Of a stretch of 64,000 bases of DNA, positions 1 through 64,000 are shown in pieces (the stretch's first letter is position 1; each line of letters starts with the position of its first letter). The notes under the pieces were generated by a model. The model worked only from the letters and a program-made list of their open reading frames with translations, was not told where the DNA came from and did no database searches. The translations under genes were made by a program, and so were the position numbers. Source of the stretch: Opitutia bacterium (GTDB lineage Bacteria; Verrucomicrobiota; Verrucomicrobiia; Opitutales; Seribacteraceae); the NCBI GenBank assembly GCA_002716045.1, contig PAZC01000046.1, positions 74,297-138,296 on the forward strand, in the 5' to 3' direction.

Positions 1-705
1 CGCGGTGAGTCTGACAACGTTTTCGATGGCGGGATCGGGTATGGGGCTCGATGGGCCCATTCCGATTTATCCAATACACACCTTGCGATGGAGGCGCTTT
101 TCTACTCCAAGAAAATGCTTGAGCGTAGCGAGGGAGAAGATTTCGAGCTCGATTGGGAGGCTGCCATAAACTTTGTCGGTCGATGCCAAAATCTTTCGCA
201 AAGCAATAAGCAGGAATGGGTTAGCGAGCATCCGGATGATCGTGGCGGCTTCATCTATTTTCCGGGAAGCAGCATGGCCGGTGAACGTGAGTCCTCCAAT
301 GATGATGGTCCAAAGAAACTACGTTCCTATGGAAGCATGAGCTATGCCGGGCTACTTAGCTTCATATATGCGGAAATGAAGCCCGAAGACAAACGTGTGC
401 AAGCGGCACGCGAATGGATCAATGCGCATTATAGCGTCAAGGAAAACCCTGGCATGGGAGAGCAAGGTCTATTTTATTATTATCATACCATGGCTAAGGC
501 GTTGGATCTCTCGGGGATAAAGCAAGTCAAGAAACCTGATGGAACAAAAGCGGATTGGCGTCGTGACTTGGCCAAGAAACTTTTTGACATGCAGCAACCC
601 GATGGCTCTTGGGTGAACGAAAACGGACGTTGGTGGGAGCGGGATCCCGTACTGGTTACCGCTTACGCTCTGCTGACCCTTGAGCGCATATACTACGGGC
701 TTTGA
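1..705 (+). CDS. Prenyltransferase/squalene-oxidase repeat protein (5'-truncated)
   Basis: The reading frame is open from base 1, so only the last 234 residues are seen. Repeats of the alpha/alpha-barrel type are visible: a GGIGYG..W..SDLSNT segment near the left edge, a SYGSMSYAGLLS segment in the middle and a QQPDGSWVNENGRWWE segment near the C terminus, which match the QW-like motifs of the squalene-cyclase/prenyltransferase repeat family. No DxDD cyclase motif is visible in this part. In Verrucomicrobiota and Planctomycetes such proteins are often exported and of unknown substrate. The fold assignment is fairly secure; the function is not. Confidence 0.7.
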   Translation, partial: RGESDNVFDGGIGYGARWAHSDLSNTHLAMEALFYSKKMLERSEGEDFELDWEAAINFVGRCQNLSQSNKQEWVSEHPDDRGGFIYFPGSSMAGERESSNDDGPKKLRSYGSMSYAGLLSFIYAEMKPEDKRVQAAREWINAHYSVKENPGMGEQGLFYYYHTMAKALDLSGIKQVKKPDGTKADWRRDLAKKLFDMQQPDGSWVNENGRWWERDPVLVTAYALLTLERIYYGL

Positions 706-736
706 GGGAAGTTTCAGCGAGAACTGGCTTTGAGAA

Positions 737-1351
737 GTGAATCAGACTTCAACAAAGTTTCTATTGCCCTGCTTGCTCTTCGGCATGGGTCTCGTTTCTC
801 CTTTATTCGCTGAACAGCATACCCCAAAGCAGGCACCCGAAGAATTGAGTTCGTTTGGCGCCGTCGGTGGAGCCAACGTTTATGCCGATCTTCGCAAAGG
901 GGATTCCAGCAAGCTGGTCCTTGAAAAACTCAAGAAAGGCAATTTTCGGGAAATTTCGATTGAAAAGCCAAAGAGCCTTATTCGTTGCGCCGTGAAACTT
1001 AACAATTTCAGTTATGAGTTGGTTTGCCATTTTGAAAATGATCGTCTTAAGCTTTGCGTATTGGAGGGTCGCAAGGGATGGCAGTTTTCTTTTTACGATG
1101 AAATTCTGGAACCTCAATGGATCAACTTGCGTCAGAGCTTGGTGAAGAAATATGGCCCTAAACGTTCCCATCGCCCTTTGCCCGCGATTGACAAAGTCCC
1201 CATGAATGATCCTGGCGGAATCATTACCGATACTTGGGATCTGGAGGATAGACTTGTGGTCATCGCAGTGCAGGCATTCGAGCTCAAGGATTGTTGCACG
1301 AACCACTTGATCGAGTACACCACATGCCTCGTTCTCGTTCAGCCCAAGTGA
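737..1351 (+). CDS. Secreted protein of unknown function
   Basis: A 204-residue protein starting at GTG 737; an in-frame ATG at 785 would cut away most of the signal peptide, so GTG is preferred. Residues 1-25 form a signal peptide (KFLLPCLLFGMGLVSPLFA, then EQ), predicting export to the periplasm or outside. The mature part is mixed alpha/beta, with cysteines near residues 79, 91, 102 and an adjacent CC pair near residue 187. I do not recognise a family. It lies 31 bases after the squalene-oxidase-repeat gene and may be co-transcribed with it. Confidence 0.6.
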   Translation: MNQTSTKFLLPCLLFGMGLVSPLFAEQHTPKQAPEELSSFGAVGGANVYADLRKGDSSKLVLEKLKKGNFREISIEKPKSLIRCAVKLNNFSYELVCHFENDRLKLCVLEGRKGWQFSFYDEILEPQWINLRQSLVKKYGPKRSHRPLPAIDKVPMNDPGGIITDTWDLEDRLVVIAVQAFELKDCCTNHLIEYTTCLVLVQPK

Positions 1352-1414
1352 GGCGAGCGTATTACGGGATTTAAGGCTTCAATCGGATTAAAAGATCACT
1401 TTAGATTAGTTCGC

Positions 1415-2344
1415 ATGGGGGTTTTCTCGAAGTTCAAGGAAGGTTTTCGAAAGAGTGCCGGTGCTATTAGGGAAGTTTTGGGCTCACTTGGTGGGGGACG
1501 TTTGGATCAAGCATCGATGGATGACTTGGAGGAGGCTCTTTACGCTAGCGATTTCGGCCTTCAGACCACCGAGCAAATACTCGAACAAATCAAGGAAGCT
1601 CACCGTCTGGATAAGAATTTACGAGGCCAAGAGGTGGCGTCCATTGCTCGTGCCCAATTAATTGACATCCTGGATGGGTCGGAAGGCCTTTTTGAAATAA
1701 CCGCTCAACCCGAGGTGGTTTGTCTGGTTGGCGTCAATGGTTCTGGCAAGACAACCACCTGCGCCAAATTAGGGCATCGCCTCCAACAAGAGGGTCGCTC
1801 CGTCCTTTTGGGAGCCTGCGACACCTTTCGCGCGGCGGCGGTTGAACAACTGCGAGCTTGGTCAGATCGACTTGATCTCGAGCTTGTCGCCGGTCATCAT
1901 GGTGCCGATGCGGCAGCAGTGGCCTATGATGCTTATGCGGCCGCCGAGGGCCGGCAGCGCGACGTTCTTTTGCTTGATACTGCCGGGAGACTCCATGTCA
2001 AAGGCAACCTCATGGAGGAACTGGCGAAGCTACGTCGTGTCCTTGGAAAAAGAAATCCCGAGGCACCTCATCACTCCTGGTTGGTCGTTGATGGCAGCTT
2101 GGGGTCCAACTCCCTTGAGCAAGCTCGCGTCTTCCACGAGAAGTTTGGTCTCACTGGTCTGGTCGTCACCAAACTGGATGGTTCGAGCAAAGGAGGCTCC
2201 CTGGTGGCAATCTACCGGGAGCTAAAGCTTCCCATTCACTTTGTTGGTCTTGGTGAAGAACCCGAGGATCTGTTGCCTTTTTCCGCGGATCGCTACGTTC
2301 GTTCTCTCTTCGTCGATTCGGCTGATGCCGATCCGTTGGAATGA
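1415..2344 (+). CDS. ftsY: Signal recognition particle receptor FtsY
   Basis: GTPase that docks SRP-ribosome complexes at the membrane for co-translational insertion. The 309 residues hold only the NG domains; the acidic A domain of E. coli FtsY is absent, as in many bacteria. The N-terminal GVFSKFKEGFRK helix is the likely lipid-binding element. G-domain motifs seen: GVNGSGKTTT at 106-115, DTFRAAAVEQL near 137, LLDTAGR near 187, TKLDGSSKGG at 252-261. The usual DAxxGQ motif reads DGSLGSN here, losing the Gln. The gene stands alone, with 63 bases upstream and 80 bases before aroB. Confidence 0.95.
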   Translation: MGVFSKFKEGFRKSAGAIREVLGSLGGGRLDQASMDDLEEALYASDFGLQTTEQILEQIKEAHRLDKNLRGQEVASIARAQLIDILDGSEGLFEITAQPEVVCLVGVNGSGKTTTCAKLGHRLQQEGRSVLLGACDTFRAAAVEQLRAWSDRLDLELVAGHHGADAAAVAYDAYAAAEGRQRDVLLLDTAGRLHVKGNLMEELAKLRRVLGKRNPEAPHHSWLVVDGSLGSNSLEQARVFHEKFGLTGLVVTKLDGSSKGGSLVAIYRELKLPIHFVGLGEEPEDLLPFSADRYVRSLFVDSADADPLE

Positions 2345-2424
2345 ACCTTGGAATTCCGCTGACCGCATGAATCCAAATCGCGGTTGCCTTTCCTTGTTTT
2401 ATTTTACAAGATGCGAGGCTTTAG

Positions 2425-3531
2425 ATGGTTATGGAATTAGAGGGAGAGTTATTGGAGGTTGGGCTCGGTGATCGATCCTACGAGATTGCGATTGGTCGAG
2501 GTTTGGGCAGTGTTCTGGGTGCAGTTATTCGCGATCTGCAGGGAAGCAATTGCCCTGTTGCGGCTGTTGTCGACGCTGGTTTGGCCCACTCCCAACCAAA
2601 TTTCCTGAAAGAAGTTTTGGGTGATCTCCCGCAATTGGAGCTGGCAGCGGGGGAAAACACCAAGTCACTCGATTCCTTGGGTCAAATTTGGGACTTTCTA
2701 GCTAAGAATCACATGGATAGGTCTGGTCGATTGATTGTCTTGGGTGGAGGTGTAACCGGTGACGTCGGTGGTTTCGCAGCAAGTTCCTTTTTGCGGGGCA
2801 TTGGCTTTCTCCAAGTTCCCACCACCTTGTTGGCGATGGTGGATAGTTCGGTGGGCGGCAAGACGGGAATCAATATATCCTTGGGCAAGAACTTGGTTGG
2901 TGCCTTTCACCAACCCTTGGGAGTCTGGGTGGATTTGGATTTGCTCACCACCCTGCCAAAAGCAGAGTTTGCCGCCGGTATGGCTGAGGTTATCAAATAT
3001 GGTATGCTTGGTGATTTCTCCCTCTTCCAGTCTTTGGAGCGCGGTGATCCCTTGAGTCCTTCTTGTCCCGGGCTATCTGCCGTTGTTCGCAGTTGCTGCG
3101 AAGCCAAGGCTCGGATCGTGGCCGCAGATGAGCGGGAAACCGCAGCTAGCGGAGGTCGGGCCTTGCTCAATTTAGGACATACCTTTGCTCATGCCATAGA
3201 GAACATGGCTGGCTACGGCGATTATTTGCATGGCGAGGCCGTTTCCTTGGGTTTGGTGGCGGCCACTCGCTTATCGGAGCAACTTGGACTTTTGGAAGCG
3301 AGTTCCACCGAGCGCGTGTCAAAGCTTTTAGGGCATTATGATTTGCCGATTCAATTGCGGACTCCACTCGATGTGTCCGGTCTTCTTGCCGCAATGGGCC
3401 GTGACAAGAAGGTTCGAGGCGGCAAGCTCCGCTTTGTCGTAATGGAGGAATTGGGACGAGCCGTGACTAGGGAAGATGTTCCAACGGAGTTAGTCTTAGA
3501 TGCTTGGCAGAGCGTGGGGGCTATGAGCTGA
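2425..3531 (+). CDS. aroB: 3-dehydroquinate synthase
   Basis: Second step of the shikimate pathway: converts DAHP to 3-dehydroquinate with NAD+ and a divalent metal. The 368-residue length is typical. Seen: the glycine-rich NAD-binding segment GGGVTGDVGGFAASSFLRG, the DSSVGGKTGIN segment, AEVIKYG, and the metal-binding region GHTFAHAIE followed by YLHGEAVSLG. Either ATG 2425 or the in-frame ATG 2431 could start it; no clear ribosome binding site decides. An unknown gene begins 10 bases after the stop, and lpxA follows that with an overlap, so the three are probably one transcript. Confidence 0.95.
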   Translation: MVMELEGELLEVGLGDRSYEIAIGRGLGSVLGAVIRDLQGSNCPVAAVVDAGLAHSQPNFLKEVLGDLPQLELAAGENTKSLDSLGQIWDFLAKNHMDRSGRLIVLGGGVTGDVGGFAASSFLRGIGFLQVPTTLLAMVDSSVGGKTGINISLGKNLVGAFHQPLGVWVDLDLLTTLPKAEFAAGMAEVIKYGMLGDFSLFQSLERGDPLSPSCPGLSAVVRSCCEAKARIVAADERETAASGGRALLNLGHTFAHAIENMAGYGDYLHGEAVSLGLVAATRLSEQLGLLEASSTERVSKLLGHYDLPIQLRTPLDVSGLLAAMGRDKKVRGGKLRFVVMEELGRAVTREDVPTELVLDAWQSVGAMS

Positions 3532-3541
3532 GGGGTGAGGC

Positions 3542-4156
3542 ATGGAGGCATTGGATGAAACAATTGCTCGCGAATACTTCGAGACGCACGGTTTGCTTAC
3601 GCGTCGGGTGCGAAGATCGAGAGAGGCAGGTCGCAAGAAAGGTGGTGGGGAAATTGTTCTTTCCCTTCACAATCCATTGGTTGAGGACAATGCCTCTGAT
3701 CTTGGCTTCATGCTTTTTTCCACTGATTTGGCTAATATTCGTTCTGCCTTGGTAGCCGTAGTAGGGTGGGGGATGCCTGGCTTTTCGACCTCAACCTTGC
3801 GTAGTGGAGCCACCTTGATGAAATTTCTTAGGAATGAGGTGGTTGGAAAATTGGAGGGTTGGTTTGAATTGCCTCCGGGCAGAGCCGAGCAGGGAATGGG
3901 GCAAGTCTTGCGGTTGGTTTCCCTGCCCGGTTTGCCAGGGACCGAAAAACTGCGCGATCAGGTTGTTGAATTGCTGCGGACCGCTGGAGTTGACGGGGCA
4001 TTCACGACCCGTGCCATGATCGAACATTTGCTTCGGCGAGCCGAAGAGAATCGAGACTATCGCGGTTCTCTTCCTCTACAGTTTCTACGCATGCTGAAGG
4101 TCTACGAGGTGGTCAAGGATCCTCAGTTGGAATTATTTGAGGAGCGTCGTCAATGA
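3542..4156 (+). CDS. Conserved-looking unknown between aroB and lpxA
   Basis: A 204-residue soluble protein without signal peptide or membrane segment. The first ~55 residues carry a pattern YFETHGLLTRRVRR, then GGGEIVLSLHNP, faintly like the opening helix and first beta strands of PD-(D/E)XK nuclease-like folds, but a full active site is not evident. The remainder is mostly helical (LRDQVVELLRTAG, MIEHLLRRAEE, PLQFLRMLKVYEVV). The stop overlaps the lpxA start in an ATGA, implying translational coupling. No function can be assigned; the real-gene call rests on the tight operon fit. Confidence 0.75.
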   Translation: MEALDETIAREYFETHGLLTRRVRRSREAGRKKGGGEIVLSLHNPLVEDNASDLGFMLFSTDLANIRSALVAVVGWGMPGFSTSTLRSGATLMKFLRNEVVGKLEGWFELPPGRAEQGMGQVLRLVSLPGLPGTEKLRDQVVELLRTAGVDGAFTTRAMIEHLLRRAEENRDYRGSLPLQFLRMLKVYEVVKDPQLELFEERRQ

Positions 4157-4953
4157 TTCATGAAACGGCTATTATCGACTCTGGCGCCAGTTTGGGAGAA
4201 GGAGTTTCAATCGGTCCCTATGCAATTGTCGAAAAAGGTGTTATTTTGGGGGATGGCTGCGAATTACAAGCCCATGCCGTGGTGAAACATGGGTCCGAAC
4301 TCGGCCCTGAATGTTTTGTCGGGCATTCATCAGTTATCGGGGGCGATCCGCAGATGAGTGGTTTTGATCGTTCCCTTGAGACGGGTGTCCGCATTGGAGA
4401 GCGAGTCTCCATCAGGGAAAACGTCACCGTGCATCGATCGGCTTTTGAGGGAAAGCATACCTTGGTGGGCGAAAATGCGCTGCTCATGGTTGGTTGCCAC
4501 GTTGGTCACGATTGCGAGATCGGTAGCGACGTTACCATTGCCAACGCCGCCCTCTTGGCCGGCCACGTTGTCCTTGGCGATCATGTCTTCGTTGGTGGCG
4601 GGGCGGCTTTTCATCAGTTCGTTCGGGTAGGGGAAAGCGCCATGATTGGGGGACTTGCTGCAATTTCATTGGATGTCCCACCATTTCTGACCGTTGCCGA
4701 GCGAAATATGGCTTGTGGCCCTAATTTGGTTGGCCTTCGTCGTCGAGGATTTTCAGGAGAAGCCCTGACCGAGATTAAATTTCTATACAAGGTTCTTTTC
4801 ATGGAAGGAGGGAACCCTCGAGCATTGGCAGCGAAAATCCACCATACTCCCGAATGCCCCAAAACTCCTGAAGGGCTTCGTTTTCTTGAGTTTTTTGCGG
4901 AGGGTGAACGTGGTTTTGTTCGAAGTCGTTCGCGAGTTAAAGACAAAGATTAA
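4153..4953 (+). CDS. lpxA: UDP-N-acetylglucosamine acyltransferase LpxA
   Basis: First step of lipid A synthesis: transfers a 3-hydroxyacyl chain from ACP to UDP-GlcNAc in the cytoplasm. The 266 residues begin with hexapeptide repeats forming a left-handed beta helix (IGPYAIV, VILGDG, IRENVTVHR). The catalytic His is His119 in GCHVGHD, the counterpart of E. coli His125. The C-terminal helical part starts at LRRRGFSGEALTEIK, and FFAEGERGFVRSR closes the protein, as in the E. coli enzyme. It is not beside lpxD, fabZ or lpxB here. Its presence shows an LPS-type outer membrane. Confidence 0.93.
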   Translation: MIHETAIIDSGASLGEGVSIGPYAIVEKGVILGDGCELQAHAVVKHGSELGPECFVGHSSVIGGDPQMSGFDRSLETGVRIGERVSIRENVTVHRSAFEGKHTLVGENALLMVGCHVGHDCEIGSDVTIANAALLAGHVVLGDHVFVGGGAAFHQFVRVGESAMIGGLAAISLDVPPFLTVAERNMACGPNLVGLRRRGFSGEALTEIKFLYKVLFMEGGNPRALAAKIHHTPECPKTPEGLRFLEFFAEGERGFVRSRSRVKDKD

Positions 4954-5011
4954 TGTTTTTCTTACAGCTTGTAACTTGAAAGTTAAGAGCCATCCTTGTT
5001 TTTATCCTATC

Positions 5012-5028
5012 TTGAAATATAGTTTCAA
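5012..5028. promoter_or_regulatory. Palindrome TTGAAA-N5-TTTCAA just before the IscA-type start
   Basis: A perfect 6-base inverted repeat with a 5-base spacer (TATAG) ends directly against the ATG at 5029. It could be a repressor operator or a small hairpin at the ribosome landing site. No bound regulator can be named from sequence. Confidence 0.3.
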
Positions 5029-5406
5029 ATGACCACCTCTTCCAAAACCTCATTGCCAGAAGGCGTGCGAGTGGGAAACGAGAAATTGATTCTCCTCACC
5101 GAGAATGCCGGCCAAAAAGCCCTTGGTTTGATCCAGCGGGAGGATGAGGGAGACCATCTTCGCATCAAGATTAGCGGTGGCGGATGCAATGGCTTGAGTT
5201 ACAAGATGAAATTTGTCGAGGAAGGCAAGAAGGGTGATATTTTGGTGGAATCTGCCGGAGTCCGCGTACTTGTGGACTCTAAAACCGCGTTGTATCTCAA
5301 GGGTACTGAACTTGATTATTCCGATGCTTTGGTCGGCGGAGGATTCAAGTTTGCTAATCCAAATGCCCAGGCGAGTTGTAGTTGCGGGGAAAGCTTCAAC
5401 CTTTGA
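5029..5406 (+). CDS. HesB/IscA/ErpA-family iron-sulfur assembly protein
   Basis: A-type carrier that receives and delivers Fe-S clusters. The 125 residues contain the three family cysteines: Cys53 in SGGGCNGLSY, and Cys117/Cys119 in ASCSCGESFNL at the C terminus. There is a short N-terminal extension before the core. No iscS, iscU or suf genes are near, so IscA, SufA and ErpA roles cannot be told apart. It stands alone, with 75 bases upstream containing a palindrome and 193 bases before infC. Confidence 0.9.
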   Translation: MTTSSKTSLPEGVRVGNEKLILLTENAGQKALGLIQREDEGDHLRIKISGGGCNGLSYKMKFVEEGKKGDILVESAGVRVLVDSKTALYLKGTELDYSDALVGGGFKFANPNAQASCSCGESFNL

Positions 5407-5527
5407 ACGAGTGAAGTCAGCACAACTTATTCTAGCATTTGTTCTCACAAAGACATCGAAAAAGACTTGCTTCGGGATACAGTCCTCTATTTTTGTATCT
5501 AATTATCCCCTTTTGAAGATTATATTT

Positions 5528-5596
5528 ATGGCATCACCAGCGATTCGAGAGCGAAAGGCCCTCTTCCCTACCGCCCTTAGCGGATTATCCTTCTAA
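5528..5596 (+). other. Possible 22-codon leader frame before infC
   Basis: ATG 5528 opens a 22-codon frame that stops at 5596, three bases before the infC ATG. It lies in the otherwise empty 193-base gap downstream of the IscA-type gene. The close spacing could permit translational coupling, but there is no clear ribosome binding site or attenuator hairpin, and the frame may be chance. Confidence 0.2.
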
Positions 5597-5599
5597 CGC

Positions 5600-6328
5600 A
5601 TGGGCAGACGACCTTTCGGCAAACGCCGTTTTCACCGCAAGCGGAATTTCATCCGCAAGAATGAGGGGATTCGAGTCCCTGAAATTCGTGTCATCGGAGC
5701 CGATGGCAAGATGATAGGCGTGATGCCACCAGCCAAAGCCTTGAAGATTGCCAAGGAACATTTCTTGGACTTGGTGGAGGTTTCTGCTTCGGCTCGCCCA
5801 CCAGTTTGTCGCATTCTAGACTTTGGCAAGTACAAGTACGAACAGAGCAAGTTAAAGAAAAACAAGGACAAGTCGAAGTCCAGCAAGGTGAAGGAGGTTA
5901 AATTTCGTGTTCGCATCGACGTGCATGACTACGAAACAAAACTCAAGCGGGCGGAACAGTTCTTGATGCACGAAAACAAGGTCAAGATTACCTTGATGTT
6001 TCGCGGTCGCGAAATGGAGCACAAAAATCTTGGCTTTGATCGGGTTAACCAAGCGGTTGAAGATCTCAAGACCATGGCAATCGCCGATTCACCTCCTAGA
6101 TTGGTCGGCCGACATATAAGCGTTTTGCTGTCCCCGCTCCCCAAATCACGTCGCAATCCCAGATACAACCTTCCAAATGAAATTCCCGAGCTTGAGGAGC
6201 TCGAGGATGAGGATGGTCTTGAAGAACAAGAGGTTGAGGAGGAACTCGAGATCGAAGAAGAGGGCGACGGCGAAGAAGGGGACGATAGTGTTGAGGATAG
6301 TGACAAGGCTTCTCCAGATCAGGACTGA
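5600..6328 (+). CDS. infC: Translation initiation factor IF-3 with acidic C-terminal tail
   Basis: Binds the 30S subunit and monitors start-codon and initiator-tRNA choice. The 242 residues include the N domain (IRVPEIRVIGADGKMIG, near 24-40), a basic linker (YEQSKLKKNKDKSKSSK) and the C domain (KEVKFRVRIDVHDYETK; ITLMFRGREMEHKNLG). After about residue 190 there is a ~50-residue run made almost only of Glu, Asp, Gly and Leu, absent from the ~180-residue E. coli protein. The start is an ordinary ATG, not the rare AUU. The usual partners rpmI and rplT do not follow; crcB does. Confidence 0.95.
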   Translation: MGRRPFGKRRFHRKRNFIRKNEGIRVPEIRVIGADGKMIGVMPPAKALKIAKEHFLDLVEVSASARPPVCRILDFGKYKYEQSKLKKNKDKSKSSKVKEVKFRVRIDVHDYETKLKRAEQFLMHENKVKITLMFRGREMEHKNLGFDRVNQAVEDLKTMAIADSPPRLVGRHISVLLSPLPKSRRNPRYNLPNEIPELEELEDEDGLEEQEVEEELEIEEEGDGEEGDDSVEDSDKASPDQD

Positions 6329-6378
6329 GGTTATTCCGCCTGTCTTTTTTTACAGGACTTTAGCAAAAGGATCAATCG

Positions 6379-6735
6379 ATGGAGTGGAAGCATCTCGCTT
6401 TCGTTGCCTTGGGGGGAGGTTTCGGTTCAGCTTTGCGGGCCTACCTTGGTTTTTTGCTTCGGGGCGGGATTCCCTGGGGAACTTTCTTGGTTAACGTGGT
6501 TGGTTGTTTTCTCATAGGCTACCTGATGCGTGCATTAGACGAAGATCGAATCGGTCTTCGATTTTTTCTTTTAACGGGGTTTTGTGGCGGTTTTACAACC
6601 TTTTCGGCCTTTGGATCTGAAACTTTGGCGTTATTTCGTGACGGTCAATTGGGCACGGGTCTGGGAAACGTGGCCCTGACTATAGTTTGCTGTCTCGCTG
6701 CGGTAGCAGTCGGTCACGAGTTGGCCAGAGGTTGA
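6379..6735 (+). CDS. crcB: Fluoride ion channel CrcB/Fluc
   Basis: Small dual-topology membrane channel that exports fluoride. The 118 residues span four membrane segments and show the family signatures GGGFGSALRAYLG, LVNVVGCFLIGYLM and GFCGGFTTFSAF, the last including the pore-lining Phe/Thr/Ser region. AAAGGA at 6366-6371 is a fair ribosome binding site. The 50 bases upstream hold no recognisable fluoride riboswitch. As a single short copy it would work as an antiparallel homodimer. Confidence 0.93.
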   Translation: MEWKHLAFVALGGGFGSALRAYLGFLLRGGIPWGTFLVNVVGCFLIGYLMRALDEDRIGLRFFLLTGFCGGFTTFSAFGSETLALFRDGQLGTGLGNVALTIVCCLAAVAVGHELARG

Positions 6736-6820
6736 TGCCTGCCCGATCAGTCTGACTCGCCCCTTCCCTCTAGGGTTTTCACTTGCGACAAGTGCGTGTC
6801 ACGCCTACTTTGTATGTAAG

Positions 6821-7738
6821 ATGCGATTATTTTCGCGTACATCCTTTATCCTTATTTCCACAATGGTGGTATCATCCGTTTGCGGGCAATCGGATTCCCC
6901 TTTCGAGCCCCCCGGTTCGGGTGCCCCCAAGAAAGCTTCGCCAATTGCTCCGCCAACTCCCAAACCCGTTTCCACCACTGCCATTTCCAGCGAAATTGAA
7001 ATGAGAGGGTTTTTCAAGTTGGGAGAGGTTTATTATTTTTCAATACTCAACAAAAAGACCAAGAAGAGCGAATGGCTGTCTCTTGGAGAAGAAACAGTTG
7101 ACCAGTTCCGCGCCTTGCGATTCGACCCGGAAAAAGAGTTACTCACGATGGATCGTCACGGCACGAGCGAGAAAATCTCTCTCCATGAATCTCAGTGGGG
7201 AAAAAAGCCTCCAGGTGGCAAAGGCAAATCCTCTCGTCGTTCCTCCACCATACCTCAACCGGTGGCACGCACCAAGATTATGCCCCCTAAACCAAAGGGA
7301 AACCCTGCTGTCCCTCCGTCACTTTCTCGTGCCTCGTCAGGCAATTCCTCGCAACCCGTTGCTTCAGTTTCTTCGGTTGAACGTCCAGTTTTTCGCTCTG
7401 GCGCAAAATCCACTGCTGGTTCTCAAGGTTTTTTGCCCCCTCCCTTTATTCCACGAAGAGTCACTTCACCCTCTGCTCCGAATTCGTCTGGAGGAAATGT
7501 AAGTCCTTCACCGGAGAGTAATTCGCCTGCTGGCAGTGGTTCCAACACTAATTCAGGCACACAGCAATCCAATCCAACTTTCTTGATGCCGACCAACGTA
7601 GTGTCCCGCATTTCCAATGGTGATGGTTCCGGTTCCGGTGAGATCGATCTTTCCAGTCTTCCCCCTCCTCCTCCCCCCCCTAACATCCTGCCTCCGGGAC
7701 CACCCCCGGACATCGAGCCCTCCTTGGAGGACCGCTGA
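6821..7738 (+). CDS. Exported proline-rich protein of unknown function
   Basis: The 305 residues begin with a signal peptide (RLFSRTSFILISTMVVSSVCG, then Q). Residues ~58-130 look like a small beta domain (EMRGFFKLGEVYYFSILNKK, then a segment ending RFDPEKELLTM). The rest is a low-complexity tail rich in Pro, Ser, Gly and Asn, ending in runs of six to seven prolines. The layout (anchor, small domain, Pro-rich tail) recalls periplasmic parts of secretion machines, but no homology is claimed. The serine protease gene begins 40 bases after it. Confidence 0.6.
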   Translation: MRLFSRTSFILISTMVVSSVCGQSDSPFEPPGSGAPKKASPIAPPTPKPVSTTAISSEIEMRGFFKLGEVYYFSILNKKTKKSEWLSLGEETVDQFRALRFDPEKELLTMDRHGTSEKISLHESQWGKKPPGGKGKSSRRSSTIPQPVARTKIMPPKPKGNPAVPPSLSRASSGNSSQPVASVSSVERPVFRSGAKSTAGSQGFLPPPFIPRRVTSPSAPNSSGGNVSPSPESNSPAGSGSNTNSGTQQSNPTFLMPTNVVSRISNGDGSGSGEIDLSSLPPPPPPPNILPPGPPPDIEPSLEDR

Positions 7739-7778
7739 TGCCCGTTTCCAATCGTCCATTCTAGGCGAAGAATTTTCG

Positions 7779-9095
7779 ATGAGAAACTTCGCGGTCAAAC
7801 TTGGTTGGCGTGTTCATCTTTGCTCTCTCTTGCTTTTGTCAACAGACCCTTGCTTTTGTCTTTCCGCCGATGAATTGGAGGGGAGGCAACGTCGCATCTC
7901 TCATCGTCACGACTCAAGCTCTTCCCCACACGAGGCACTTGGGACTAATTCCGGAAGCTATCTTGCCGGTGAAAATTACCCGGACTTCTCTCCAGTTGGA
8001 GCGTTGCTTTCCGAGAACGGTTGGATGGGAACCGCTACCTTAATTTCTCCCGGATGCATAGTGACTGCGGCTCATGTTGTTTGGGACAATGCATTTAGCC
8101 CAGAACCCAATCCTGCGGATTGGGAATTCGTTTTGGGCGCTGACTTCGAGGCGACCGGGGCGCAGAAATTTACCATAGCATCGATCCACGTGCACCCAGG
8201 CTGGTTGGCTTGTATGTCCAACAATGATGGTGATTTGAAGGGATTTGACATCGCTTTGCTTTTCTTGGGGTCTTCTGTCCCTTCCACTACGCCAGCCACC
8301 ATCAATGCCAGTTCACAGGAAACCATAGGAGAAATCCTTTATTTCGCAGGAGTAGGTGGATTGGGGAATGGCAACGATGGCGTAACTGATCCAGATAATT
8401 CCAAGCTTTTCGGAGGAGCCAACATTTTGGATCGTATAAACAGCAACGTTTCTCATGGCTTAACTTCCTCGCAGTATTCCGGTGTCACGGGCGGTGTCTT
8501 GGGATTTGATTTCGATAGTCCGTCCGGTGATAAAAATTCGCTGAGTGGAAATGTTTTTTATGGTAGGCTTGGAGAGGGCACCAGTGATGCCACTCCGATC
8601 GCGCTCGAAGCCACTTCCGCTTCCGGTGACAGTGGCGGACCCGCCTATTCTCTGATAAGTGATTCTTGGCGTTTGATCGGTGTGTCTTCCTACGGTACAA
8701 CCAATTCCATCTATGGTGACGTTGGAGTCTATACAAGGGTAGCTAACCACTCTGACTGGATCTATTCCTATTTAGAGCCTTGGCCGACCGTTCCTTGGTC
8801 AGGTTCCGGTGCCTGGAGAAGCTCAACTTGGTTTGGTAATTTTTCGGTTACCTCCGGCAACTGGATTTTTCACGAAAAGCATGGGTGGCTTTATTCATCC
8901 GGTGGTGGAGACGATTTGAGTAACTTGTGGTTATGGTCACAGGACCTGGGATGGACTTGGACCAATCAAAAGATTTATCCCTATCTTTACAGTGCCTCCA
9001 ATGGAAACTGGTTGTATTTCTGGAACAGTTATTCGAGAAGGGGCAAACGATACTTTTACGATTTCTCCACTGATTCCTTGCAACTGAAGGAATGA
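7779..9095 (+). CDS. Secreted trypsin-like serine protease with Trp/Tyr-rich C-terminal domain
   Basis: The 438 residues start with a signal peptide (RVHLCSLLLLSTDPCFCLSA). The S1 catalytic triad is complete: His99 in VTAAHVVWDN, Asp157 in GFDIALLFLG, Ser285 in SGDSGGPAY. Residues ~335-438 form a domain dense in Trp, Tyr and Phe (SSTWFGNFSV, GWLYSSGGG, LWLWSQDLGW) of a kind repeatedly found at the C termini of exported proteins in Opitutales/Puniceicoccales, probably a surface-association module. ATG 7779 is chosen because it begins the signal peptide; the frame is open upstream to 7617 inside the preceding gene. Confidence 0.85.
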   Translation: MRNFAVKLGWRVHLCSLLLLSTDPCFCLSADELEGRQRRISHRHDSSSSPHEALGTNSGSYLAGENYPDFSPVGALLSENGWMGTATLISPGCIVTAAHVVWDNAFSPEPNPADWEFVLGADFEATGAQKFTIASIHVHPGWLACMSNNDGDLKGFDIALLFLGSSVPSTTPATINASSQETIGEILYFAGVGGLGNGNDGVTDPDNSKLFGGANILDRINSNVSHGLTSSQYSGVTGGVLGFDFDSPSGDKNSLSGNVFYGRLGEGTSDATPIALEATSASGDSGGPAYSLISDSWRLIGVSSYGTTNSIYGDVGVYTRVANHSDWIYSYLEPWPTVPWSGSGAWRSSTWFGNFSVTSGNWIFHEKHGWLYSSGGGDDLSNLWLWSQDLGWTWTNQKIYPYLYSASNGNWLYFWNSYSRRGKRYFYDFSTDSLQLKE

Positions 9096-9110
9096 ACAAT
9101 CCTTCAGTTG
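9081..9110 (+). terminator. Perfect 11-bp hairpin spanning the protease stop codon
   Basis: Bases 9081-9091 and 9100-9110 are exact reverse complements, with an 8-base loop that contains the TGA stop (9093-9095). A T-run follows only about 16 bases later (around 9127-9132), so this is either an atypical terminator or an mRNA 3'-end stabiliser. Confidence 0.5.
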
Positions 9111-9176
9111 AAAATTCCCGTTTAGGTTTTTTGAGCCCCTGATCACTGAAATTTTCATAACCTTTGGAAATCTGGT

Positions 9177-9205
9177 TTGCATAACTCGTCCAAACCCTTG
9201 CTAGT
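9177..9205 (+). promoter_or_regulatory. Candidate promoter TTGCAT-N17-GCTAGT
   Basis: A -35-like TTGCAT at 9177-9182 and GCTAGT at 9200-9205 with a 17-base spacer lie just before the SGNH gene start at 9218. The same spacing and a very similar -10 (GCTAGC) occur at 55080-55108. The leader would be only about 6 bases, so translation may be near-leaderless. Confidence 0.3.
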
Positions 9206-9217
9206 CTGGAGCAACCG

Positions 9218-10357
9218 ATGCGATTCAAAAAGATAGTTTTGTTTTCAATCATTCCAACCCTCGTGGTCGTTATACTTCTAGCTGTGGGTTTTGTTGCTGG
9301 ACACTATATGGTCACCAATCCTTTCAACGAGCAAATCGATGAGTGGTCTCGAGCGTATACCCTCGGAGGTTTCTTGAATGAAGAGCAAAAGAAGACCTTG
9401 GTCCAAGTCTATCATGATCAGGACAAGGCTCTTCAGGAAATAGACCGTTTTTCATGGTCTGTACCGAACGTTCCAACGCCTTTTGTGGGTAATGCACCGA
9501 TGCCCGGTCGTCATGGCAATGCTTACGTAAACTCGATGCAATTCAGATCAAAAATGGAAATCCCTTTACCTAAGCCAAAGGACACCTTCCGGATTTTCCT
9601 TACAGGAGGATCAACGGCTTATAGTTCCGGAGCTCCAAGTGAAGAAAGGACCATTGCAGGATATTTGCTTAAATACCTGTCAGAGAATTTAACTCCGGAC
9701 ACAAAATTAAATTATGAAGTTTTCACCATGGCTAATCCATCGTGGTCCACCACGCATGAACGCATCGTCATTGAAAACAAGTTATCAGAGCTCGAGCCCG
9801 ACCTCATAATTTCCCTTTCAGGTAATAATGACGTGCACTGGGGGCTTCTGGGACGAAACGTCCTTTGGTTCAGATCTCTTGCCGATGACTTTTTCTTGAA
9901 TTTAATCAAGGAAATCTACGCTAACGCCGGTCAACCGGAAATTCCTGAAGTAACACGGATCGAAAACAAAAGAATTGCCCCCACCCTTGTTGCGCAAAGG
10001 TTGTTGAAAAATGTAAAATTGACCTCTTTCGCACTCTCTTTGGAAGGCATCGACTTTATCTTTTTCTTGCAACCAAACTTGCCCGTAACAGCCAAGAAAT
10101 TGACCGATAGGGAAAAAAATGCAAGCGAGCCACATTCCCAAGGATACTTTCAGGATTGTTACGATCTCATTGATGAGATTCTCAGGAACCTCGACATCGA
10201 CAATTTTGTTTATTTTAACTTAACGAGAATCTTTGACGACCTAGACAATCAGCAAGATATCTTTACGGATTTATATCACTTTGGGGACAGGGGTAACGAA
10301 ATAATCGCAAGGAATATTTTTTTGAAAATTAAGGAGTTGGAGTTTTCCATTAAATAG
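9218..10357 (+). CDS. Membrane-anchored SGNH/GDSL-hydrolase-like protein
   Basis: The 379 residues begin with one membrane segment (about 6-28), placing the rest in the periplasm. SGNH blocks are visible: Ser132 in FLTGGSTAY (block I), SGNND around 201-205 (block III) and a C-terminal DLYHFGDRGN (block V, Asp and His). Such proteins often act as esterases or acetyltransferase partners on cell-surface glycans, which fits the polysaccharide locus that starts 125 bases downstream, but the substrate is unknown. The gene is visibly richer in A+T than the genes around it, a possible sign of transfer. Confidence 0.7.
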   Translation: MRFKKIVLFSIIPTLVVVILLAVGFVAGHYMVTNPFNEQIDEWSRAYTLGGFLNEEQKKTLVQVYHDQDKALQEIDRFSWSVPNVPTPFVGNAPMPGRHGNAYVNSMQFRSKMEIPLPKPKDTFRIFLTGGSTAYSSGAPSEERTIAGYLLKYLSENLTPDTKLNYEVFTMANPSWSTTHERIVIENKLSELEPDLIISLSGNNDVHWGLLGRNVLWFRSLADDFFLNLIKEIYANAGQPEIPEVTRIENKRIAPTLVAQRLLKNVKLTSFALSLEGIDFIFFLQPNLPVTAKKLTDREKNASEPHSQGYFQDCYDLIDEILRNLDIDNFVYFNLTRIFDDLDNQQDIFTDLYHFGDRGNEIIARNIFLKIKELEFSIK

Positions 10358-10482
10358 ATTTCTATCAACAATTGTACTCTAATATCAAAAGATTATCCTC
10401 CTTTATTTGCAGGCAATCCCTATCCGATGCCATGCGTTTATTCCCCTTCAATTGATGCGGGCTGACCCCTGAAAGAATTCTC

Positions 10483-11289
10483 GTGCAAGTATTGGCGAAC
10501 ATAGGGCGGCATCGCGAGTTGTTTTGGCAATTTTTGCTCCGCAACGTCAAGACCCAGCACAAAGGCAGTTGTCTGGGGGCCTTTTGGTTGTTGGCCAATC
10601 CCCTGCTCATGCTCGGATTGTACACTTTTGTCTTTGGCGTGGTTTTCGGGGGTCGTTTTGGGGTTGCCCCCGATGAAACCACCTTGGATTACGCTTTTGG
10701 CGTCTTTCTAGGACTCACCATATTAAATCTCTTTTCCGCAGCCCTTGGGTCCGCTCCCGGAATCATCGTCAGTCAGCCAAATTTCGTCAAGAAAGTGGTG
10801 TTTCCACTGGAGGTGCTACCTTTGGCTCATGTCGGGGCCTTGGCTTACAATATGCTTATCAGTTTGTCTCTCTGCCTGTTGGGCATTATCGTTCTTGGTG
10901 ATGGTTTGAGTTGGTTGGTCTTCTGGGTTCCTTTGTTTTTGGCTCCTGTCCTGCTTTTTTCCATTGGTGTGGCGTGGTTTTTATCCGCTATAGGCGTGTT
11001 TTTTAGAGATATTGCACACCTCACCCAATTTCTTGGAATGGTGGCCTTGTATGGCAGTGGTGTCTTTTACTCGTCCCAGACAGCACGAGACGTAGCACCT
11101 GAGTTTTGGATGATTTTGAAATGGAATCCTCTTGTGCACGTCATCGAGTGCCTTCGTGGGGTGATGCTTTGGCAGCATGATCCAAATCTTCTTCATCTTT
11201 GTTATATCTGGGTCGCGGGTATGCTGACTTTTCTTTTCGGGGCCTATGTTTTCCAGTCATTGCGTCCCGGTTTTGCGGATACCCTCTAA
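10483..11289 (+). CDS. ABC-2 type polysaccharide exporter permease (Wzm-like)
   Basis: Inner-membrane permease that moves a lipid-linked O-antigen or capsule chain to the periplasm. The 268 residues show about six membrane segments and the family layout: an amphipathic N-terminal part (RELFWQFLLRNVKTQHKGS), then FWLLANPLLMLGLYTFVF, and a long VLFSIGVAWFLSAIGVFFRDI segment followed by WNPLVHVIECLRGVML. The start is GTG 10483; no better start is in frame. Its ATPase partner is not adjacent: the only candidate in the window is the Wzt-like gene at 21781-23214 on the other strand. Confidence 0.87.
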   Translation: MQVLANIGRHRELFWQFLLRNVKTQHKGSCLGAFWLLANPLLMLGLYTFVFGVVFGGRFGVAPDETTLDYAFGVFLGLTILNLFSAALGSAPGIIVSQPNFVKKVVFPLEVLPLAHVGALAYNMLISLSLCLLGIIVLGDGLSWLVFWVPLFLAPVLLFSIGVAWFLSAIGVFFRDIAHLTQFLGMVALYGSGVFYSSQTARDVAPEFWMILKWNPLVHVIECLRGVMLWQHDPNLLHLCYIWVAGMLTFLFGAYVFQSLRPGFADTL

Positions 11290-11310
11290 AATTTCTTTAG
11301 GTTCTCTTTG

Positions 11311-12453
11311 ATGATCTCGCGTAAAGTTTGCCTATATACGTCGGAGTATCCTCCTCATTCCGGCGGTATCGCCACCGTGAATGGCGAGTTGGCGGCGACT
11401 CTCTCGCGTAAGGGTGAAACTGTTGTGGTGTATTGCCCCAATCACCCTTCCGATAAGGATTCCGGTGTTGATTTTTCTCCGATCAAGGTTCGAGGCACTC
11501 AGGATCTCGATGACATTGCACGTTGGTTTTTCGTTATGGGAAGGGCTGCGAGTGATCATGAATCCCTCCATTGTGTAACCGAACCCGCTCCTGTTCTCGC
11601 TTTGTTATGGCGAATTCTCCTGAAACGTCCTTTGCCCGTGAACTTGATCATTCTTTTGCATGGAACTGAAGTGTTGCGTTGGCGTCGCAGAAAATGGCTT
11701 GTAAGGGCTTTGCGGAAGCTTGCGGACAAGACACGCTTGTTAGTGCCCTCTCTCCATGTTAGAGATCTTATCTCAAGTGTTCTTGGATCCAAAGTCGGCT
11801 CGGTCGATGTCTTGCCTTATGCGCCTCCTGACTTTTGCTTGAACGCACCATCGCCTGCAAGAGAACGAAACCCCGATGCACCTCCTTCCTTGCTTACGGT
11901 TGCCCGCATTCACCCAAGGAAAGGCCAACTCGATGTCATCGGGGCATTGTGTAAAGTTAACCCCGAACTCACGAAAAACCTGCGTTATCGCATCGTAGGC
12001 GCAGCCAAGAGAAGTCAACAAGCTTATCATGAGTCTCTCCGTCAAGCCGCCAAGCAAGCTCCTTTCGAGGTCTCCCTAGAAGGTCCTCTTTATGGCAAAG
12101 ACCTGATCAATGCTTATCGTGAGAGCAACCTCTTCGTTTTAGCTAGCCGGGAGGATCCTGACAGTTTGGAAAGTTTTGGCTTGGTCTATCTGGAAGCAGC
12201 TTCGTTTGGGTTGCCCATACTTGCATCCAAGGTGGGTGGCGTGGAGGAAGCATGCGGAGGGAAAACCGCTATCTTGGTTGAACCTCATTCTGAGGATGCC
12301 TTGGTCGATGGGCTCGAAAGATTGCTCGCTGACGCAAAGCTTCGATCTTCCTTGGGTGCTGCCGGAGCCCGTCGAGCATTGGCAATGAATTGGTCGGCGG
12401 CAACTGACCTTATTGTCGGTCAACAGCAACCTTCCGTCATGGTCGGTGCCTGA
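11311..12453 (+). CDS. Family 4 glycosyltransferase (GT-B fold)
   Basis: Retaining glycosyltransferase, probably using a nucleotide sugar in glycan assembly. The 380 residues contain SEYPPHSGGIATVNGEL at the N terminus (acceptor-side GT-B domain), HGTEVLRWRRR near residue 115, and the donor domain LTVARIHPRKGQLDVI followed by SREDPDSLESFGLVYLEAASFGLP, the EX7E-type motif of GT4. ATG 11311 is preferred over the TTG one codon earlier. It follows the permease by 21 bases and the SDR gene starts 4 bases after its stop. Confidence 0.88.
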   Translation: MISRKVCLYTSEYPPHSGGIATVNGELAATLSRKGETVVVYCPNHPSDKDSGVDFSPIKVRGTQDLDDIARWFFVMGRAASDHESLHCVTEPAPVLALLWRILLKRPLPVNLIILLHGTEVLRWRRRKWLVRALRKLADKTRLLVPSLHVRDLISSVLGSKVGSVDVLPYAPPDFCLNAPSPARERNPDAPPSLLTVARIHPRKGQLDVIGALCKVNPELTKNLRYRIVGAAKRSQQAYHESLRQAAKQAPFEVSLEGPLYGKDLINAYRESNLFVLASREDPDSLESFGLVYLEAASFGLPILASKVGGVEEACGGKTAILVEPHSEDALVDGLERLLADAKLRSSLGAAGARRALAMNWSAATDLIVGQQQPSVMVGA

Positions 12454-12457
12454 ACCC

Positions 12458-13288
12458 ATGAAAAGACTTGGCGACAAATACCGAACCGCTCTGGTCACAG
12501 GAGGTACCTCTGGCCTCGGGTTGGCTTTCTGTGAATTGCTAGTCAACGAAGGAGTTGAAACTTTCTCCGCTTCCAGACACCCATCCAAACTCTCCCCAAT
12601 ATCCGGCTTGCATGGATTGGAGCTTGATTTGAAGGATCTTTCTTCAGTTGTTGATTTTGCTCGTAGCTTTACAGACGAAAATGGCGTTCCCGATCTATTG
12701 ATCAACAATGCGGGCTATGGCGCTTTCTTTGATTGGGATCGTTTTCCAGAGGAGGAAATCGACGGACAGTTAGATGTTATGCTAAAGGCCCCGGTCATCC
12801 TTTCCGGGATCTTTGCTCCAATTATGGCTGAAAAAGGAGCCGGCGGCATCGTCAACGTCAGTTCGTTGGCAGTTCAGTTTCCCTTGCCTTTGTTGCCCTT
12901 GTACAACGCAGCTAAGGCTGGTTTGTCCGCGTTTTCTTCCAGTTTGATCATGGAATTCGATGGCAGAGCCCCTTTTGTTGTCGATTTTCGACCGGGAGAC
13001 TTTTGCACGCCTTTCAACGATGTTGCTCATATCGAGGAAGATTTGGCCAGCGTAAGAGCGGCTCGAGTTTGGAGGGGCATGAAGAAGCGGCTTGTCTGTG
13101 CTCCAAGCCCTGCAAAAGCAGTGCTCAAGCTGCGTTCAACCCTTCTCCGCGGCACGAGCGGGGTGGTCTATGCAGGGGGATTCTTCCAAGCTAGTATTTT
13201 ACCTCTCCTGTACAGAATATTGCCTGCCCGATATTTGCTGCGCTCGGTTTCTTGCTATCATGGACTTGGGAAACCTTCCTCCGATTGA
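12458..13288 (+). CDS. Short-chain dehydrogenase/reductase
   Basis: NAD(P)-dependent oxidoreductase of the classical SDR type, 276 residues. Seen: the cofactor motif TGGTSGLG near residue 15, NNAGYGAFFDW, catalytic Ser in NVSSLAVQFP and the YNAAK active-site pair. The C-terminal ~50 residues are hydrophobic (SILPLLYRILPARYLLRS), like membrane-associated SDRs of lipid or glycan metabolism. ATG 12458 is chosen because it precedes the Rossmann fold and sits 4 bases after the GT4 stop. The substrate is unknown. Confidence 0.87.
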   Translation: MKRLGDKYRTALVTGGTSGLGLAFCELLVNEGVETFSASRHPSKLSPISGLHGLELDLKDLSSVVDFARSFTDENGVPDLLINNAGYGAFFDWDRFPEEEIDGQLDVMLKAPVILSGIFAPIMAEKGAGGIVNVSSLAVQFPLPLLPLYNAAKAGLSAFSSSLIMEFDGRAPFVVDFRPGDFCTPFNDVAHIEEDLASVRAARVWRGMKKRLVCAPSPAKAVLKLRSTLLRGTSGVVYAGGFFQASILPLLYRILPARYLLRSVSCYHGLGKPSSD

Positions 13289-13407
13289 GATGGAGTCAAA
13301 GGTTTCAATCGAAGCTTTTGTCAGGTTTTCTGCTATTTGTTCGTGGGTATTATATTGAGATGGATATTTCCCTGTAAATCATGTGTAAATTTCATGTTGC
13401 GCTACGC

Positions 13408-13436
13408 TTGGTCAATGATTTGATGTTTTCTATCTT
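13408..13436 (+). promoter_or_regulatory. Candidate promoter TTGGTC-N17-TATCTT
   Basis: In the 158-base AT-rich gap before the surface-repeat gene, TTGGTC (13408-13413) and TATCTT (13431-13436) are separated by 17 bases. The predicted start of transcription falls almost on the ATG at 13447, giving a very short leader. The evidence is only the consensus match. Confidence 0.25.
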
Positions 13437-13446
13437 TTAAGTAAAA

Positions 13447-14616
13447 ATGAGTTTATTCAGACCCCTCTTTATTTTTGCAGCTTGGCTGTCTATGGCCTTT
13501 TGCTTGTATGGTGCCATTCCAAGCGATTGGAGTGCCAGTTCCACCTATTCCAAAGGAGATTTGGTCATTCATAGTGGCACGACCTATCAGGCTCAGCAAA
13601 GTGTTTCAGCCGGTGTAACGCCGGGCACCAATACTGCCTTTTGGAAATCCCTGGATGATTTAAGCGGTTCCCAAGTGGATCCTGGCAGCCCGCCCACTTC
13701 CAATCCGGACGCTTCAGAGGTATCAAGTCTTAGTGATCCGGGGACTCCCAGTAGCTCGGACGTCAAAATCGTCCGTGTCAATGTTCGGGGATACATTGGT
13801 ACTGGCGATGATATGAGAATCTTGGGCTTCAAGCTCAGTGGTTCCGCCGATATTTTGCTGCGAGGTGTTGGTCCAGCATTGGGAGATTATGGGTTAACTG
13901 GTTTGATCAGTGACCCCACAATGAAATTATACAAGTACGATAACGCTGACGATATAACCCAAGGCAGTACAGAGAACACAGACGCAGCTAACGATGATTA
14001 TACTAGTAATGCGAATGCATCGGACATCGTTTCCACTGGATCCTCCATTACTCCTGTTACTACCTTAAGGAGTGTGGAAGCTGCATCTCTTGTAGCTCTA
14101 ACCAGCGGCTTCTATACTTCTTGGATTTGGGATAAGAACAACGCTACCGGCGTGGGTTGGGCAGGTGTAGATATGAAGGATACTTCGGCTTCCGCATCTT
14201 TCACCCACGTCTCCGCTCGCGGAGTAGTTAAGCCTGGAGATGGCGCCATGTTTGGCGGTTTCGAAATTACTGGCACCGCAGGTAATACGCGCAAGATTTT
14301 CATTCGTGGTAGAGGGGTTTCTTTATCCAACTGGGGAGTGAGTGGTACCATGACAGATCCCTTTATTCGCCTTTATAAATATACCGATCAGGCAAAGACT
14401 CAAAGTTCACTGGTCACTGAGAATGACAACTACACCTCCAGTTCTTCCAGTTCTTCCATTGCTTCCTATGCCACTTCTCTCATGGGTGCGTCACTGGATT
14501 CCAAGGACCCCGGGATGCTTCTCGACTTGGAGCCCGGTTATTACACCGTGATTCTTGAATCCAACGACGGTTCCACAGGCAACGGTTGGATTGGCATCGA
14601 CGACGTAAGCGAATAG
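13447..14616 (+). CDS. Secreted protein with chitin-binding-like module and two verrucomicrobial-type repeats
   Basis: The 389 residues start with a signal peptide (LFIFAAWLSMAFCLYG). Residues ~25-68 resemble a CBM5/12 carbohydrate-binding module (DWSASSTYSKGDLVIHSGTTYQA, ending in FWKSLDD). After a Ser/Pro linker come two related ~135-residue units, each with MRILGFKLSG or MFGGFEITG, then LLRGVGPALGDYGLTG or IRGRGVSLSNWGVSG, a DPxxxLYKY strand and NDxYTS. Such units are common in exported Verrucomicrobiota proteins. No catalytic domain is seen, so a binding or structural surface role is likely. Confidence 0.75.
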   Translation: MSLFRPLFIFAAWLSMAFCLYGAIPSDWSASSTYSKGDLVIHSGTTYQAQQSVSAGVTPGTNTAFWKSLDDLSGSQVDPGSPPTSNPDASEVSSLSDPGTPSSSDVKIVRVNVRGYIGTGDDMRILGFKLSGSADILLRGVGPALGDYGLTGLISDPTMKLYKYDNADDITQGSTENTDAANDDYTSNANASDIVSTGSSITPVTTLRSVEAASLVALTSGFYTSWIWDKNNATGVGWAGVDMKDTSASASFTHVSARGVVKPGDGAMFGGFEITGTAGNTRKIFIRGRGVSLSNWGVSGTMTDPFIRLYKYTDQAKTQSSLVTENDNYTSSSSSSSIASYATSLMGASLDSKDPGMLLDLEPGYYTVILESNDGSTGNGWIGIDDVSE

Positions 14617-14705
14617 CGAAAGCTGGGAACAAATTTTCGAAATTTTTCGGGAATCAAGTCTACCTTCTCGAACAATTTCCCAATGGGTTTGATTATTAAT
14701 ATCCC

Positions 14706-15764
14706 ATGGTAAAAACAGTTGGAAGTATCACCAGTTTCTATCTTGAAGATATTGGTGACTTGATAGTTCAAGGATGGGCTAGCGGAGAAAATGGGGAACC
14801 ATTAGATTCATTTTTAGCTCAAGTTGGTGATGAAGTTTTCCAGCCCGATGACTGCTCTGTTCAAGAACCTTTTGCAGGATTCACCGATTCCAATCCATCT
14901 AGTTCCTCTGGCTTCACCTTGAGGTTTTCTTCTGCGGTCGGCCTCGACTCGTCGGCCAAGCTTTTCTCCTTGGTTCCTGTTTTGACAGGAGGTCATGGAG
15001 AACCAATGTACTTTGTGATCGAGTCCCCCATGTCCACCCCTTCGGATTCCTTGATTGACAAGATAGGTGGAGGTGGCCCCATGGGATTCAAGAGCGTCGC
15101 CTTCGATTTTCTTGGGCATTTCATTCATAAGGGTGGTCTTGTGTCGGGCGCCAAGGTTTTAGACATCGGGTGTGGAGTCGGCAGGATGGCTTATGCCTTG
15201 GCTCATTATCTTGATTCCAATGGAGTTTACCAGGGTTTTGATATCTGTCAGGAATCCATAGATTGGGCGAATAGCGAAATTGGCTGGTTTCACCCGAACT
15301 TCACTTTCAAGAGGATTGATTTACAGCACGACCTCTATAACCCCAACGGTGTCGTTGAAACGCTCGATTTTCGCTTTCCCTACGACGACAACTTTTTTGA
15401 TTTCGTTTATCTCGCCTCCGTATTCACTCATATGTCGGCAAATGAAATTAGGGCGTATTTACATGAGATAAGACGTGTTTTGCGACCTCAAGGCACCTGT
15501 TTCCTTACCGCCTTCCTGATGGACGAGACCTCCACGGATCTTTGCTCCGAAGGCAAGAGCAGTCAAAATTTCGCTCATCGTTGGGACGAAGGTTTCACCG
15601 TTAACCTTGAGCGCCCTGAAGATGCAGTGGCATTTGAAGAGGACCTTTTCCTAGACTGGTTGTATCAACTTGGCTTTGAAGTAAAGGGACGTTTCCCGGG
15701 ATATTGGAGCGGGCGTTTTCATGGACATAGCTACCAAGACATGTTGGTACTCACTTCTCCCTGA
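14706..15764 (+). CDS. SAM-dependent methyltransferase with N-terminal beta domain
   Basis: The 352 residues combine an N-terminal ~110-residue domain (IVQGWASGENGEPLDSF, then GFTLRFSS), which looks like the beta-sandwich modules found ahead of some glycosyltransferases, with a class I methyltransferase. The SAM-binding motif is VLDIGCGVGRMAYALA near residue 150; later motifs are DFVYLASVFTHM and HEIRRVLRPQGTCFLTAF, typical of the Methyltransf_11 group. Its place in the polysaccharide locus suggests methylation of a glycan or its precursor. It converges with asnB across a 36-base gap. Confidence 0.82.
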   Translation: MVKTVGSITSFYLEDIGDLIVQGWASGENGEPLDSFLAQVGDEVFQPDDCSVQEPFAGFTDSNPSSSSGFTLRFSSAVGLDSSAKLFSLVPVLTGGHGEPMYFVIESPMSTPSDSLIDKIGGGGPMGFKSVAFDFLGHFIHKGGLVSGAKVLDIGCGVGRMAYALAHYLDSNGVYQGFDICQESIDWANSEIGWFHPNFTFKRIDLQHDLYNPNGVVETLDFRFPYDDNFFDFVYLASVFTHMSANEIRAYLHEIRRVLRPQGTCFLTAFLMDETSTDLCSEGKSSQNFAHRWDEGFTVNLERPEDAVAFEEDLFLDWLYQLGFEVKGRFPGYWSGRFHGHSYQDMLVLTSP

Positions 15765-15800
15765 GGCTTCACTGCCTGCGGCTGTTTGCCAGCAATTGCT

Positions 15801-17600
15801 TTAGTTTTCGTCAAGATGGATCCACCACTCAAGGAAAAGGATGAGTGAAAAGAGGATGCGCTCGTTGCCTTTTGGTGTTTGCAGGCGCCTTTCCAGTAAA
15901 TGAACCAAGCGTTCTTCGTCTAGATATTCACATTGGCGTTGGCTGACGTATTCGGCGGGTCCTCCGAAGTCCGCTACGTAATTTTGAAGCCAGCTGGCCA
16001 TTGGTAATACGAAGCCCTGCTTTTGTCGGCTCAAGTTTTCGGCCGGCAGCCACTTGCTGGAGGCAACCCGTAGAGCGTGTTTTACCTCGCCTCTTTTGAT
16101 TTTGCTGTCGGACGGCAAGTTGTGTCCGTATTCCACCAATGACTGCATCAGAAATGGACTGCGACCCTCCAAGCTGTTTGACATGGTGATCCGATCCAAT
16201 TTCACCAACAAATTGTCCGGAAGCCAAGTAAGCGTATCGCTTAGAGTAGCTTGACGCAGAGGATCCCCGACTTCCTCCAAGGTAGAAAGGAAATCATTTT
16301 CCCATGCATCGGTTTCAGCCTCTGGGGCAATCTTGGCGAGGTTGCTCCATTCTTCTTTTCCACTGACCAAGGGAAATCCCGATGGAGTTTGCAAGGTAAG
16401 TGGGTTGAGTAGTCCCGATGGTTTTCCTTTGGAACCTTTCCCAAGGAACCGTTGAAGCCAACCACTCTTGTTCTGGAACGGCTGGTAGTAGCTGTAGCCA
16501 GCGAATATTTCGTCAGCTCCCTCGCCGGACAAGATGATTTTAACTGATTCCTTGGCCTCTTGGCATAGGCGGTAAGTGGGAAGAGCGGCTGGGTCTCCGA
16601 GCGGTTCGTCGAGTGCCTTGGCCACAACGGGGAGCAATTTTCTGAAGTCTTTCTCCCCGAACTTGATGAGCTTGTGGGGAACGTTGCATTTCTCGGCCAT
16701 TCTGCTCGCATGAATGCTTTCGTCGTGATTCGCCGAATCAAAACCAATTGAGAAGGTTTTTAGATTGGATGTATTACGGGAGGCCAGGGCAGTGACCAGC
16801 GAACTGTCGAGGCCCCCGGACAAGAATATTCCGACAGGCACCTCTCCCATCAATCTACCACTGATTGCTTGTTCAAGGAGCGAACGCAAGTGCTCGGGAT
16901 CAAAGTCTTCCTTGTTTGATGGGATTCCATCGTAATAGCGGTGCTTTCTGATTTTTAAGTCGGCTAGACTTGCAACTGCTCTTTCTCCGGGAAGGAGACG
17001 TTCAACCCCTTTGATAATGGACCGGTTGCCTGGAATGTAATGCAGAGCCAAATACCTGCGGAGACTCAATGGGTCTATCTCATTCCGAATGCCAAGAGTT
17101 TGAACCAAGGTCTTGAGATCGGAGGAAAACGAAAACCCCTTGGGTTTGGCATGCAGGTAGAGCGGTTTTTCTCCAAATCTGTCGCGGGCAAGGTGCAGTT
17201 GATCCTTTTTTCGGTCAACGATGGCGAGAGCGAACATCCCTTCGATTCGAGCAAGCATTCCTTCCATGCCCCATTCTTCGTAACCATGAACCAGAACCTC
17301 GGTGTCGGATCGCGTGCTGAATCGATGCCCTTTTGCCTCCAACTGCCTTTTCAAACCCTCGTGGTTATAAATTTCTCCGTTATGCAGAACAAGAACGTCC
17401 TCGGTTTCATTTGCTTGGGGTTGGGCACCTTTTTCAAGGTCGACGATGGATAATCTCCGCATGCCAATAGCCCAATTGTGAGTACATAGCGTGCCGGCGT
17501 CATCAGGGCCTCGAGACTTCATCCTCTCCAGAATTTCGTCCAAGAAGGATTTCGGATCTATGGACCCAGTCAAATCAAAGACTCCGGCTATGCCGCACAT
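15801..17600 (-). CDS. asnB: Asparagine synthase (glutamine-hydrolysing)
   Basis: Transfers glutamine amide nitrogen to an activated carboxylate. The start is set at ATG 17600 so that Cys2 (MCGIAG) becomes the free N-terminal nucleophile after Met removal; a TTG one codon earlier would block it. The 599 residues hold an Ntn glutaminase domain (to ~200; RRLSIVD, HNGEIYNH) and the synthetase domain with the ATP motif LSGGLDSSLV and a GEGADEIFAGYSYY segment. AsnB-like genes inside polysaccharide loci may amidate a sugar acid instead of aspartate; the sequence cannot decide. It is the last gene of the minus-strand group from wzt. Confidence 0.9.
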   Translation of the reverse strand: MCGIAGVFDLTGSIDPKSFLDEILERMKSRGPDDAGTLCTHNWAIGMRRLSIVDLEKGAQPQANETEDVLVLHNGEIYNHEGLKRQLEAKGHRFSTRSDTEVLVHGYEEWGMEGMLARIEGMFALAIVDRKKDQLHLARDRFGEKPLYLHAKPKGFSFSSDLKTLVQTLGIRNEIDPLSLRRYLALHYIPGNRSIIKGVERLLPGERAVASLADLKIRKHRYYDGIPSNKEDFDPEHLRSLLEQAISGRLMGEVPVGIFLSGGLDSSLVTALASRNTSNLKTFSIGFDSANHDESIHASRMAEKCNVPHKLIKFGEKDFRKLLPVVAKALDEPLGDPAALPTYRLCQEAKESVKIILSGEGADEIFAGYSYYQPFQNKSGWLQRFLGKGSKGKPSGLLNPLTLQTPSGFPLVSGKEEWSNLAKIAPEAETDAWENDFLSTLEEVGDPLRQATLSDTLTWLPDNLLVKLDRITMSNSLEGRSPFLMQSLVEYGHNLPSDSKIKRGEVKHALRVASSKWLPAENLSRQKQGFVLPMASWLQNYVADFGGPAEYVSQRQCEYLDEERLVHLLERRLQTPKGNERILFSLILFLEWWIHLDEN

Positions 17601-17678
17601 CAAGCTATTGGGTTTTTTGTTTTAGGAACATAGGTTGTCCGAGAATGAATGAAGCCTGGCAAAGTAGGGCTTTTCCCT

Positions 17679-20600
17679 TCAACGAATGGCAGCAGACAAG
17701 AAATGATCTTCATAGCCGTCGAGCATTTCATCGATGGTATCAAGTGAACGTAGCATTTTTCTGGAGTTCGCCCCCATTTCAACGAGGAGGTCATTATTTT
17801 CCAACATGTTGCAAAGATTGTCACCCAACTTCTCGAGGTTTCCAAATTCAAAGAATCTAGCGTTATAACCCTCTCTCACTTGTTCGCGTACTCCGTAGGT
17901 GGGTGTAGCCAGAATAGGCAAACCGAACAACATGGCTTCCAGCACGGTTCGCGGATAACTTTCCGACTCGGAGCAACAAACGTATAAATCCGCTGCTTGA
18001 TAAAAATGGTGCGGATTTTCATTTGGAGCAAGCAAGCGCGTCCTTTCCTTCAACGAGGGAATTTGCTCAATTTTTCTTTCAATCAACTGACCGTACTTTC
18101 CCACGGATTCACCCGCCAAAAGCAGTGTAGTGGAGTTCAATAATTCGATTGGCAATTTCTCGAAGGCCTTCACCAAATCCATTTGCGCCTTGCGTCGACA
18201 AAGAGTGCCGACGCATAGAATTACCTTGTCCGTTACACTTATATTTAGCTTTTCCCTTGAGAGTGAGCGCCCATCTTCCTCCGAAGAAGGAAAACGATTG
18301 AGATTAAGGGCATTGGGGATGACTGTGAAATTGTCCCTTGATTCCAGGGGCGCATAGGAATTCATGGTTGATTGGGCGACGAATATCACGCGATGAGGCC
18401 ACTGGAAACATTCGTATGCTCTCTTGCGTATGCTCGCCATGAGATGAGTGAACAAGCGATTCGGCGACAGGCTTTCCCTGATATTCCAAATGCTTGAAAT
18501 TTCATTTAAGTGAGCCGCATCCATGGCAAAAAAAGTTTCCAAGGTGTTGGCGTAAACGGCATCGTAATCTTTGATATTTGCTTTCCGTGACCAGTCTTGA
18601 AGCAACGCCTCGTATTCGTAAACGGACACGAACTCACGAGGAAATCGTAGAATGGTGACAGGGATATTTTTACTTTCGTAAAGAGATTGTAACGGACCTT
18701 CCTCCAGGGCTAACACCGTGGGTTCGACGATACCTCTGCCCTTGAGTCCGGACAGCATTTCAAACATGCTCAGAGGAGCGCCTTCAAGATTTAGGTTGTG
18801 TGAGATTGCAAGTGCCTTGACGGGTGTTCGAGGCTTGCCTGACGTTGGACGGGGTTGAATTTCAAAAGATCCGGACTTCAAGGAGAAGTTGGGATTGTAG
18901 AACGCGTCTTTCCTTCGCGCGTAACGATCCTTGAAGGCTCTTATTTCGGTGGGATTGTCGCCAGTGCCGCGAGAAGCTCCTTCATGATGTATCAACTGCG
19001 CATCGGGGCAGTATACGCAGCGGTTTCTTGCTTCGGTAAGTCGATAGCAGAAATCGACGTCATTGTAAGCCACGGCTAGCTTAGTTTCATCAAATCCCCC
19101 TAATTCCTGATAAAGTTTCCTTGAGGTCAACAAGCACGCAGCAGTCACCGCCGAGTAATTGCGGGACACTCGCAAATACGAAAGATATCCGGATTCTTTA
19201 CCGTCCACTCCGCTGAAAGCTGGTCCAGCGAGACCACCGTACATGCCGTGAATTATTCCTGCGTGCTGGATCTTGCGATTTGGAAAGAGTAACTTGGCTC
19301 CCACGGCGCCGACACCCTCGATTCCCAAGAGTCCCACCATTTGGCTGAGCCAACGCGGTTCGAGCACTTCCACGTCATCGTTTAGAAGCAAAACGTAATC
19401 GGAGTCGCTTGCCTCCACGCCTCGATTGACCAAGTGGGAGAAATTGAAATCTCCATTTGGATTTGGAATTCTCAGGACTTTGTGAGAAGTTTCGCTGAGC
19501 AATTCGAGTGCATCCGGTGAGTCACTTTCATTATCCAGGAGGAGTACCGAGTAATTCTCGTAGGTGGTGGATTCGATGGAGGACAGGCAAGGAGCTAATT
19601 TTTCCGCGTTGTTACGCGTCGGAATGATTATGGTGACGGAAGGGCCTTCATTGGGGAAATCCATTTTAAATATACCGAGTTTCCCCTTTTGAGCCCATTG
19701 GGGTTGTTTTACAACGGCATTGATTTCCCGACGGTAGCAGGCATCTCGAACTGCTTGCAGACCGGCGTCGAAGGCACCGCTTTTTTGATCTCCGGATTCA
19801 GCGGTAGACCCGGGTGAGATTCGCCAATGGTAAAGTATTTTGGGTATGTGTCCCACATGTCTGGCCCTTTCCGTGATGCGGAGCGCATAGTCGTAATCTT
19901 GCGAGCCGTCGAAGCCTTCACGCAAATGGCCGACCTCTTGGCTCAGGGAGGTTCGGACGACCTTGAGATGACCGACATAGCAATAATTAAGGAGCAATTC
20001 AGGAGACCAGTCCGGTTTGAATTGAGGGGCTCGTCGATTGCCATTACGATCGATTTTGTCGTCGTCGCTGTAGAGGAAATCGGTTTCCGGGTGAGTGGTA
20101 AGATAAAGGGCTACCTCTGTCAGGGCTTCGGGAGCCAACAAGTCGTCGTGATCGAGGAAAGCGAGGAATTCTCCACTTGCTGAAGCTATGGCATCGTTGC
20201 TAGCTATTGCGATGCCGCCGTTTTCTTTTCTAAAGTTTACCTTTATGCGGTCATCTCTCTTTGGAAGATCCTTGAGGTAGGAGAGGACTTCCGGATTCGA
20301 ACTCCCGTCGTCGGCAATGCGCAGTTCCCAATTCTCATATACTTGGGACAAAACACTCTCCACGGCTTCCTCCAAAAAGGCGACAGGGGGGTCGAAAACC
20401 GGCAGGATCACTGATATCAGGGGGTGACTTGCAAGGGACTGCAACTGCCTCTCGTAGGTTGCTTCTCGCTTGTCTCCCCACTTGTTGGCATCCAACCAGT
20501 TTCCATACGCAGTCTTTCGCCTTGGATAGGGTGGGCGTATTTTGGGCCAAAGGCTTTCCCATGAAAACCTCAACGAAAACAAGAGGCGTTGTCCGACTTT

Positions 20601-20849
20601 TTGTTCCGAGCCATCTTTGAGTTTAACGAAGACCTCGCACAGCTTTGGTCCCCAACCCATTCTCAAGAAGCAGAGGAATGATTTCTGTCCCGGTTCCTCT
20701 ATGATTTCACAGGGAATGCTTCTCGTCCCCAATCGAATGAATATTTTGTCTATCCGTTCAGCTTCTGATCCAACGAATTTACCTTTGAGCTTAGCGAATC
20801 CAGGAACCAAAAAGCAAAGGAATCCCGGGCTTGTCCAACGCAGGTCCAT
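17679..20849 (-). CDS. Three-domain glycosyltransferase (GT2-GT2-GT4)
   Basis: A 1056-residue fusion. Residues ~1-135 are a beta-rich domain of unknown role. Residues ~140-370 form a GT-A GT2 domain (LISVILPVFDPP, DHDDLLAPEAL, YSDDDKID). Residues ~405-640 form a second GT2 (SVTIIIPTRNNAEKL, LLLNDDVEVLEPRW, GGFDETKLAVAYNDVDFCYR). Residues ~690-1050 form a GT4 (VILCVGTLCRRKAQMDLVKA, then CCSESESYPRTVLEAMLFGLP). Three catalytic units in one chain could build a multi-sugar repeat. It lies 37 bases after the minus-strand methyltransferase and 78 bases before asnB. Acceptor and donor sugars are unknown. Confidence 0.9.
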   Translation of the reverse strand: MDLRWTSPGFLCFLVPGFAKLKGKFVGSEAERIDKIFIRLGTRSIPCEIIEEPGQKSFLCFLRMGWGPKLCEVFVKLKDGSEQKVGQRLLFSLRFSWESLWPKIRPPYPRRKTAYGNWLDANKWGDKREATYERQLQSLASHPLISVILPVFDPPVAFLEEAVESVLSQVYENWELRIADDGSSNPEVLSYLKDLPKRDDRIKVNFRKENGGIAIASNDAIASASGEFLAFLDHDDLLAPEALTEVALYLTTHPETDFLYSDDDKIDRNGNRRAPQFKPDWSPELLLNYCYVGHLKVVRTSLSQEVGHLREGFDGSQDYDYALRITERARHVGHIPKILYHWRISPGSTAESGDQKSGAFDAGLQAVRDACYRREINAVVKQPQWAQKGKLGIFKMDFPNEGPSVTIIIPTRNNAEKLAPCLSSIESTTYENYSVLLLDNESDSPDALELLSETSHKVLRIPNPNGDFNFSHLVNRGVEASDSDYVLLLNDDVEVLEPRWLSQMVGLLGIEGVGAVGAKLLFPNRKIQHAGIIHGMYGGLAGPAFSGVDGKESGYLSYLRVSRNYSAVTAACLLTSRKLYQELGGFDETKLAVAYNDVDFCYRLTEARNRCVYCPDAQLIHHEGASRGTGDNPTEIRAFKDRYARRKDAFYNPNFSLKSGSFEIQPRPTSGKPRTPVKALAISHNLNLEGAPLSMFEMLSGLKGRGIVEPTVLALEEGPLQSLYESKNIPVTILRFPREFVSVYEYEALLQDWSRKANIKDYDAVYANTLETFFAMDAAHLNEISSIWNIRESLSPNRLFTHLMASIRKRAYECFQWPHRVIFVAQSTMNSYAPLESRDNFTVIPNALNLNRFPSSEEDGRSLSREKLNISVTDKVILCVGTLCRRKAQMDLVKAFEKLPIELLNSTTLLLAGESVGKYGQLIERKIEQIPSLKERTRLLAPNENPHHFYQAADLYVCCSESESYPRTVLEAMLFGLPILATPTYGVREQVREGYNARFFEFGNLEKLGDNLCNMLENNDLLVEMGANSRKMLRSLDTIDEMLDGYEDHFLSAAIR

Positions 20850-20886
20850 TTTACTTCATCCGCTTCTGTGGTACCTTACGCCACGC

Positions 20887-21768
20887 TCACTTACGAAAAA
20901 TTCGGAGTGGGCTTGTGAGTTTCCATGACAGCGAACCTTTTATCCTTTGAAGCTGCTTGACCGTTTTCGCCAAATTGGTTTCGGCTTGGTTGAGAGCTTC
21001 CTCGAGATCATCGGCTTTTTCTTTCCATTCATCGGCTTCGGTACGATGAGCTTGAGCCTGCCTCTTCCAATGAAACTTTTCTTGTAGCAACAGATACCGT
21101 TTGCGGATCAAGGGGTCGTCTGGTCTCAGTTCGAGTCTCCCGACCTGCAGGGGTTCGCCGTTAGATTCGGCTTTTTGGAGGACTCCCAGGCCATGACCGT
21201 GCTCGAAGAGAAAATTCGGATACCGGTCTCCCAACTCCTCCCAGAGCTTCCATACGCCGAATCCGGATTGCCTTTCCTTTACGTCGTGCAACAAGACGAT
21301 GCCATTTTCACGAACCTTTGGGAACCAAGAGTGAAAATCTTCCGCGACGGCATCGTAACTGTGAAACCCATCAATATGGAGAAGATCGATTGTATCTTCT
21401 TCAAACTGTGACAAGGCATCGGCGAAAGTGGATCGGACCAGATAGGAGAATTCGGCATAATGGTCTGCGTTGACCCGTTGCACGGTTTCAAAAACAGATT
21501 TGTCATAATTTCCTGCCTGCTCATCACCTTCCCAAGTATCTACCGCATAGCATGCGGTTTCCAGTTCCAGTTCCTTGCGCGCTTGGCAGAAAGTAAAGTA
21601 GGAGTCTCCGTAGTGAGTGCCTAACTCCACCATCAATTTAGGCTTTAGTTCACCCATCAAGTCGTAAGCGAAAGGCATATGCCCATGCCAGTTGGCCACT
21701 TCCGAGAAATAGCGGGGCTCGAAATTAATGGACTTGAAGGTATCTTCCACGTGTTGGTTATCTGGCAA
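20887..21768 (-). CDS. SAM-dependent methyltransferase of polysaccharide loci
   Basis: The 293 residues match the Methyltransf_24 type: VELGTHYGDSYFTF, AVDTWEGDEQAGNYD, DTIDLLHIDGFHSYDAV, and WFPKVRENGIVLLHDV. The C-terminal ~60 residues are a charged coiled coil (DEWKEKADDLEEALNQAE) ending in SLSWKLTSPLRIFRK, a tail shared with many O-antigen glycosyltransferases and probably a docking element. The start is taken as TTG 21768, 12 bases after the Wzt-like stop; a GTG six codons in is possible. It probably caps or decorates the glycan recognised by the Wzt C-terminal domain. Confidence 0.85.
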   Translation of the reverse strand: MPDNQHVEDTFKSINFEPRYFSEVANWHGHMPFAYDLMGELKPKLMVELGTHYGDSYFTFCQARKELELETACYAVDTWEGDEQAGNYDKSVFETVQRVNADHYAEFSYLVRSTFADALSQFEEDTIDLLHIDGFHSYDAVAEDFHSWFPKVRENGIVLLHDVKERQSGFGVWKLWEELGDRYPNFLFEHGHGLGVLQKAESNGEPLQVGRLELRPDDPLIRKRYLLLQEKFHWKRQAQAHRTEADEWKEKADDLEEALNQAETNLAKTVKQLQRIKGSLSWKLTSPLRIFRK

Positions 21769-21780
21769 TTGTTTTGCTTT

Positions 21781-23214
21781 TCAAACGGATCGAAGAGTAA
21801 CGCCATCCATAGGGGCTCCCACCAAACCCGAGTGAGTGGGATTGATTGATTCCACTGACATGGCATCGTGAATCCAATGATGTTGCTCATGGAATTCCTG
21901 GGTGCCTTCCGCAACAGAAACCGTGATGCTGTAGTGTCCTTTTGGGAGCATAGGCATCCGAAAACGAAACTCGGCTACCAGTTTTTTGTTCTGCAATGCT
22001 TCGCACGGTTTGTTTTGGTACCATCGATAGGTGTTTTCGGAAAACAGTTCCTGTCCATGGCGGTTGCGAAACATAAAGCCGATTATGGGTTCATTGAATG
22101 ATTCCATGATTGCGGCACTTATTCGAAGGGAAACATTTTCACCTCCCTTTATCGCTCGCATGGGCTCTCGATTTTCTGCATCCAAAAGTTCGAGATTTGT
22201 GACCCTAGCTTTCCCATTTCCGAAACTAGCGGTGTTTGAATTGAAGGTAAACCCCGCCTCAAGCCCAACCGGTGAGTCACCTGGCATCGGTTTTTTCGCT
22301 TGGTTATCGCCCGAGCCTGAAACTGCATCAGTTGAAAGCGGATTCGCCTGACCATTGTCATAGAGGGTTTCCCAATACATTTCGGTTACTTCCTTAGGAT
22401 TTCCAATAGCTATTTTCTTTCCTTCGTTTAGGCACAGGCATCGGTCACACAAGTTTTGCATGGCGGCCAAGTCGTGAGTTACGAAAAGAATGGCGTTTTC
22501 CTCTCGGAACTTGCGTAGAAAACGCATGCATTTTTGAGTGAATCGGGCATCTCCCACGGCGAGGGCTTCATCAATCAGCAATATATCGGCGTCTACGTGA
22601 GCGATGACCGCAAAAGCCAATCGCACAATCATCCCGCTCGAGTAGGTTTTTACAGGTTGATCTATGAATTCCCCTATATCTGCAAAGTCGACTATCTGTT
22701 GATATTTTGCTTCGGTTTCTCGTTTCGATAGGCCTAGCAACGAAGCGTTCAGGTAGACGTTTTCCTTTCCAGTGAATTCCGGACTGAAACCGGAGCCCAA
22801 TTCAAGTAATGCGGCGACCCTTCCGGCAACTTCCACCTCTCCTTCGCTTGCTTGTAGTGTGCCGGCAATTATTTGCAACAAGGTGCTTTTCCCGGAACCA
22901 TTGAGCCCAATGATTCCAAGGGACTCTCCTTTGTTTAGATCAAAGGAAATATCCTTCAGGGCATGGAAGTTTCTGTATGATTGGCCTTCGGATTGCTTTT
23001 TTACTTCGGTTCTCTTCTTCGACTTTAGTCGAAGCAGGCGTTTGCTGGCCTCAAGCATGGGACCCGTGAATCGAGCGGCGGGAGTGGACCAGATGCGGTA
23101 CACTTTTGAAATTGAGCGCGCGGACACCGCGACAAGGTGCCCTGGCTTTCCGGAAAGGGCTTCGGGTTCGTCTCGAGAAGTCGTTGTCACTTGAGTTTTG
23201 CCGATGTGAGGCAC
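21781..23214 (-). CDS. ABC transporter ATPase with carbohydrate-binding C-terminal domain (Wzt-like)
   Basis: Energises export of lipid-linked polysaccharide. The 477 residues include a nucleotide-binding domain (Walker A GLNGSGKSTL, the LLELGSGFSPEFTGKENVYL segment typical of the Wzt/TagH group, signature YSSGM, Walker B ILLIDEALAVGD, FVTHDLAAM) and, from ~300, a beta-rich domain like Wzt-C that in O8/O9a systems reads the chain-end modification. The start is GTG 23214. The matching permease is 10.5 kb away on the opposite strand. It leads the minus-strand group with the methyltransferase, glycosyltransferase and asnB. Confidence 0.88.
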   Translation of the reverse strand: MPHIGKTQVTTTSRDEPEALSGKPGHLVAVSARSISKVYRIWSTPAARFTGPMLEASKRLLRLKSKKRTEVKKQSEGQSYRNFHALKDISFDLNKGESLGIIGLNGSGKSTLLQIIAGTLQASEGEVEVAGRVAALLELGSGFSPEFTGKENVYLNASLLGLSKRETEAKYQQIVDFADIGEFIDQPVKTYSSGMIVRLAFAVIAHVDADILLIDEALAVGDARFTQKCMRFLRKFREENAILFVTHDLAAMQNLCDRCLCLNEGKKIAIGNPKEVTEMYWETLYDNGQANPLSTDAVSGSGDNQAKKPMPGDSPVGLEAGFTFNSNTASFGNGKARVTNLELLDAENREPMRAIKGGENVSLRISAAIMESFNEPIIGFMFRNRHGQELFSENTYRWYQNKPCEALQNKKLVAEFRFRMPMLPKGHYSITVSVAEGTQEFHEQHHWIHDAMSVESINPTHSGLVGAPMDGVTLRSV

Positions 23215-23304
23215 GGCTGCAGACCGCTCCCGCAGGAGAATCGTAACTATTGAAAATGGATTTTAGAGGGCCTCAAGTCAATGGGTTTTGCCGAACACTC
23301 GAGA

Positions 23305-23333
23305 TTGATAATAGTGATTGCGCAGGGTATTTT
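23305..23333 (+). promoter_or_regulatory. Candidate sigma-70-type promoter for the dTDP-sugar operon
   Basis: TTGATA (23305-23310) and TATTTT (23328-23333) are separated by exactly 17 bases in the 163-base divergent gap between the Wzt-like ATPase and the reductase gene. The leader would be about 37 bases to ATG 23378. I could not place a convincing counterpart on the minus strand. Confidence 0.45.
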
Positions 23334-23377
23334 CTCGCGCATGATGGGGTAGGCTCAAATCCCAAGCTTTTTTCCTT

Positions 23378-24271
23378 ATGATTGTGATTCTTGGTTCCAC
23401 CGGTTATGTCGGCGGCAAGTACTTGGACCTTCTTCGATCTCGTGACCTTCCCTGTCAGGGGCTCAGTCGTTCGGAGATCGATTACTCGGATTCCGATACC
23501 TTGCGTGGTTGGTTGGGCGAACATAAGCCTGACTTCTTGATCAATGCCGCTGGATACACCGGCAAGCCAAACGTCGATGCGTGTGAGGATAACAAGGCGG
23601 AATGCCTTTTTGGGAATGCTGTTTTACCCGGAATCATAAGGAGTGCCTGCGAGGAACACGAAATTCCATGGGGTCATGTTTCCAGCGGTTGTATTTATCA
23701 GGGTCGTCGCCCTGATGGTTCCAGTTGGACGGAAGAAGACCCACCTAATTTTTCTTTTCAATCTCCTCCTTGCAGCTTTTACAGCGGAGCCAAGGCGCTT
23801 GGAGAAGAAGAGTTGAACGATGCCGAAAGTTGCTATGTCTGGAGATTGCGAGTGCCATTCAATCACGAGGTTTCGCGGCGTAATTACCTGCTTAAAATTT
23901 TAACCTACGATCGTTTGCTTGACGTGGAGAATTCCCTTTCCCACGTAGATGACTTCGTTAATGCCACTCTGGCTTGCTGGGAGAAACAGGTTCCATTCGG
24001 AATATATAACGTCACTAATCCGGGAACTGTCACCACCCGTCAGGTCGTTGACTTGATAAAGGAGAAGGGGTTAGTGGAGAAGGAATTCGTCTTTTTTGAA
24101 AGCGAGGAACAGTTCATGCAACAAGTGGCGCGGGCTCCACGCTCCAGTTGCGCCTTGGACGCTTCCAAGTTAACCGGAGTCGGGATAAAGCTTAGGCCGG
24201 TCGAGGATGCCATCGGCGAATCTCTCGTTGAAATGAAAGCAAACCATTCGGCGGAGGCGGTTTCGGCATGA
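23378..24271 (+). CDS. dTDP-4-keto-6-deoxyhexose epimerase/reductase-like protein (UER1/RmlD-like)
   Basis: NAD(P)-dependent extended-SDR protein of 297 residues. Seen: cofactor motif GSTGYVGG at 6-13, NAAGYTGKPNVDACE at 56-70, SSGCIYQG near 102-109 and the catalytic pair Tyr135/Lys139 in FYSGAK. From memory of the family, the NAAG-TG-PNVD-CE block, the GCI segment and the later VRVP/NPG pattern resemble plant UER1/NRS-ER, which does both 3,5-epimerisation and 4-reduction, more than classical RmlD. It opens an operon with rmlB and rmlA, overlapping rmlB by ATGA, and no rmlC is present in the window. A plain reductase is the alternative. Confidence 0.8.
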   Translation: MIVILGSTGYVGGKYLDLLRSRDLPCQGLSRSEIDYSDSDTLRGWLGEHKPDFLINAAGYTGKPNVDACEDNKAECLFGNAVLPGIIRSACEEHEIPWGHVSSGCIYQGRRPDGSSWTEEDPPNFSFQSPPCSFYSGAKALGEEELNDAESCYVWRLRVPFNHEVSRRNYLLKILTYDRLLDVENSLSHVDDFVNATLACWEKQVPFGIYNVTNPGTVTTRQVVDLIKEKGLVEKEFVFFESEEQFMQQVARAPRSSCALDASKLTGVGIKLRPVEDAIGESLVEMKANHSAEAVSA

Positions 24272-25323
24272 AGAAAGTCTTGGTCACAGGTGGGTTGGGC
24301 TTCATTGGCTCAAATTTCATTCGGCTCCTGCTGGAAAACGATCGAGTCGGTCATCTCGTCAATCTGGATAAAATGACTTATGCGGGCAATCCTGAGAACC
24401 TCGCTGATCTTGATGGAGATTCGCGATATCTTTTCGTTCGCGGAGACCTGGCTGATGCGGAACTCGTCGATCGCCTGTTGGCAGAGCACAAGTTTGATGG
24501 TATCGTCAATTTTGCCGCCGAAAGTCATGTCGACCGTTCCATTGATTCTCCCGAGCCATTTCTCCAGACCAACGTGATGGGAACCTTACGCCTCTTGGAA
24601 GCGACTCGTGGACATTTGGCGGATTTATCTGGGGCAGATCGCGATGCTTTCAGATTCCTTCATGTGTCAACCGACGAAGTTTATGGGTCTCTCTCTCCTG
24701 CGGATCCCGCCTTTTCAGAAACTACCCCTTACTCTCCCAATAGCCCTTATTCCGCATCCAAGGCCGCCGCCGATCATCTTGTTCGAGCATATCATCATAC
24801 CTATGGACTTCCCGTGGTCACAACCAACTGCTCCAACAACTACGGACCTTTCCAGTTCCCCGAGAAGCTTATTCCGCTTATGATTTTAAATGCCCTCGAA
24901 GGCAAGCCGCTGCCCATTTACGGGGATGGTTCCAATGTGCGGGACTGGTTATTCGTTCTCGATCACTGCGAAGGAATTTTCTTGGCTCTCACTCAGGGGC
25001 GCGTTGGCGAAACCTATTGCATCGGTGGTGATGCCGAAAAAACCAACCTGCAGGTCATTGATGCCATTTGTGCTTCGTTGGATGAACTTCGATCGGAGGG
25101 TGCCCCTCATGACCGACTTAAGACATTTGTCGAGGATCGGCCCGGTCATGACCACCGATACGCAATCGACTTTTCCAAGATTAGAGATGAGCTCGGATGG
25201 CGCCCTAGTCTCGGCTTTGAGGCAGGCATCCGTTCCACCGTGGATTGGTATCTTGCCAACCTCTCCTGGTGCGAGGCGATTTCTTCCGGCAATTACCAAC
25301 GAGAACGACTTGGTTTGTCATGA
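24268..25323 (+). CDS. rmlB: dTDP-glucose 4,6-dehydratase
   Basis: Converts dTDP-glucose to dTDP-4-keto-6-deoxyglucose, the branch point for rhamnose and other 6-deoxyhexoses. The 351 residues show TGGLGFIGSNF (NAD-binding), NFAAESHVDRSI, HVSTDEVYGSL with the family Asp-Glu pair, YSASKAAADHLV with the Tyr/Lys pair, and NNYGPFQFPEKLIPL, all diagnostic. The start overlaps the previous stop (ATGA 24268-24271), and the stop overlaps the rmlA start (ATGA 25320-25323), indicating translational coupling through the operon. Confidence 0.95.
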   Translation: MKKVLVTGGLGFIGSNFIRLLLENDRVGHLVNLDKMTYAGNPENLADLDGDSRYLFVRGDLADAELVDRLLAEHKFDGIVNFAAESHVDRSIDSPEPFLQTNVMGTLRLLEATRGHLADLSGADRDAFRFLHVSTDEVYGSLSPADPAFSETTPYSPNSPYSASKAAADHLVRAYHHTYGLPVVTTNCSNNYGPFQFPEKLIPLMILNALEGKPLPIYGDGSNVRDWLFVLDHCEGIFLALTQGRVGETYCIGGDAEKTNLQVIDAICASLDELRSEGAPHDRLKTFVEDRPGHDHRYAIDFSKIRDELGWRPSLGFEAGIRSTVDWYLANLSWCEAISSGNYQRERLGLS

Positions 25324-26195
25324 CGCATCGAAAAGGCATTGTCCTCGCGGGAGGATCCGGTACCCGACTTTATCCCCTCACCATTTCGGTCAGCAAGCAG
25401 CTGATGCCGGTTTACGACAAACCGATGGTTTACTACCCGATATCCATCCTGATGCTGTCCGGAATAAGGGAGATCCTGATTATTTCGACTCCGCACGACC
25501 TGCCCCTTTTTCGCAACCTTCTGGGAGATGGCAGTCAGTTTGGCGTGAGTTTCAGTTATGCCGAGCAACCTAAGCCCGAAGGATTGGCCCAAGCCTTGGT
25601 CATTGCGGAAGACTTTCTCGACGGATGCCCTTCGGCCCTCATTCTCGGCGACAATGTTTTCCATGGGCACGACCTGGAGCAAATCCTCGCCGATGTCGAT
25701 GCCCGAGCACAAGGTGCCACTATCTTCGGCTATCACGTCGCCGACCCTTCATCCTATGGCGTGGTCGAGTTCGACGATCAGGGTAACGCCATCTCACTTG
25801 AAGAAAAGCCCGAGCAGCCCAAGTCCAACTATGCGATTCCTGGACTTTACTTCTATGACCAGCAAGCCTCGGCCTTGGCCAAGGAACAGCAACCTTCCCC
25901 GCGCGGCGAACTCGAGATCACCGATCTTAATCAAACCTATCTCGACAAAGGCGAGTTGGTCGTCGAGGTGCTTGGCCGCGGTACCGCATGGCTCGATACC
26001 GGCAGTCATGATAGCCTCGCCTCGGCGACTGACTTCGTTAAGGTCATCGAGCGGCGCCAAGGCCTTAAGATCGCATGCCTCGAGGAAATCGGGTTACACA
26101 AGGGTTGGCTCGATCAGGCGGCGATCGAGGACGCAGCCGAACGTCATGGATCCTCCTCATACGGTTCATACCTTCGCCAATTGTCGACCCGCTGA
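25320..26195 (+). CDS. rmlA: Glucose-1-phosphate thymidylyltransferase
   Basis: Makes dTDP-glucose from dTTP and glucose-1-phosphate, feeding RmlB. The 291-residue length is standard. Seen: the nucleotide-binding GIVLAGGSGTRLYPLT, SKQLMPVYDKPMVYYPIS, ILGDNVFHG with the metal-binding Asp, EEKPEQPKSNYAIPGLYFY and GTAWLDTGSHDSL. ATG 25320 overlaps the rmlB stop and places the signature at the N terminus; the frame is open farther upstream, but that part is a shadow of rmlB. Confidence 0.96.
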   Translation: MTHRKGIVLAGGSGTRLYPLTISVSKQLMPVYDKPMVYYPISILMLSGIREILIISTPHDLPLFRNLLGDGSQFGVSFSYAEQPKPEGLAQALVIAEDFLDGCPSALILGDNVFHGHDLEQILADVDARAQGATIFGYHVADPSSYGVVEFDDQGNAISLEEKPEQPKSNYAIPGLYFYDQQASALAKEQQPSPRGELEITDLNQTYLDKGELVVEVLGRGTAWLDTGSHDSLASATDFVKVIERRQGLKIACLEEIGLHKGWLDQAAIEDAAERHGSSSYGSYLRQLSTR

Positions 26196-26203
26196 CTTCC
26201 GAG

Positions 26204-27058
26204 GTGACTGCCCGAGAGACAGCTCCTCCCACGATTTCGATCGTCACTTCGCTGTTCAATCAGCTGGACCGAACCAAGGTTTTTCTTGATTCGCTGGAGG
26301 AAACCTTGGGCGAATTACCTTGTGAGGTTATTCTCGTAGACGATGCCAGTACGGATGACACACCTGAATTCCTTGAGGAAATTAATCGTTCCTGGCGGGT
26401 TTTGACTAATTCCAAGAATCGTGGTTTCGCCTTCTCCAACAATCTTGGCGCCAAAACCGCTCAATCTGAAGTCATTGCTTTTTTAAACAACGATCTGATC
26501 CTTCGTCCCGGTTGGTTGCAACCGATGCTTGATTGCCTGCAGGCTGGCGAAAAGGTCGGTTGCGTGGGGAACGTGCAACTGGATGCCTCCTCGGGCAAGG
26601 TTGACCATGCCGGTATATATTTCGAGAGCGATGGTTCCGTGCGGCATGCTCGCAAGGGATGCCGCTACCCTCCAAGCAACTCGAATTTCCCAGTACGCGC
26701 CGTCACTGGGGCCTGTTTTATAATGTATAGGGAACTATTTATTGCAGAAGGAGGATTCGACGAGGGATTCGTCAATGGTTTCGAAGACATCGACCTCTGT
26801 CTTCGTTTGGCAGAAAAGGGTTACCAGCACTTTGTTAGCGGTTCCAGTTGCGTCCTGCATCACGTTGGATCCGCTCGAGGGCGAAACCCTTCCAACGATT
26901 CCAATGAGAGGCGCTTTCGAGACAAATGGGGGAGCGAACGATTGTTTCGGCCGGAAGAATGGGCCAAGGCTTACTTGTCACGTTTCGCTGGACGGCCATG
27001 GCGCTTTCACCCAACCAAAGCTTTGAAGGCAATTTTCTGCCTCGCCCGCCTAGTTTAG
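26204..27058 (+). CDS. Family 2 glycosyltransferase (rhamnosyltransferase-like)
   Basis: GT-A fold glycosyltransferase. The start is taken as GTG 26204, 8 bases after the rmlA stop; the frame continues upstream inside rmlA but has no fitting start there. The 284 residues show SIVTSLFNQLDRT, LVDDASTDDTPEFL, NNDLILRPGWLQPML, VTGACFIMYRELF and GGFDEGFVNGFEDIDLCLR, the pattern of rhamnosyltransferase-type GT2 proteins. Lying at the end of the dTDP-deoxysugar operon, it may use the sugar made there. Donor specificity is inference. Confidence 0.85.
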   Translation: MTARETAPPTISIVTSLFNQLDRTKVFLDSLEETLGELPCEVILVDDASTDDTPEFLEEINRSWRVLTNSKNRGFAFSNNLGAKTAQSEVIAFLNNDLILRPGWLQPMLDCLQAGEKVGCVGNVQLDASSGKVDHAGIYFESDGSVRHARKGCRYPPSNSNFPVRAVTGACFIMYRELFIAEGGFDEGFVNGFEDIDLCLRLAEKGYQHFVSGSSCVLHHVGSARGRNPSNDSNERRFRDKWGSERLFRPEEWAKAYLSRFAGRPWRFHPTKALKAIFCLARLV

Positions 27059-27069
27059 TTGCAAAACTC

Positions 27070-27089
27070 ATATCAACGTATCTTGATAT
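27070..27089 (+). promoter_or_regulatory. Perfect 7-bp inverted repeat before metK
   Basis: ATATCAA (27070-27076) pairs with TTGATAT (27083-27089) around a 6-base loop. It sits 11 bases after the glycosyltransferase stop and 49 bases before metK. It could be a weak terminator of the sugar operon (no T-run follows) or an operator or leader hairpin for metK. It does not match a SAM riboswitch known to me. Confidence 0.3.
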
Positions 27090-27138
27090 GTTGATGAAAG
27101 AACTTGCATTTCTTGTTCGCGCGGGTAGGGTTTAGGTC

Positions 27139-28308
<1,170 letters not shown>

Positions 28309-28333
28309 AACCCTGACCAACCCTTTTCCCATC

Positions 28334-29773
28334 ATGAGCACTGAAATCGCTGAAACCCTAGATTACAAAGTAGCTGACATCTCCTTGGCCGAGTTTGGCC
28401 GCAAGGAAATCGCCATCGCTGAGCACGAGATGCCTGGCTTGATGGCAACCCGTGAAAAATACGGCCCATCCAAGCCTCTTGCCGGCGTCAAGGTGATGGG
28501 ATCCCTTCACATGACGATTCAGACCGCCGTGCTAATCGAGACCCTTGTCGAATTAGGGGCCGACGTTCGTTGGTGTTCCTGCAATATCTTTTCCACCCAG
28601 GATCATGCTGCCGCTGCCATAGCCGCTGCGGGCGTACCCGTATTCGCATGGAAAGGCGAAACTCTGGAGGAGTACTGGGACTGTACTTTCCAAGCGCTTA
28701 CTTGGCCTGATGGGTCAGGTCCAGACCAGATCGTGGACGACGGTGGGGACGCTACCTTGCTCATCCACAAGGGTGTCGCCTTGGAAAATGGCAGTGATTG
28801 GGTGAATACAGCATCCGATAGCGAGGAAGAACAGATCATCAAGAATTTGCTCAAGAAGCTACAACCCGACTATCCTGGTCATTGGTCCAAGGTTGCTGAT
28901 GCCGTTGTCGGAGTCTCAGAAGAAACCACCACCGGTGTGCACCGTCTTATTCAGATGGAAGAGAAGGGCGAATTGCTCTTCCAGGCCATTAACGTCAATG
29001 ATTCCGTGACCAAGTCGAAATTCGACAACGTTTACGGTTGCCGACACTCGTTGGTCGATGGCATCAAGCGCGCCCTCGACGTCTTGGTCTCGGGCAAAGT
29101 CGCCATGGTCTGCGGTTACGGCGACGTGGGGAAAGGCTCCGCTGACTCTCTCGCCAATGAGAAGGCTCGCGTGCTTGTTTCTGAAGTCGACCCAATTTGC
29201 GCCCTCCAAGCCTGCATGTCAGGTTACCAAGTGACCACGATAGAGGATGCACTCGCGGAAGCTGATATTTTCGTTACCACGACTGGGAACAAGGACATCA
29301 TAACGGCCGATCACATGAGCCGAATGAAGGATCAGGCCATTGTCTGCAACATTGGTCATTTCGACAACGAAATACAAGTTGCCGAGCTCGAGGCCATGGA
29401 AGGTGTCACCAAGGAGATCATCAAGGACGACTCCATTCCAGGCGGTCCCGTTTCGCGTTTTACCTTCCCTGATGGTCATAGCATCTATCTCTTGGCCGAA
29501 GGCCGTCTCATCAACCTCGGTTGCGCCACCGGTCACCCGAGCTTCGTGATGTCCAACAGTTTCACCAACCAAACCATTGCCCAGATTGACATTCGGAAAA
29601 ACACCGACCGCAAGGTGGGTGTCTATCTCTTGAGCAAGCAACTGGATGAGGAAGTGGCTCGTCTCCATTTGGGCAAACTTGGGGCCAAGCTGACTCAGTT
29701 GTCGCAAGAGCAGGCCGACTATATCGGTGTTCCTGTCGAAGGGCCTTACAAACCACAACACTATCGTTACTAG
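28334..29773 (+). CDS. ahcY: Adenosylhomocysteinase
   Basis: Hydrolyses S-adenosylhomocysteine to adenosine and homocysteine using tightly bound NAD. ATG 28334 gives 479 residues; the frame is open upstream inside metK but those residues are not part of the family. Seen: [20 protein letters not shown], substrate-site segments [17 protein letters not shown] and [24 protein letters not shown], the NAD motif [16 protein letters not shown], and the C-terminal signature ending [10 protein letters not shown]. The long form, with the extra segment around [19 protein letters not shown], is that of many bacteria and eukaryotes. Confidence 0.97.
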
Positions 29774-29803
29774 GTTCTCGCGGGTCGGTCATTTGCCGCG
29801 TTG

Positions 29804-29822
29804 ACCCCTTGAGTGGGGTTTG
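29804..29822 (+). terminator. Weak terminator-like hairpin after ahcY
   Basis: ACCCC (29804-29808) can pair with GGGGT (29815-29819) around TTGAGT, followed by only a short run of T. It lies 30 bases after the ahcY stop. It is short and low-confidence. Confidence 0.3.
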
Positions 29823-29864
29823 CGATCATTTCGGAGACGGTTGCTTCGGCGCAATCGGGGAATT

Positions 29865-30854
29865 ATGTTCTACGACGAGACAAAGGTTTATTTCAAGGCA
29901 GGGAAGGGAGGTGACGGTTGTGTCAGTTTCCTACGCCAGAAGTATATGCCCAAGGGTGGACCCAACGGTGGTAACGGTGGCAAGGGAGGAAATGTTCTCT
30001 TGGTGGCTGACGTAAACGTGGGAGACCTGCGAGCTTTTCACTTCAATCCCCAATGGAAGGCCAAGAACGGCGAGCCTGGCCGTGGCAGTGATCAGCATGG
30101 CAAAGGTGGTGAGGACTGTCTTCTCAAAGTGCCTCTCGGTACCGTTGTGCAGAACCGGGAAACTGGCGAAGTGATTCACGAGCTTCTTGAGGCAGATCAG
30201 GAAATACTTCTTCTCGAAGGAGGTAAAGGTGGGCGTGGTAATATCACTTTTAAGACCTCCGTAAACCAAACACCACGCCAATTCACCGACGGCAAGTCAG
30301 GTGAGGAAGGTGAATTCTTGCTCACCCTCAAGACCATTGCCGACGTTGGGCTCGTTGGGTTCCCCAATGCGGGAAAATCGACTCTCCTCAACGCCCTTTC
30401 CAACGCTACTCCCAAGGTGGACTCCTATCCCTTCACCACCTTGTTTCCGTCAGTCGGCATCATCGAATATCCCGAGGAGTTCGACCGTATCACGATGGCC
30501 GATGTCCCTGGGCTCATCGAGGGAGCTGCCGAAAACAGAGGCCTCGGTCATCGTTTTCTTCGTCACGTGGAACGTTGCTTGATTATCCTAATGCTCATTG
30601 ATCTCGCCGCTACCGACGGACGCGACCCTCTCGAGGATTTTGCCCAACTGCGCTCCGAGTTGGAGCAATACGATACTGAGGTTGCGTCCAAACCATATTT
30701 GGTTGCTGCCAACAAAATCGACGAAGATGCCGCCCCGGAAAACTTGGAGCGCTTCCGCCAAGCCTATCCGGAGATTACCGTCTTTCCGATTTCCGCTGTC
30801 CTCGAGCAAGGCCTGCCCGAATTGAAGGTAAATCTCCGGGAAAGACTCCGCTAA
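29865..30854 (+). CDS. obgE: GTPase ObgE/CgtA
   Basis: Essential GTPase linked to 50S ribosome maturation and the stringent response. ATG 29865 begins the Obg fold directly ([19 protein letters not shown]); the open frame to 29820 is not needed. The 329 residues comprise the glycine-rich Obg domain ([38 protein letters not shown]; 1-~158) and the G domain with [12 protein letters not shown], the TT switch [18 protein letters not shown] and NKID. The C-terminal OCT domain is absent, as in many bacteria. The usual neighbours rplU and rpmA are not present. Confidence 0.96.
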
Positions 30855-30867
30855 ACAGCCATTTTTC

Positions 30868-30896
30868 ATCGATCTTCATGATCGGTGCTTTTTTTC
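30868..30896 (+). terminator. Rho-independent terminator candidate after obgE
   Basis: ATCGATC (30868-30874) pairs with GATCGGT (30880-30886, one G-T pair) around TTCAT, and a T-run (TTTTTTT) follows two bases later. It lies 14 bases after the obgE stop. Confidence 0.5.
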
Positions 30897-30935
30897 TTGA
30901 TTTACGCAAACGCTTGTGCAAATAAACCCAAAAAT

Positions 30936-31178
30936 ATGACAAGTCCCAGCAAGTTCCCGGAAGTGAAGGAAGTGAAAACGCCCGAAGTCAGATTTGGTTT
31001 CGATCAAGCCATCCAAGGGAATGGAAGCAGGGAATCCCTGATTCGAGACAAGAGGCTGATGGAAAGGAGGAAGGAAGGTTTTGAGAAAGCTGACGAGATC
31101 ATAAAGAGCCTGGAGGGATCCTACAGGCGTAGCGCCATGCTTCTAAAGGCTTTGAGTAGCGTGACTCCTAACCGGTGA
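30936..31178 (+). CDS. Small unknown protein, first of an overlapping pair
   Basis: From ATG 30936 the protein has 80 residues; the frame is open upstream to 30885, but that would begin inside the terminator. It is highly charged and helical (SRESLIRDKRLMERRKEG, FEKADEIIKSLEGSYRRS), with no signal peptide, membrane segment or cysteine. Its TGA overlaps a GTG of a second small frame (GTGA, 31175-31178), an arrangement typical of translationally coupled pairs. I do not recognise a family. It lies alone between obgE and the convergent EEP gene. Confidence 0.5.
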   Translation: MTSPSKFPEVKEVKTPEVRFGFDQAIQGNGSRESLIRDKRLMERRKEGFEKADEIIKSLEGSYRRSAMLLKALSSVTPNR

Positions 31179-31342
31179 CTGCGAAGCAAGTCAAGTTAGC
31201 CAAGGCAGCTGCACTAATGGGCCGCAAGGGTGGACATGCGGGGAAGGGGAGGGTGAAGCGCAGAGGTAACGCCAATTATTACCGGGAAATGCAGAAAAAG
31301 TCTGTCATGGCCCGCCTCGGAAAAAAGGAAGACTCGAACTGA
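31175..31342 (+). CDS. 55-residue basic protein coupled to the upstream small gene
   Basis: Starts at GTG 31175 overlapping the previous stop, and ends at TGA 31342, ten bases before the convergent EEP stop. The sequence is strongly basic (ALMGRKGGHAGKGRVKRRG, then NANYYREMQKKSVMARL). The GRKGG-GKG-KRR pattern followed by a short amphipathic helix is reminiscent of small KGG-containing bacterial proteins of unknown role and suggests nucleic-acid contact. The evidence is the overlap, the consistent composition and the position; there is no recognised domain. Confidence 0.45.
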   Translation: MTAKQVKLAKAAALMGRKGGHAGKGRVKRRGNANYYREMQKKSVMARLGKKEDSN

Positions 31343-31351
31343 GCTTTCAAC

Positions 31352-32794
31352 TTACCGATTGCCGAGCCAGACACGCTTTTCCACCACCAGCTGCCATTCG
31401 CCCTTGTAGCGCGATAGATAACCATAACCATTCAGCGAGTCGCCCGGCTGGGCGGCGAAGAGTATTGCCTGCGCCTTGGGGTCGAAGCTCCATAACCTGA
31501 TCTGCGTGCCTTTTGTTTTCAGGGTTAATGGTTTGTTCAGTACAACCTGACCTTCGAAACTGTATATTTTCCTGAAGTTTTTGGATACGCTAGCATTGGC
31601 GTCGAAGGACTTTGCTTGGTCGATTGCCTTTGTGTAATCCACCTTCGGTAATACTGCCGGTGATTCAGGATGATTTGCACCGACTTCCACCCGTTTTCCT
31701 TTGCTGGCAGTTGCGAAAGTGGCGAGCACCGGAAGATGATCGCTTATCCCAATGCCCCCAAAGTCGTTGTACCAACGGTTTGGGATTTCCGAGCCGGTCA
31801 AGACGTTGAAGTCATCGAGGATAGCTACCCGGAAGGAGTCGGTCCGGTATTGGATGCCATGGTCATCGTAAAGACCATGCGACAAGACCAAGTGCATGAG
31901 GGTGCCCCATTCGCCTTTCCATACCTCCGACCCTCGATCTGCGGGAGGCAGTTCGTGCCAAAGGTTGTAAAGTTTCTGAGTGGGTGACTGGAGCAAGGGT
32001 TCATTGCCTTGAGACTGAAGTACGTCGTTCACCGCTGTCTTGGGCATGATGCCTTTGAAAACCTGTTTTTGATTGTAGTGACTATTGAGGTCTCCCCCCA
32101 CCACGATGTCTGTCGCAGGGTTTGCCTTCAGCAATTCGTCGATCCTTTTTCGCAGGACGGAGGCGTTTTGTATTCGAATTGGTTCGGTGTCCGCGGAGGA
32201 TGCTCCAGACTTCCAATGATTATTGAAGACAACCAACCTTTGACCTTCTATGTCTAAATGAGTTTCCAGTATGGGACGGGCTCTTTCGGTCCAGTGGTTG
32301 CGGGTTTCTTTGATGGGGAACTTTGACAGGGTGACGCAGACGATCGCAGGCGATTGATTCAGAGAGATGCTCTCTATGCGGCCCTTGGCCAAGTTATAGG
32401 GACCGAGCCCTTTCTCGCCCAAGGCTTTCTTTAGTAGTTCGGTTGCCGACAAATGTTCCTTCGGTGAACGGTCTAGTTCAATTTCCTGTAAAAGTACGAT
32501 CTCCGGCCCGGTGCCGTCTCCGATTTTGGAGAGAGTGTCTGTGATCGACTTCAGTTTCCTTTTTAGTTGCGAAGTCCCGTAGTGTTCGGGCTTGAAGTCG
32601 TTGTATTGTGATATGCCATCAAGATCGAAAAGGTTTTGCACGTTGTATGCCAAGATCGTGAATTCGTGTGAAGTCTTGCCTTCTTTCTTGTCGAGAGCAG
32701 TGCCTTGGCAGCTGACAGAGCAGGGAACCAAGGCAATCAACAAGGGTGCAAGAAAGCTCTTGCGGCATTTATTGAATGAAGAAGTTGTCTTCAA
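31352..32794 (-). CDS. Exported endonuclease/exonuclease/phosphatase-family protein
   Basis: The 480 residues begin with a signal sequence (SFLAPLLIALVPCSVSC) whose Cys could be a lipoprotein site, though the -3 residue is atypical. EEP-fold motifs: LAYNVQNLFD, VLLQEIELD, VFNNHWKSG, VGGDLNSHYN and GISDHLPVLATF, giving the metal, catalytic Asp/His and Asn positions. A further ~95 residues form a beta-rich extra domain (GQVVLNKPLTLKTKG). The start is TTG 32794, overlapping the isochorismatase stop by 4 bases. A periplasmic nuclease or phosphodiesterase role is likely; the substrate is unknown. Confidence 0.82.
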   Translation of the reverse strand: MKTTSSFNKCRKSFLAPLLIALVPCSVSCQGTALDKKEGKTSHEFTILAYNVQNLFDLDGISQYNDFKPEHYGTSQLKRKLKSITDTLSKIGDGTGPEIVLLQEIELDRSPKEHLSATELLKKALGEKGLGPYNLAKGRIESISLNQSPAIVCVTLSKFPIKETRNHWTERARPILETHLDIEGQRLVVFNNHWKSGASSADTEPIRIQNASVLRKRIDELLKANPATDIVVGGDLNSHYNQKQVFKGIMPKTAVNDVLQSQGNEPLLQSPTQKLYNLWHELPPADRGSEVWKGEWGTLMHLVLSHGLYDDHGIQYRTDSFRVAILDDFNVLTGSEIPNRWYNDFGGIGISDHLPVLATFATASKGKRVEVGANHPESPAVLPKVDYTKAIDQAKSFDANASVSKNFRKIYSFEGQVVLNKPLTLKTKGTQIRLWSFDPKAQAILFAAQPGDSLNGYGYLSRYKGEWQLVVEKRVWLGNR

Positions 32795-33477
32795 AAGGAA
32801 GCCAGTTCCGCGATGAGTTTGTCACTCGTCTTGAGGCGGGCGAACTTGTGGGCCAGGAGCTTGAGTGCGGCGTCGTGGAGATCAGGGAAAGGAGAGGCTA
32901 CGCCATCGATGCAAAGGGTGACCCGGTAGTCGCGGGTGGTGCCGGATATCACGGTGCCGCTCACGCAGACGTCGGTCGTGATACCCGTGGCGACCAGGTG
33001 CGTGATGCCTTGGCTACGGAGGGAAAGGTCGAGCGGCGTGCCGTAGAATTTGTCGTAGGTGTGCCCTTGCACCACGAGTTCGCCGGGTAGAGGAACCAAG
33101 GCCTCGACGGTTTCGGCGGACTCAACGCCCTCGGCTGCGTTCGGTCCTATCAGGCAGTTGGAGGAGGGATGACCTAGGCCAGTCGGCTCGCCTGCTTTGG
33201 CGGGCAAGTGCTCCACTCCGAACGGATCGCCCCGCAGGCACGGCACGTTGTCGGCGTAGACGAACTCAGTGAAGATGACCGGAGCTTTCTTGCCTCTGAA
33301 GGCATTGATCAATTGGCCGATGGCTGGAATGATTGCTCGACCGGTTTCCACTTCGAGGGAGGCGCCCTCGTCGAGAAAGCCGTGTTGCATGTCGATGACG
33401 AGCAGGGCCGATTTACCCGGAACCAGCCGATGCTTCTCCTCGATGCGCCGATTGATTTCCTCGTTGTCTACGTTCAT
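32791..33477 (-). CDS. Isochorismatase-family cysteine hydrolase
   Basis: The 228 residues carry the family triad: Asp in ALLVIDMQHGF, Lys in TYDKFYGTPLD, and Cys in ATGITTDVCVSGT; the cis-peptide region precedes that Cys. Family members hydrolyse nicotinamide, N-carbamoyl compounds, biuret or isochorismate. The segment around EFVYADNVPCLRGDP is not diagnostic of any one substrate. It lies 9 bases downstream of yaaA and its stop overlaps the EEP start, so all three genes probably share a transcript. Confidence 0.88.
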   Translation of the reverse strand: MNVDNEEINRRIEEKHRLVPGKSALLVIDMQHGFLDEGASLEVETGRAIIPAIGQLINAFRGKKAPVIFTEFVYADNVPCLRGDPFGVEHLPAKAGEPTGLGHPSSNCLIGPNAAEGVESAETVEALVPLPGELVVQGHTYDKFYGTPLDLSLRSQGITHLVATGITTDVCVSGTVISGTTRDYRVTLCIDGVASPFPDLHDAALKLLAHKFARLKTSDKLIAELASF

Positions 33478-33486
33478 GGGGCTTGT

Positions 33487-34275
33487 TCAGCTAGCTTTGG
33501 CGAGCCGTTCCTCACGCAGAAAGACGGGAGCTTCCTCAGTGGAGTCTTCCGCCGAATAGCGATAGCCCGCGAAGTCGAAACCGGCGATTTCCTTTGCCTT
33601 GGTCACCCGATTGCGAATCAGGTATGAACTCATCAGGCCGCGGGCCTTCTTGGCGTAGAAACTGATGATCTTGTATTTGCCGTTCTTCTCGTCCTTGAAG
33701 ACGGGCGACACCACCTTCGCCTTCAGTTTGCTGGCCCGGGCAGCCTTGAAATATTCTTGCGAGGCAAGGTTCACCAAGAGATCGCTGCCACTTTTTGCAA
33801 CCGCTTCATCGATGGCTTCGGCGAGGGAGTCCCCCCAGAATTCGTAGAGATCCTTGCCCTTGGGGTTGGCATAAGCCGTGCCCATCTCCAGGCGGTAGGG
33901 TTGCATGAGGTCAAGCGGGCGCAGGAGACCGTACAAACCCGACAATATGCGTAAGGTCTTTTGGGCGTATGCGAAGTCATCGGCATCGAATTCCCAAGCC
34001 TTCATTCCGGCGTAGACGTCTCCCTTGAATGCGAGGGCGGCCTGTTTGGCATTTTCGTTGTCGAATGGCATCGACCAATTCCCGAATCGTTGCTTGTTCA
34101 ACTTGGCCAACTTGGGGCTTATTCCCATCAGTTCACCTACCTCTTCCTCAGACAACTTGCTAAGTCCTTGCATCAGGACCGATGCTTCCTCGAGGAAGTC
34201 CGGTTGTGTACAAATCTCCGTTTGCGGCGGTGTATCGTAGTCTAGGGTTTTGGCAGGCGATATGAGGATAAGCAT
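33487..34275 (-). CDS. yaaA: Peroxide stress protein YaaA (DUF328/UPF0246)
   Basis: In E. coli this protein lowers free intracellular iron during hydrogen peroxide stress and binds DNA. ATG 34275 is chosen over the upstream TTG because it gives MLILISPAKTLDY, matching the E. coli N terminus. The 262 residues also show NAKQAALAFKGDVYAGM, LSGLYGLLRPLDLMQPYRLE, GKDLYEFWGD, NLASQEYFKA and IISFYAKKARGLMSSYLI, all family hallmarks. It heads a minus-strand operon and is divergent from fdhD across 91 bases. Confidence 0.96.
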   Translation of the reverse strand: MLILISPAKTLDYDTPPQTEICTQPDFLEEASVLMQGLSKLSEEEVGELMGISPKLAKLNKQRFGNWSMPFDNENAKQAALAFKGDVYAGMKAWEFDADDFAYAQKTLRILSGLYGLLRPLDLMQPYRLEMGTAYANPKGKDLYEFWGDSLAEAIDEAVAKSGSDLLVNLASQEYFKAARASKLKAKVVSPVFKDEKNGKYKIISFYAKKARGLMSSYLIRNRVTKAKEIAGFDFAGYRYSAEDSTEEAPVFLREERLAKAS

Positions 34276-34366
34276 GGGCAAAAGGGTAGGGCTGTATACA
34301 TATTTGGCAAGCGCTACTCGTGCGATTCCTCTTGCCCAGAGGCTGTAGACAGGAACGATTCAAAGC

Positions 34367-35230
34367 ATGAGCCAATCTGACGATGCCACCAAGGGGGTTC
34401 GCATTTCACGAACAACCGACGAGGGCAGTGTTGTTACAGATGATGTTCTTGCGGTCGAGGAGCCCCTCGAAATTCGCTTGGCTTACCGCGGCGATTATGG
34501 AGTCCCCTTGTCTCGTGGTATTTCCATTACCATGCGCACACCGGGAGACGACGAGGCTCTGGCAGCGGGCTTTCTTGCGACCGAAGGTTTGGTGCAATCC
34601 CTTGGGGACCTTGAGGATATTACAGTGGACGTGGCCAAAGACACATCCGGTCTCGGTCTTTCACCCAACCTAGTTCGAATTGCTCTCAAAGAGGGAGTGG
34701 AGGCTGACATCGAACAGTTGTCCCGTCACGTCTTTACTTCTTCCAGTTGCGGTGTCTGCGGAAAGGCTACTTTGGATGCCTTGGTTTCACGCGGCCTTAC
34801 CCCAATCAAGGGGGACGGCTTTAGCATTAATTCGGACAGGCTCCGTAGGTTGCCCCAAAAGCTTTTGGAGCGTCAGCAAACCTTCGCCGAGACAGGCGGA
34901 TTGCATGCCACTGCGCTTGTCGATTCCAAGGGTGAAATCATTGACCTCTCGGAAGACGTGGGCCGACATAACGCCATGGACAAGTTGCTCGGTCGTGGCT
35001 TTCTTGCAGGCGATTGGCCACTTGCCCATTGCCTTGTTCTAGTCAGTGGACGAGCCAGTTTCGAGCTTGTCCAGAAAGCGTTGGTGGCTGGCGTTCCTAT
35101 GTTGGCCTCGGTCGGCGCTCCTTCCAGCCTCGCCGTGGAGTTGGCCGATTCATTCGGCATGACATTGGTCGGGTTTCTCTCCTCCAAGCGTTTTAACGTC
35201 TATTGTAACCCCCAACGATTGACAGCATAA
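34367..35230 (+). CDS. fdhD: Formate dehydrogenase sulfurtransferase FdhD
   Basis: Transfers sulfur from a cysteine desulfurase to the molybdenum cofactor of formate-dehydrogenase-type enzymes. The 287 residues include the reactive CxxC loop SSSCGVCGK, TPGDDEALAAGFLATEG, GGLHATALVD, DLSEDVGRHNAMDKLLG and LVSGRASFELVQKA. It lies 23 bases upstream of a VOC gene and in the same group as a YdeP-type molybdenum oxidoreductase, its probable client. Confidence 0.95.
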   Translation: MSQSDDATKGVRISRTTDEGSVVTDDVLAVEEPLEIRLAYRGDYGVPLSRGISITMRTPGDDEALAAGFLATEGLVQSLGDLEDITVDVAKDTSGLGLSPNLVRIALKEGVEADIEQLSRHVFTSSSCGVCGKATLDALVSRGLTPIKGDGFSINSDRLRRLPQKLLERQQTFAETGGLHATALVDSKGEIIDLSEDVGRHNAMDKLLGRGFLAGDWPLAHCLVLVSGRASFELVQKALVAGVPMLASVGAPSSLAVELADSFGMTLVGFLSSKRFNVYCNPQRLTA

Positions 35231-35253
35231 GGTTTTGTCACCCTTTTCACTTC

Positions 35254-35643
35254 ATGAGCTTGGCCCATTTCACCATTGCCACGCGAGACGTGGACGGCAC
35301 CTCGAAATTTTTTATCGACCTTATGGGTTGGCCGGAAATCCCGGTGCCCGACAACGTGGAGGTTGTTGTACGTTGGCTCGATTTGGGCGCTGGTGCCCAA
35401 ATGCATGTTTTGGGGATCGATGACTTCGAGCCTTCCCCTTTCGAGAATGAGTACGGGCGTCACTTTGCGTTCTTTGTCTCCGCTGAACGCCTCGCTGACA
35501 TCAAGGAGAGATTACCCCGCGATTACGGAATCCCCATTCAACCGCCTCTGCGAGCGACTCCTTTCGAGCGTTTCTTCTTCAACGACCCCAACGGTTACCT
35601 GATAGAGGTGATCGACCGAGATAATTGGAAAGTCGAAGCCTGA
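35254..35643 (+). CDS. VOC-superfamily (glyoxalase/bleomycin-resistance fold) protein
   Basis: The 129 residues have two beta-alpha-beta-beta-beta units: LAHFTIATRDVDGTSKFFID at the N terminus, with the His of the first metal-ligand position, and GRHFAFFV, then FFFNDPNGYLIEVIDRDNW with the closing Glu. His, His and Glu at the usual places would permit metal binding. Family activities include glyoxalase, dioxygenase and drug-binding roles, and nothing here chooses one. It lies between fdhD and the molybdenum enzyme gene (53 bases), so it may belong to the same pathway. Confidence 0.8.
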   Translation: MSLAHFTIATRDVDGTSKFFIDLMGWPEIPVPDNVEVVVRWLDLGAGAQMHVLGIDDFEPSPFENEYGRHFAFFVSAERLADIKERLPRDYGIPIQPPLRATPFERFFFNDPNGYLIEVIDRDNWKVEA

Positions 35644-35696
35644 CTGCCTAGCGGTCTAGGGTTGAGTTTGATCGCTTTCGCGATTTCTTGTTGGTT

Positions 35697-37997
35697 ATGG
35701 AAATCGAGGAAACCGAGGCACCTGACCAAGCCTCCGCGGAAAATCCAGAGGAATTGGGCAATTTGCGAAGGAGCGAACCCTCTTCTTCCGCGGCGGGTCT
35801 GCCTGCAGTCACCCATTCATTGAAGCATGCGTTGCGCGAATCAAGCATTGGACGGGTAGCTGCCTCCTGGTTCTCATTAAACCAAAAAGATGGCTTCGAT
35901 TGCCCCAGCTGCGCTTGGCCTGATCCCGATGATCACCGGGCCAAGACTGAATTTTGCGAAAACGGTGCCAAGGCAGTTGCCTCTGAGGCAAGCAACAAGA
36001 AGCGTTGCGACGCCGCTTTCTTTGCAAAGTGGCCGGTGAAGGAATTGGCTGCCCAGTCGGACCATTGGCACGAGTTGCAAGGACGCCTGACCGAACCTGT
36101 TGTTCTGCGAAAGGGAGCCTCTCATTACGAACCGATATCCTGGGAGAATGCCTTTCGCATGGTGGGCCATGAGCTCAACGAGCTCGATTCTCCGGATGAA
36201 GCGATTTTCTATACCTCCGGGCGAACCGTCAACGAAGCCGCTTTCCTCTATCAACTCTTCGCTCGTCTCTATGGCACGAATAATTTGCCCGATTGCTCTA
36301 ATATGTGTCACGAGTCCAGCGGAGCTGCGCTCAAGCAAACCATTGGCATCGGAAAAGGGACAGTGTCTCTGGATGATTTCGAAAAGGCAGAAGCCATCTT
36401 CATCTTTGGCCAGAATCCGGGGACCAATCATCCGCGTATGCTCAGTTCCTTGCAGACGGCCAAGCGCAATGGGTGTCGAATCGTAGCGGTTAATCCGCTC
36501 AAGGAGGCGGGCCTCCTTGGCTTTGCTCATCCGCAGGAAGTGAAGGGATTGCTCGGTGTCTCCACTTCTCTTGCCTCCCAGTACCTGCAGGTCCGTCTCA
36601 ATGGTGACATGGCACTGCTAAAGGGGATGCAAAAGGCTATTTTGGAAGAAGAGGACAATGACCCAGGCCAAGTCCTCGATCATGCGTTTATCGATGAAAG
36701 AACCACAGGTTTCGAGGAATGGAAAGCAGCACTCGCTACACTCAGTTGGGAGCAGGTGGAGGAACAGAGCGGGCTTGCTCAAAAGGAAATTTTGAAAGCA
36801 GCCCACACCTACATTAAAGCTGATTCCGTGATTTCTTGCTGGGCCATGGGGCTTACGCAACACAAGACTGCCGTTGCTACCATCCAGGAAATTGTCAATT
36901 TGCATCTTCTGGGAGGCAACATTGGAAAGCCCGGTGCCGGATTGTGTCCTGTTCGGGGACACAGCAACGTTCAGGGTGACCGTACCATGGGCATTGCAAC
37001 CAATATGCCACCTGCTTTTTTGGACGCCTTGGGACAGGAATTCAACTTCCATCCTCCCCGTGAAACCGGATTAGACACGGTTGCCTCCATCGCAGCGATG
37101 CGCGATGGCTTGGCAAAGGTGTTTATCGCCTTGGGCGGCAATTTCCTTTCGGCCACTCCTGACGTGGATACAGTGGCTGCCGGCATTCGTCGTTGCCGCC
37201 TGAGTGTTCAAGTATCAACCAAACTAAACCGAAGTCATCTGGTGACTGCTGAGCAAGCCCTCATTTTGCCCTGCTTGGGTCGCAGCGAAGTCGATCGTGA
37301 TCAATTTGTGACGGTTGAAAATTCCATGGGCATCGTGCATGCCTCGCGTGGTAAGTTATCTCCCGTTTCAGATAGCTTGCTCAGTGAGCCTGCCATTGTC
37401 AGCGGTGTCGCAAAGGCCACCTTGGGCAACGATTCGGAAATACCCTGGGATGATTTTGCGAAGGATTATTCTCTTGTCCGCAAACGCATAGAGAAGGTTG
37501 TTCCTGGTTTCGATGATTTCGAGCGCAAAGTACTTCAGCCAGGCGGCTTCTACTTGCCTAATCCGGCCAAGCAGCGGGTCTTTGCCGACGCCGAAGGGAA
37601 AGCGCCTTTCAGTGTTCACCCATTGGAGCCCATAGATTTGACCGAGGGTCAACTACTCCTGATGACCATTCGTAGTCACGATCAGTTCAATACAACTATT
37701 TATGGCATGGATGACCGTTATCGTGGAATTCGTAACGAGCGCCGCGTTATATTCCTTAACCGCGAGGACATGAAGGAAAGGAATCTTTCGGCCGAGCAAC
37801 CGGTAAACATTACCAGCCATTGGCAAGGAGAGATGCGCCATGCCCGGCTTTTTCTTGCCATACCCTATGATATCCCTCGCAGATGCGCCGCCGCCTATTT
37901 CCCCGAAACCAATGTGTTGGTGCCTTTAGATAGCACGGCTCGGGTCAGTAAAACACCCACCTCAAAGTCCATCGTGGTGACGGTGGAAGCGGCTTGA
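35697..37997 (+). CDS. FdhF/YdeP-family molybdopterin oxidoreductase
   Basis: Cytoplasmic bis-MGD enzyme related to formate dehydrogenase alpha subunits; E. coli YdeP is linked to acid resistance. The 766-residue length and motifs fit: an N-terminal FDCPSCAWPDPD cysteine pair, YTSGRTVNEAAFLYQLFAR, CHESSGAALKQTIG, FIFGQNPGTNHPRML, GKPGAGLCPVRGHSNVQGDR, and the C-terminal molybdopterin-dinucleotide domain (MTIRSHDQFNTTIYG). No full N-terminal 4Fe-4S CxxC motif set is present. ATG 35697 is preferred over the TTG three codons before. The upstream fdhD supports a sulfurated cofactor; the physiological substrate is unknown. Confidence 0.9.
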   Translation: MEIEETEAPDQASAENPEELGNLRRSEPSSSAAGLPAVTHSLKHALRESSIGRVAASWFSLNQKDGFDCPSCAWPDPDDHRAKTEFCENGAKAVASEASNKKRCDAAFFAKWPVKELAAQSDHWHELQGRLTEPVVLRKGASHYEPISWENAFRMVGHELNELDSPDEAIFYTSGRTVNEAAFLYQLFARLYGTNNLPDCSNMCHESSGAALKQTIGIGKGTVSLDDFEKAEAIFIFGQNPGTNHPRMLSSLQTAKRNGCRIVAVNPLKEAGLLGFAHPQEVKGLLGVSTSLASQYLQVRLNGDMALLKGMQKAILEEEDNDPGQVLDHAFIDERTTGFEEWKAALATLSWEQVEEQSGLAQKEILKAAHTYIKADSVISCWAMGLTQHKTAVATIQEIVNLHLLGGNIGKPGAGLCPVRGHSNVQGDRTMGIATNMPPAFLDALGQEFNFHPPRETGLDTVASIAAMRDGLAKVFIALGGNFLSATPDVDTVAAGIRRCRLSVQVSTKLNRSHLVTAEQALILPCLGRSEVDRDQFVTVENSMGIVHASRGKLSPVSDSLLSEPAIVSGVAKATLGNDSEIPWDDFAKDYSLVRKRIEKVVPGFDDFERKVLQPGGFYLPNPAKQRVFADAEGKAPFSVHPLEPIDLTEGQLLLMTIRSHDQFNTTIYGMDDRYRGIRNERRVIFLNREDMKERNLSAEQPVNITSHWQGEMRHARLFLAIPYDIPRRCAAAYFPETNVLVPLDSTARVSKTPTSKSIVVTVEAA

Positions 37998-38019
37998 AAT
38001 TCAAAAGGAATTGATCGGC

Positions 38020-39063
38020 GTGGGGAAAACAGACTCAATACTGCTTTGGTTGCGATGCATCTGCATCGGCGTTGCGATCATTATGGTGGTTGGTGGAATC
38101 ACGCGTTTGACCGATTCGGGTTTGTCGATGGTGGATTGGCGACCAGTTATGGGCATTTTGCCTCCTCTAACCGATGCCGATTGGGAAGAAGTTTTCGCCA
38201 GTTACCAGCAGATTCCTCAAGGCAAGTACACAGGCGTTGCCACGACTATGGAGGAGTTCAAGAGTATCTTCTTCTGGGAGTATTTGCACCGTATTCTAGG
38301 CCGTGTGGTTGGCTTGATATGCTTGCTTCCCTACCTTTGGTTGCTGTGGAAGAATAAATTAAGCAAGGCATTGAAGATCAAGGGACTATGCTTGGTTTTA
38401 CTGGTTGTTCTGCAAGGCCTGATTGGTTGGTACATGGTAAAGAGTGGCGTGGACCCGGGGACTACCTTGGTCAAGGTGAGTCACTATCGTTTGGCCCTTC
38501 ACCTTGGGTTGGCGTTCGCTTTGTTTGGTTTGGCCTGGTGGATGATCCTCGACCTGCGCCACGGAAAGGAGCGTGGCGGTGGCCTTCGCAAACTGCGCTT
38601 CTGGGCCATGATTTTGTTAGGCGTGTTTTGCCTGCAGGTGATCTACGGAGCCTTCGTCTCCGGGTTGAAGGCAGGCTACGTCTTTAACACTTTCCCCCGA
38701 ATGGGCGTTGAATGGGTTCCCGCATTTCTCTTTCAGCAGGAACCATTTTGGAGGAATCTCGTCGAGGATCCGCTTACCATGCAGTTCATTCATCGCTGGA
38801 TAGGCACTTGCCTCACCATAGCCACGGTTGGGTTGGGGGCGTTTGCCCTTCGCTCCGGTCTTCTTGATGCAACCCAGCATCGCAATGCAATCTGCTTGTT
38901 GGTCTTGGTGTTGTTTCAGTTTGCCCTTGGTGTATCGACTCTTCTTTTTCTGTCCGAAGTAAGGATTGTCTTACCCGCCATTCACCAACTGGTCGCCTTG
39001 TTTCTCTTCTCGGCTTTTCTTTCGTTCATTCATTCCTTGGGGAAATCGACCCTCGAGCAGTGA
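38020..39063 (+). CDS. ctaA: Heme A synthase (CtaA/Cox15)
   Basis: Oxidises the C8 methyl of heme O to a formyl group for aa3-type cytochrome oxidases. The 347 residues span about eight membrane segments with conserved features GGITRLTDSGLSMVDWRPVM, EYLHRILGRVVG (His ligand), SHYRLALHLGLAF, FIHRWIGTCL and PAIHQLVALFLF. The Cox15-like DSGLSMVDW motif is clear. GTG 38020 is chosen because AAGGAA (38005-38010) lies 9 bases upstream; the in-frame TTG 38011 would touch that site. No cytochrome oxidase or ctaB gene is in the window. Confidence 0.92.
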   Translation: MGKTDSILLWLRCICIGVAIIMVVGGITRLTDSGLSMVDWRPVMGILPPLTDADWEEVFASYQQIPQGKYTGVATTMEEFKSIFFWEYLHRILGRVVGLICLLPYLWLLWKNKLSKALKIKGLCLVLLVVLQGLIGWYMVKSGVDPGTTLVKVSHYRLALHLGLAFALFGLAWWMILDLRHGKERGGGLRKLRFWAMILLGVFCLQVIYGAFVSGLKAGYVFNTFPRMGVEWVPAFLFQQEPFWRNLVEDPLTMQFIHRWIGTCLTIATVGLGAFALRSGLLDATQHRNAICLLVLVLFQFALGVSTLLFLSEVRIVLPAIHQLVALFLFSAFLSFIHSLGKSTLEQ

Positions 39064-39158
39064 TTGGAATGCAAATTATTGCAATGTTGCATCTTTCCGA
39101 CTTGGATTTTCCGCTAGAATTCTTTTGATGACCGCTTTCCCTTATCAAGGAACATATA

Positions 39159-39659
39159 TTGGGTTATCGAATCGCCATATTCCTTCTGCTATTCGCGACT
39201 TGGGCGGTATTCTCGGCCAAGTTTGATGCTTTTCACTTGGGCTTGGGTGCTTTGTCGTCTCTGATCGTCACTTGGTTGTCGCAAGACTTGCTCTTTCGGG
39301 ACCGGGATAAGGGATTGTCTGCTCGTTTGTCAGAGGCGATGCGTTTCATCGGTTACGCTTTCTGGTTGTTGTGGGAAATCGTCCTGTCCAACGTACATGT
39401 TTTTAAATTGGCCATGACGAAGCAGGGAGAAGAAGAAATGTCCCCGCGGGTAGTGAAGCTCAAGACCAAGCTGAAGTCTGATTTCGCCAAGTTTGTCTAT
39501 GCCAATTCCATTACCCTGACACCAGGCACGATCACCATACAGATCAATGGAAACGAATATTTGGTTCATGCCATCAGCGAGATGGTGGAGAAGGATTTGA
39601 AGTCAGGTGAAGTGGAACGCCGCGTGGCCGCGGTGTTCGAACCGGAGGCGATCTCGTGA
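39159..39659 (+). CDS. mrpE: Mrp/Mnh antiporter subunit E
   Basis: Membrane subunit of the multi-protein monovalent cation/proton antiporter, equivalent to MbhA. The 166 residues have an N-terminal hydrophobic pair (IFLLLFATWAVFS; ALSSLIVTWLS), a segment FIGYAFWLLWEIVLSN and the family signature YANSITLTPGTITIQINGNEYLVHA. TTG 39159 is the start, supported by AAGGA (39147-39151) 7 bases upstream; the nearby ATG 39128 is in another frame. It is the first gene of a ten-gene operon, after a 95-base gap. Confidence 0.92.
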   Translation: MGYRIAIFLLLFATWAVFSAKFDAFHLGLGALSSLIVTWLSQDLLFRDRDKGLSARLSEAMRFIGYAFWLLWEIVLSNVHVFKLAMTKQGEEEMSPRVVKLKTKLKSDFAKFVYANSITLTPGTITIQINGNEYLVHAISEMVEKDLKSGEVERRVAAVFEPEAIS

Positions 39660-39979
39660 CGATCGAAATCTTCGCCTTGGCTGTCGGCGTTGGCTTGTTC
39701 GTCTTGATGTTGCCTGCCTTGTATCGCGTGGCGGTGGGCCCTACCAGTTACGATCGTTTGGTAGCAGTCAATGTCATAGGCACCAAGACGGCTGTATTGT
39801 TGGTGGTCATAGGCACCTTGTTCGATCGACTGGACATGTTCGTCGACTTTGCCCTCGCCTATGCCTTGCTCAATTTCGTGGGTTCCCTTGCGGTGGCCCG
39901 TTACTTGAATCGCACTCGACCACAGGCTGCAAAAAGGCCTCGGCGGCGGGGACCACGAAAGAAAGCAGCCAAGGCATGA
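39656..39979 (+). CDS. mrpF: Mrp/Mnh antiporter subunit F
   Basis: Small three-helix membrane subunit (MbhB equivalent), 107 residues. The signature GPTSYDRLVAVNVIGTKT, followed by DMFVDFALAYALLNFVGSLA, is diagnostic. The last ~20 residues are a basic tail (RPQAAKRPRRRGPRKKAAKA), longer than usual, probably on the cytoplasmic side. The start is GTG 39656, overlapping the mrpE stop, and its stop overlaps the mrpG start, so the three are translationally coupled. Confidence 0.92.
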   Translation: MTIEIFALAVGVGLFVLMLPALYRVAVGPTSYDRLVAVNVIGTKTAVLLVVIGTLFDRLDMFVDFALAYALLNFVGSLAVARYLNRTRPQAAKRPRRRGPRKKAAKA

Positions 39980-40386
39980 TGGATTTTCTTTTCTTGGCTG
40001 AATCCTCTGGCGCCCTTACACAAGCGGAGCTTTCTCCCCTAGACCTTTGTGGGATGATCTTGGCGTGCGTCGGGCTCCTCTTTTTTCTTGGTGCGGCGGT
40101 GGGACTTTATCGTTTCCCAGATTTTTATACCCGCATGCATGCAGCCGGTAAAGGTGACACCTTGTCCAGTCTCCTGATCCTCGTGGGGTTCGCCCTCATC
40201 ACATTCGATGATTTTTCTGTGGTGGGTTACCTTCTTGTAGTCAAGGTGGTAGCCATCGCGCTATTCATAATGCTGACTAGCCCGACTAGCACACATGCCC
40301 TCATGCGCGCCGGATTCGAGGATGGCGTCGAGCCCGTGACCAAGGGCAAAAAACCAAAGAAAAAGGGAGGCGGGAAAAAGAAATGA
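39976..40386 (+). CDS. mrpG: Mrp/Mnh antiporter subunit G
   Basis: Three-helix membrane subunit (MbhC equivalent) of 136 residues. The signature is GLYRFPDFYTRMHAAGKGDTL and the following helix SSLLILVGFALITF. It begins with two Met codons at 39976, overlapping the mrpF stop in ATGA; the frame is open much farther upstream, but that is a shadow of mrpE/mrpF. A Lys-rich tail (KGKKPKKKGGGKKK) ends the protein, resembling the basic tails of MrpF and MrpC here. Confidence 0.92.
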   Translation: MMDFLFLAESSGALTQAELSPLDLCGMILACVGLLFFLGAAVGLYRFPDFYTRMHAAGKGDTLSSLLILVGFALITFDDFSVVGYLLVVKVVAIALFIMLTSPTSTHALMRAGFEDGVEPVTKGKKPKKKGGGKKK

Positions 40387-40634
40387 CCGGGCTTGAGATA
40401 TTTAATGTGTTCATCCTCGTTTTCCTTGTCGTGGCGGCGTTGATTTCCTTGCGTGTTAAGGATCTTCTGTCCGCTTCCATGGTTTTTGGCATTTACAGCT
40501 TTTTGATCTGTTTGTTGTGGGCCGAAATGGGGGCCGTCGACGTGGCTTTCACCGAGGCGGCCGTTGGGGCCGGCGTTAGCGCCGTCTTTCTCGTAGCAAC
40601 GGTCTTTAACGTCAAAAGGAGGTCATCCGACTGA
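40383..40634 (+). CDS. MbhD-like/DUF4040 antiporter subunit
   Basis: An 83-residue protein with about three membrane helices, equivalent to the small domain that in classical MrpA lies between the large antiporter part and the MrpB-like end, and to MbhD of membrane-bound hydrogenase. The signature is LLSASMVFGIYSFLICLLWAEM followed by AVDVAFTEAAVGAGVSAVFL. Its presence as a separate gene, with no full-length MrpA, is the archaeal Mbh-like arrangement. The start ATG 40383 overlaps mrpG, and its stop shares a base with the next start (TGATG). Confidence 0.85.
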   Translation: MTGLEIFNVFILVFLVVAALISLRVKDLLSASMVFGIYSFLICLLWAEMGAVDVAFTEAAVGAGVSAVFLVATVFNVKRRSSD

Positions 40635-41392
40635 TGTCGAGGATTGCTGCAGTGGTGACTGTGCTGACGGGGATTCTTCTCCTGTACGCAGCGACTGATT
40701 TCCCGAAGTGGGGTGACCCTCTTTCTCCGGCAAGCGATTCAAACGTCTCCAAGCATTTCGTGGCCGAAACGGGCGTCGATACGGAGGTTCCCAACATGGT
40801 CACCGCTGTGTTGGCGGATTATCGGGGTTTCGACACGATGTTCGAAACGGTGGTGGTCTTCATCGCCGGCATTGCAATTATCGGCATCCTTAAGATAACT
40901 GGAGAGGCTGCTGGCAATTCGCCTCGCAAAAGGGTAGATGAAGTGGCAGCCGAACCCGACCTCATCGTGACCAACACGGTGCGCTTGTTGGTCCCGGTCA
41001 TCCAATTGTTTGCCTTTTACGTCTTGGCTCATGGTCACGTTAGTCCTGGCGGAGGGTTCCAAGGTGGCGTAATTATGGGAGCAAGCTTCATCTTGGTGGC
41101 ATTGGCCTGGGACTTGCCCAAGGCAATGGATCGATTATCCGTCGACCGTGCCATGACCTTGGCCGGAGTGGGCATTTTGATCTATGCGGGCATTGGCTTG
41201 CTGTCGATGTTTCTTGGCGGTGAATTCCTTGATTACGCCGAATTGGCCAGCATTTTGCCGGTTTCCCGTGAAATGGCGCGGTACCACGCCATGTTGGGTA
41301 TCGAGATCGGGGTAGCTTTCACTGTGACCACCGTGATGTTTGCAATCTACGCTAACCTTTCCACCAGGGGGTGCCTCGAGAAAGGTCTCTAG
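40634..41392 (+). CDS. mrpB: MbhE-MrpB fusion antiporter subunit
   Basis: The 252 residues unite two pieces: an MbhE-like part (FVAETGVDTEVPNMVTAVLA, DYRGFDTMFETVVVFIAGIA; ~40-90) and a MnhB/MbhF domain (VRLLVPVIQLFAFYVLAHGH, SPGGGFQGGVIMGASFIL; ~115-250), with about seven membrane helices in total. In Bacillus Mrp the first piece is the MrpA C-terminal end. The SPGGGFQGG motif is the most reliable family marker. It overlaps the DUF4040 gene by one base, and mrpC follows after 21 bases. Confidence 0.9.
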   Translation: MSRIAAVVTVLTGILLLYAATDFPKWGDPLSPASDSNVSKHFVAETGVDTEVPNMVTAVLADYRGFDTMFETVVVFIAGIAIIGILKITGEAAGNSPRKRVDEVAAEPDLIVTNTVRLLVPVIQLFAFYVLAHGHVSPGGGFQGGVIMGASFILVALAWDLPKAMDRLSVDRAMTLAGVGILIYAGIGLLSMFLGGEFLDYAELASILPVSREMARYHAMLGIEIGVAFTVTTVMFAIYANLSTRGCLEKGL

Positions 41393-41413
41393 GGATCAGG
41401 CGAAATTAATCTT

Positions 41414-42007
41414 ATGTTTGGAGAAGACGGCTTGTTGCGCGAACTGTTGGTCGAGCGGTTCAATTATTGCATTTACGTTGTTCTTTTGCTCATCGGACTT
41501 TACGCGATGATCGCCAAGAAAAACCTGATCAAGAAGCTAATCGGCATGTCTATTTTTCAGACTGCCATTATCTTGTTCTATGTTTCGGTGGGCGTGAAGG
41601 ACGGAGCCACTATACCGATTTACAAAGCGGAGCACGATCCCCATGGCCATCATGCTGTTGTGGATGCGCATCATCAGCAAACTGAGCAAAATGCGACCTC
41701 GGCGGAGGATGCAAATGCCACGCTAGACCCGTCCGCGGACACCGACCAGAAAGAGCATCACCATGGACCAGTGGCGCTGACGGACGAGCAAACGCGGCAA
41801 TATGCCAATCCTTTGCCACATGTTCTCATGCTGACCGCCATCGTAGTTGGGGTAGCCACCTTGGGAGTTGCCCTTGCCCTTGTTCAACGCATTTACCGAG
41901 CCTATGGCACCATCGAGGAAGACGAGGTCATGCAATGCCTCCTTGCAGAAGGCGACGAAGCCAAGGCATCAAGTAAAAAGGCCAAGCCAAGAAAGGCCAA
42001 GTCATAG
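41414..42007 (+). CDS. mrpC: Antiporter subunit C (NuoK-like) with His-rich insertion
   Basis: NuoK/MrpC/MbhG-type three-helix subunit: helix 1 NYCIYVVLLLIGLYAMI, helix 2 KKLIGMSIFQTAIILFYVSV, helix 3 HVLMLTAIVVGVATLGVALAL. Between helices 2 and 3, residues ~72-118 form a polar insertion rich in histidine (His74, 77, 79, 80, 86, 87, 115-117) and acidic residues, where family members usually have a short loop with an IP-DP/LPHALVLTAIV-type motif. A Lys-rich tail raises the length to 197 residues (about 110-120 is usual). The insertion could bind zinc, nickel or protons; this is inference. Confidence 0.9.
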   Translation: MFGEDGLLRELLVERFNYCIYVVLLLIGLYAMIAKKNLIKKLIGMSIFQTAIILFYVSVGVKDGATIPIYKAEHDPHGHHAVVDAHHQQTEQNATSAEDANATLDPSADTDQKEHHHGPVALTDEQTRQYANPLPHVLMLTAIVVGVATLGVALALVQRIYRAYGTIEEDEVMQCLLAEGDEAKASSKKAKPRKAKS

Positions 42008-42011
42008 CCCG

Positions 42012-43571
42012 ATGAGCGAGAACTCCATCGCCTTCATTTTCGCTTGCCCCTTGTTCGGGGCTGTCATCTGTACCTTTTTGGGGCGAAGCAAGAGGCATCT
42101 TTGTCATCCTGTCGCGGTGGCTTCTTTGGCTGGTGCCTTGTGGGGCGGCATAGAGACTTTGTTTCGTGCCGTAGCAAGCGAGACCAACGAAGTATCCTAT
42201 TTGTTGGGAGGTTGGACTCTCGATGCTTTTCCACGGGGCGTTGGAATCGAATTCCGGGCTGATTTGCTTGGCACCCTCATTATGTTAGTGGTGGTGGGTG
42301 TTGCCTTCTTGGTAGCCCTCTATTCGAAATTGCCCGTTTCCGAGGAAACACCGGAAAAGGAAGGTCCATTTTTTACCCTCTTCCTGTTGCAGGTAACCGG
42401 TCTTTCAGGAATCTGTCTAACCGGTGATGCATTCAATCTTTACGTATTGATCGAGGTGACTGCTCTCACTGGCTACGGACTCATTGCAATGGGTTCTGCG
42501 AGAGCCGCCACGGCCACCTTCAATTACGTCATTCTTGGAACTATCGGGGCTTCTTTCTATCTGCTTGGGGTCGGTTATGTCTACATCAAGACAGGCACTC
42601 TCAACATGGTTGGCATTCAGGAGGTGATTGAGGCCCGGAATTTGGCTGATTCCGCTACCATGCAAGTAGCTTTCGTGTTCATCGGTTTGGGTATCCTGAT
42701 CAAGATGGCCTTCTTTCCCTTTCACGCTTGGTTGCCCAACGCATATGCCTATGCCCCCACTGCGACTTCCTGTCTTTTGGCACCTCTTGTCACCAAGGTC
42801 ATGATTTACGCCATGATTCGCATGACATTGACCGTGTTCGGGGTCGAGTTTTCCTTCGACAATACTGTTTGGACGCAACTTTTGCCATGGCTTGTCGTGA
42901 TCGCCATCGTCTGCGCCGCGACTATGGCTTTGGCCCAGCGAGACCTGAAGAAGATGCTTACTTACCTCATCGTGGCGGAGGTCGGCTACATGGTGGGCGG
43001 TGTCTGGTTGCATAATTACTATGGCTTGATCGGCTCCATCTTCCATGTCATCAGCGATGCCTGCATGACCCTCTGCCTGTTCCTTGGAGCCGGCATTATA
43101 CTTCGAAAGGTCGGAACCACCCATTTCGATGGAATGAAAGGACTTTTCCGACGCATGCCACTCACCATGACGGGTTTCTTCGTGGGTGGTTTCTCGATCA
43201 TCGGTTTGCCTCCGACCTGCGGGTTCTTCAGCAAATGGTACCTGATCACCGGAGGCATGATGGCGAACCGCTGGGAATATATGGTGGCTCTCATGTTCTC
43301 CACCATGGTGATGGTGGTGCTTTTCTTTCGTCTCATTGAGCGAATTCATTTGGCTGTGACTGAGAGCGGCGAGGAATTTGGCCATGGCCACGGTGACCTC
43401 GACTTACCTGAAAACGAAACCTGTTTTGACGAAGCCCCGCTCTCCATGCTCGTTCCACTTTTGCTTTCTGCAGCAGTGGTCATCGTGGTGGGCGTTTACA
43501 ACCAGGATGTCGTGAACCTCATAGAGGACTTCCTCGAGCCCTTCAATTTGCCAAAGGGAACTGATCACTGA
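42012..43571 (+). CDS. mrpD: Antiporter subunit D (NuoN/MrpD-like)
   Basis: Proton/cation-translocating subunit with about 14 membrane helices. ATG 42012, 4 bases after mrpC, gives 519 residues; the frame is open upstream inside mrpC. Seen: the conserved Glu helix NLYVLIEVTALTGYGLIAMG, the Lys helix FIGLGILIKMAFFPFHAWLP, the PTATSCLLAPLVTKV segment with a second Lys, and GGFSIIGLPPTCGFFSKWYL. A short His/Gly segment (EFGHGHGDLDLPENE) lies in a late loop. MSENSIAF marks the N terminus. Confidence 0.92.
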   Translation: MSENSIAFIFACPLFGAVICTFLGRSKRHLCHPVAVASLAGALWGGIETLFRAVASETNEVSYLLGGWTLDAFPRGVGIEFRADLLGTLIMLVVVGVAFLVALYSKLPVSEETPEKEGPFFTLFLLQVTGLSGICLTGDAFNLYVLIEVTALTGYGLIAMGSARAATATFNYVILGTIGASFYLLGVGYVYIKTGTLNMVGIQEVIEARNLADSATMQVAFVFIGLGILIKMAFFPFHAWLPNAYAYAPTATSCLLAPLVTKVMIYAMIRMTLTVFGVEFSFDNTVWTQLLPWLVVIAIVCAATMALAQRDLKKMLTYLIVAEVGYMVGGVWLHNYYGLIGSIFHVISDACMTLCLFLGAGIILRKVGTTHFDGMKGLFRRMPLTMTGFFVGGFSIIGLPPTCGFFSKWYLITGGMMANRWEYMVALMFSTMVMVVLFFRLIERIHLAVTESGEEFGHGHGDLDLPENETCFDEAPLSMLVPLLLSAAVVIVVGVYNQDVVNLIEDFLEPFNLPKGTDH

Positions 43572-43572
43572 C

Positions 43573-45066
43573 ATGGAACTTGCACCTACAATTGTCCATG
43601 ACGCCCGCCCGCTTATAGCGTTGCTGGCTCCTGCCATCGCGGTCGTGGGCATAGTTTGGTCGGGAGAGAAGAGGCCCAACCTGCGCGAGGCATTCACTTT
43701 CCTCGCGGGTATCGTCCAAGCCGGCGTGGTCCTTTCCATGATCCCGCTAGTGCTCGCTGGAAGCGTCATTGAGTGCCATCTCTGGCAGATGTTCACCAAT
43801 GTGCCCTTTCTTCTACGGGTGGACGGCTTCGGTCTCACTTTCGCTGCGGTTGCGTCAGTTCTTTGGATTGCTACCTCTCTTTATGCGATCGGCTATATGC
43901 GTGGGCTTCACGAGCATGCCCAGACAAGATTTTACTCTTTTTTCGCGATTTCTCTCACAGCCACCATTGGAGTGGCCTTTTCGGCAAACTTGCTGACCAT
44001 ATATTTCTTTTACGAAATGCTCTCGGTATCGACCTTTCCCTTGGTCACCCATATGCAGAACAAGGAGGCTCGCACCGGTGGACGGACCTATCTGTCCTAT
44101 CTGCTCTTCACCTCGCTTTGCCTCCTCTTGCCCGCTTTGAGTTGGTGTTACGTTTGGTTGGATGGTGGCCAAGGGGCAATGGATTTCCTCTCGGGCAATT
44201 CCATGGCCGAGCAATTTTCCGACACCACCCAACTTGTCTTGCTCCTGCTTTTCACCTTTGGCTTCGCCAAGGCCGGTCTTATGCCCGTGCACTCTTGGTT
44301 GCCTAACGCCATGGTGGCCCCCACTCCGGTCTCTGCCTTGTTGCACGCGGTGGCTGTGGTGAAGGTGGGCGTTTTTTGCGTTATCCGTGTGTACTCCGAC
44401 ATTTTCGGCATCAACCTGTTGCAGGGACTCAATGGCGAGGAAGTCATGATCTGGCTTGCCTGCGCCACCATTTTGATCGCGTCCTTCATTGCTCTTTCAC
44501 AGGACAACCTAAAACGCCGCCTCGCCTTTTCCACCATCGGTCAACTCGGTTACGTCGTGCTTGGGGCTACCTTGGCGACTAAGCAAGGCATGAGTGGGGC
44601 GGTCTTGCATATTGCAATGCATGCTTGTGGGAAGATAACGCTCTTCTTTTGCGCCGGTGCCATCTTCGTGGCTTCCGGAAAGAAATATGTCAGCCAGTTG
44701 CGCGGTCTTGGTCGCAAGATGCCTTTCACCATGGGGGCTTTTCTCATCGGTTCGCTGAGCGTGATCGGTTTGCCACCACTTGGTGGCTTCATTAGCAAAT
44801 GGTACTTGGCTCTCGGTGCCCTTGATCGCGATTGTTTTTGGGTTGTGGTTGTCCTGCTTGTCAGTTCCCTGCTAAACGTATTTTACCTTTTGCCCGTTGC
44901 GGTGACGGCTTTCTTCCGGGCCGAAGACGAGGACGGGGAAGAAGGCGATGGCATGAAGGAAGCCCCTTGGCAATGCGTCGTTCCACTCACCTGCACCGCC
45001 CTCGGCTGTTTTGGCCTCTTCTTTTTCTCAGACTTCCTGTTGCAACTAGCGGGACTGGGTCATTAA
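43573..45066 (+). CDS. Second antiporter-like subunit (NuoM/MrpD-like)
   Basis: The 497 residues are a separate member of the proton-conducting transporter family: IYFFYEMLSVSTFPLVTHMQ (Glu helix), LFTFGFAKAGLMPVHSWLPN (Lys helix), SALLHAVAVVKVGVFCVIRV, AFSTIGQLGYVVLGA and GSLSVIGLPPLGGFISKWYL. All residues expected for ion translocation appear present. It begins one base after the mrpD stop. An acidic loop (AEDEDGEEGDGMKE) precedes the last helix. A paralogue following MrpD is unusual for textbook Mrp operons and suggests a larger complex. Confidence 0.9.
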   Translation: MELAPTIVHDARPLIALLAPAIAVVGIVWSGEKRPNLREAFTFLAGIVQAGVVLSMIPLVLAGSVIECHLWQMFTNVPFLLRVDGFGLTFAAVASVLWIATSLYAIGYMRGLHEHAQTRFYSFFAISLTATIGVAFSANLLTIYFFYEMLSVSTFPLVTHMQNKEARTGGRTYLSYLLFTSLCLLLPALSWCYVWLDGGQGAMDFLSGNSMAEQFSDTTQLVLLLLFTFGFAKAGLMPVHSWLPNAMVAPTPVSALLHAVAVVKVGVFCVIRVYSDIFGINLLQGLNGEEVMIWLACATILIASFIALSQDNLKRRLAFSTIGQLGYVVLGATLATKQGMSGAVLHIAMHACGKITLFFCAGAIFVASGKKYVSQLRGLGRKMPFTMGAFLIGSLSVIGLPPLGGFISKWYLALGALDRDCFWVVVVLLVSSLLNVFYLLPVAVTAFFRAEDEDGEEGDGMKEAPWQCVVPLTCTALGCFGLFFFSDFLLQLAGLGH

Positions 45067-45070
45067 TGAC

Positions 45071-45406
45071 ATGAACAAGAAAACTGATACTAGGGATAAC
45101 GAGCCCGAAACCGAGGAAACCAAACGTTGGTTGGATGATTCTGCCAATGTCAGTAAGTTGATCCGTTGGTTTTACTGGTCCTGCGCCCTCATGATTTTGA
45201 TTGATTTGATCTTCTCCCTTGGTTGGCACAAACACGCAGTCTTTGCCGACGGGAGTTCGTTGGAAGTTCTGGAGGTTTGGCCAGGCTTCTATGGCTTCTA
45301 CGGTTTCGTTGCCTGTTCGATCCTTGTCTTTATCGCCAAGGCGCTTCGAAGTTTTCAAGGGAAACCTTTTTTAATGAGAGACGAGGATTATTGGGACAAG
45401 TCATGA
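45071..45406 (+). CDS. Small two-helix membrane protein of the antiporter operon
   Basis: The 111 residues have an acidic N terminus (TRDNEPETEETKRWLDD), two membrane helices (WFYWSCALMILIDLIFSLGW; GFYGFYGFVACSILVFIAKA) and a C-terminal LMRDEDYWDKS motif. The WPGFYGFYGFVACS segment and MRDEDY-D ending recall a small protein I associate with extended Mrp-like clusters in other phyla, where it has no defined role. It starts 4 bases after the previous gene, and its stop overlaps the next start (ATGA 45403-45406). An accessory or assembly subunit is the simplest idea. Confidence 0.75.
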   Translation: MNKKTDTRDNEPETEETKRWLDDSANVSKLIRWFYWSCALMILIDLIFSLGWHKHAVFADGSSLEVLEVWPGFYGFYGFVACSILVFIAKALRSFQGKPFLMRDEDYWDKS

Positions 45407-47220
45407 TCTTAGCGGCCTCCAGCGATCCAGTGACTCATCCAGCCTTCGCCCTACTTTTTTTTGGCTTGGCTGCAGCCGTTTTGCGTGGGCGATTCGCAGC
45501 CGTCGCGATGGTTATAGGTCCAGTCTTTGGCTTTTGGTTGGTCAGTGACTTGGAAATTGGATCCAGCTCCGCCTTGTCCTTGTTCGGATATGAGATGGTC
45601 TTCGCCCACGTGGATAAGCAATCCGTTCTATTCGGGTATCTTTTTCACCTGGCTGCCCTGATCGTTGGAATCTACTCCTTTCATCTTCGGGACCCTTGGC
45701 AACTGTCTATGGGCATGTTCTATGCCGCCTGTGCCGTGGGCGTTGCATTTGCGGGTGACCTGCTGTCGCTTTTCCTCTGGTGGGAAGGCTTGGCCTTGAC
45801 CTCGGTTTTTCAAATTTGGGCCAGAAAAACGGAGCGGTCCGAACAAGCCGGCTTTCGCTATCTTTTCTTTCATATTCTGTCAGGCCTCCTGCTTTTGGCT
45901 GGTATCATTCTGCGATATCACGAGATAGGCGGCGATGATGCCTTTGCCATGGTATCGTTGACCATGGCTTTCGAGTCCGGTGACCTTTATGCCCAATTAA
46001 TTCTCTTTGCGATTGGCATTAAATGTGCCTTCCCCTTCTTTCACGTTTGGCTGACCGATGGCTATCCCGAGGCAACCCCTACCGGAGCAGTTTTTCTTTC
46101 CGCCTTCACTTCCAAGGCGGCGATTTGCGTCTTGGCTCGCCTGTTCGCAGGCACTGATTTCCTCATCACCGTTGGAGCCGTCATGGCCATGTTCCCCATT
46201 TTCTATGCAGTCATAGAGAATGATCTTCGGCGGGTTTTGGGATATAGCATGATCAACCAGATTGGTTTCATGGTGGTTGGAATCGGAATAGGCACCCCAT
46301 TGGCTGTTGATGGGGCCCTTGCGCATGCTTTCAATGACGTTCTGTTCAAGGGCTTGCTTTTCATGGCTATGGGAGCCGTTCTCTACCGTACCGGTGAGAT
46401 GCGCGGTTCAGAACTAGGAGGACTTTATCGCACCATGCCTTGGACCACGGGCTTGTGCATCGTTGGAGCGGCTTCCATTTCCGCGTTTCCTTTGTTCAGT
46501 GGCTTTGTCAGCAAGTCTATTATCATGGCGGAGGCTGCACGAGGAAGTCACCACGTGGTCTGGTTGTGCCTTTTATTTGCCTCGGCCGGAGTTTTTCACC
46601 ACGCGGGAATCAAGATTCCCTTCTTCGCTTTTTTTGCTCATGATTCTGGTCTTCGTCCCAAGGAGGCTCCTCTCAACATGCTCATCGCAATGGGGATCGC
46701 TGCCTTCATGTGCCTGTTCATTGGTTGCAACCCCGAATGGCTCTACGCCATGCTTCCCGGTCAAGCAGCAGGCTATCACCCCTACGATGCCACCCATGTC
46801 ATCACGCAAACCGAAATTCTTCTTTTTTCTGCCTTGGCCTTTACCTTGCTTAATCTCTGGAAGCTATATCCTCCCGAACTTAAGTCGGTCAACCTCGACG
46901 TTGACTGGCTCTATCGCAAGGGAGGCAAAGCCTTCTGTGGCGTGATGGCTCTTTTCTGGAATACCCTCAATGATTTGGCTCACTTGTTCTTCGTGAAACG
47001 CATTGCAGCTCAAATCGGAGATTTCACGGCTCGCGGTCCAACTGTTGTTCTCCGCAAGGCAGCTCGCCCTCTCCGCTCCCTTGGTTTTTTCCCAGACAAG
47101 ACTTTGGACGAAGCCAAGGATGCACTTGAGAATCGCGCCCAGCTCGGCGTCCATCCGGTAGGCCTTACCGCTGTCTTTGGCATCATCTTCCTCTTTGCGT
47201 TGGTGGCCTTGGTTTTTTGA
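45403..47220 (+). CDS. Third antiporter-like subunit (NuoL/MrpA/D-like)
   Basis: The 605 residues form a large proton-conducting transporter subunit: GDLLSLFLWWEGLALTSVFQ (Glu helix), LILFAIGIKCAFPFFHVWLT (Lys helix), FTSKAAICVLARLFAG, YSMINQIGFMVVGIGIG, and ASISAFPLFSGFVSKSIIM. Beyond the core is a ~100-residue C-terminal region (NLDVDWLYRKGGKAFCGVMA, then LRKAARPLRSLGFFPD) ending in one more helix, recalling the lateral-helix extension of NuoL but not proven. ATG 45403 overlaps the small membrane protein; the frame upstream is a shadow. It is the last gene of the operon. Confidence 0.88.
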   Translation: MILAASSDPVTHPAFALLFFGLAAAVLRGRFAAVAMVIGPVFGFWLVSDLEIGSSSALSLFGYEMVFAHVDKQSVLFGYLFHLAALIVGIYSFHLRDPWQLSMGMFYAACAVGVAFAGDLLSLFLWWEGLALTSVFQIWARKTERSEQAGFRYLFFHILSGLLLLAGIILRYHEIGGDDAFAMVSLTMAFESGDLYAQLILFAIGIKCAFPFFHVWLTDGYPEATPTGAVFLSAFTSKAAICVLARLFAGTDFLITVGAVMAMFPIFYAVIENDLRRVLGYSMINQIGFMVVGIGIGTPLAVDGALAHAFNDVLFKGLLFMAMGAVLYRTGEMRGSELGGLYRTMPWTTGLCIVGAASISAFPLFSGFVSKSIIMAEAARGSHHVVWLCLLFASAGVFHHAGIKIPFFAFFAHDSGLRPKEAPLNMLIAMGIAAFMCLFIGCNPEWLYAMLPGQAAGYHPYDATHVITQTEILLFSALAFTLLNLWKLYPPELKSVNLDVDWLYRKGGKAFCGVMALFWNTLNDLAHLFFVKRIAAQIGDFTARGPTVVLRKAARPLRSLGFFPDKTLDEAKDALENRAQLGVHPVGLTAVFGIIFLFALVALVF

Positions 47221-47392
47221 ATATTTCTCCTCTTGTTGCAGTTCATATATTTGCAACTAGATTTCGACTTATTCTGTCTCACTCCACTCTACATTGGGTC
47301 GCGTTAGGCATTTGTTCTGTTTCAAAGGCTTTGCCAGTCCGACTGATGAGCCAAGGTTGACTTTGCGTGAGATTCGGCGTTTTGTGAGAGGA

Positions 47393-47914
47393 ATGAGGGG
47401 AGTTTACAGGATACGTTGGGTGGCTTTTGCGATGGCTTCTGCCTTGCTTGTCTCCTGTGGGAGTGTTGATCGCGGTCACCGCTATATTCCTGCCAAGAAG
47501 GTTTGGACAAAAGTGAAGAAGGAGTCGGCCAAGCATGGACTGGATGCCCACTTCGTCTATGCGATTTGTCATGCCGAGAGCAGCCTGGACGCCAATGCGG
47601 AAACATCTGTTGCTCGTGGCATTATGCAATTGACGGAGGCAGCTTGGAAGGATGTATCCAAGCGGCATTATCGCTTGGCTTTCAATTGGGAGATCAACGT
47701 GGAGACCGGGACTAGTTATCTTGGCAAACTCAAGGGTATGCTGGAACGGGCCAATCACTTCAGTTACCCGCGTCTGGCGGCAAGCTATCGCTGGGGCTAT
47801 TCCCGCTTGCGCAAGAATGGATTTCTCGTCAGCAAGTTGCCCACCCCGAGAAACAAAATCTACCAAAAGATCTTTGCAGGTAACATTCGGCCGGTGAAAC
47901 CACCTGACAATTGA
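47393..47914 (+). CDS. Lytic transglycosylase lipoprotein (SLT domain)
   Basis: Cleaves peptidoglycan glycan strands at the outer envelope. ATG 47393 gives 173 residues with a lipoprotein signal (WVAFAMASALLVSC, Cys as lipid site); GTG 47384 is a near alternative and the frame is open to 47294. The SLT catalytic domain shows the Glu in YAICHAESSLDANAET, then SVARGIMQLTEAAWKDV, the NWEINVETGTSYLGKL segment and AASYRWGYSRL, as in Slt/MltC-type enzymes. It lies 172 bases after the antiporter operon and 16 bases before the Xer recombinase. Confidence 0.87.
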   Translation: MRGVYRIRWVAFAMASALLVSCGSVDRGHRYIPAKKVWTKVKKESAKHGLDAHFVYAICHAESSLDANAETSVARGIMQLTEAAWKDVSKRHYRLAFNWEINVETGTSYLGKLKGMLERANHFSYPRLAASYRWGYSRLRKNGFLVSKLPTPRNKIYQKIFAGNIRPVKPPDN

Positions 47915-47930
47915 TTGGTAACGAATAGTC

Positions 47931-48893
47931 ATGGGCGGAGCCACCACCGTAAAACGGCCCGAGGGGACTGATTCCCCGTCGCCGCCACCTTCCTTCGAGA
48001 AGGAGATCAATGCTTTCCTTGCCTGGACGCAACTGGAGAGAGGTTTGGCTGACAATACGACTTCATCCTACGAGCATGACCTGGCACAGTGCGCCTGCTT
48101 TTTATCCAAGGAGGGCGCGAAGGATTGGCATTCCACTCAGGCTGACGATATTTCCGCGTGGGTGGCCAGCCTGACCAAGGGTGGCTATGCGGTGTCCAGT
48201 TTGTCTCGCAAATTGTCGGCTGTTCGCATGTTGGCCCGCTACCTCGTGGCGGAAGGCATCCGCCCGGACGACTTCACCGAGTTGTTGATTAATCCGAGGA
48301 AAGAGCGTCACCTGCCGGAGACATTGACCATCGAGGAGATGGAACGTTTCCTTGAGGCTCCGGATACAAACCTTCCCTTGGGCAAGCGAGACAGGGCGAT
48401 TTTTGAGTTGATGTACGGGAGTGGATTGCGGGTCTCGGAGATTTGCTCCTTACCCATGACGGCTGTCGATTGCGACGAGGGATTCGCCCGGGTTTTCGGC
48501 AAAGGCGCCAAGGAACGCATCGTTCCGGTGGGAAAGGAGGCTGCCTTGGCCATCTGCAATTACTTGCATGGAGGCCGACCCCGTCTGACCAAGGATGGCA
48601 CGGGTGGGGAATTATTCCTCAGCATGCGGGGCAAGGGGATTTCACGCAAGATGGTGTGGGTGTTGGTCAAGGATTACTCCAAGCGGGCGGGAATCGAGAA
48701 AAACGTTACTCCCCACTTGTTGCGTCACTCTTTCGCCACTCATTTGCTGATGGGTGGAGCGGACGTACGGGCTGTTCAGGAGATGTTGGGTCATGCCGAC
48801 GTGGGGACCACGCAAATTTATACTCAAGTCGAGAGCGAGAGGCTGCTTGACGACCATGCTTCCTTCCATCCGAGGGGTCGAACTACCAGTTGA
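47931..48893 (+). CDS. Tyrosine recombinase XerC/XerD
   Basis: Resolves chromosome dimers at dif during division. The 320 residues comprise a SAM-like core-binding domain (INAFLAWTQLERGLADNTTS; SLSRKLSAVRMLARYLVAEG) and a catalytic domain with a complete set: Arg167 (GSGLRVSEI), Lys191 (GKGAKERIVPV), His262 and Arg265 (TPHLLRHSFATHLL), His288 (MLGHADVGTT) and nucleophile Tyr297 (QIYTQV). Full-length housekeeping features and no adjacent att sites or mobile genes argue against a phage integrase. XerC and XerD cannot be told apart here. Confidence 0.9.
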   Translation: MGGATTVKRPEGTDSPSPPPSFEKEINAFLAWTQLERGLADNTTSSYEHDLAQCACFLSKEGAKDWHSTQADDISAWVASLTKGGYAVSSLSRKLSAVRMLARYLVAEGIRPDDFTELLINPRKERHLPETLTIEEMERFLEAPDTNLPLGKRDRAIFELMYGSGLRVSEICSLPMTAVDCDEGFARVFGKGAKERIVPVGKEAALAICNYLHGGRPRLTKDGTGGELFLSMRGKGISRKMVWVLVKDYSKRAGIEKNVTPHLLRHSFATHLLMGGADVRAVQEMLGHADVGTTQIYTQVESERLLDDHASFHPRGRTTS

Positions 48894-48967
48894 TTTCCAG
48901 AACTTTTTTCACCTTTCTGAAGAATAGGGTTGAAAGGCTGGGATATGCTCTTTCTTTAGCATGACCC

Positions 48968-49210
48968 GTGAAGGTCATCGTATTTGTCTCGCCAAAAGAC
49001 ACTGTGCTCGATCCGCAGGGAGCGGCGGTTGAGCATGCAATGAAAAGCTTGGGCCATCAATCAGCCCGCGCCGTGCGTATTGGCAAAACAGTAACGTTTG
49101 AGATAGATGGGGAAGACACGGAGGCTTTCCGCAAGGAGCTAGACCAGCTTTGCGACGGCCTCTTGAGCAATCCGATCATCGAGGATTTCCGGTACGAGAT
49201 CGAGGCGTAG
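48968..49210 (+). CDS. purS: Phosphoribosylformylglycinamidine synthase subunit PurS
   Basis: Small subunit that bridges PurL and PurQ in the FGAM synthase of organisms with split PurL. The 80 residues (KVIVFVSPKDTVLDPQGAAV; SARAVRIGKTVTFEIDG; CDGLLSNPIIEDFRYEI) match the family throughout, including the LLxNPxIEDF ending. The start is GTG 48968. Its TAG stop shares a base with the GTG start of a fumarylacetoacetate-hydrolase gene that separates it from purQ. Confidence 0.93.
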   Translation: MKVIVFVSPKDTVLDPQGAAVEHAMKSLGHQSARAVRIGKTVTFEIDGEDTEAFRKELDQLCDGLLSNPIIEDFRYEIEA

Positions 49211-50043
49211 TGAAGATCGTTCGTTATTTGGATAGGAAGGGGGAACTTGGCTTCGGCCAGTTACAGGATGAGGAAATCTTATGCATCCGCCTAAAGGATG
49301 AAGGTGGAGGCTTCGAGCCAACCGAGGATGTCGCTGACGTGGCAAAACTCCTAACGCCCGTAGATTTTCGATGCATTTATTGCGTGGGTTTGAATTATCG
49401 CGAGCATGCCGCTGAATCCGGAGCTGATATTCCCGACCATCCCGTAATTTTCATGAAAGCTCCCACCGCTGCGCAGGACCCTTGGTCTCCGATTGTATTG
49501 CCCAGGCACCTGACCAGCGAGAAAGTCGACTTCGAAGGAGAACTTGCGGTTGTCATCGGTCGTCCATGCAAGAACATTTCGCGTGGAGATGCACTTGATC
49601 ACGTTCTCGGATATTCCTGCGCCAACGACGTGAGCGCACGTGACTGGCAAAAGGAAAAAGGAGGTGGCCAGTTTTGTCGCGGCAAGACCTTCGACACGTT
49701 TTGCCCGCTTGGCCCTTGCCTCGTAACCACCGACGAACTTGAAGACCCCAATGCCTTGTCCTTGCGTACCACAGTCAACGACGAGGTCATGCAGGAAGCT
49801 TCCACCAGCGACATGATTTTTGACGTACCTACCTTGATTGAGTTTCTTAGCGGCAGCACAACGCTCCTGCCGGGAACTGTCATACTCACTGGTACACCAT
49901 CGGGGGTGGGTTCGGCCCGTGACCCGCAACGCTTTCTGCAGGCGGGAGACAGTGTCTCGGTGGAGATCGAGGGTATAGGCAAGTTGACGAACCCAGTGGT
50001 CGAGGAAGCACTTGATGACGAGGATTTGGAGGAGGAGGGTTAA
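49210..50043 (+). CDS. Fumarylacetoacetate hydrolase-family protein inside the purine operon
   Basis: GTG 49210 overlaps the purS stop and gives 277 residues (KIVRYLDRKGELGFGQL); the upstream frame is a shadow of purS. Family features: CVGLNYREHAAESG, VIFMKAPTAAQDPWSPIVLP, VDFEGELAVVIGR with metal-ligand Glu residues, GYSCANDVSARDWQKEKGGG, KTFDTFCPLGPCLVT and ILTGTPSGVGSARDP. Relatives act as hydrolases, isomerases or oxaloacetate decarboxylases. An acidic tail (LDDEDLEEEG) ends it. Why it is translationally coupled to purS is unknown; purQ follows after 6 bases. Confidence 0.9.
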   Translation: MKIVRYLDRKGELGFGQLQDEEILCIRLKDEGGGFEPTEDVADVAKLLTPVDFRCIYCVGLNYREHAAESGADIPDHPVIFMKAPTAAQDPWSPIVLPRHLTSEKVDFEGELAVVIGRPCKNISRGDALDHVLGYSCANDVSARDWQKEKGGGQFCRGKTFDTFCPLGPCLVTTDELEDPNALSLRTTVNDEVMQEASTSDMIFDVPTLIEFLSGSTTLLPGTVILTGTPSGVGSARDPQRFLQAGDSVSVEIEGIGKLTNPVVEEALDDEDLEEEG

Positions 50044-50049
50044 TCTATC

Positions 50050-50766
50050 ATGAGAGTGGCCATCATACAATTTCCCGGTTCCAATTGCGATTGGGATGCT
50101 TGGCATGCGGTGCATGAGGTGATCGGCTTGCCCGCTGCTCGCGTTTGGCACAAGTCGGAACTGCCTTCCGGAGTCGAGGCAGTCATCGTGCCCGGAGGTT
50201 TCTCTTTTGGAGACTATTTGCGTTGCGGAGCTATTGCCCGCTTTTCGCCCATCATGGAAGATATTCATCGCTTTGCCGAGAATGGCGGCCCCGTTCTCGG
50301 AATCTGCAACGGTTTTCAAATCCTTTGCGAGGCCGGTCTCCTGCCGGGAGCTCTCATCCGTAACAGCGGCTTGGAGTTTCGTTGCCTGACTCAATGTCTC
50401 GCCCCGGAGGATTCCACCGAGCTTTTCAATAAATCCAACTTGGGGGAACGCATCTTTCTTCCTATCGCCCACGGCGAGGGGAATTATCGATTGGAGGAAA
50501 ATGCCCTGGCTGATCTGGAAGCCAACGGCCAGGTGCTTCTTCGCTATTCAGTTCATCCTTCCGAGGGATATGGTCACGGCAACCCGAATGGTTCGGTCAA
50601 TGATATAGCCGGAGTGCGCAATCAGGCAGGCAATGTTCTTGGTATGATGCCCCATCCGGAGCGCGTGGTGGAGAACTATCATCCCGGCTTGGATGGTCTT
50701 ACCGTGTTGGAGGCTTTTCTCGACCCGTTGATAAAATCGAACCCGGTGGAGGTTGCAGGAGCATGA
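50050..50766 (+). CDS. purQ: Phosphoribosylformylglycinamidine synthase subunit PurQ
   Basis: Class I glutamine amidotransferase that supplies ammonia to PurL. The 238 residues contain [37 protein letters not shown], the nucleophile Cys in [11 protein letters not shown], the oxyanion segment [16 protein letters not shown], and the His-Glu pair in [10 protein letters not shown]. The start is ATG 50050; its TGA overlaps the purL start (ATGA 50763-50766), so subunit synthesis is coupled. Confidence 0.96.
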
Positions 50767-53090
50767 ATATGGAGGCAGATGCACCGTTGACGCCCGACTT
50801 ACCACCGCTTCCGGACGAGGAGTTGAGAGTTGAAATCACCGACGAGGTGGTTGCCGATCATGGTCTTTTGCCCGAGGAATACGAGCGGGTGTTGAAGATT
50901 TTGGGGCGTACGCCGAACCTGACGGAATTGGGAATATTCTCGGTCATGTGGTCAGAGCACTGCGCCTACAAGAACACGCGCAAACTTTTACGCCTTTTTC
51001 CTAACGAGAAATCCGACAAAAATGCTTTGGGGCAGGTCTTGGTGAAGGCCGGAGAGGAAAACGCCGGTGTCATCGACGTGGGCGATGGTTGGGGTGTGGC
51101 TTTCAAGATCGAGTCTCATAATCATCCTAGTGCAATCGAGCCTTTCGAGGGAGCGGCCACCGGCGTCGGAGGCATCGTGCGAGATATTTTCACGATGGGC
51201 GCCCGTCCCGTTATGCTCACTAATTCCCTGCGTTTTGGTTCGCTTGATTCCGCTCATGTCCAACGCCTCTTTCGTGGGGTCGTACATGGCATATCCCATT
51301 ACGGTAATTGCCTCGGCATTCCGAACCTCGGAGGGGACGTTTATTTTGACGATGCCTATGAGGGTAATCCTCTCGTCAACGCGCTTTGCGCAGGCATCCT
51401 GCGTCATGAGGAGATCAAGCGAGGCGCTGCCAAAGGGGTGGGGAACCCGGTCTATTACGTCGGTCCGGCAACGGGTCGAGATGGCTTGGGTGGGGCATCC
51501 TTCGCGTCTCGCGAACTGACTGAAGAAAGCGCTGCAGACAGGCCAGCCGTGCAAAAGGGCGACCCCTTCATGGAGAAACTTTTGCTGGAAGCTTGCCTCG
51601 AGATGATGGCCATTCCCGGTCTTGTTGTGGGCATACAGGACATGGGTGCCGCCGGCCTCACGTGCTCAAGTTGTGAAACCGCCTCTCGCGGTGACGCCGG
51701 CATAGAAATCGATCTAGATCTCGTTCCTCAGCGAGAGGAGGGGATGAATTCCTACGAGATCATGTTGTCCGAGAGTCAGGAGCGCATGCTTGTCATTGTC
51801 GAGGACGGACGAGAGCGGGAATTGGAGAAAGTCTTCGAAAAATGGGATCTTCACGCCGTTCAGATAGGTGAAGTGAAGGAAGGCGACCGCATGGTGGTGC
51901 GTCACAAGGGTGTTGTGGTGGCCGATATACCCGCCAAGTCACTTACTGACGAGGCTCCCATTTACGATCAACCAACTTCCGAACCCTCGCACGTAAAGGC
52001 CGCCCGCGATTGGACTCCTGATCATTTGAACGATTTGCAGTCAACTGAGGTGGAGGAAGCTTGCAGGCAACTGCTCACCCATCCCACGATTGCTTCCAAG
52101 CGATGGGTCTGGAGCCAGTACGACCATATGGTCATGGCCGGCACCACGGTAGCTCCAGGCAGCGATGCCGGAGTTGTACATCTTGCCATTGCAGGAATCG
52201 ACAAGCGACTTGCCATCGCCAATGATTGCAATAACCGGTTTTGTTTCTTGAATCCTTATCGTGGGGCCCAGATCGCATTCGTCGAGTGTATGCGCAACTT
52301 GGCTTGCTCAGGAGCTCGGGCCCTTGCTGTGACTGACAACCTGAATTTCGGCAATCCAAACAAACCCGAAGTCTATTATATGCTTAGCAATTGCGTAAAG
52401 GGGTTGGCTGAAGCCTGCGAGTTCTTTGACGTGCCAGTTGTCGGGGGTAACGTCAGCCTCTACAATGAGAATGGCGAAGGGGCCGTTGACCCAACACCTG
52501 TGGTGTCCATGGTAGGCCTGATCGATAAACCGGAGCATGTGACTCGCAGCTTCATCAAGGAAGGTGACGAAACCTTGTTCCTAATCGGGGGAATACCCAA
52601 CGAACTTGGAGCCAGTTATTTCTTGCAAACTCGTTACGGACTCAAGGAGGGTAGGGTCCCTGCAGTCGACCTTGCTGCGGAGAAGGCGTTGCAGGACTTC
52701 GTGATCAGTCAAATCGAGGCTGGACGGGTGGCTGCTGCCCATGATGTCGCGGAAGGTGGTTTACTCGTTGCCATTGCTGAAATGCTTTTTGAAGACGGTC
52801 AACTCGGTGCATCGATAGTCTTGAGCTCACGAGGTGAATCGGGCCGTGTGGACGCATCTCTTTTCGGAGAAAGTCAAGGTCGTGTGGTGATTGCGGCCAA
52901 ACCCGACCATGCTGATGCTTTTCTAGCAGCAGCCAATCAAGTTTCGATGGAAATAGAGCCCTTGGGTTCAGCCAATCGCGAAGGGGTTTTGAAGGTATCC
53001 GTTGCGGGCGAGGATTTGTTTGAGGCCAACACCCTTTCTCTGCTCGAGACTTGGGAGAATGCCATACCTGCAATCATGGATCCCTCCTGA
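50763..53090 (+). CDS. purL: Phosphoribosylformylglycinamidine synthase subunit PurL (small type)
   Basis: ATP-dependent FGAM synthase of the purine pathway, working with PurQ and PurS. The 775 residues lack a fused glutaminase domain, as expected. Seen: [67 protein letters not shown]-type loops (here [10 protein letters not shown]), [29 protein letters not shown] and [16 protein letters not shown]. PurF follows after 6 bases. The length and motifs match the three-subunit system. Confidence 0.96.
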
Positions 53091-53096
53091 GATGTC

Positions 53097-55016
53097 ATGA
53101 GTGATGAAATCGGGCATCATTGTGGGATCGCCTTGATCCGTTTGCGCAAACCACTTGCCCATTTCTCTGAAAAGTATGGCTCCCCCTTGTGGGGCTTTAA
53201 CCAACTTTTCCTCTTGATGGAAAAGCAACATAACAGGGGACAGGACGGCGCCGGCATTGGCAGCATGAAGTTGAACGTTCCCCCAGGCGAAGCTTTTCTT
53301 TTCCGTGAGCGCAGTACAAGTACCAACGCTCTCTCGGAAATTTTTCGTGAACAATTGGCCTCTTATCAAGAATCTCTGGATAGCGGAGAGATTTTTCCGG
53401 AATTTCCCGATACCGTTAAGAAATTTTTCGAGCATGGCGGGGAAATCCTACTAGGTCATTTGCGCTATGGTACCTATGGTTCCTATGGATCGACTTCTTG
53501 TCATCCCTATTTCAGGAAAAGCAATTGGGCTGGCAAAAACCTCATGTTGGCCGCCAACTTCAACTTGACGAACGTCGCCGAGCTCAATCAACGCTTGGTT
53601 GGTTTGGGGCAGCATCCCATTTTCGAAACCGATACCCAGGCCATCCTCGAGGAGACCTGCTACCATCTTGACGCAGCGAACGATGCATTGATGACCCGTG
53701 GAGAGGAAGAGGGGCTCGCCGGTTCCGAGCTTTCGGACTTCGTGGGTGCCAACCTGGACTTGCCCGTCATCTTGCGTAATGCCGCCGCTCGTTGGGATGG
53801 CGGTTATGCCATTGCGGGAATAATTGGCAATGGCGATTGCTTTGTCATGAGAGATCCCCATGGCATTCGACCGGCCTTTTTCGTTCGTGACGACGAGATG
53901 GTAAGCTTTGCCTCCGAGAGAGCTCCCCTGATGACCGTCTTTGGCAAGAAGGCGAACGAGGTGGAGGAGGTTGAACCTGGTACCGTGGTTTTGGTGCGGG
54001 CAGATGGCGAGATATTGATTGAACGCATCGCAGAAGATCCAGGTCAGCAGGCCAGTTGCTCTTTTGAGCGCATTTATTTTTCCCGAGGCAACGATCCCGA
54101 TATCTATGCCGAACGGAAGAAGCTGGGCGGTGCCATGGCTCCGCAGATTCTTGAGACAGTTGGAACTGATTTCTCCAAAAGTGTGTTTAGCTATGTCCCG
54201 AATACCGCTGAAAGCGCCTATTATGGATTGATGGACGAATTGAGGCTTATTCGGCGAGCGGAGGTAAAGGAACGTTTGGGAGCTGCCGCCGATAAAGGAG
54301 AGGTATCGAGTGAATTAATTGACGAATTGGTCATGGACAACTGGCCGCGCGGTGAAAAAATCGCAAACAAAGATATTAAACTTCGAACATTCATCAGCCA
54401 AGAGGCTGGCCGCGCCCAACTTGTTTCACATGTCTATGACATCACTTACGGCGTGGTTCGAGAAAGAGAGGATGCGCTTGTTGTGATCGACGATTCGATC
54501 GTCCGTGGCACCACTTTGAAGCAAAGCATCATCAAGATATTAAGCAGGTCTTTTCCGCGGAAACTGGTGATTGCATCCACTGCTCCCCAAATTCGCTACC
54601 CGGATTGCTATGGCATCGATATGTCCGAACTCGGCAAATTCGTCGCTTTTCAAGCAGCGGTGGAACTTTTAAGAGAGCGGGACTCCCTTGTCTTGCTGGA
54701 TGAGGTCTATGATGATTGCAAGAAGGCCTTGGCCAAAGAAAGGTCAGGGGAGACCAACCATGTCAAAAGGATTTACACCAGCTTCAGCGAGGAGGAAGTT
54801 TCCGCCAAGATCGCCGATTTGGTGCGTCCCGAAGACTTGGACCAAAACATTGAGGTCGGTATCATTTACCAAACCATAGAGAACCTTCGCAAAGTGTTGC
54901 CCGGTCATACCGGAGATTGGTATTTCACGGGAGATTATCCTACCCCAGGTGGCTATGGTGTGGCCCACAAGGCTTTTATCAATTATTATGAAAACAAGGA
55001 CGGCAGAAGTTACTGA
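53097..55016 (+). CDS. purF: Amidophosphoribosyltransferase PurF, long Bacteroidetes-like form
   Basis: First step of purine synthesis: glutamine and PRPP to phosphoribosylamine. The nucleophile is Cys9 in GHHCGIALIRLRKP, so an 8-residue leader must be removed. Seen: LMEKQHNRGQDGAGIGSMKL, LLGHLRYGTYGSYGS, NFNLTNVAELN, RDPHGIRPAFFV, FSYVPNTAESAYYGLMDEL and the PRPP loop VVIDDSIVRGTTLKQSI. At 639 residues it is ~130-170 longer than E. coli or Bacillus PurF and follows the Bacteroidetes layout, with insertions in the glutaminase domain and a C-terminal extension. It ends the pur operon. Confidence 0.93.
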   Translation: MSDEIGHHCGIALIRLRKPLAHFSEKYGSPLWGFNQLFLLMEKQHNRGQDGAGIGSMKLNVPPGEAFLFRERSTSTNALSEIFREQLASYQESLDSGEIFPEFPDTVKKFFEHGGEILLGHLRYGTYGSYGSTSCHPYFRKSNWAGKNLMLAANFNLTNVAELNQRLVGLGQHPIFETDTQAILEETCYHLDAANDALMTRGEEEGLAGSELSDFVGANLDLPVILRNAAARWDGGYAIAGIIGNGDCFVMRDPHGIRPAFFVRDDEMVSFASERAPLMTVFGKKANEVEEVEPGTVVLVRADGEILIERIAEDPGQQASCSFERIYFSRGNDPDIYAERKKLGGAMAPQILETVGTDFSKSVFSYVPNTAESAYYGLMDELRLIRRAEVKERLGAAADKGEVSSELIDELVMDNWPRGEKIANKDIKLRTFISQEAGRAQLVSHVYDITYGVVREREDALVVIDDSIVRGTTLKQSIIKILSRSFPRKLVIASTAPQIRYPDCYGIDMSELGKFVAFQAAVELLRERDSLVLLDEVYDDCKKALAKERSGETNHVKRIYTSFSEEEVSAKIADLVRPEDLDQNIEVGIIYQTIENLRKVLPGHTGDWYFTGDYPTPGGYGVAHKAFINYYENKDGRSY

Positions 55017-55079
55017 ATCAATCTCTTGCCTTTCCCTTTCATTCTCCTGCTTGGAATTTGTTGATTTCACGAAAAGGTT

Positions 55080-55108
55080 TTGACAGGTGGGGGTGTTGGT
55101 AAGCTAGC
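55080..55108 (+). promoter_or_regulatory. Candidate promoter TTGACA-N17-GCTAGC before the HNH gene
   Basis: A perfect -35 consensus TTGACA (55080-55085) is followed after 17 bases by GCTAGC (55103-55108). The arrangement parallels 9177-9205. The start of transcription would lie about 10 bases before ATG 55124. Confidence 0.45.
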
Positions 55109-55123
55109 CTCGATTGAATCAAG

Positions 55124-55708
55124 ATGGAGACTGGTTATCAAATCCTCGTTCTTAACCGCCTTTGGCAGGCAGTTAACGTCATTGGCGTGGAGCGTGGTTT
55201 CAGTTTGTTAGCCCAAGATCATGCCCAAGTCATTCATTCCGAGGATGATGACTTTCGTATATATGACGCCGAAGGTTGGTTTGAGTTTTCTCGTGGGCGC
55301 ACTACTGCCACTTCCAAACGTTTCATCCATACCGTGAGCCAAAAGGTTTTTGTGCCGCAAGTACTCTTGCTCCGTTTCTATGACCGCTTGCCGATTCAGG
55401 AAATGAAATTCAATCGCCAGAATCTTTTCGAGCGTGACAAGTTTCGTTGCCAATATTGCGGACGGAAATTCTTGCCAAAGGAATTGAACATGGATCATGT
55501 CACGCCGAGAGATCGGGGTGGGAAGACAAATTGGGAAAACATCGTAACCTGTTGCCTTCGATGCAATAGCACAAAAGGAAATCGCGAACCGCATGAGGCA
55601 GGCATGCGGTTACTTAGGCAACCTTCCCGCCCTCGGAGGCGCCCTTTTGTCAGTGGTCTTTTGCAGCGCCAAGTGGACGAGAGTTGGAGCCATTTTCTAC
55701 ACGCCTAA
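55124..55708 (+). CDS. HNH endonuclease-family protein
   Basis: The 194 residues have an N-terminal domain (YQILVLNRLWQAVNVIGVER, with the FEFSRGRTTATSKRF segment) and a zinc-type HNH motif: CQYCGRKFLPKELNMDHVTP, then RDRGGKTNWENIVTCCLRCN with the second CxxC and NSTKGNREP. Such stand-alone HNH proteins are widespread in bacteria, often of unknown cellular role, and not restricted to defence. No methyltransferase, recombinase or phage gene is near. The last 4 bases overlap the convergent histidine kinase gene. Confidence 0.85.
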   Translation: METGYQILVLNRLWQAVNVIGVERGFSLLAQDHAQVIHSEDDDFRIYDAEGWFEFSRGRTTATSKRFIHTVSQKVFVPQVLLLRFYDRLPIQEMKFNRQNLFERDKFRCQYCGRKFLPKELNMDHVTPRDRGGKTNWENIVTCCLRCNSTKGNREPHEAGMRLLRQPSRPRRRPFVSGLLQRQVDESWSHFLHA

Positions 55709-57414
55709 CTTTTCTCCATCTCCGCGATTGGTAGAGTTATGCGGAAGGATGTGCCTTCGTGGTCGGATTTGACAAGTTCGACGTCTCCCCCGTGGTCCTG
55801 TAAAATTTTTTTGGCTATCGCCAAGCCCAAGCCCGTTCCACCACGGCGCCCAGTCAGAAAGGAGTCGAAGATGCGCCCTTGCAATTCATCGGGTATGCCA
55901 ATGCCTCGATCTCTCATTACCAAACACAGTCGGCTTTCGTCCGTAATTTCGGCGTAGACGTCGAGTTCACCACCGTCCGGCATGGCCTCCACTGCATTCA
56001 GGATGAGGTTGAGCAGGGCTTGTTGCAGTTGGCCCTTGTCTCCTTGCACGATTTGCTCATTGGGGATGTTTTCCCATGTGAGAAAGACTTGAGCCTGTTC
56101 CAATTTTAGCCTGACGAGACGGTGGGTTTCCTCGATCAACATACCCAGACGCAAGGGCATTCGCACAGGTTCGCGAGCTTTTCCAAAGTCCAGCACACGT
56201 TCCACGATACTTTCCAAATGATCCAGTTTTTCCCGAATTACCGTTGAATCCTTAGCCCGGGCATCTTCGTCCGGGAAGGCTAACCCAAGTGAGTCGAACA
56301 GCAATCTAATCACCGTGAGTGGGTTGCGTATTTCGTGGGCTATTTCCGAGGTTAGCAGGCCCAAGGTAGTCAATCGTTCGTTTTTCCTTAGGCTTTGCTC
56401 GGTGTCGAATACCCTCGCGTAAAGACGAGAGTTTTGAATGGCCACGGCTCCGAGGTCCGCCAATGCTCTAAGAATACGCTTGGAGTCGTCGTTGAATCGA
56501 TATCGCTCCGCGACGTAAATGTTCAGTGCCCCGATCACTTCTTTCTCGAAGGTCAAAGGAGTGACTAGCATTGCCTTCAAGTTTTCGGATCGAATGAAAC
56601 GAGTGAAGTGATGCTCTTCGGTGCGTAACAGGTTAGAGACTTCAACTTGTCGGTTGCCACGCACGGCTGCGCCCACGGCGCTTTCCTCCAATCCCAAGGT
56701 TTCATCAGCCTCGATCGATCCTTCGGGACCGTGCAGGCAATTGAGCCTGAGTACCCGCTTCTCTTTATCATGCAGAAAGAGGGCGGCAAACGGAAAGTCC
56801 ATCATCGAGCGGGCTTCTCGAGTTATTGTTTGGAGGATGTCGTCGATCAGGAGTTTGCCCGCCATTCGACTTCCGATGCCGAGCAATGCCTCCAGTTGGC
56901 TCGCCTTGTGGGTGAGTTGCTCGATGAACCATAGTTTGTTAAGCACTCTACTGGCTTCACGAGCTAGGAGAGTCAGTATCTTTAGATCCTCATCGTCAAA
57001 GGCACCCACTTCGTCCGCGTCTACGTTAAGAACGCCTACGATGCGCCCACGCTCTTCCAGGGGAGCTGCCATTTCAGAGTGTATGGATTCCTTGATAAGG
57101 TGATAGCGAGAATCTTTCGAAACATCGGGCACCAGCAAAGGTTCACCGTGCAACGCAACCCATCCGGTAATGCCTCGGCCTACAGGAAGCGCAAACCCGA
57201 GCGCATGATCCTCGAGTCCTTTTCCAACTTCAATCTCAAGTTGCCCGGTATCAGCGTTTAGAAGAGCCAGAGAAGCGGAGTTTGCCGGCAACACAGTCAT
57301 CACTTCCTCGAGTATCACTTTGAACGCCTCGGCGGTACCTTGAGTCTCTACCGAAAGCGAACTTATCCGGTAAAGCGCATCGACCACGTGCCGTTCCTTC
57401 TGTTGCGATTTCAT
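55705..57414 (-). CDS. Soluble sensor histidine kinase with two GAF domains
   Basis: The 569 residues have no membrane segment. GAF domain 1 spans ~25-155 (LLNADTGQLEIEVGKGLEDH; ITGWVALHGEPLLVPDVSKD) and GAF 2 ~185-330 (MMDFPFAALFLHDKEKRV). His360 in TSEIAHEIRNPLTVI is the phosphorylation site, in an NtrB/ZraS-like H-box. The ATPase has an N-box LLNLILNAVEAMPDGG, RDRGIGIP and GGTGLGLAIAKKIL. No response regulator is adjacent. It lies 24 bases downstream of glnD on the same strand, so a link to nitrogen or metabolite sensing is possible but unproven. Confidence 0.9.
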   Translation of the reverse strand: MKSQQKERHVVDALYRISSLSVETQGTAEAFKVILEEVMTVLPANSASLALLNADTGQLEIEVGKGLEDHALGFALPVGRGITGWVALHGEPLLVPDVSKDSRYHLIKESIHSEMAAPLEERGRIVGVLNVDADEVGAFDDEDLKILTLLAREASRVLNKLWFIEQLTHKASQLEALLGIGSRMAGKLLIDDILQTITREARSMMDFPFAALFLHDKEKRVLRLNCLHGPEGSIEADETLGLEESAVGAAVRGNRQVEVSNLLRTEEHHFTRFIRSENLKAMLVTPLTFEKEVIGALNIYVAERYRFNDDSKRILRALADLGAVAIQNSRLYARVFDTEQSLRKNERLTTLGLLTSEIAHEIRNPLTVIRLLFDSLGLAFPDEDARAKDSTVIREKLDHLESIVERVLDFGKAREPVRMPLRLGMLIEETHRLVRLKLEQAQVFLTWENIPNEQIVQGDKGQLQQALLNLILNAVEAMPDGGELDVYAEITDESRLCLVMRDRGIGIPDELQGRIFDSFLTGRRGGTGLGLAIAKKILQDHGGDVELVKSDHEGTSFRITLPIAEMEKS

Positions 57415-57438
57415 CGGTCGAGGACTTTGAGGGAGTCG

Positions 57439-60237
57439 TCAGGCGGTGATTAGGAATTCTTTTTGCGAAACGACTTTGTTCAGGCTTTCGCGTAGTTCGA
57501 GCAACCTTTCAGCATCGATTTGAAGATCGGAATTTGCGCTATCCAGGTGAAATACGTCAATTGCCACCGATCGTTCCGTGGAGATTCTCGCGAAACTTAT
57601 GTCAAAACCTAGTTTCGAAATAGTGCGCGCCAAGACGAAGAGCAGACCAATGTGATCGTTTGCTTGAATTTCAACTATGGTTCGATCTACACCGATTTCC
57701 TGATACACGTTGACGCTTGGGTTGATCGTCGCCCCGAGTGAGTCGGGTGTCTTCAACCGTTTGCTTTTCTTGGATTTTCGCCTTCGATCCTCAATCATTG
57801 GCAAGAGGTTTTCTCCCTGTCCCAAGGTGGCCTCGAGGATTTCTTCAAATACTTCACGCGATGAATCGTCCTTTACCAGACCTCCATCCTCATTGGTGAC
57901 TATGAATACGTCTATAGTGATGTGGTCCGAACGGGAAACTGCTCGGGAACTCATTATATTAAGGCCCGCAACGCTGAATGCGCCCGCCAATCGATAGAAG
58001 AGTCCTGCCCGATCCCAAGTCACCAAGTGCACCAATGTGAAACCCCGTTCCAAGTCGTTCCTCCATTCAACTATAGGAATAAGGGAAGCGTCCGCATCCG
58101 AGCGTTTCACGGCGGATAGCAGGCGATTAGCCATCTTTAGATGGAGAATGATTTCCTCGTCACCCGCATGAACGAAATATCTTTCGGGCAAGCAATCAAA
58201 GTGAGAATTAATTTCCTCCGCGGGCACTTCTTGACTGATTTTCTTCTTGATGCTTTCGCAAAGTTTTTCGCGTCGCTTGCCCAGACCGGAAGGTTGGTGT
58301 CCCTCGAAAAGATCTAGGGTATGGCGGTAAAGCTGAGCCAAGAGGTTGTCCTTGTAGTCGTTCCACAGGTCGCTTGACGTCCCGCGTGCATCGCAAAAAG
58401 TCAGGACATAGAGGAAGTGCAGTTTTTGAGGATCCTCTATTTTTGTGGCAAAGGCCGCGACTACTTCCGGATCATCCAAGTCGAATTTCATCGAGAATCG
58501 GCTCATTTCCAAGTGACTTTTCACAATGAAGAGCACCTGTGCTCGCATATTTTCCTCAATGCCCATTCTTTCCAGCATAGGCTTCGCTATTTCAACCCCC
58601 CGCTCGGCGTGCCCCTTTATACCATCGGCTTTTCCGAGGTCGTGTAGAAAAAGCATCAAGTAAAGTAGGGCAGGGACATTGGTTTTGCGTATGGCATCTC
58701 GGTATTTGCCAACTATTTCCTCCTCGCCGACAAAGACTTTATCGAGTTCTCGAAGAGTTGCCAAGATATGAGCATCTGCCGTGTATCGGTGGTAGAATTC
58801 ATGCTGAACCTTACATGTCAGTCTCCCGAATTCAGGGATGAACCGACCAAGGACCCCCAATGCATGCATTTCCGCCAAGGTAGGGAATACAGTGCCAGCA
58901 TTCTGCAGAATGGCTCGAAAGGTTTTATTGGCGGCAGCCCCATTTATTACCGTGGAATCAATGTTTTGGAGGGAGCGGCGAACGAGAGCCCTGAGCGCGA
59001 AGGAAGGCTTTGCCTCAAAGCGTTGACAGTACCTGAATACGCGAATGATGCGGTCCGGGTCCTCCTCAAAAACATTCTCGTCCACCGCATCTACTGTATC
59101 TCCCTTTATCTCGAAGCCGTCCATTATTTCAGGTGGTGGTCTGCGGTAAGCTTCAAGCACGGAGCGGAGACTGAGTGAACTGCCTGGCCCTGAGAAATCT
59201 TCGGTGAGTCGCGATTCAACTACCTTTGCAGTTTCGTATATGAAGCGCGCATGAACGTAATATTCACCCATGAAAGCTTCCACCCTAGCCACTAGATCTT
59301 CTTGTTTATAGCCAAGTTCGTATGCGACCTCAGGCTGGTTCTCAAGGTACAGTACGTCGACTGACCTTTTGCTTTGAAAATGAAGTTCGTTCCTGACGCG
59401 AAGCAAAAAACTGTAGGCATCCTTCAAATTCTTGGCTTCATTTTTGGTGAGAAATTTTTTTGTGACCAAGGTTTGCAATCCAGGTTTCTCAAACTTGATG
59501 CCACACATCCAGAGTATGCCTTGATAATCACGCAAACCCCCGACGCCGTTCTTTATGTCTGGAGTTTGAAGGAATACGGTCCCCCCGCAATCCTTCCGCC
59601 TCGATCGCTGAGCCTGCCTAAGTTCATGCAATCGACGTATAGGGTCGTCTTTGCTAAGGAAACGGCGAAATTTGACGATGAATTTGTCCGCCAAACTTCG
59701 GGAACCGCAGACGCGACGACTGTCTAACAAGGCGTTGCGCGTCCGTTCGTCTTTCTTGCATTCAGCCAAGGCATCCTTCCATGTGCGGGAAGAATGCCCC
59801 ACCTTGAAGCCAGAATCCCAAAGAGGATAAAGAATTTCCCTAGTTACTATCTCTCTCTGAGCCTCCGTTTTGGAGGCTGACCAACCAGTAGGATAAAGAA
59901 ACATCAGGTCGACGTCACTATGCGGATTCATTTCGCCACGCCCATAACCCCCATTCGCGACAATGCAGAAGCGAGTCGGCCTTCTGCATTCTCGCTTACA
60001 TCGCTCAGTTGCCCGCAAGTAAAGGTTCTCAATAATGACGTCCATCACGATCGCTCGAGCCTTTGTCACGCGAAAACCTGAGTCTCCCTTGCGATGATAT
60101 CGCTTCAACATCTCGTTCTCCAAACGAACGAATTCCTTGAGCATGCCAAGGCGTTCCCCGTCGTTTTCGGCATCCGATAGAGCGAGTCTTTTTCCAGCAT
60201 GTTGCCGGATTCTTCGAAACAATGGATCATCGTGCAT
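57439..60237 (-). CDS. glnD: [Protein-PII] uridylyltransferase/uridylyl-removing enzyme
   Basis: Senses glutamine and adds or removes UMP on PII. The 932 residues follow the GlnD order: nucleotidyltransferase domain with ANGGYGRGEMNPHSDVDLMF near 110-130, a PII-uridylyltransferase helical domain (SLRSVLEAYRRPPPEIMDGF), HD domain (LMLFLHDLGKADGIKGHAER) that does the removal reaction, and two C-terminal ACT domains (WDRAGLFYRLAGAFSVAGLN; NDHIGLLFVLARTISKLGFD) that bind glutamine. No glnB or glnA is in the window. It is divergent from the Wzi-like gene across about 195 bases. Confidence 0.94.
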   Translation of the reverse strand: MHDDPLFRRIRQHAGKRLALSDAENDGERLGMLKEFVRLENEMLKRYHRKGDSGFRVTKARAIVMDVIIENLYLRATERCKRECRRPTRFCIVANGGYGRGEMNPHSDVDLMFLYPTGWSASKTEAQREIVTREILYPLWDSGFKVGHSSRTWKDALAECKKDERTRNALLDSRRVCGSRSLADKFIVKFRRFLSKDDPIRRLHELRQAQRSRRKDCGGTVFLQTPDIKNGVGGLRDYQGILWMCGIKFEKPGLQTLVTKKFLTKNEAKNLKDAYSFLLRVRNELHFQSKRSVDVLYLENQPEVAYELGYKQEDLVARVEAFMGEYYVHARFIYETAKVVESRLTEDFSGPGSSLSLRSVLEAYRRPPPEIMDGFEIKGDTVDAVDENVFEEDPDRIIRVFRYCQRFEAKPSFALRALVRRSLQNIDSTVINGAAANKTFRAILQNAGTVFPTLAEMHALGVLGRFIPEFGRLTCKVQHEFYHRYTADAHILATLRELDKVFVGEEEIVGKYRDAIRKTNVPALLYLMLFLHDLGKADGIKGHAERGVEIAKPMLERMGIEENMRAQVLFIVKSHLEMSRFSMKFDLDDPEVVAAFATKIEDPQKLHFLYVLTFCDARGTSSDLWNDYKDNLLAQLYRHTLDLFEGHQPSGLGKRREKLCESIKKKISQEVPAEEINSHFDCLPERYFVHAGDEEIILHLKMANRLLSAVKRSDADASLIPIVEWRNDLERGFTLVHLVTWDRAGLFYRLAGAFSVAGLNIMSSRAVSRSDHITIDVFIVTNEDGGLVKDDSSREVFEEILEATLGQGENLLPMIEDRRRKSKKSKRLKTPDSLGATINPSVNVYQEIGVDRTIVEIQANDHIGLLFVLARTISKLGFDISFARISTERSVAIDVFHLDSANSDLQIDAERLLELRESLNKVVSQKEFLITA

Positions 60238-60432
60238 GAAGGTAGGCGAATTAAGACCTTGATTGGAAAAGAGCTAGGAAATTCTTTCGCAAACTTTATA
60301 AAACGTTTTGAGATTGCTCGAATGATGAATTTCCTCATCTTATATATTTCGCCTTTTTTACGTCACGGCTCTAAAGTTGGCTTTTTGATGGCTCGAGTAA
60401 CGGGTAATGGAGGTTTCCCCTCGTTATTAATC

Positions 60433-61920
60433 ATGCTTCGCGTTTTCTGCGCGGGGTGTGTTTTGCTATGTGCGAATGAAGCGTCAAGTGGGCCATTCGC
60501 CGAACCAGGAGACCCTTTCTTGCGTCATGATCTTCAATTGTTGAGGGACGCTGGGGTCATCGAATCATCTATCTCCACTTGGCCTCTTTCCATGGGGGGT
60601 ATCCACTCTGCTCTGCATGACGCAGAACTTCCTGATGACTCCTCTTACATTAATCGCTTGGCTCTGGAAAGGATGAAGCTTTTGCTGGATCTCGAAAAAC
60701 AGCCCGGATGGTCGCCAACGAGCGTCCGGGTTTCCGTTCGGAGCGAAAGCCCCCTGCTTCGTTCTTTCCTGAATACCCCGCGGGAAAAGCAGGAAGCCAT
60801 GGTCACTACCAGTTGGTTGGGTGATCGTTATGCGGGTAGATTGAATGTAAGCGGTGGTTTTGATCGTGTCACTGACTGGAGGGGACGTACCGACGACGCA
60901 TTGCGTTTCGACGGATCTTATTTGGCGGCCCGCTTGGGCAACTATTCGCTCTCCTTGGATCAATTGGATCGTTGGTGGGGGCCTGGTTGGGATGGCAGCT
61001 TGATTTTATCGAACAATGCGAGGCCGGTTCCCGCCCTCACGGTCCAGCGTCGTGTCCCCCAACCCTTTGAGGGCCCTTGTCTCGGTTGGCTCGGTCCTTG
61101 GAATACGACCACTTTCATGGGACGAATGGAGGACGAGCGGACAGGATATCCACGTCCTTGGCTCTTTGGCAGTCGGGTTGATTTTGCTCCAATTATTGTG
61201 CCAGGCCTTGAAATTGGTCTTTCCCGAACCATTCAATGGGGAGGGCAGGGGCGGCCCAATGGCGTTGATACCTTTGTTGATGCTCTTCTGAGCCAAGATA
61301 ACGTAACTCCGGGTAGCGTTGCTGCCGCTGAGGAACCAGGGAATCAATTGGCTGGCGTGGATCTTCGTTACAGATTGCCCGGTAAGACACCTGTCGCTTT
61401 CTACGGGCAGTGGATTGGTGAGGACGAGGACAAGTTCCTTCCCAATGCTATAATGAACTTGTATGGACTGGAAATTTGGGGAGCCATGGAGGGTGGCTCA
61501 TGGAGAGCGTTCTTCGAGCGTGTTGATACGAGCGTTTGGTGGTGGACCGATGAGGCCCGCACCAAAAACATTGCCTACAATCATCACCTTTACTCAGACG
61601 GTTATCGACATCGAGGTCGAACCTTGGGGCATGCGGCTGATACGGATTCCAAGTTGACTAGCTTGGGTTTTATTTGTGCCAGTGATGCAGGAAGAGGCTA
61701 CGGTCTTGTCTTGCGTGAAGGAATTTTGAATAGCGATGATTCAGGCAACAGTTCCGTTTCAAACGGCAAGGCAACGGATTTAGTTTCCGTTGATTTATTT
61801 ACCCGTTGGGACGCTGACTTCGGAAGAATCACTTTAGGTCTTGGTTGGGAAGATTTGGAATCGTCGACGGGCACCGAGACCGAGTTTACAGGTTTTATTA
61901 GATTGAACAGGAGTTTTTAA
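60433..61920 (+). CDS. Capsule assembly Wzi-like outer-membrane protein
   Basis: ATG 60433 begins a signal peptide (LRVFCAGCVLLCANEASSG); ATG 60388 is an alternative and the frame is open to 60199. The 495 residues open with GDPFLRHDLQLLRDAGVIES, then long alternating beta strands (YAGRLNVSGGFDRVTDWRGR; YLAARLGNYSLSLDQLDRWW; GLEIGLSRTIQWGGQGRP) and end in RLNRSF with a terminal Phe, as in outer-membrane barrels. The GDRWWGPGWDGSLILSNN-type segment is a Wzi family hallmark. It lies 3 bases before an SLBB export gene, consistent with capsule or exopolysaccharide surface assembly. Confidence 0.82.
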   Translation: MLRVFCAGCVLLCANEASSGPFAEPGDPFLRHDLQLLRDAGVIESSISTWPLSMGGIHSALHDAELPDDSSYINRLALERMKLLLDLEKQPGWSPTSVRVSVRSESPLLRSFLNTPREKQEAMVTTSWLGDRYAGRLNVSGGFDRVTDWRGRTDDALRFDGSYLAARLGNYSLSLDQLDRWWGPGWDGSLILSNNARPVPALTVQRRVPQPFEGPCLGWLGPWNTTTFMGRMEDERTGYPRPWLFGSRVDFAPIIVPGLEIGLSRTIQWGGQGRPNGVDTFVDALLSQDNVTPGSVAAAEEPGNQLAGVDLRYRLPGKTPVAFYGQWIGEDEDKFLPNAIMNLYGLEIWGAMEGGSWRAFFERVDTSVWWWTDEARTKNIAYNHHLYSDGYRHRGRTLGHAADTDSKLTSLGFICASDAGRGYGLVLREGILNSDDSGNSSVSNGKATDLVSVDLFTRWDADFGRITLGLGWEDLESSTGTETEFTGFIRLNRSF

Positions 61921-61923
61921 GCC

Positions 61924-64000
61924 ATGAAGAAATCAATTTTCAAACAAAACGGAATAAGGAATCTAATAGTCCTGATCCTCGCGGCGATCGTTGCAACCAG
62001 TCTGCATGGACAGAATCTGACACCTGATCAAATGCGGAGATTTCAAGCCCTGAATCCGGATCAGCAGGCCGAGTTAATGGAACGGTTACATGGCTCGGTT
62101 GCTTCGACGAAGCCTGTAGTTGGCGAATCAGTTGGTCTTCCTGGATCGAACCAACCTGAATTGGATAAGCAAACTGAAAAGGAGGGCTTGAGCATTGAAG
62201 AAGACACGACTGTAACTCTGGCCGAATACGAATTAGAATTGGAAGTGGACTTACTCCGTCTCGAGAAACTTTTAAATGATATTGGATCAGACGAGAGTGA
62301 GCGTAGGTTGCAACTAACTAAGCGCTTGGCCGCCGCCAGAAGTTTGCTGGACCAAGTGCGATCCTTGCAATTGAAGGAAATCCAGAAGCGAGTCGACGAG
62401 ATTGAAAAGCCAAGTGAACCTGAGCTCAGGCCGTTCGGTCATGATTTGTTTTCTGAAACTCCATCTACCTTCGCCCCTGTCGATGACGCTCCTGTTCCCC
62501 CGGACTACGTAGTGGGTCCGGGAGACATTTTGGAAGTCCAGATCTTTGGCAAGGAGAACCGCCAGTATGCCTTGAGCATCAATCGAGACGGGCTCATTAA
62601 ATTTCCGGAGATTGGGCCTGTTAACGTTTTTGAGCGAGGTGCTGATTTCCAAAGCTTGAAGACACTTCTTCGGTCAAAGGTCTTGGAGAGTTATGGCGAG
62701 GGTGTGCAGACTTCCGTTTCAATGGGTCCTTTGCGTTCCATTCGCATTTTCCTCCTCGGGGACGTTTTTCGCCCTGGTTCTTATGTCGTTAGTTCACTTT
62801 CTACTTTAACTAATGCCCTTTTTGCGGGAGGGGGAGTCACTGAAATTGGCAGCATGCGCAACATTCAGTTGAAGCGAAAGGGAGAATTAATTGGCCAATT
62901 TGATTTATACGATTTACTTTTGCGAGGAGACACTAGCAAAGATCGCCAAGTGCAACCGGGAGACGTTATATTTGCTCCTTCCGTGGGTAGCGTCGTTGGT
63001 GTTTCGGGAGCAATCCGGAGACCGGCTCTCTACGAGTTGAAGGACGAAAAAGAACTAGGTGAACTGTTGGTTTTGGCTGGCGGGCTTTTGCCTTCTAGCT
63101 TTGAGAGTTTGTGCCGTGTGGAACGTGTTGACGATTCCGGGCGGCGTGAGGTTCGCAACGTCGATTTGAGCAAACCGGAAGGCCTTGGCTTCCAGTTACA
63201 GGATGGTGACATGGTTCATGTCTTTTCCTCTTTGGTGAAATTTAGTAAAATCGTTGGGTTGAAAGGTCATGTTGAGCGTCCGGGAAAATTTCAATGGCGT
63301 CCGGGTTTGCGTTTGGTTGACTTGGTTCCAAACAAGGAAGCATTGCTCGAGAAACCTGATCTAGATTATGCATTGGTTCGCCGGGAAAATTTGGAAACAG
63401 GCGAAGTGACCGCTTTTTCTTTTTCTCCTCGGATTGCATTTTCCAATAGTGATTCAAAAGAAAATCTGGAGCTCGAGCCCAAGGACCAAGTCTTTTTCTT
63501 CGATGGGCAAAATTCCAAATCTCGGCATGAGATCGTTAACTCTTTGCTAGAGGAGCTACGTCACCAGACCCGCCCCGGAGCAAATGCCTCGCTGGTTAGT
63601 GTTTCGGGTCCCGTTCATTTCCCCGGTGAATACCCTCTTGCGGAAGGGATGAGGATTTCCGATTTAATTCTTGCCGGTGGAAATATGAAGGACGTTGCCT
63701 ATGTCCTTAGCGCTGAACTCACTCGTTACCATTACAAGCCTGATGGTGGTGTGGGTATTGAGCATCTGACCATCGCGTCTTTGTCTGACCTCGCCAATAA
63801 TCCTGAACAGGATTTGCCTCTGCAGCCATATGACAATCTTAGGATCAAGCCGTTGCCCGATTGGGCTGAGCGTGGAACGGTGGAGATTCTTGGCGAAGTT
63901 CGTTTCCCCGGAATATACCCAATTCGTCGTGGTGAAACATTGTCCGAGGCACTGAATCGCGCAGGAGGTCTTACCGAGCATGCATTCGCCAATGGTTCAG
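61924..64000 (+). CDS. SLBB-domain polysaccharide export protein (Wza-like; 3'-truncated)
   Basis: Starts at ATG 61924 and runs off the window with 692 codons seen. A signal peptide (NLIVLILAAIVATSLHG, then Q) precedes a charged coiled coil (~90-160; LELEVDLLRLEKLLNDIG). From ~191 is a poly-export domain (DYVVGPGDILEVQIFGKENR; INRDGLIKFPEIGPV), followed by at least four SLBB-like units (FLLGDVFRPGSYVVSSLST; VVGVSGAIRRPALYELKD; VSVSGPVHFPGEYPLAEG; VEILGEVRFPGIYPIRRG). This many SLBB repeats suggests a long periplasm-spanning export channel, larger than E. coli Wza (379 residues). It follows the Wzi-like gene by 3 bases. Confidence 0.9.
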   Translation, partial: MKKSIFKQNGIRNLIVLILAAIVATSLHGQNLTPDQMRRFQALNPDQQAELMERLHGSVASTKPVVGESVGLPGSNQPELDKQTEKEGLSIEEDTTVTLAEYELELEVDLLRLEKLLNDIGSDESERRLQLTKRLAAARSLLDQVRSLQLKEIQKRVDEIEKPSEPELRPFGHDLFSETPSTFAPVDDAPVPPDYVVGPGDILEVQIFGKENRQYALSINRDGLIKFPEIGPVNVFERGADFQSLKTLLRSKVLESYGEGVQTSVSMGPLRSIRIFLLGDVFRPGSYVVSSLSTLTNALFAGGGVTEIGSMRNIQLKRKGELIGQFDLYDLLLRGDTSKDRQVQPGDVIFAPSVGSVVGVSGAIRRPALYELKDEKELGELLVLAGGLLPSSFESLCRVERVDDSGRREVRNVDLSKPEGLGFQLQDGDMVHVFSSLVKFSKIVGLKGHVERPGKFQWRPGLRLVDLVPNKEALLEKPDLDYALVRRENLETGEVTAFSFSPRIAFSNSDSKENLELEPKDQVFFFDGQNSKSRHEIVNSLLEELRHQTRPGANASLVSVSGPVHFPGEYPLAEGMRISDLILAGGNMKDVAYVLSAELTRYHYKPDGGVGIEHLTIASLSDLANNPEQDLPLQPYDNLRIKPLPDWAERGTVEILGEVRFPGIYPIRRGETLSEALNRAGGLTEHAFANGS

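What the first reader, a model, noticed from the sequence alone, without database searches (positions are those of the whole stretch)
39159..47220. Ten-gene Mrp/Mbh-like antiporter with three translocating subunits and no full-length MrpA
The sequence shows E, F, G, a separate DUF4040/MbhD-like gene, an MbhE-MrpB fusion, C and D, in the order known from archaeal membrane-bound hydrogenase modules. They are followed by a second and a third NuoM/L-type subunit and a 111-residue membrane protein, with start-stop overlaps or short gaps throughout. No hydrogenase or dehydrogenase subunits accompany it. Three antiporter-like subunits in one complex would resemble the pump array of complex I, but without an electron-transfer arm.
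Basis: partly seen in the sequence, partly recalled or inferred. Interest (0 to 1): 0.6.

Follow-up and report, generated by a model that had tools for sequence, protein, structure and literature searches.

The report
Ten-gene Mrp antiporter, split-NuoL module
This is a real, widely conserved ten-gene ion antiporter of the known "group 3 Mrp" kind, and its last three genes are a portable cassette that other bacteria use in place of one pump subunit of respiratory complex I.

Summary
Ten same-strand genes (39159-47220) encode MrpE, F, G, MbhD, an MbhE-MrpB fusion, MrpC, three antiporter-like subunits (D1, D2, D3) and a small two-helix protein S between D2 and D3. The complete order recurs in 52 of 80 named loci from about eleven phyla, so it is one ancient unit. 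The host is an Opitutia (Verrucomicrobiota) MAG; its genome holds no MrpA and no [NiFe] hydrogenase.

It fits group 3 Mrp, which is defined by lacking mrpA, so "no MrpA" is expected. What I did not find described: D2-S-D3 is a portable cassette. The same three genes sit inside complex I operons in place of NuoL, in rhizobial "green complex I" (the two MrpD-like subunits there are published) and in ten other Verrucomicrobiota. D2 carries the NuoL/MrpA-specific TM8 histidine but no lateral helix; D3 carries the lateral helix but not that histidine. D3's TM7 lysine, thought essential for pumping, is present in 79 of 82 antiporter copies plus the window, but is asparagine in 16 of 16 complex I copies.

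Most likely: an electrogenic Na+(K+)/H+ antiporter with three potential proton channels. Activity, stoichiometry and S's role are inferred.

The parts
39159..39659 (+). MrpE/MbhA-like subunit (166 aa, TTG start)
   Evidence: PF01899 E 3e-32
39656..39979 (+). MrpF/MbhB-like subunit (107 aa)
   Evidence: PF04066 E 1.5e-15
39976..40386 (+). MrpG/MbhC-like subunit (136 aa)
   Evidence: PF03334 E 7e-25; over the TIGR01300 cut-off
40383..40634 (+). MbhD (DUF4040), equivalent of part of the MrpA C-terminus (83 aa)
   Evidence: PF13244 E 4.5e-17; aligns with MbsD/MbhD of PDB 6u8y/6cfw including the glutamate of the DVA(x)(T/A)EA motif; only copy in the genome
40634..41392 (+). MbhE-MrpB fusion (252 aa), the same fusion as MbsE
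   Evidence: PF20501 + PF04039; PDB 6u8y_E aligned over residues 2-199
41414..42007 (+). MrpC/NuoK-like subunit (197 aa) with a His/acid-rich insert between its two conserved blocks
   Evidence: PF00420 E 5e-21; matches 6u8y_G and 6cfw_G in two blocks; insert shared by verrucomicrobial relatives
42012..43571 (+). D1: MrpD/MbsH/MbhH-type antiporter-like subunit (519 aa)
   Evidence: PF00361; best PDB matches MbsH, MbhH, MrpD; TM5 Glu, TM7, TM8, TM12 Lys present
43573..45066 (+). D2: antiporter-like subunit (497 aa) with the NuoL/MrpA-specific TM8 histidine and no lateral helix
   Evidence: PF00361; His in 82 of 82 readable family members; TM5 Glu, TM7, TM8, TM12 Lys
45071..45406 (+). S: small two-helix membrane protein (111 aa), found between D2 and D3
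   Evidence: 91 homologues fetched; lies between D2 and D3 in essentially all 85 loci with both; AF2 helices 24-51 and 73-97, pLDDT 74.9; no PDB relative
45403..47220 (+). D3: lateral-helix-bearing antiporter-like subunit (605 aa) with a 58-residue C-terminal helix and a terminal TM helix
   Evidence: Over the NCBIfam NF009310 cut-off (660 vs 564 bits); AF2 pLDDT 87.7, helix 502-559, final helix 585-604; Foldseek best to MrpA and NuoL chains

Best explanation
The operon encodes one ten-subunit group 3 Mrp-type electrogenic Na+(or K+)/H+ antiporter. E, F, G, the MrpB domain, MbhD and MbhE form the cation path. MrpC links this to a row of three antiporter-like subunits, D1-D2-D3. D3 is the distal one; its long amphipathic helix runs back along D2 towards D1, as the NuoL or MrpA helix does. 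D2 and D3 together, with S at or near their junction, replace the single MrpA-N/NuoL: D2 keeps the NuoL/MrpA-type channel signature, D3 keeps the lateral helix and adds a channel. Protons entering through the row drive cation export; a third channel would permit a higher H+/cation ratio, hence export against a steeper gradient. Shown here: gene content, order, conservation, key residues, predicted D3 fold, and the shared cassette in complex I. Inferred: assembly into one complex, subunit order in the membrane, transport activity, ion, direction, stoichiometry, and the place of S.
For: Full E-F-G-(MbhD)-(MbhE/B)-C-D1-D2-S-D3 order in 52 of 80 named loci, about eleven phyla; overlapping or tightly spaced genes. 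The same nearest pairs recur in the D1, D2 and D3 subtrees (window+SP241, Alteromonadales+Shewanella, Kangiella+Desulfobulbaceae), implying co-inheritance. TM5 Glu and TM7/TM8/TM12 Lys are intact in D1, D2 and D3 of the window; TM5 Glu and TM7 Lys are MrpA/MrpD residues needed for antiport (PMC5703873). The MbhD glutamate motif is present. D3 model with lateral helix and terminal TM, matching MrpA and NuoL chains. Published green complex I: two MrpD-like subunits replace NuoL and MrpD2 carries the HL helix (PMC9040806); the same genes with S lie between NuoK and NuoM in Ensifer and relatives. No redox partner is conserved beside the cluster and there is no hydrogenase in the genome.
Against: No functional data exist for this cluster. 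P. furiosus has a stand-alone mrpEFGBB'CD without D2-S-D3 (PMC8415708), so E-D1 could be complete alone. In G071 (L138) the two parts are separated by a P-type ATPase gene on the other strand. D1 of this lineage has Thr at the position of NuoL K342, which is Lys in MrpA, MrpD and MbhH. Deep placement of D1, D2 and D3 is unresolved (AU p 0.13-0.41). The complex as a whole was not modelled.
Confidence: 0.66

Rival explanations
1. Two complexes share one operon: a seven-gene P. furiosus-like Mrp (E to D1) and a separate D2-S-D3 module that works alone or joins another complex in trans.
For: P. furiosus mrpEFGBB'CD stands alone (PMC8415708). D2-S-D3 moves as a unit into nuo operons. In G071 the two halves are separated.
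Against: Contiguous in all 52 complete loci; matching pairs in the D1, D2 and D3 trees; the D1 to D2 gap is 1 bp. In complex I the cassette replaces a built-in subunit, so it is made to join a membrane arm.
Confidence: 0.15
2. Only two subunits conduct; D3 is mainly a structural holder of the lateral helix, and the extra mass is a spacer.
For: D3 has Asn instead of the TM7 lysine in all 16 complex I copies examined and in three deep Mrp copies.
Against: The window's D3 and 79 of 82 Mrp-context D3 keep the TM7 lysine as well as TM5 Glu, TM8 Lys and TM12 Lys. On the tree this needs one change.
Confidence: 0.13
3. A membrane arm that docks a redox module encoded elsewhere, as in MBS, MBH or complex I.
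For: Order and the MbhE-MrpB fusion match MBS. In one Marinimicrobia contig (L054) the whole cluster sits inside a green complex I operon between NuoM and NuoN.
Against: No NiFe hydrogenase in the genome. Both 49-kDa homologues lie in nuo clusters with their own L, M, N subunits. No redox gene recurs beside the 80 loci.
Confidence: 0.06

Closest known systems
Group 3 Mrp antiporters, e.g. Pyrococcus furiosus mrpEFGBB'CD (PMC8415708)
   Same: No mrpA; order E-F-G-B domains-C-D; MbhD/MbhE-type domains; stand-alone, no redox genes
   Different: Here MbhD is separate and MbhE is fused to MrpB; D2, S and D3 are added
Group 3 Mrp of Ca. Nitrospira alkalitolerans (PMC7784846)
   Same: Two extra NuoM/L-like genes directly after mrpD were noted there
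   Different: The passages read give no subunit analysis and mention no small gene; its sequence was not compared
MBS membrane arm of P. furiosus (PDB 6u8y)
   Same: MbhE-MrpB fusion, MbhD, two antiporter-like subunits of which MbsH' has the extra C-terminal helices; D3 falls beside MbsH' in the full tree (support 92, long branch)
   Different: No redox arm; D2 and S have no MBS counterpart found here
[quoted passage not shown]
   Same: The D2-S-D3 cassette in the same order (rhizobia, tested here); MrpD2 carries the HL helix
   Different: There it is part of NDH-1 in place of NuoL; D3 has Asn instead of Lys in TM7 in all five rhizobial copies read (Manganitrophaceae not read)
2M complex I (cited in PMC9040806)
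   Same: Principle of adding an antiporter-like subunit to the row
   Different: There a second NuoM is added; different subunit family

Membership tests
Group 3 Mrp (CPA3) | No mrpA gene; only mrpD, sometimes several copies | tested here: met
   Three PF00361 genes, none with the MrpA C-terminal fusion; no MrpA in the genome
Group 3 Mrp (CPA3) | E, F, G, B, C and D subunits or domains all present | tested here: met
Group 3 Mrp (CPA3) | Monovalent cation/H+ antiport activity | not testable with these tools
   Needs a transport assay
Group 1/2 Mrp | MrpA of about 800 aa or more with N-terminal antiporter and C-terminal MbhD/MbhE domains in one chain | tested here: not met
   MbhD and MbhE-MrpB are separate genes; no large MrpA
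MBH / MBS | Redox module (NiFe-type large subunit, MbhM/NuoH-type) in the cluster | tested here: not met
   None in the cluster; no PF00374 in the genome
Complex I / green complex I | NuoB, C, D, H, I with the membrane subunits | tested here: not met
   No nuo genes in the cluster or beside its nearest relatives; only the D2-S-D3 cassette is shared
D2-S-D3 cassette (MrpD pair of green complex I) | D2, S and D3 homologous and in the same order | tested here: met
   One clade each for D2 and D3 over both contexts; S alignable
NCBIfam NF009310 / PRK12668 Na(+)/H(+) antiporter subunit D | Score over the curated cut-off | tested here: met
   D3 660.1 vs 564 bits

The most novel reading that the evidence does not exclude
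D2-S-D3 is a split NuoL/MrpA: the channel signature in D2, the lateral helix in D3, S as a dedicated joint. The cassette passed once between a stand-alone Mrp antiporter and complex I, and the TM7 lysine of D3 differs by context: present in nearly all antiporters, asparagine in complex I. If so, the fourth 'pump' proposed for green complex I may not conduct, whereas the Mrp form has three working channels.
Probability: 0.35. Interest if true: 0.65.

Novelty: new variant of a known kind. Interest (0 to 1): 0.46.

Why it matters
How many antiporter-like subunits a complex uses, and whether each moves an ion, is an open question for Mrp and complex I. Here the same cassette is found in both kinds of complex, with a natural change at the residue thought essential for pumping. 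That gives a direct test of the proposal that green complex I pumps an extra proton, and a natural series of 1 (P. furiosus Mrp), 2 (Mrp) and 3 (this cluster) antiporter-like subunits for measuring H+/cation ratios.

Tried and rejected
Whether D2 or D3 is simply MrpA-N or NuoL: not resolved. The full tree keeps both outside a NuoL+MrpA clade (98), a smaller tree joins D2 to it (89), and AU tests reject none of the three groupings tested. A conserved soluble or redox partner beside the cluster: none among the 80 loci beyond common signalling and housekeeping genes. Relatives of S: none in Pfam, NCBIfam or PDB. RNA elements near the cluster: none. Degli Esposti 2016 and Chadwick 2018 are not held, so what they report is known only through papers citing them. 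The claim that all of D1's conserved charges are intact was dropped: the NuoL K342 position is Thr in this lineage.
Full report
Observation. Pfam names nine of them: MrpE, MrpF, MrpG, MbhD, an MbhE-MrpB fusion, MrpC and three antiporter-like subunits, here called D1 (519 aa), D2 (497 aa) and D3 (605 aa). The 111-aa protein between D2 and D3, here called S, has no Pfam or NCBIfam match. The window lies in a 3.9-Mb genome in 60 contigs, 94% complete with 6% contamination; the closest named relative is an Opitutia MAG of Verrucomicrobiota (L111, 88% for D3).

It is one conserved unit. Of 80 named loci found with D3, 52 hold the complete order E-F-G-(MbhD)-(MbhE/B)-C-D1-D2-S-D3, from Pseudomonadota, Verrucomicrobiota, Latescibacterota, Gemmatimonadota, Thermodesulfobacteriota, Planctomycetota, Eiseniibacteriota, Bdellovibrionota, Fidelibacterota, Calditrichota and Acidobacteriota. 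The other 28 show the 3' part of the order; nearly all are cut by a contig or locus end, and one (L126) keeps only S-D3. In many, MbhD and MbhE appear not to be separate in the same way as here. S lies between D2 and D3 in essentially all of 85 loci that have both (three differ only in the chosen start codon, one scored below threshold).

No partner arm. The genome has no NiFe hydrogenase. Its two 49-kDa homologues belong to two nuo clusters, and all its other PF00361 proteins are subunits of those clusters. There is no MrpA and only one MbhD. Genes beside the cluster in other genomes show no conserved redox partner.

What is known. Group 3 Mrp is defined by the lack of mrpA and one or several mrpD (PMC8415708; see also PMC5703873). 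P. furiosus has a stand-alone mrpEFGBB'CD, and its MBS has the same MbhE-MrpB fusion. Two further NuoM/L-like genes after mrpD were noted in a group 3 cluster of Ca. Nitrospira alkalitolerans (PMC7784846). The window is therefore a member of a known group with a larger architecture, not a new class.

The cassette. D2-S-D3 also occurs inside complex I operons: NuoJ-NuoK-[D2-S-D3]-NuoM-NuoN in Ensifer, Pararhizobium, Rhizobium and Phyllobacterium plasmids, in S. meliloti pSymA and in ten other Verrucomicrobiota genomes (NuoA-B-C-D-H/I-J-K-[D2-S-D3]-M-N). No NuoL was seen in those operons. The two MrpD-like subunits of rhizobial green complex I are published, as is the lateral helix of MrpD2 (PMC9040806). 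I found no mention of S or of the stand-alone Mrp form in what I could read. In 289 genomes sampled from the phylum, 13 have D3 above the NCBIfam cut-off: ten in complex I, two in the contiguous Mrp cluster (window, G224) and one in the split form (G071). A Marinimicrobia contig (L054) holds the whole ten-gene cluster between NuoM and NuoN of a green complex I operon.

Trees. D1, D2 and D3 are each one clade (99-100). D2 and D3 from complex I sit inside those clades. On a D2+D3 tree the context changes once. Deep relations to NuoL, MrpA and MrpD are not resolved. The same nearest pairs recur in the three subtrees, which supports co-inheritance.

Residues. TM5 Glu, TM7 Lys, TM8 Lys and TM12 Lys are present in the window's D1, D2 and D3 and nearly invariant in each family. 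The TM8 His that separates NuoL/MrpA from MrpD/NuoM/NuoN (H254/H221 in PMC4938563) is in 82 of 82 readable D2, none of D1, and none of D3. D3, not D2, has the NuoL-like C-terminus: AlphaFold2 (pLDDT 87.7, pTM 0.83) gives one helix 502-559, about 87 A long at 1.5 A per residue, then a terminal helix 585-604 (confidence there is lower, 49-83). Foldseek puts MrpA first and includes E. coli NuoL at TM 0.75. All D3 relatives inspected share this C-terminal plan. So the two hallmarks of NuoL/MrpA-N are divided between D2 and D3.

The TM7 position. D3 has Lys here in the window and in 79 of 82 Mrp-context relatives, but Asn in all 16 complex I copies read: ten Verrucomicrobiota, five rhizobia, and the complex I D3 in L054, whose Mrp D3 on the same contig has Lys. 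The three Mrp exceptions (G224, G071, Calditrichota) are the deepest Mrp branches, and the tree needs one change. The direction is unknown because the tree is unrooted; NuoL, MrpA and MbsH' have Lys.

S. A family of about 74-139 aa, with helices predicted at 24-51 and 73-97 (pLDDT 74.9, pTM 0.45). Conserved positions are an acidic residue in helix 1, an HxH or similar motif, an acid before helix 2, F-x-x-x-Y/F-G-F-x-x-C in helix 2, and a C-terminal E-D-Y-Y/W. Its fixed place suggests a joint between D2 and D3; this is inference.

Mechanism, most likely. A stand-alone cation/H+ antiporter in which protons entering through D1, D2 and D3 drive cation export through the MbhD/MbhE-F-G-B region, following the published Mrp model (PMC7419157; competing Mrp models exist). 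The number of working channels, the ion and the ratio are not shown.

Caveats. The paper library is open-access only, and Degli Esposti 2016 and Chadwick 2018 could not be read. MAG contamination matters for the statements about the two nuo clusters. The 80 named loci are the nearest relatives of D3, not a random sample.

Noticed in passing
G000 contig C9, L011:1-17979: A complex I cluster NuoA-B-C-D-I-H-J-K-L-M-M-N with two NuoM genes, i.e. of the 2M type with four antiporter-like subunits. The MAG has 6% contamination, so the contig could be foreign.
   Followed up: partly
G000 contig C15, L012:5187-8412: In the second complex I cluster nuoM and nuoN are each interrupted by one in-frame TAA, while NuoL, H, I and others are open: decay or sequence error.
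   Followed up: no
window 41630-41800 (in MrpC): MrpC carries a His- and acid-rich insert of about 50 residues between its two conserved blocks; length and sequence vary but it recurs in verrucomicrobial, and in short form in calditrichotal, relatives. Possibly a cation-binding loop.
   Followed up: partly
L054:1-12488: In a Marinimicrobia contig the complete ten-gene Mrp cluster sits between NuoM and NuoN of a green complex I operon; the complex I D3 has TM7 Asn and the Mrp D3 has TM7 Lys.
   Followed up: yes
window 42012-43571 (D1): At the NuoL K342-equivalent position D1 has Thr instead of Lys, in the window and 12 relatives (Verrucomicrobiota plus the Calditrichota row); the NuoL H338 position is Asp in 13 rows.
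   Followed up: partly
L138:4764-7604: A P-type cation ATPase gene on the opposite strand separates D1 from D2-S-D3 in Verrucomicrobiota genome G071.
   Followed up: partly
window 35688-39063: A molybdopterin oxidoreductase gene (769 aa) and a COX15/CtaA gene lie 13 bp apart directly upstream, 95 bp before mrpE, on the same strand.
   Followed up: no
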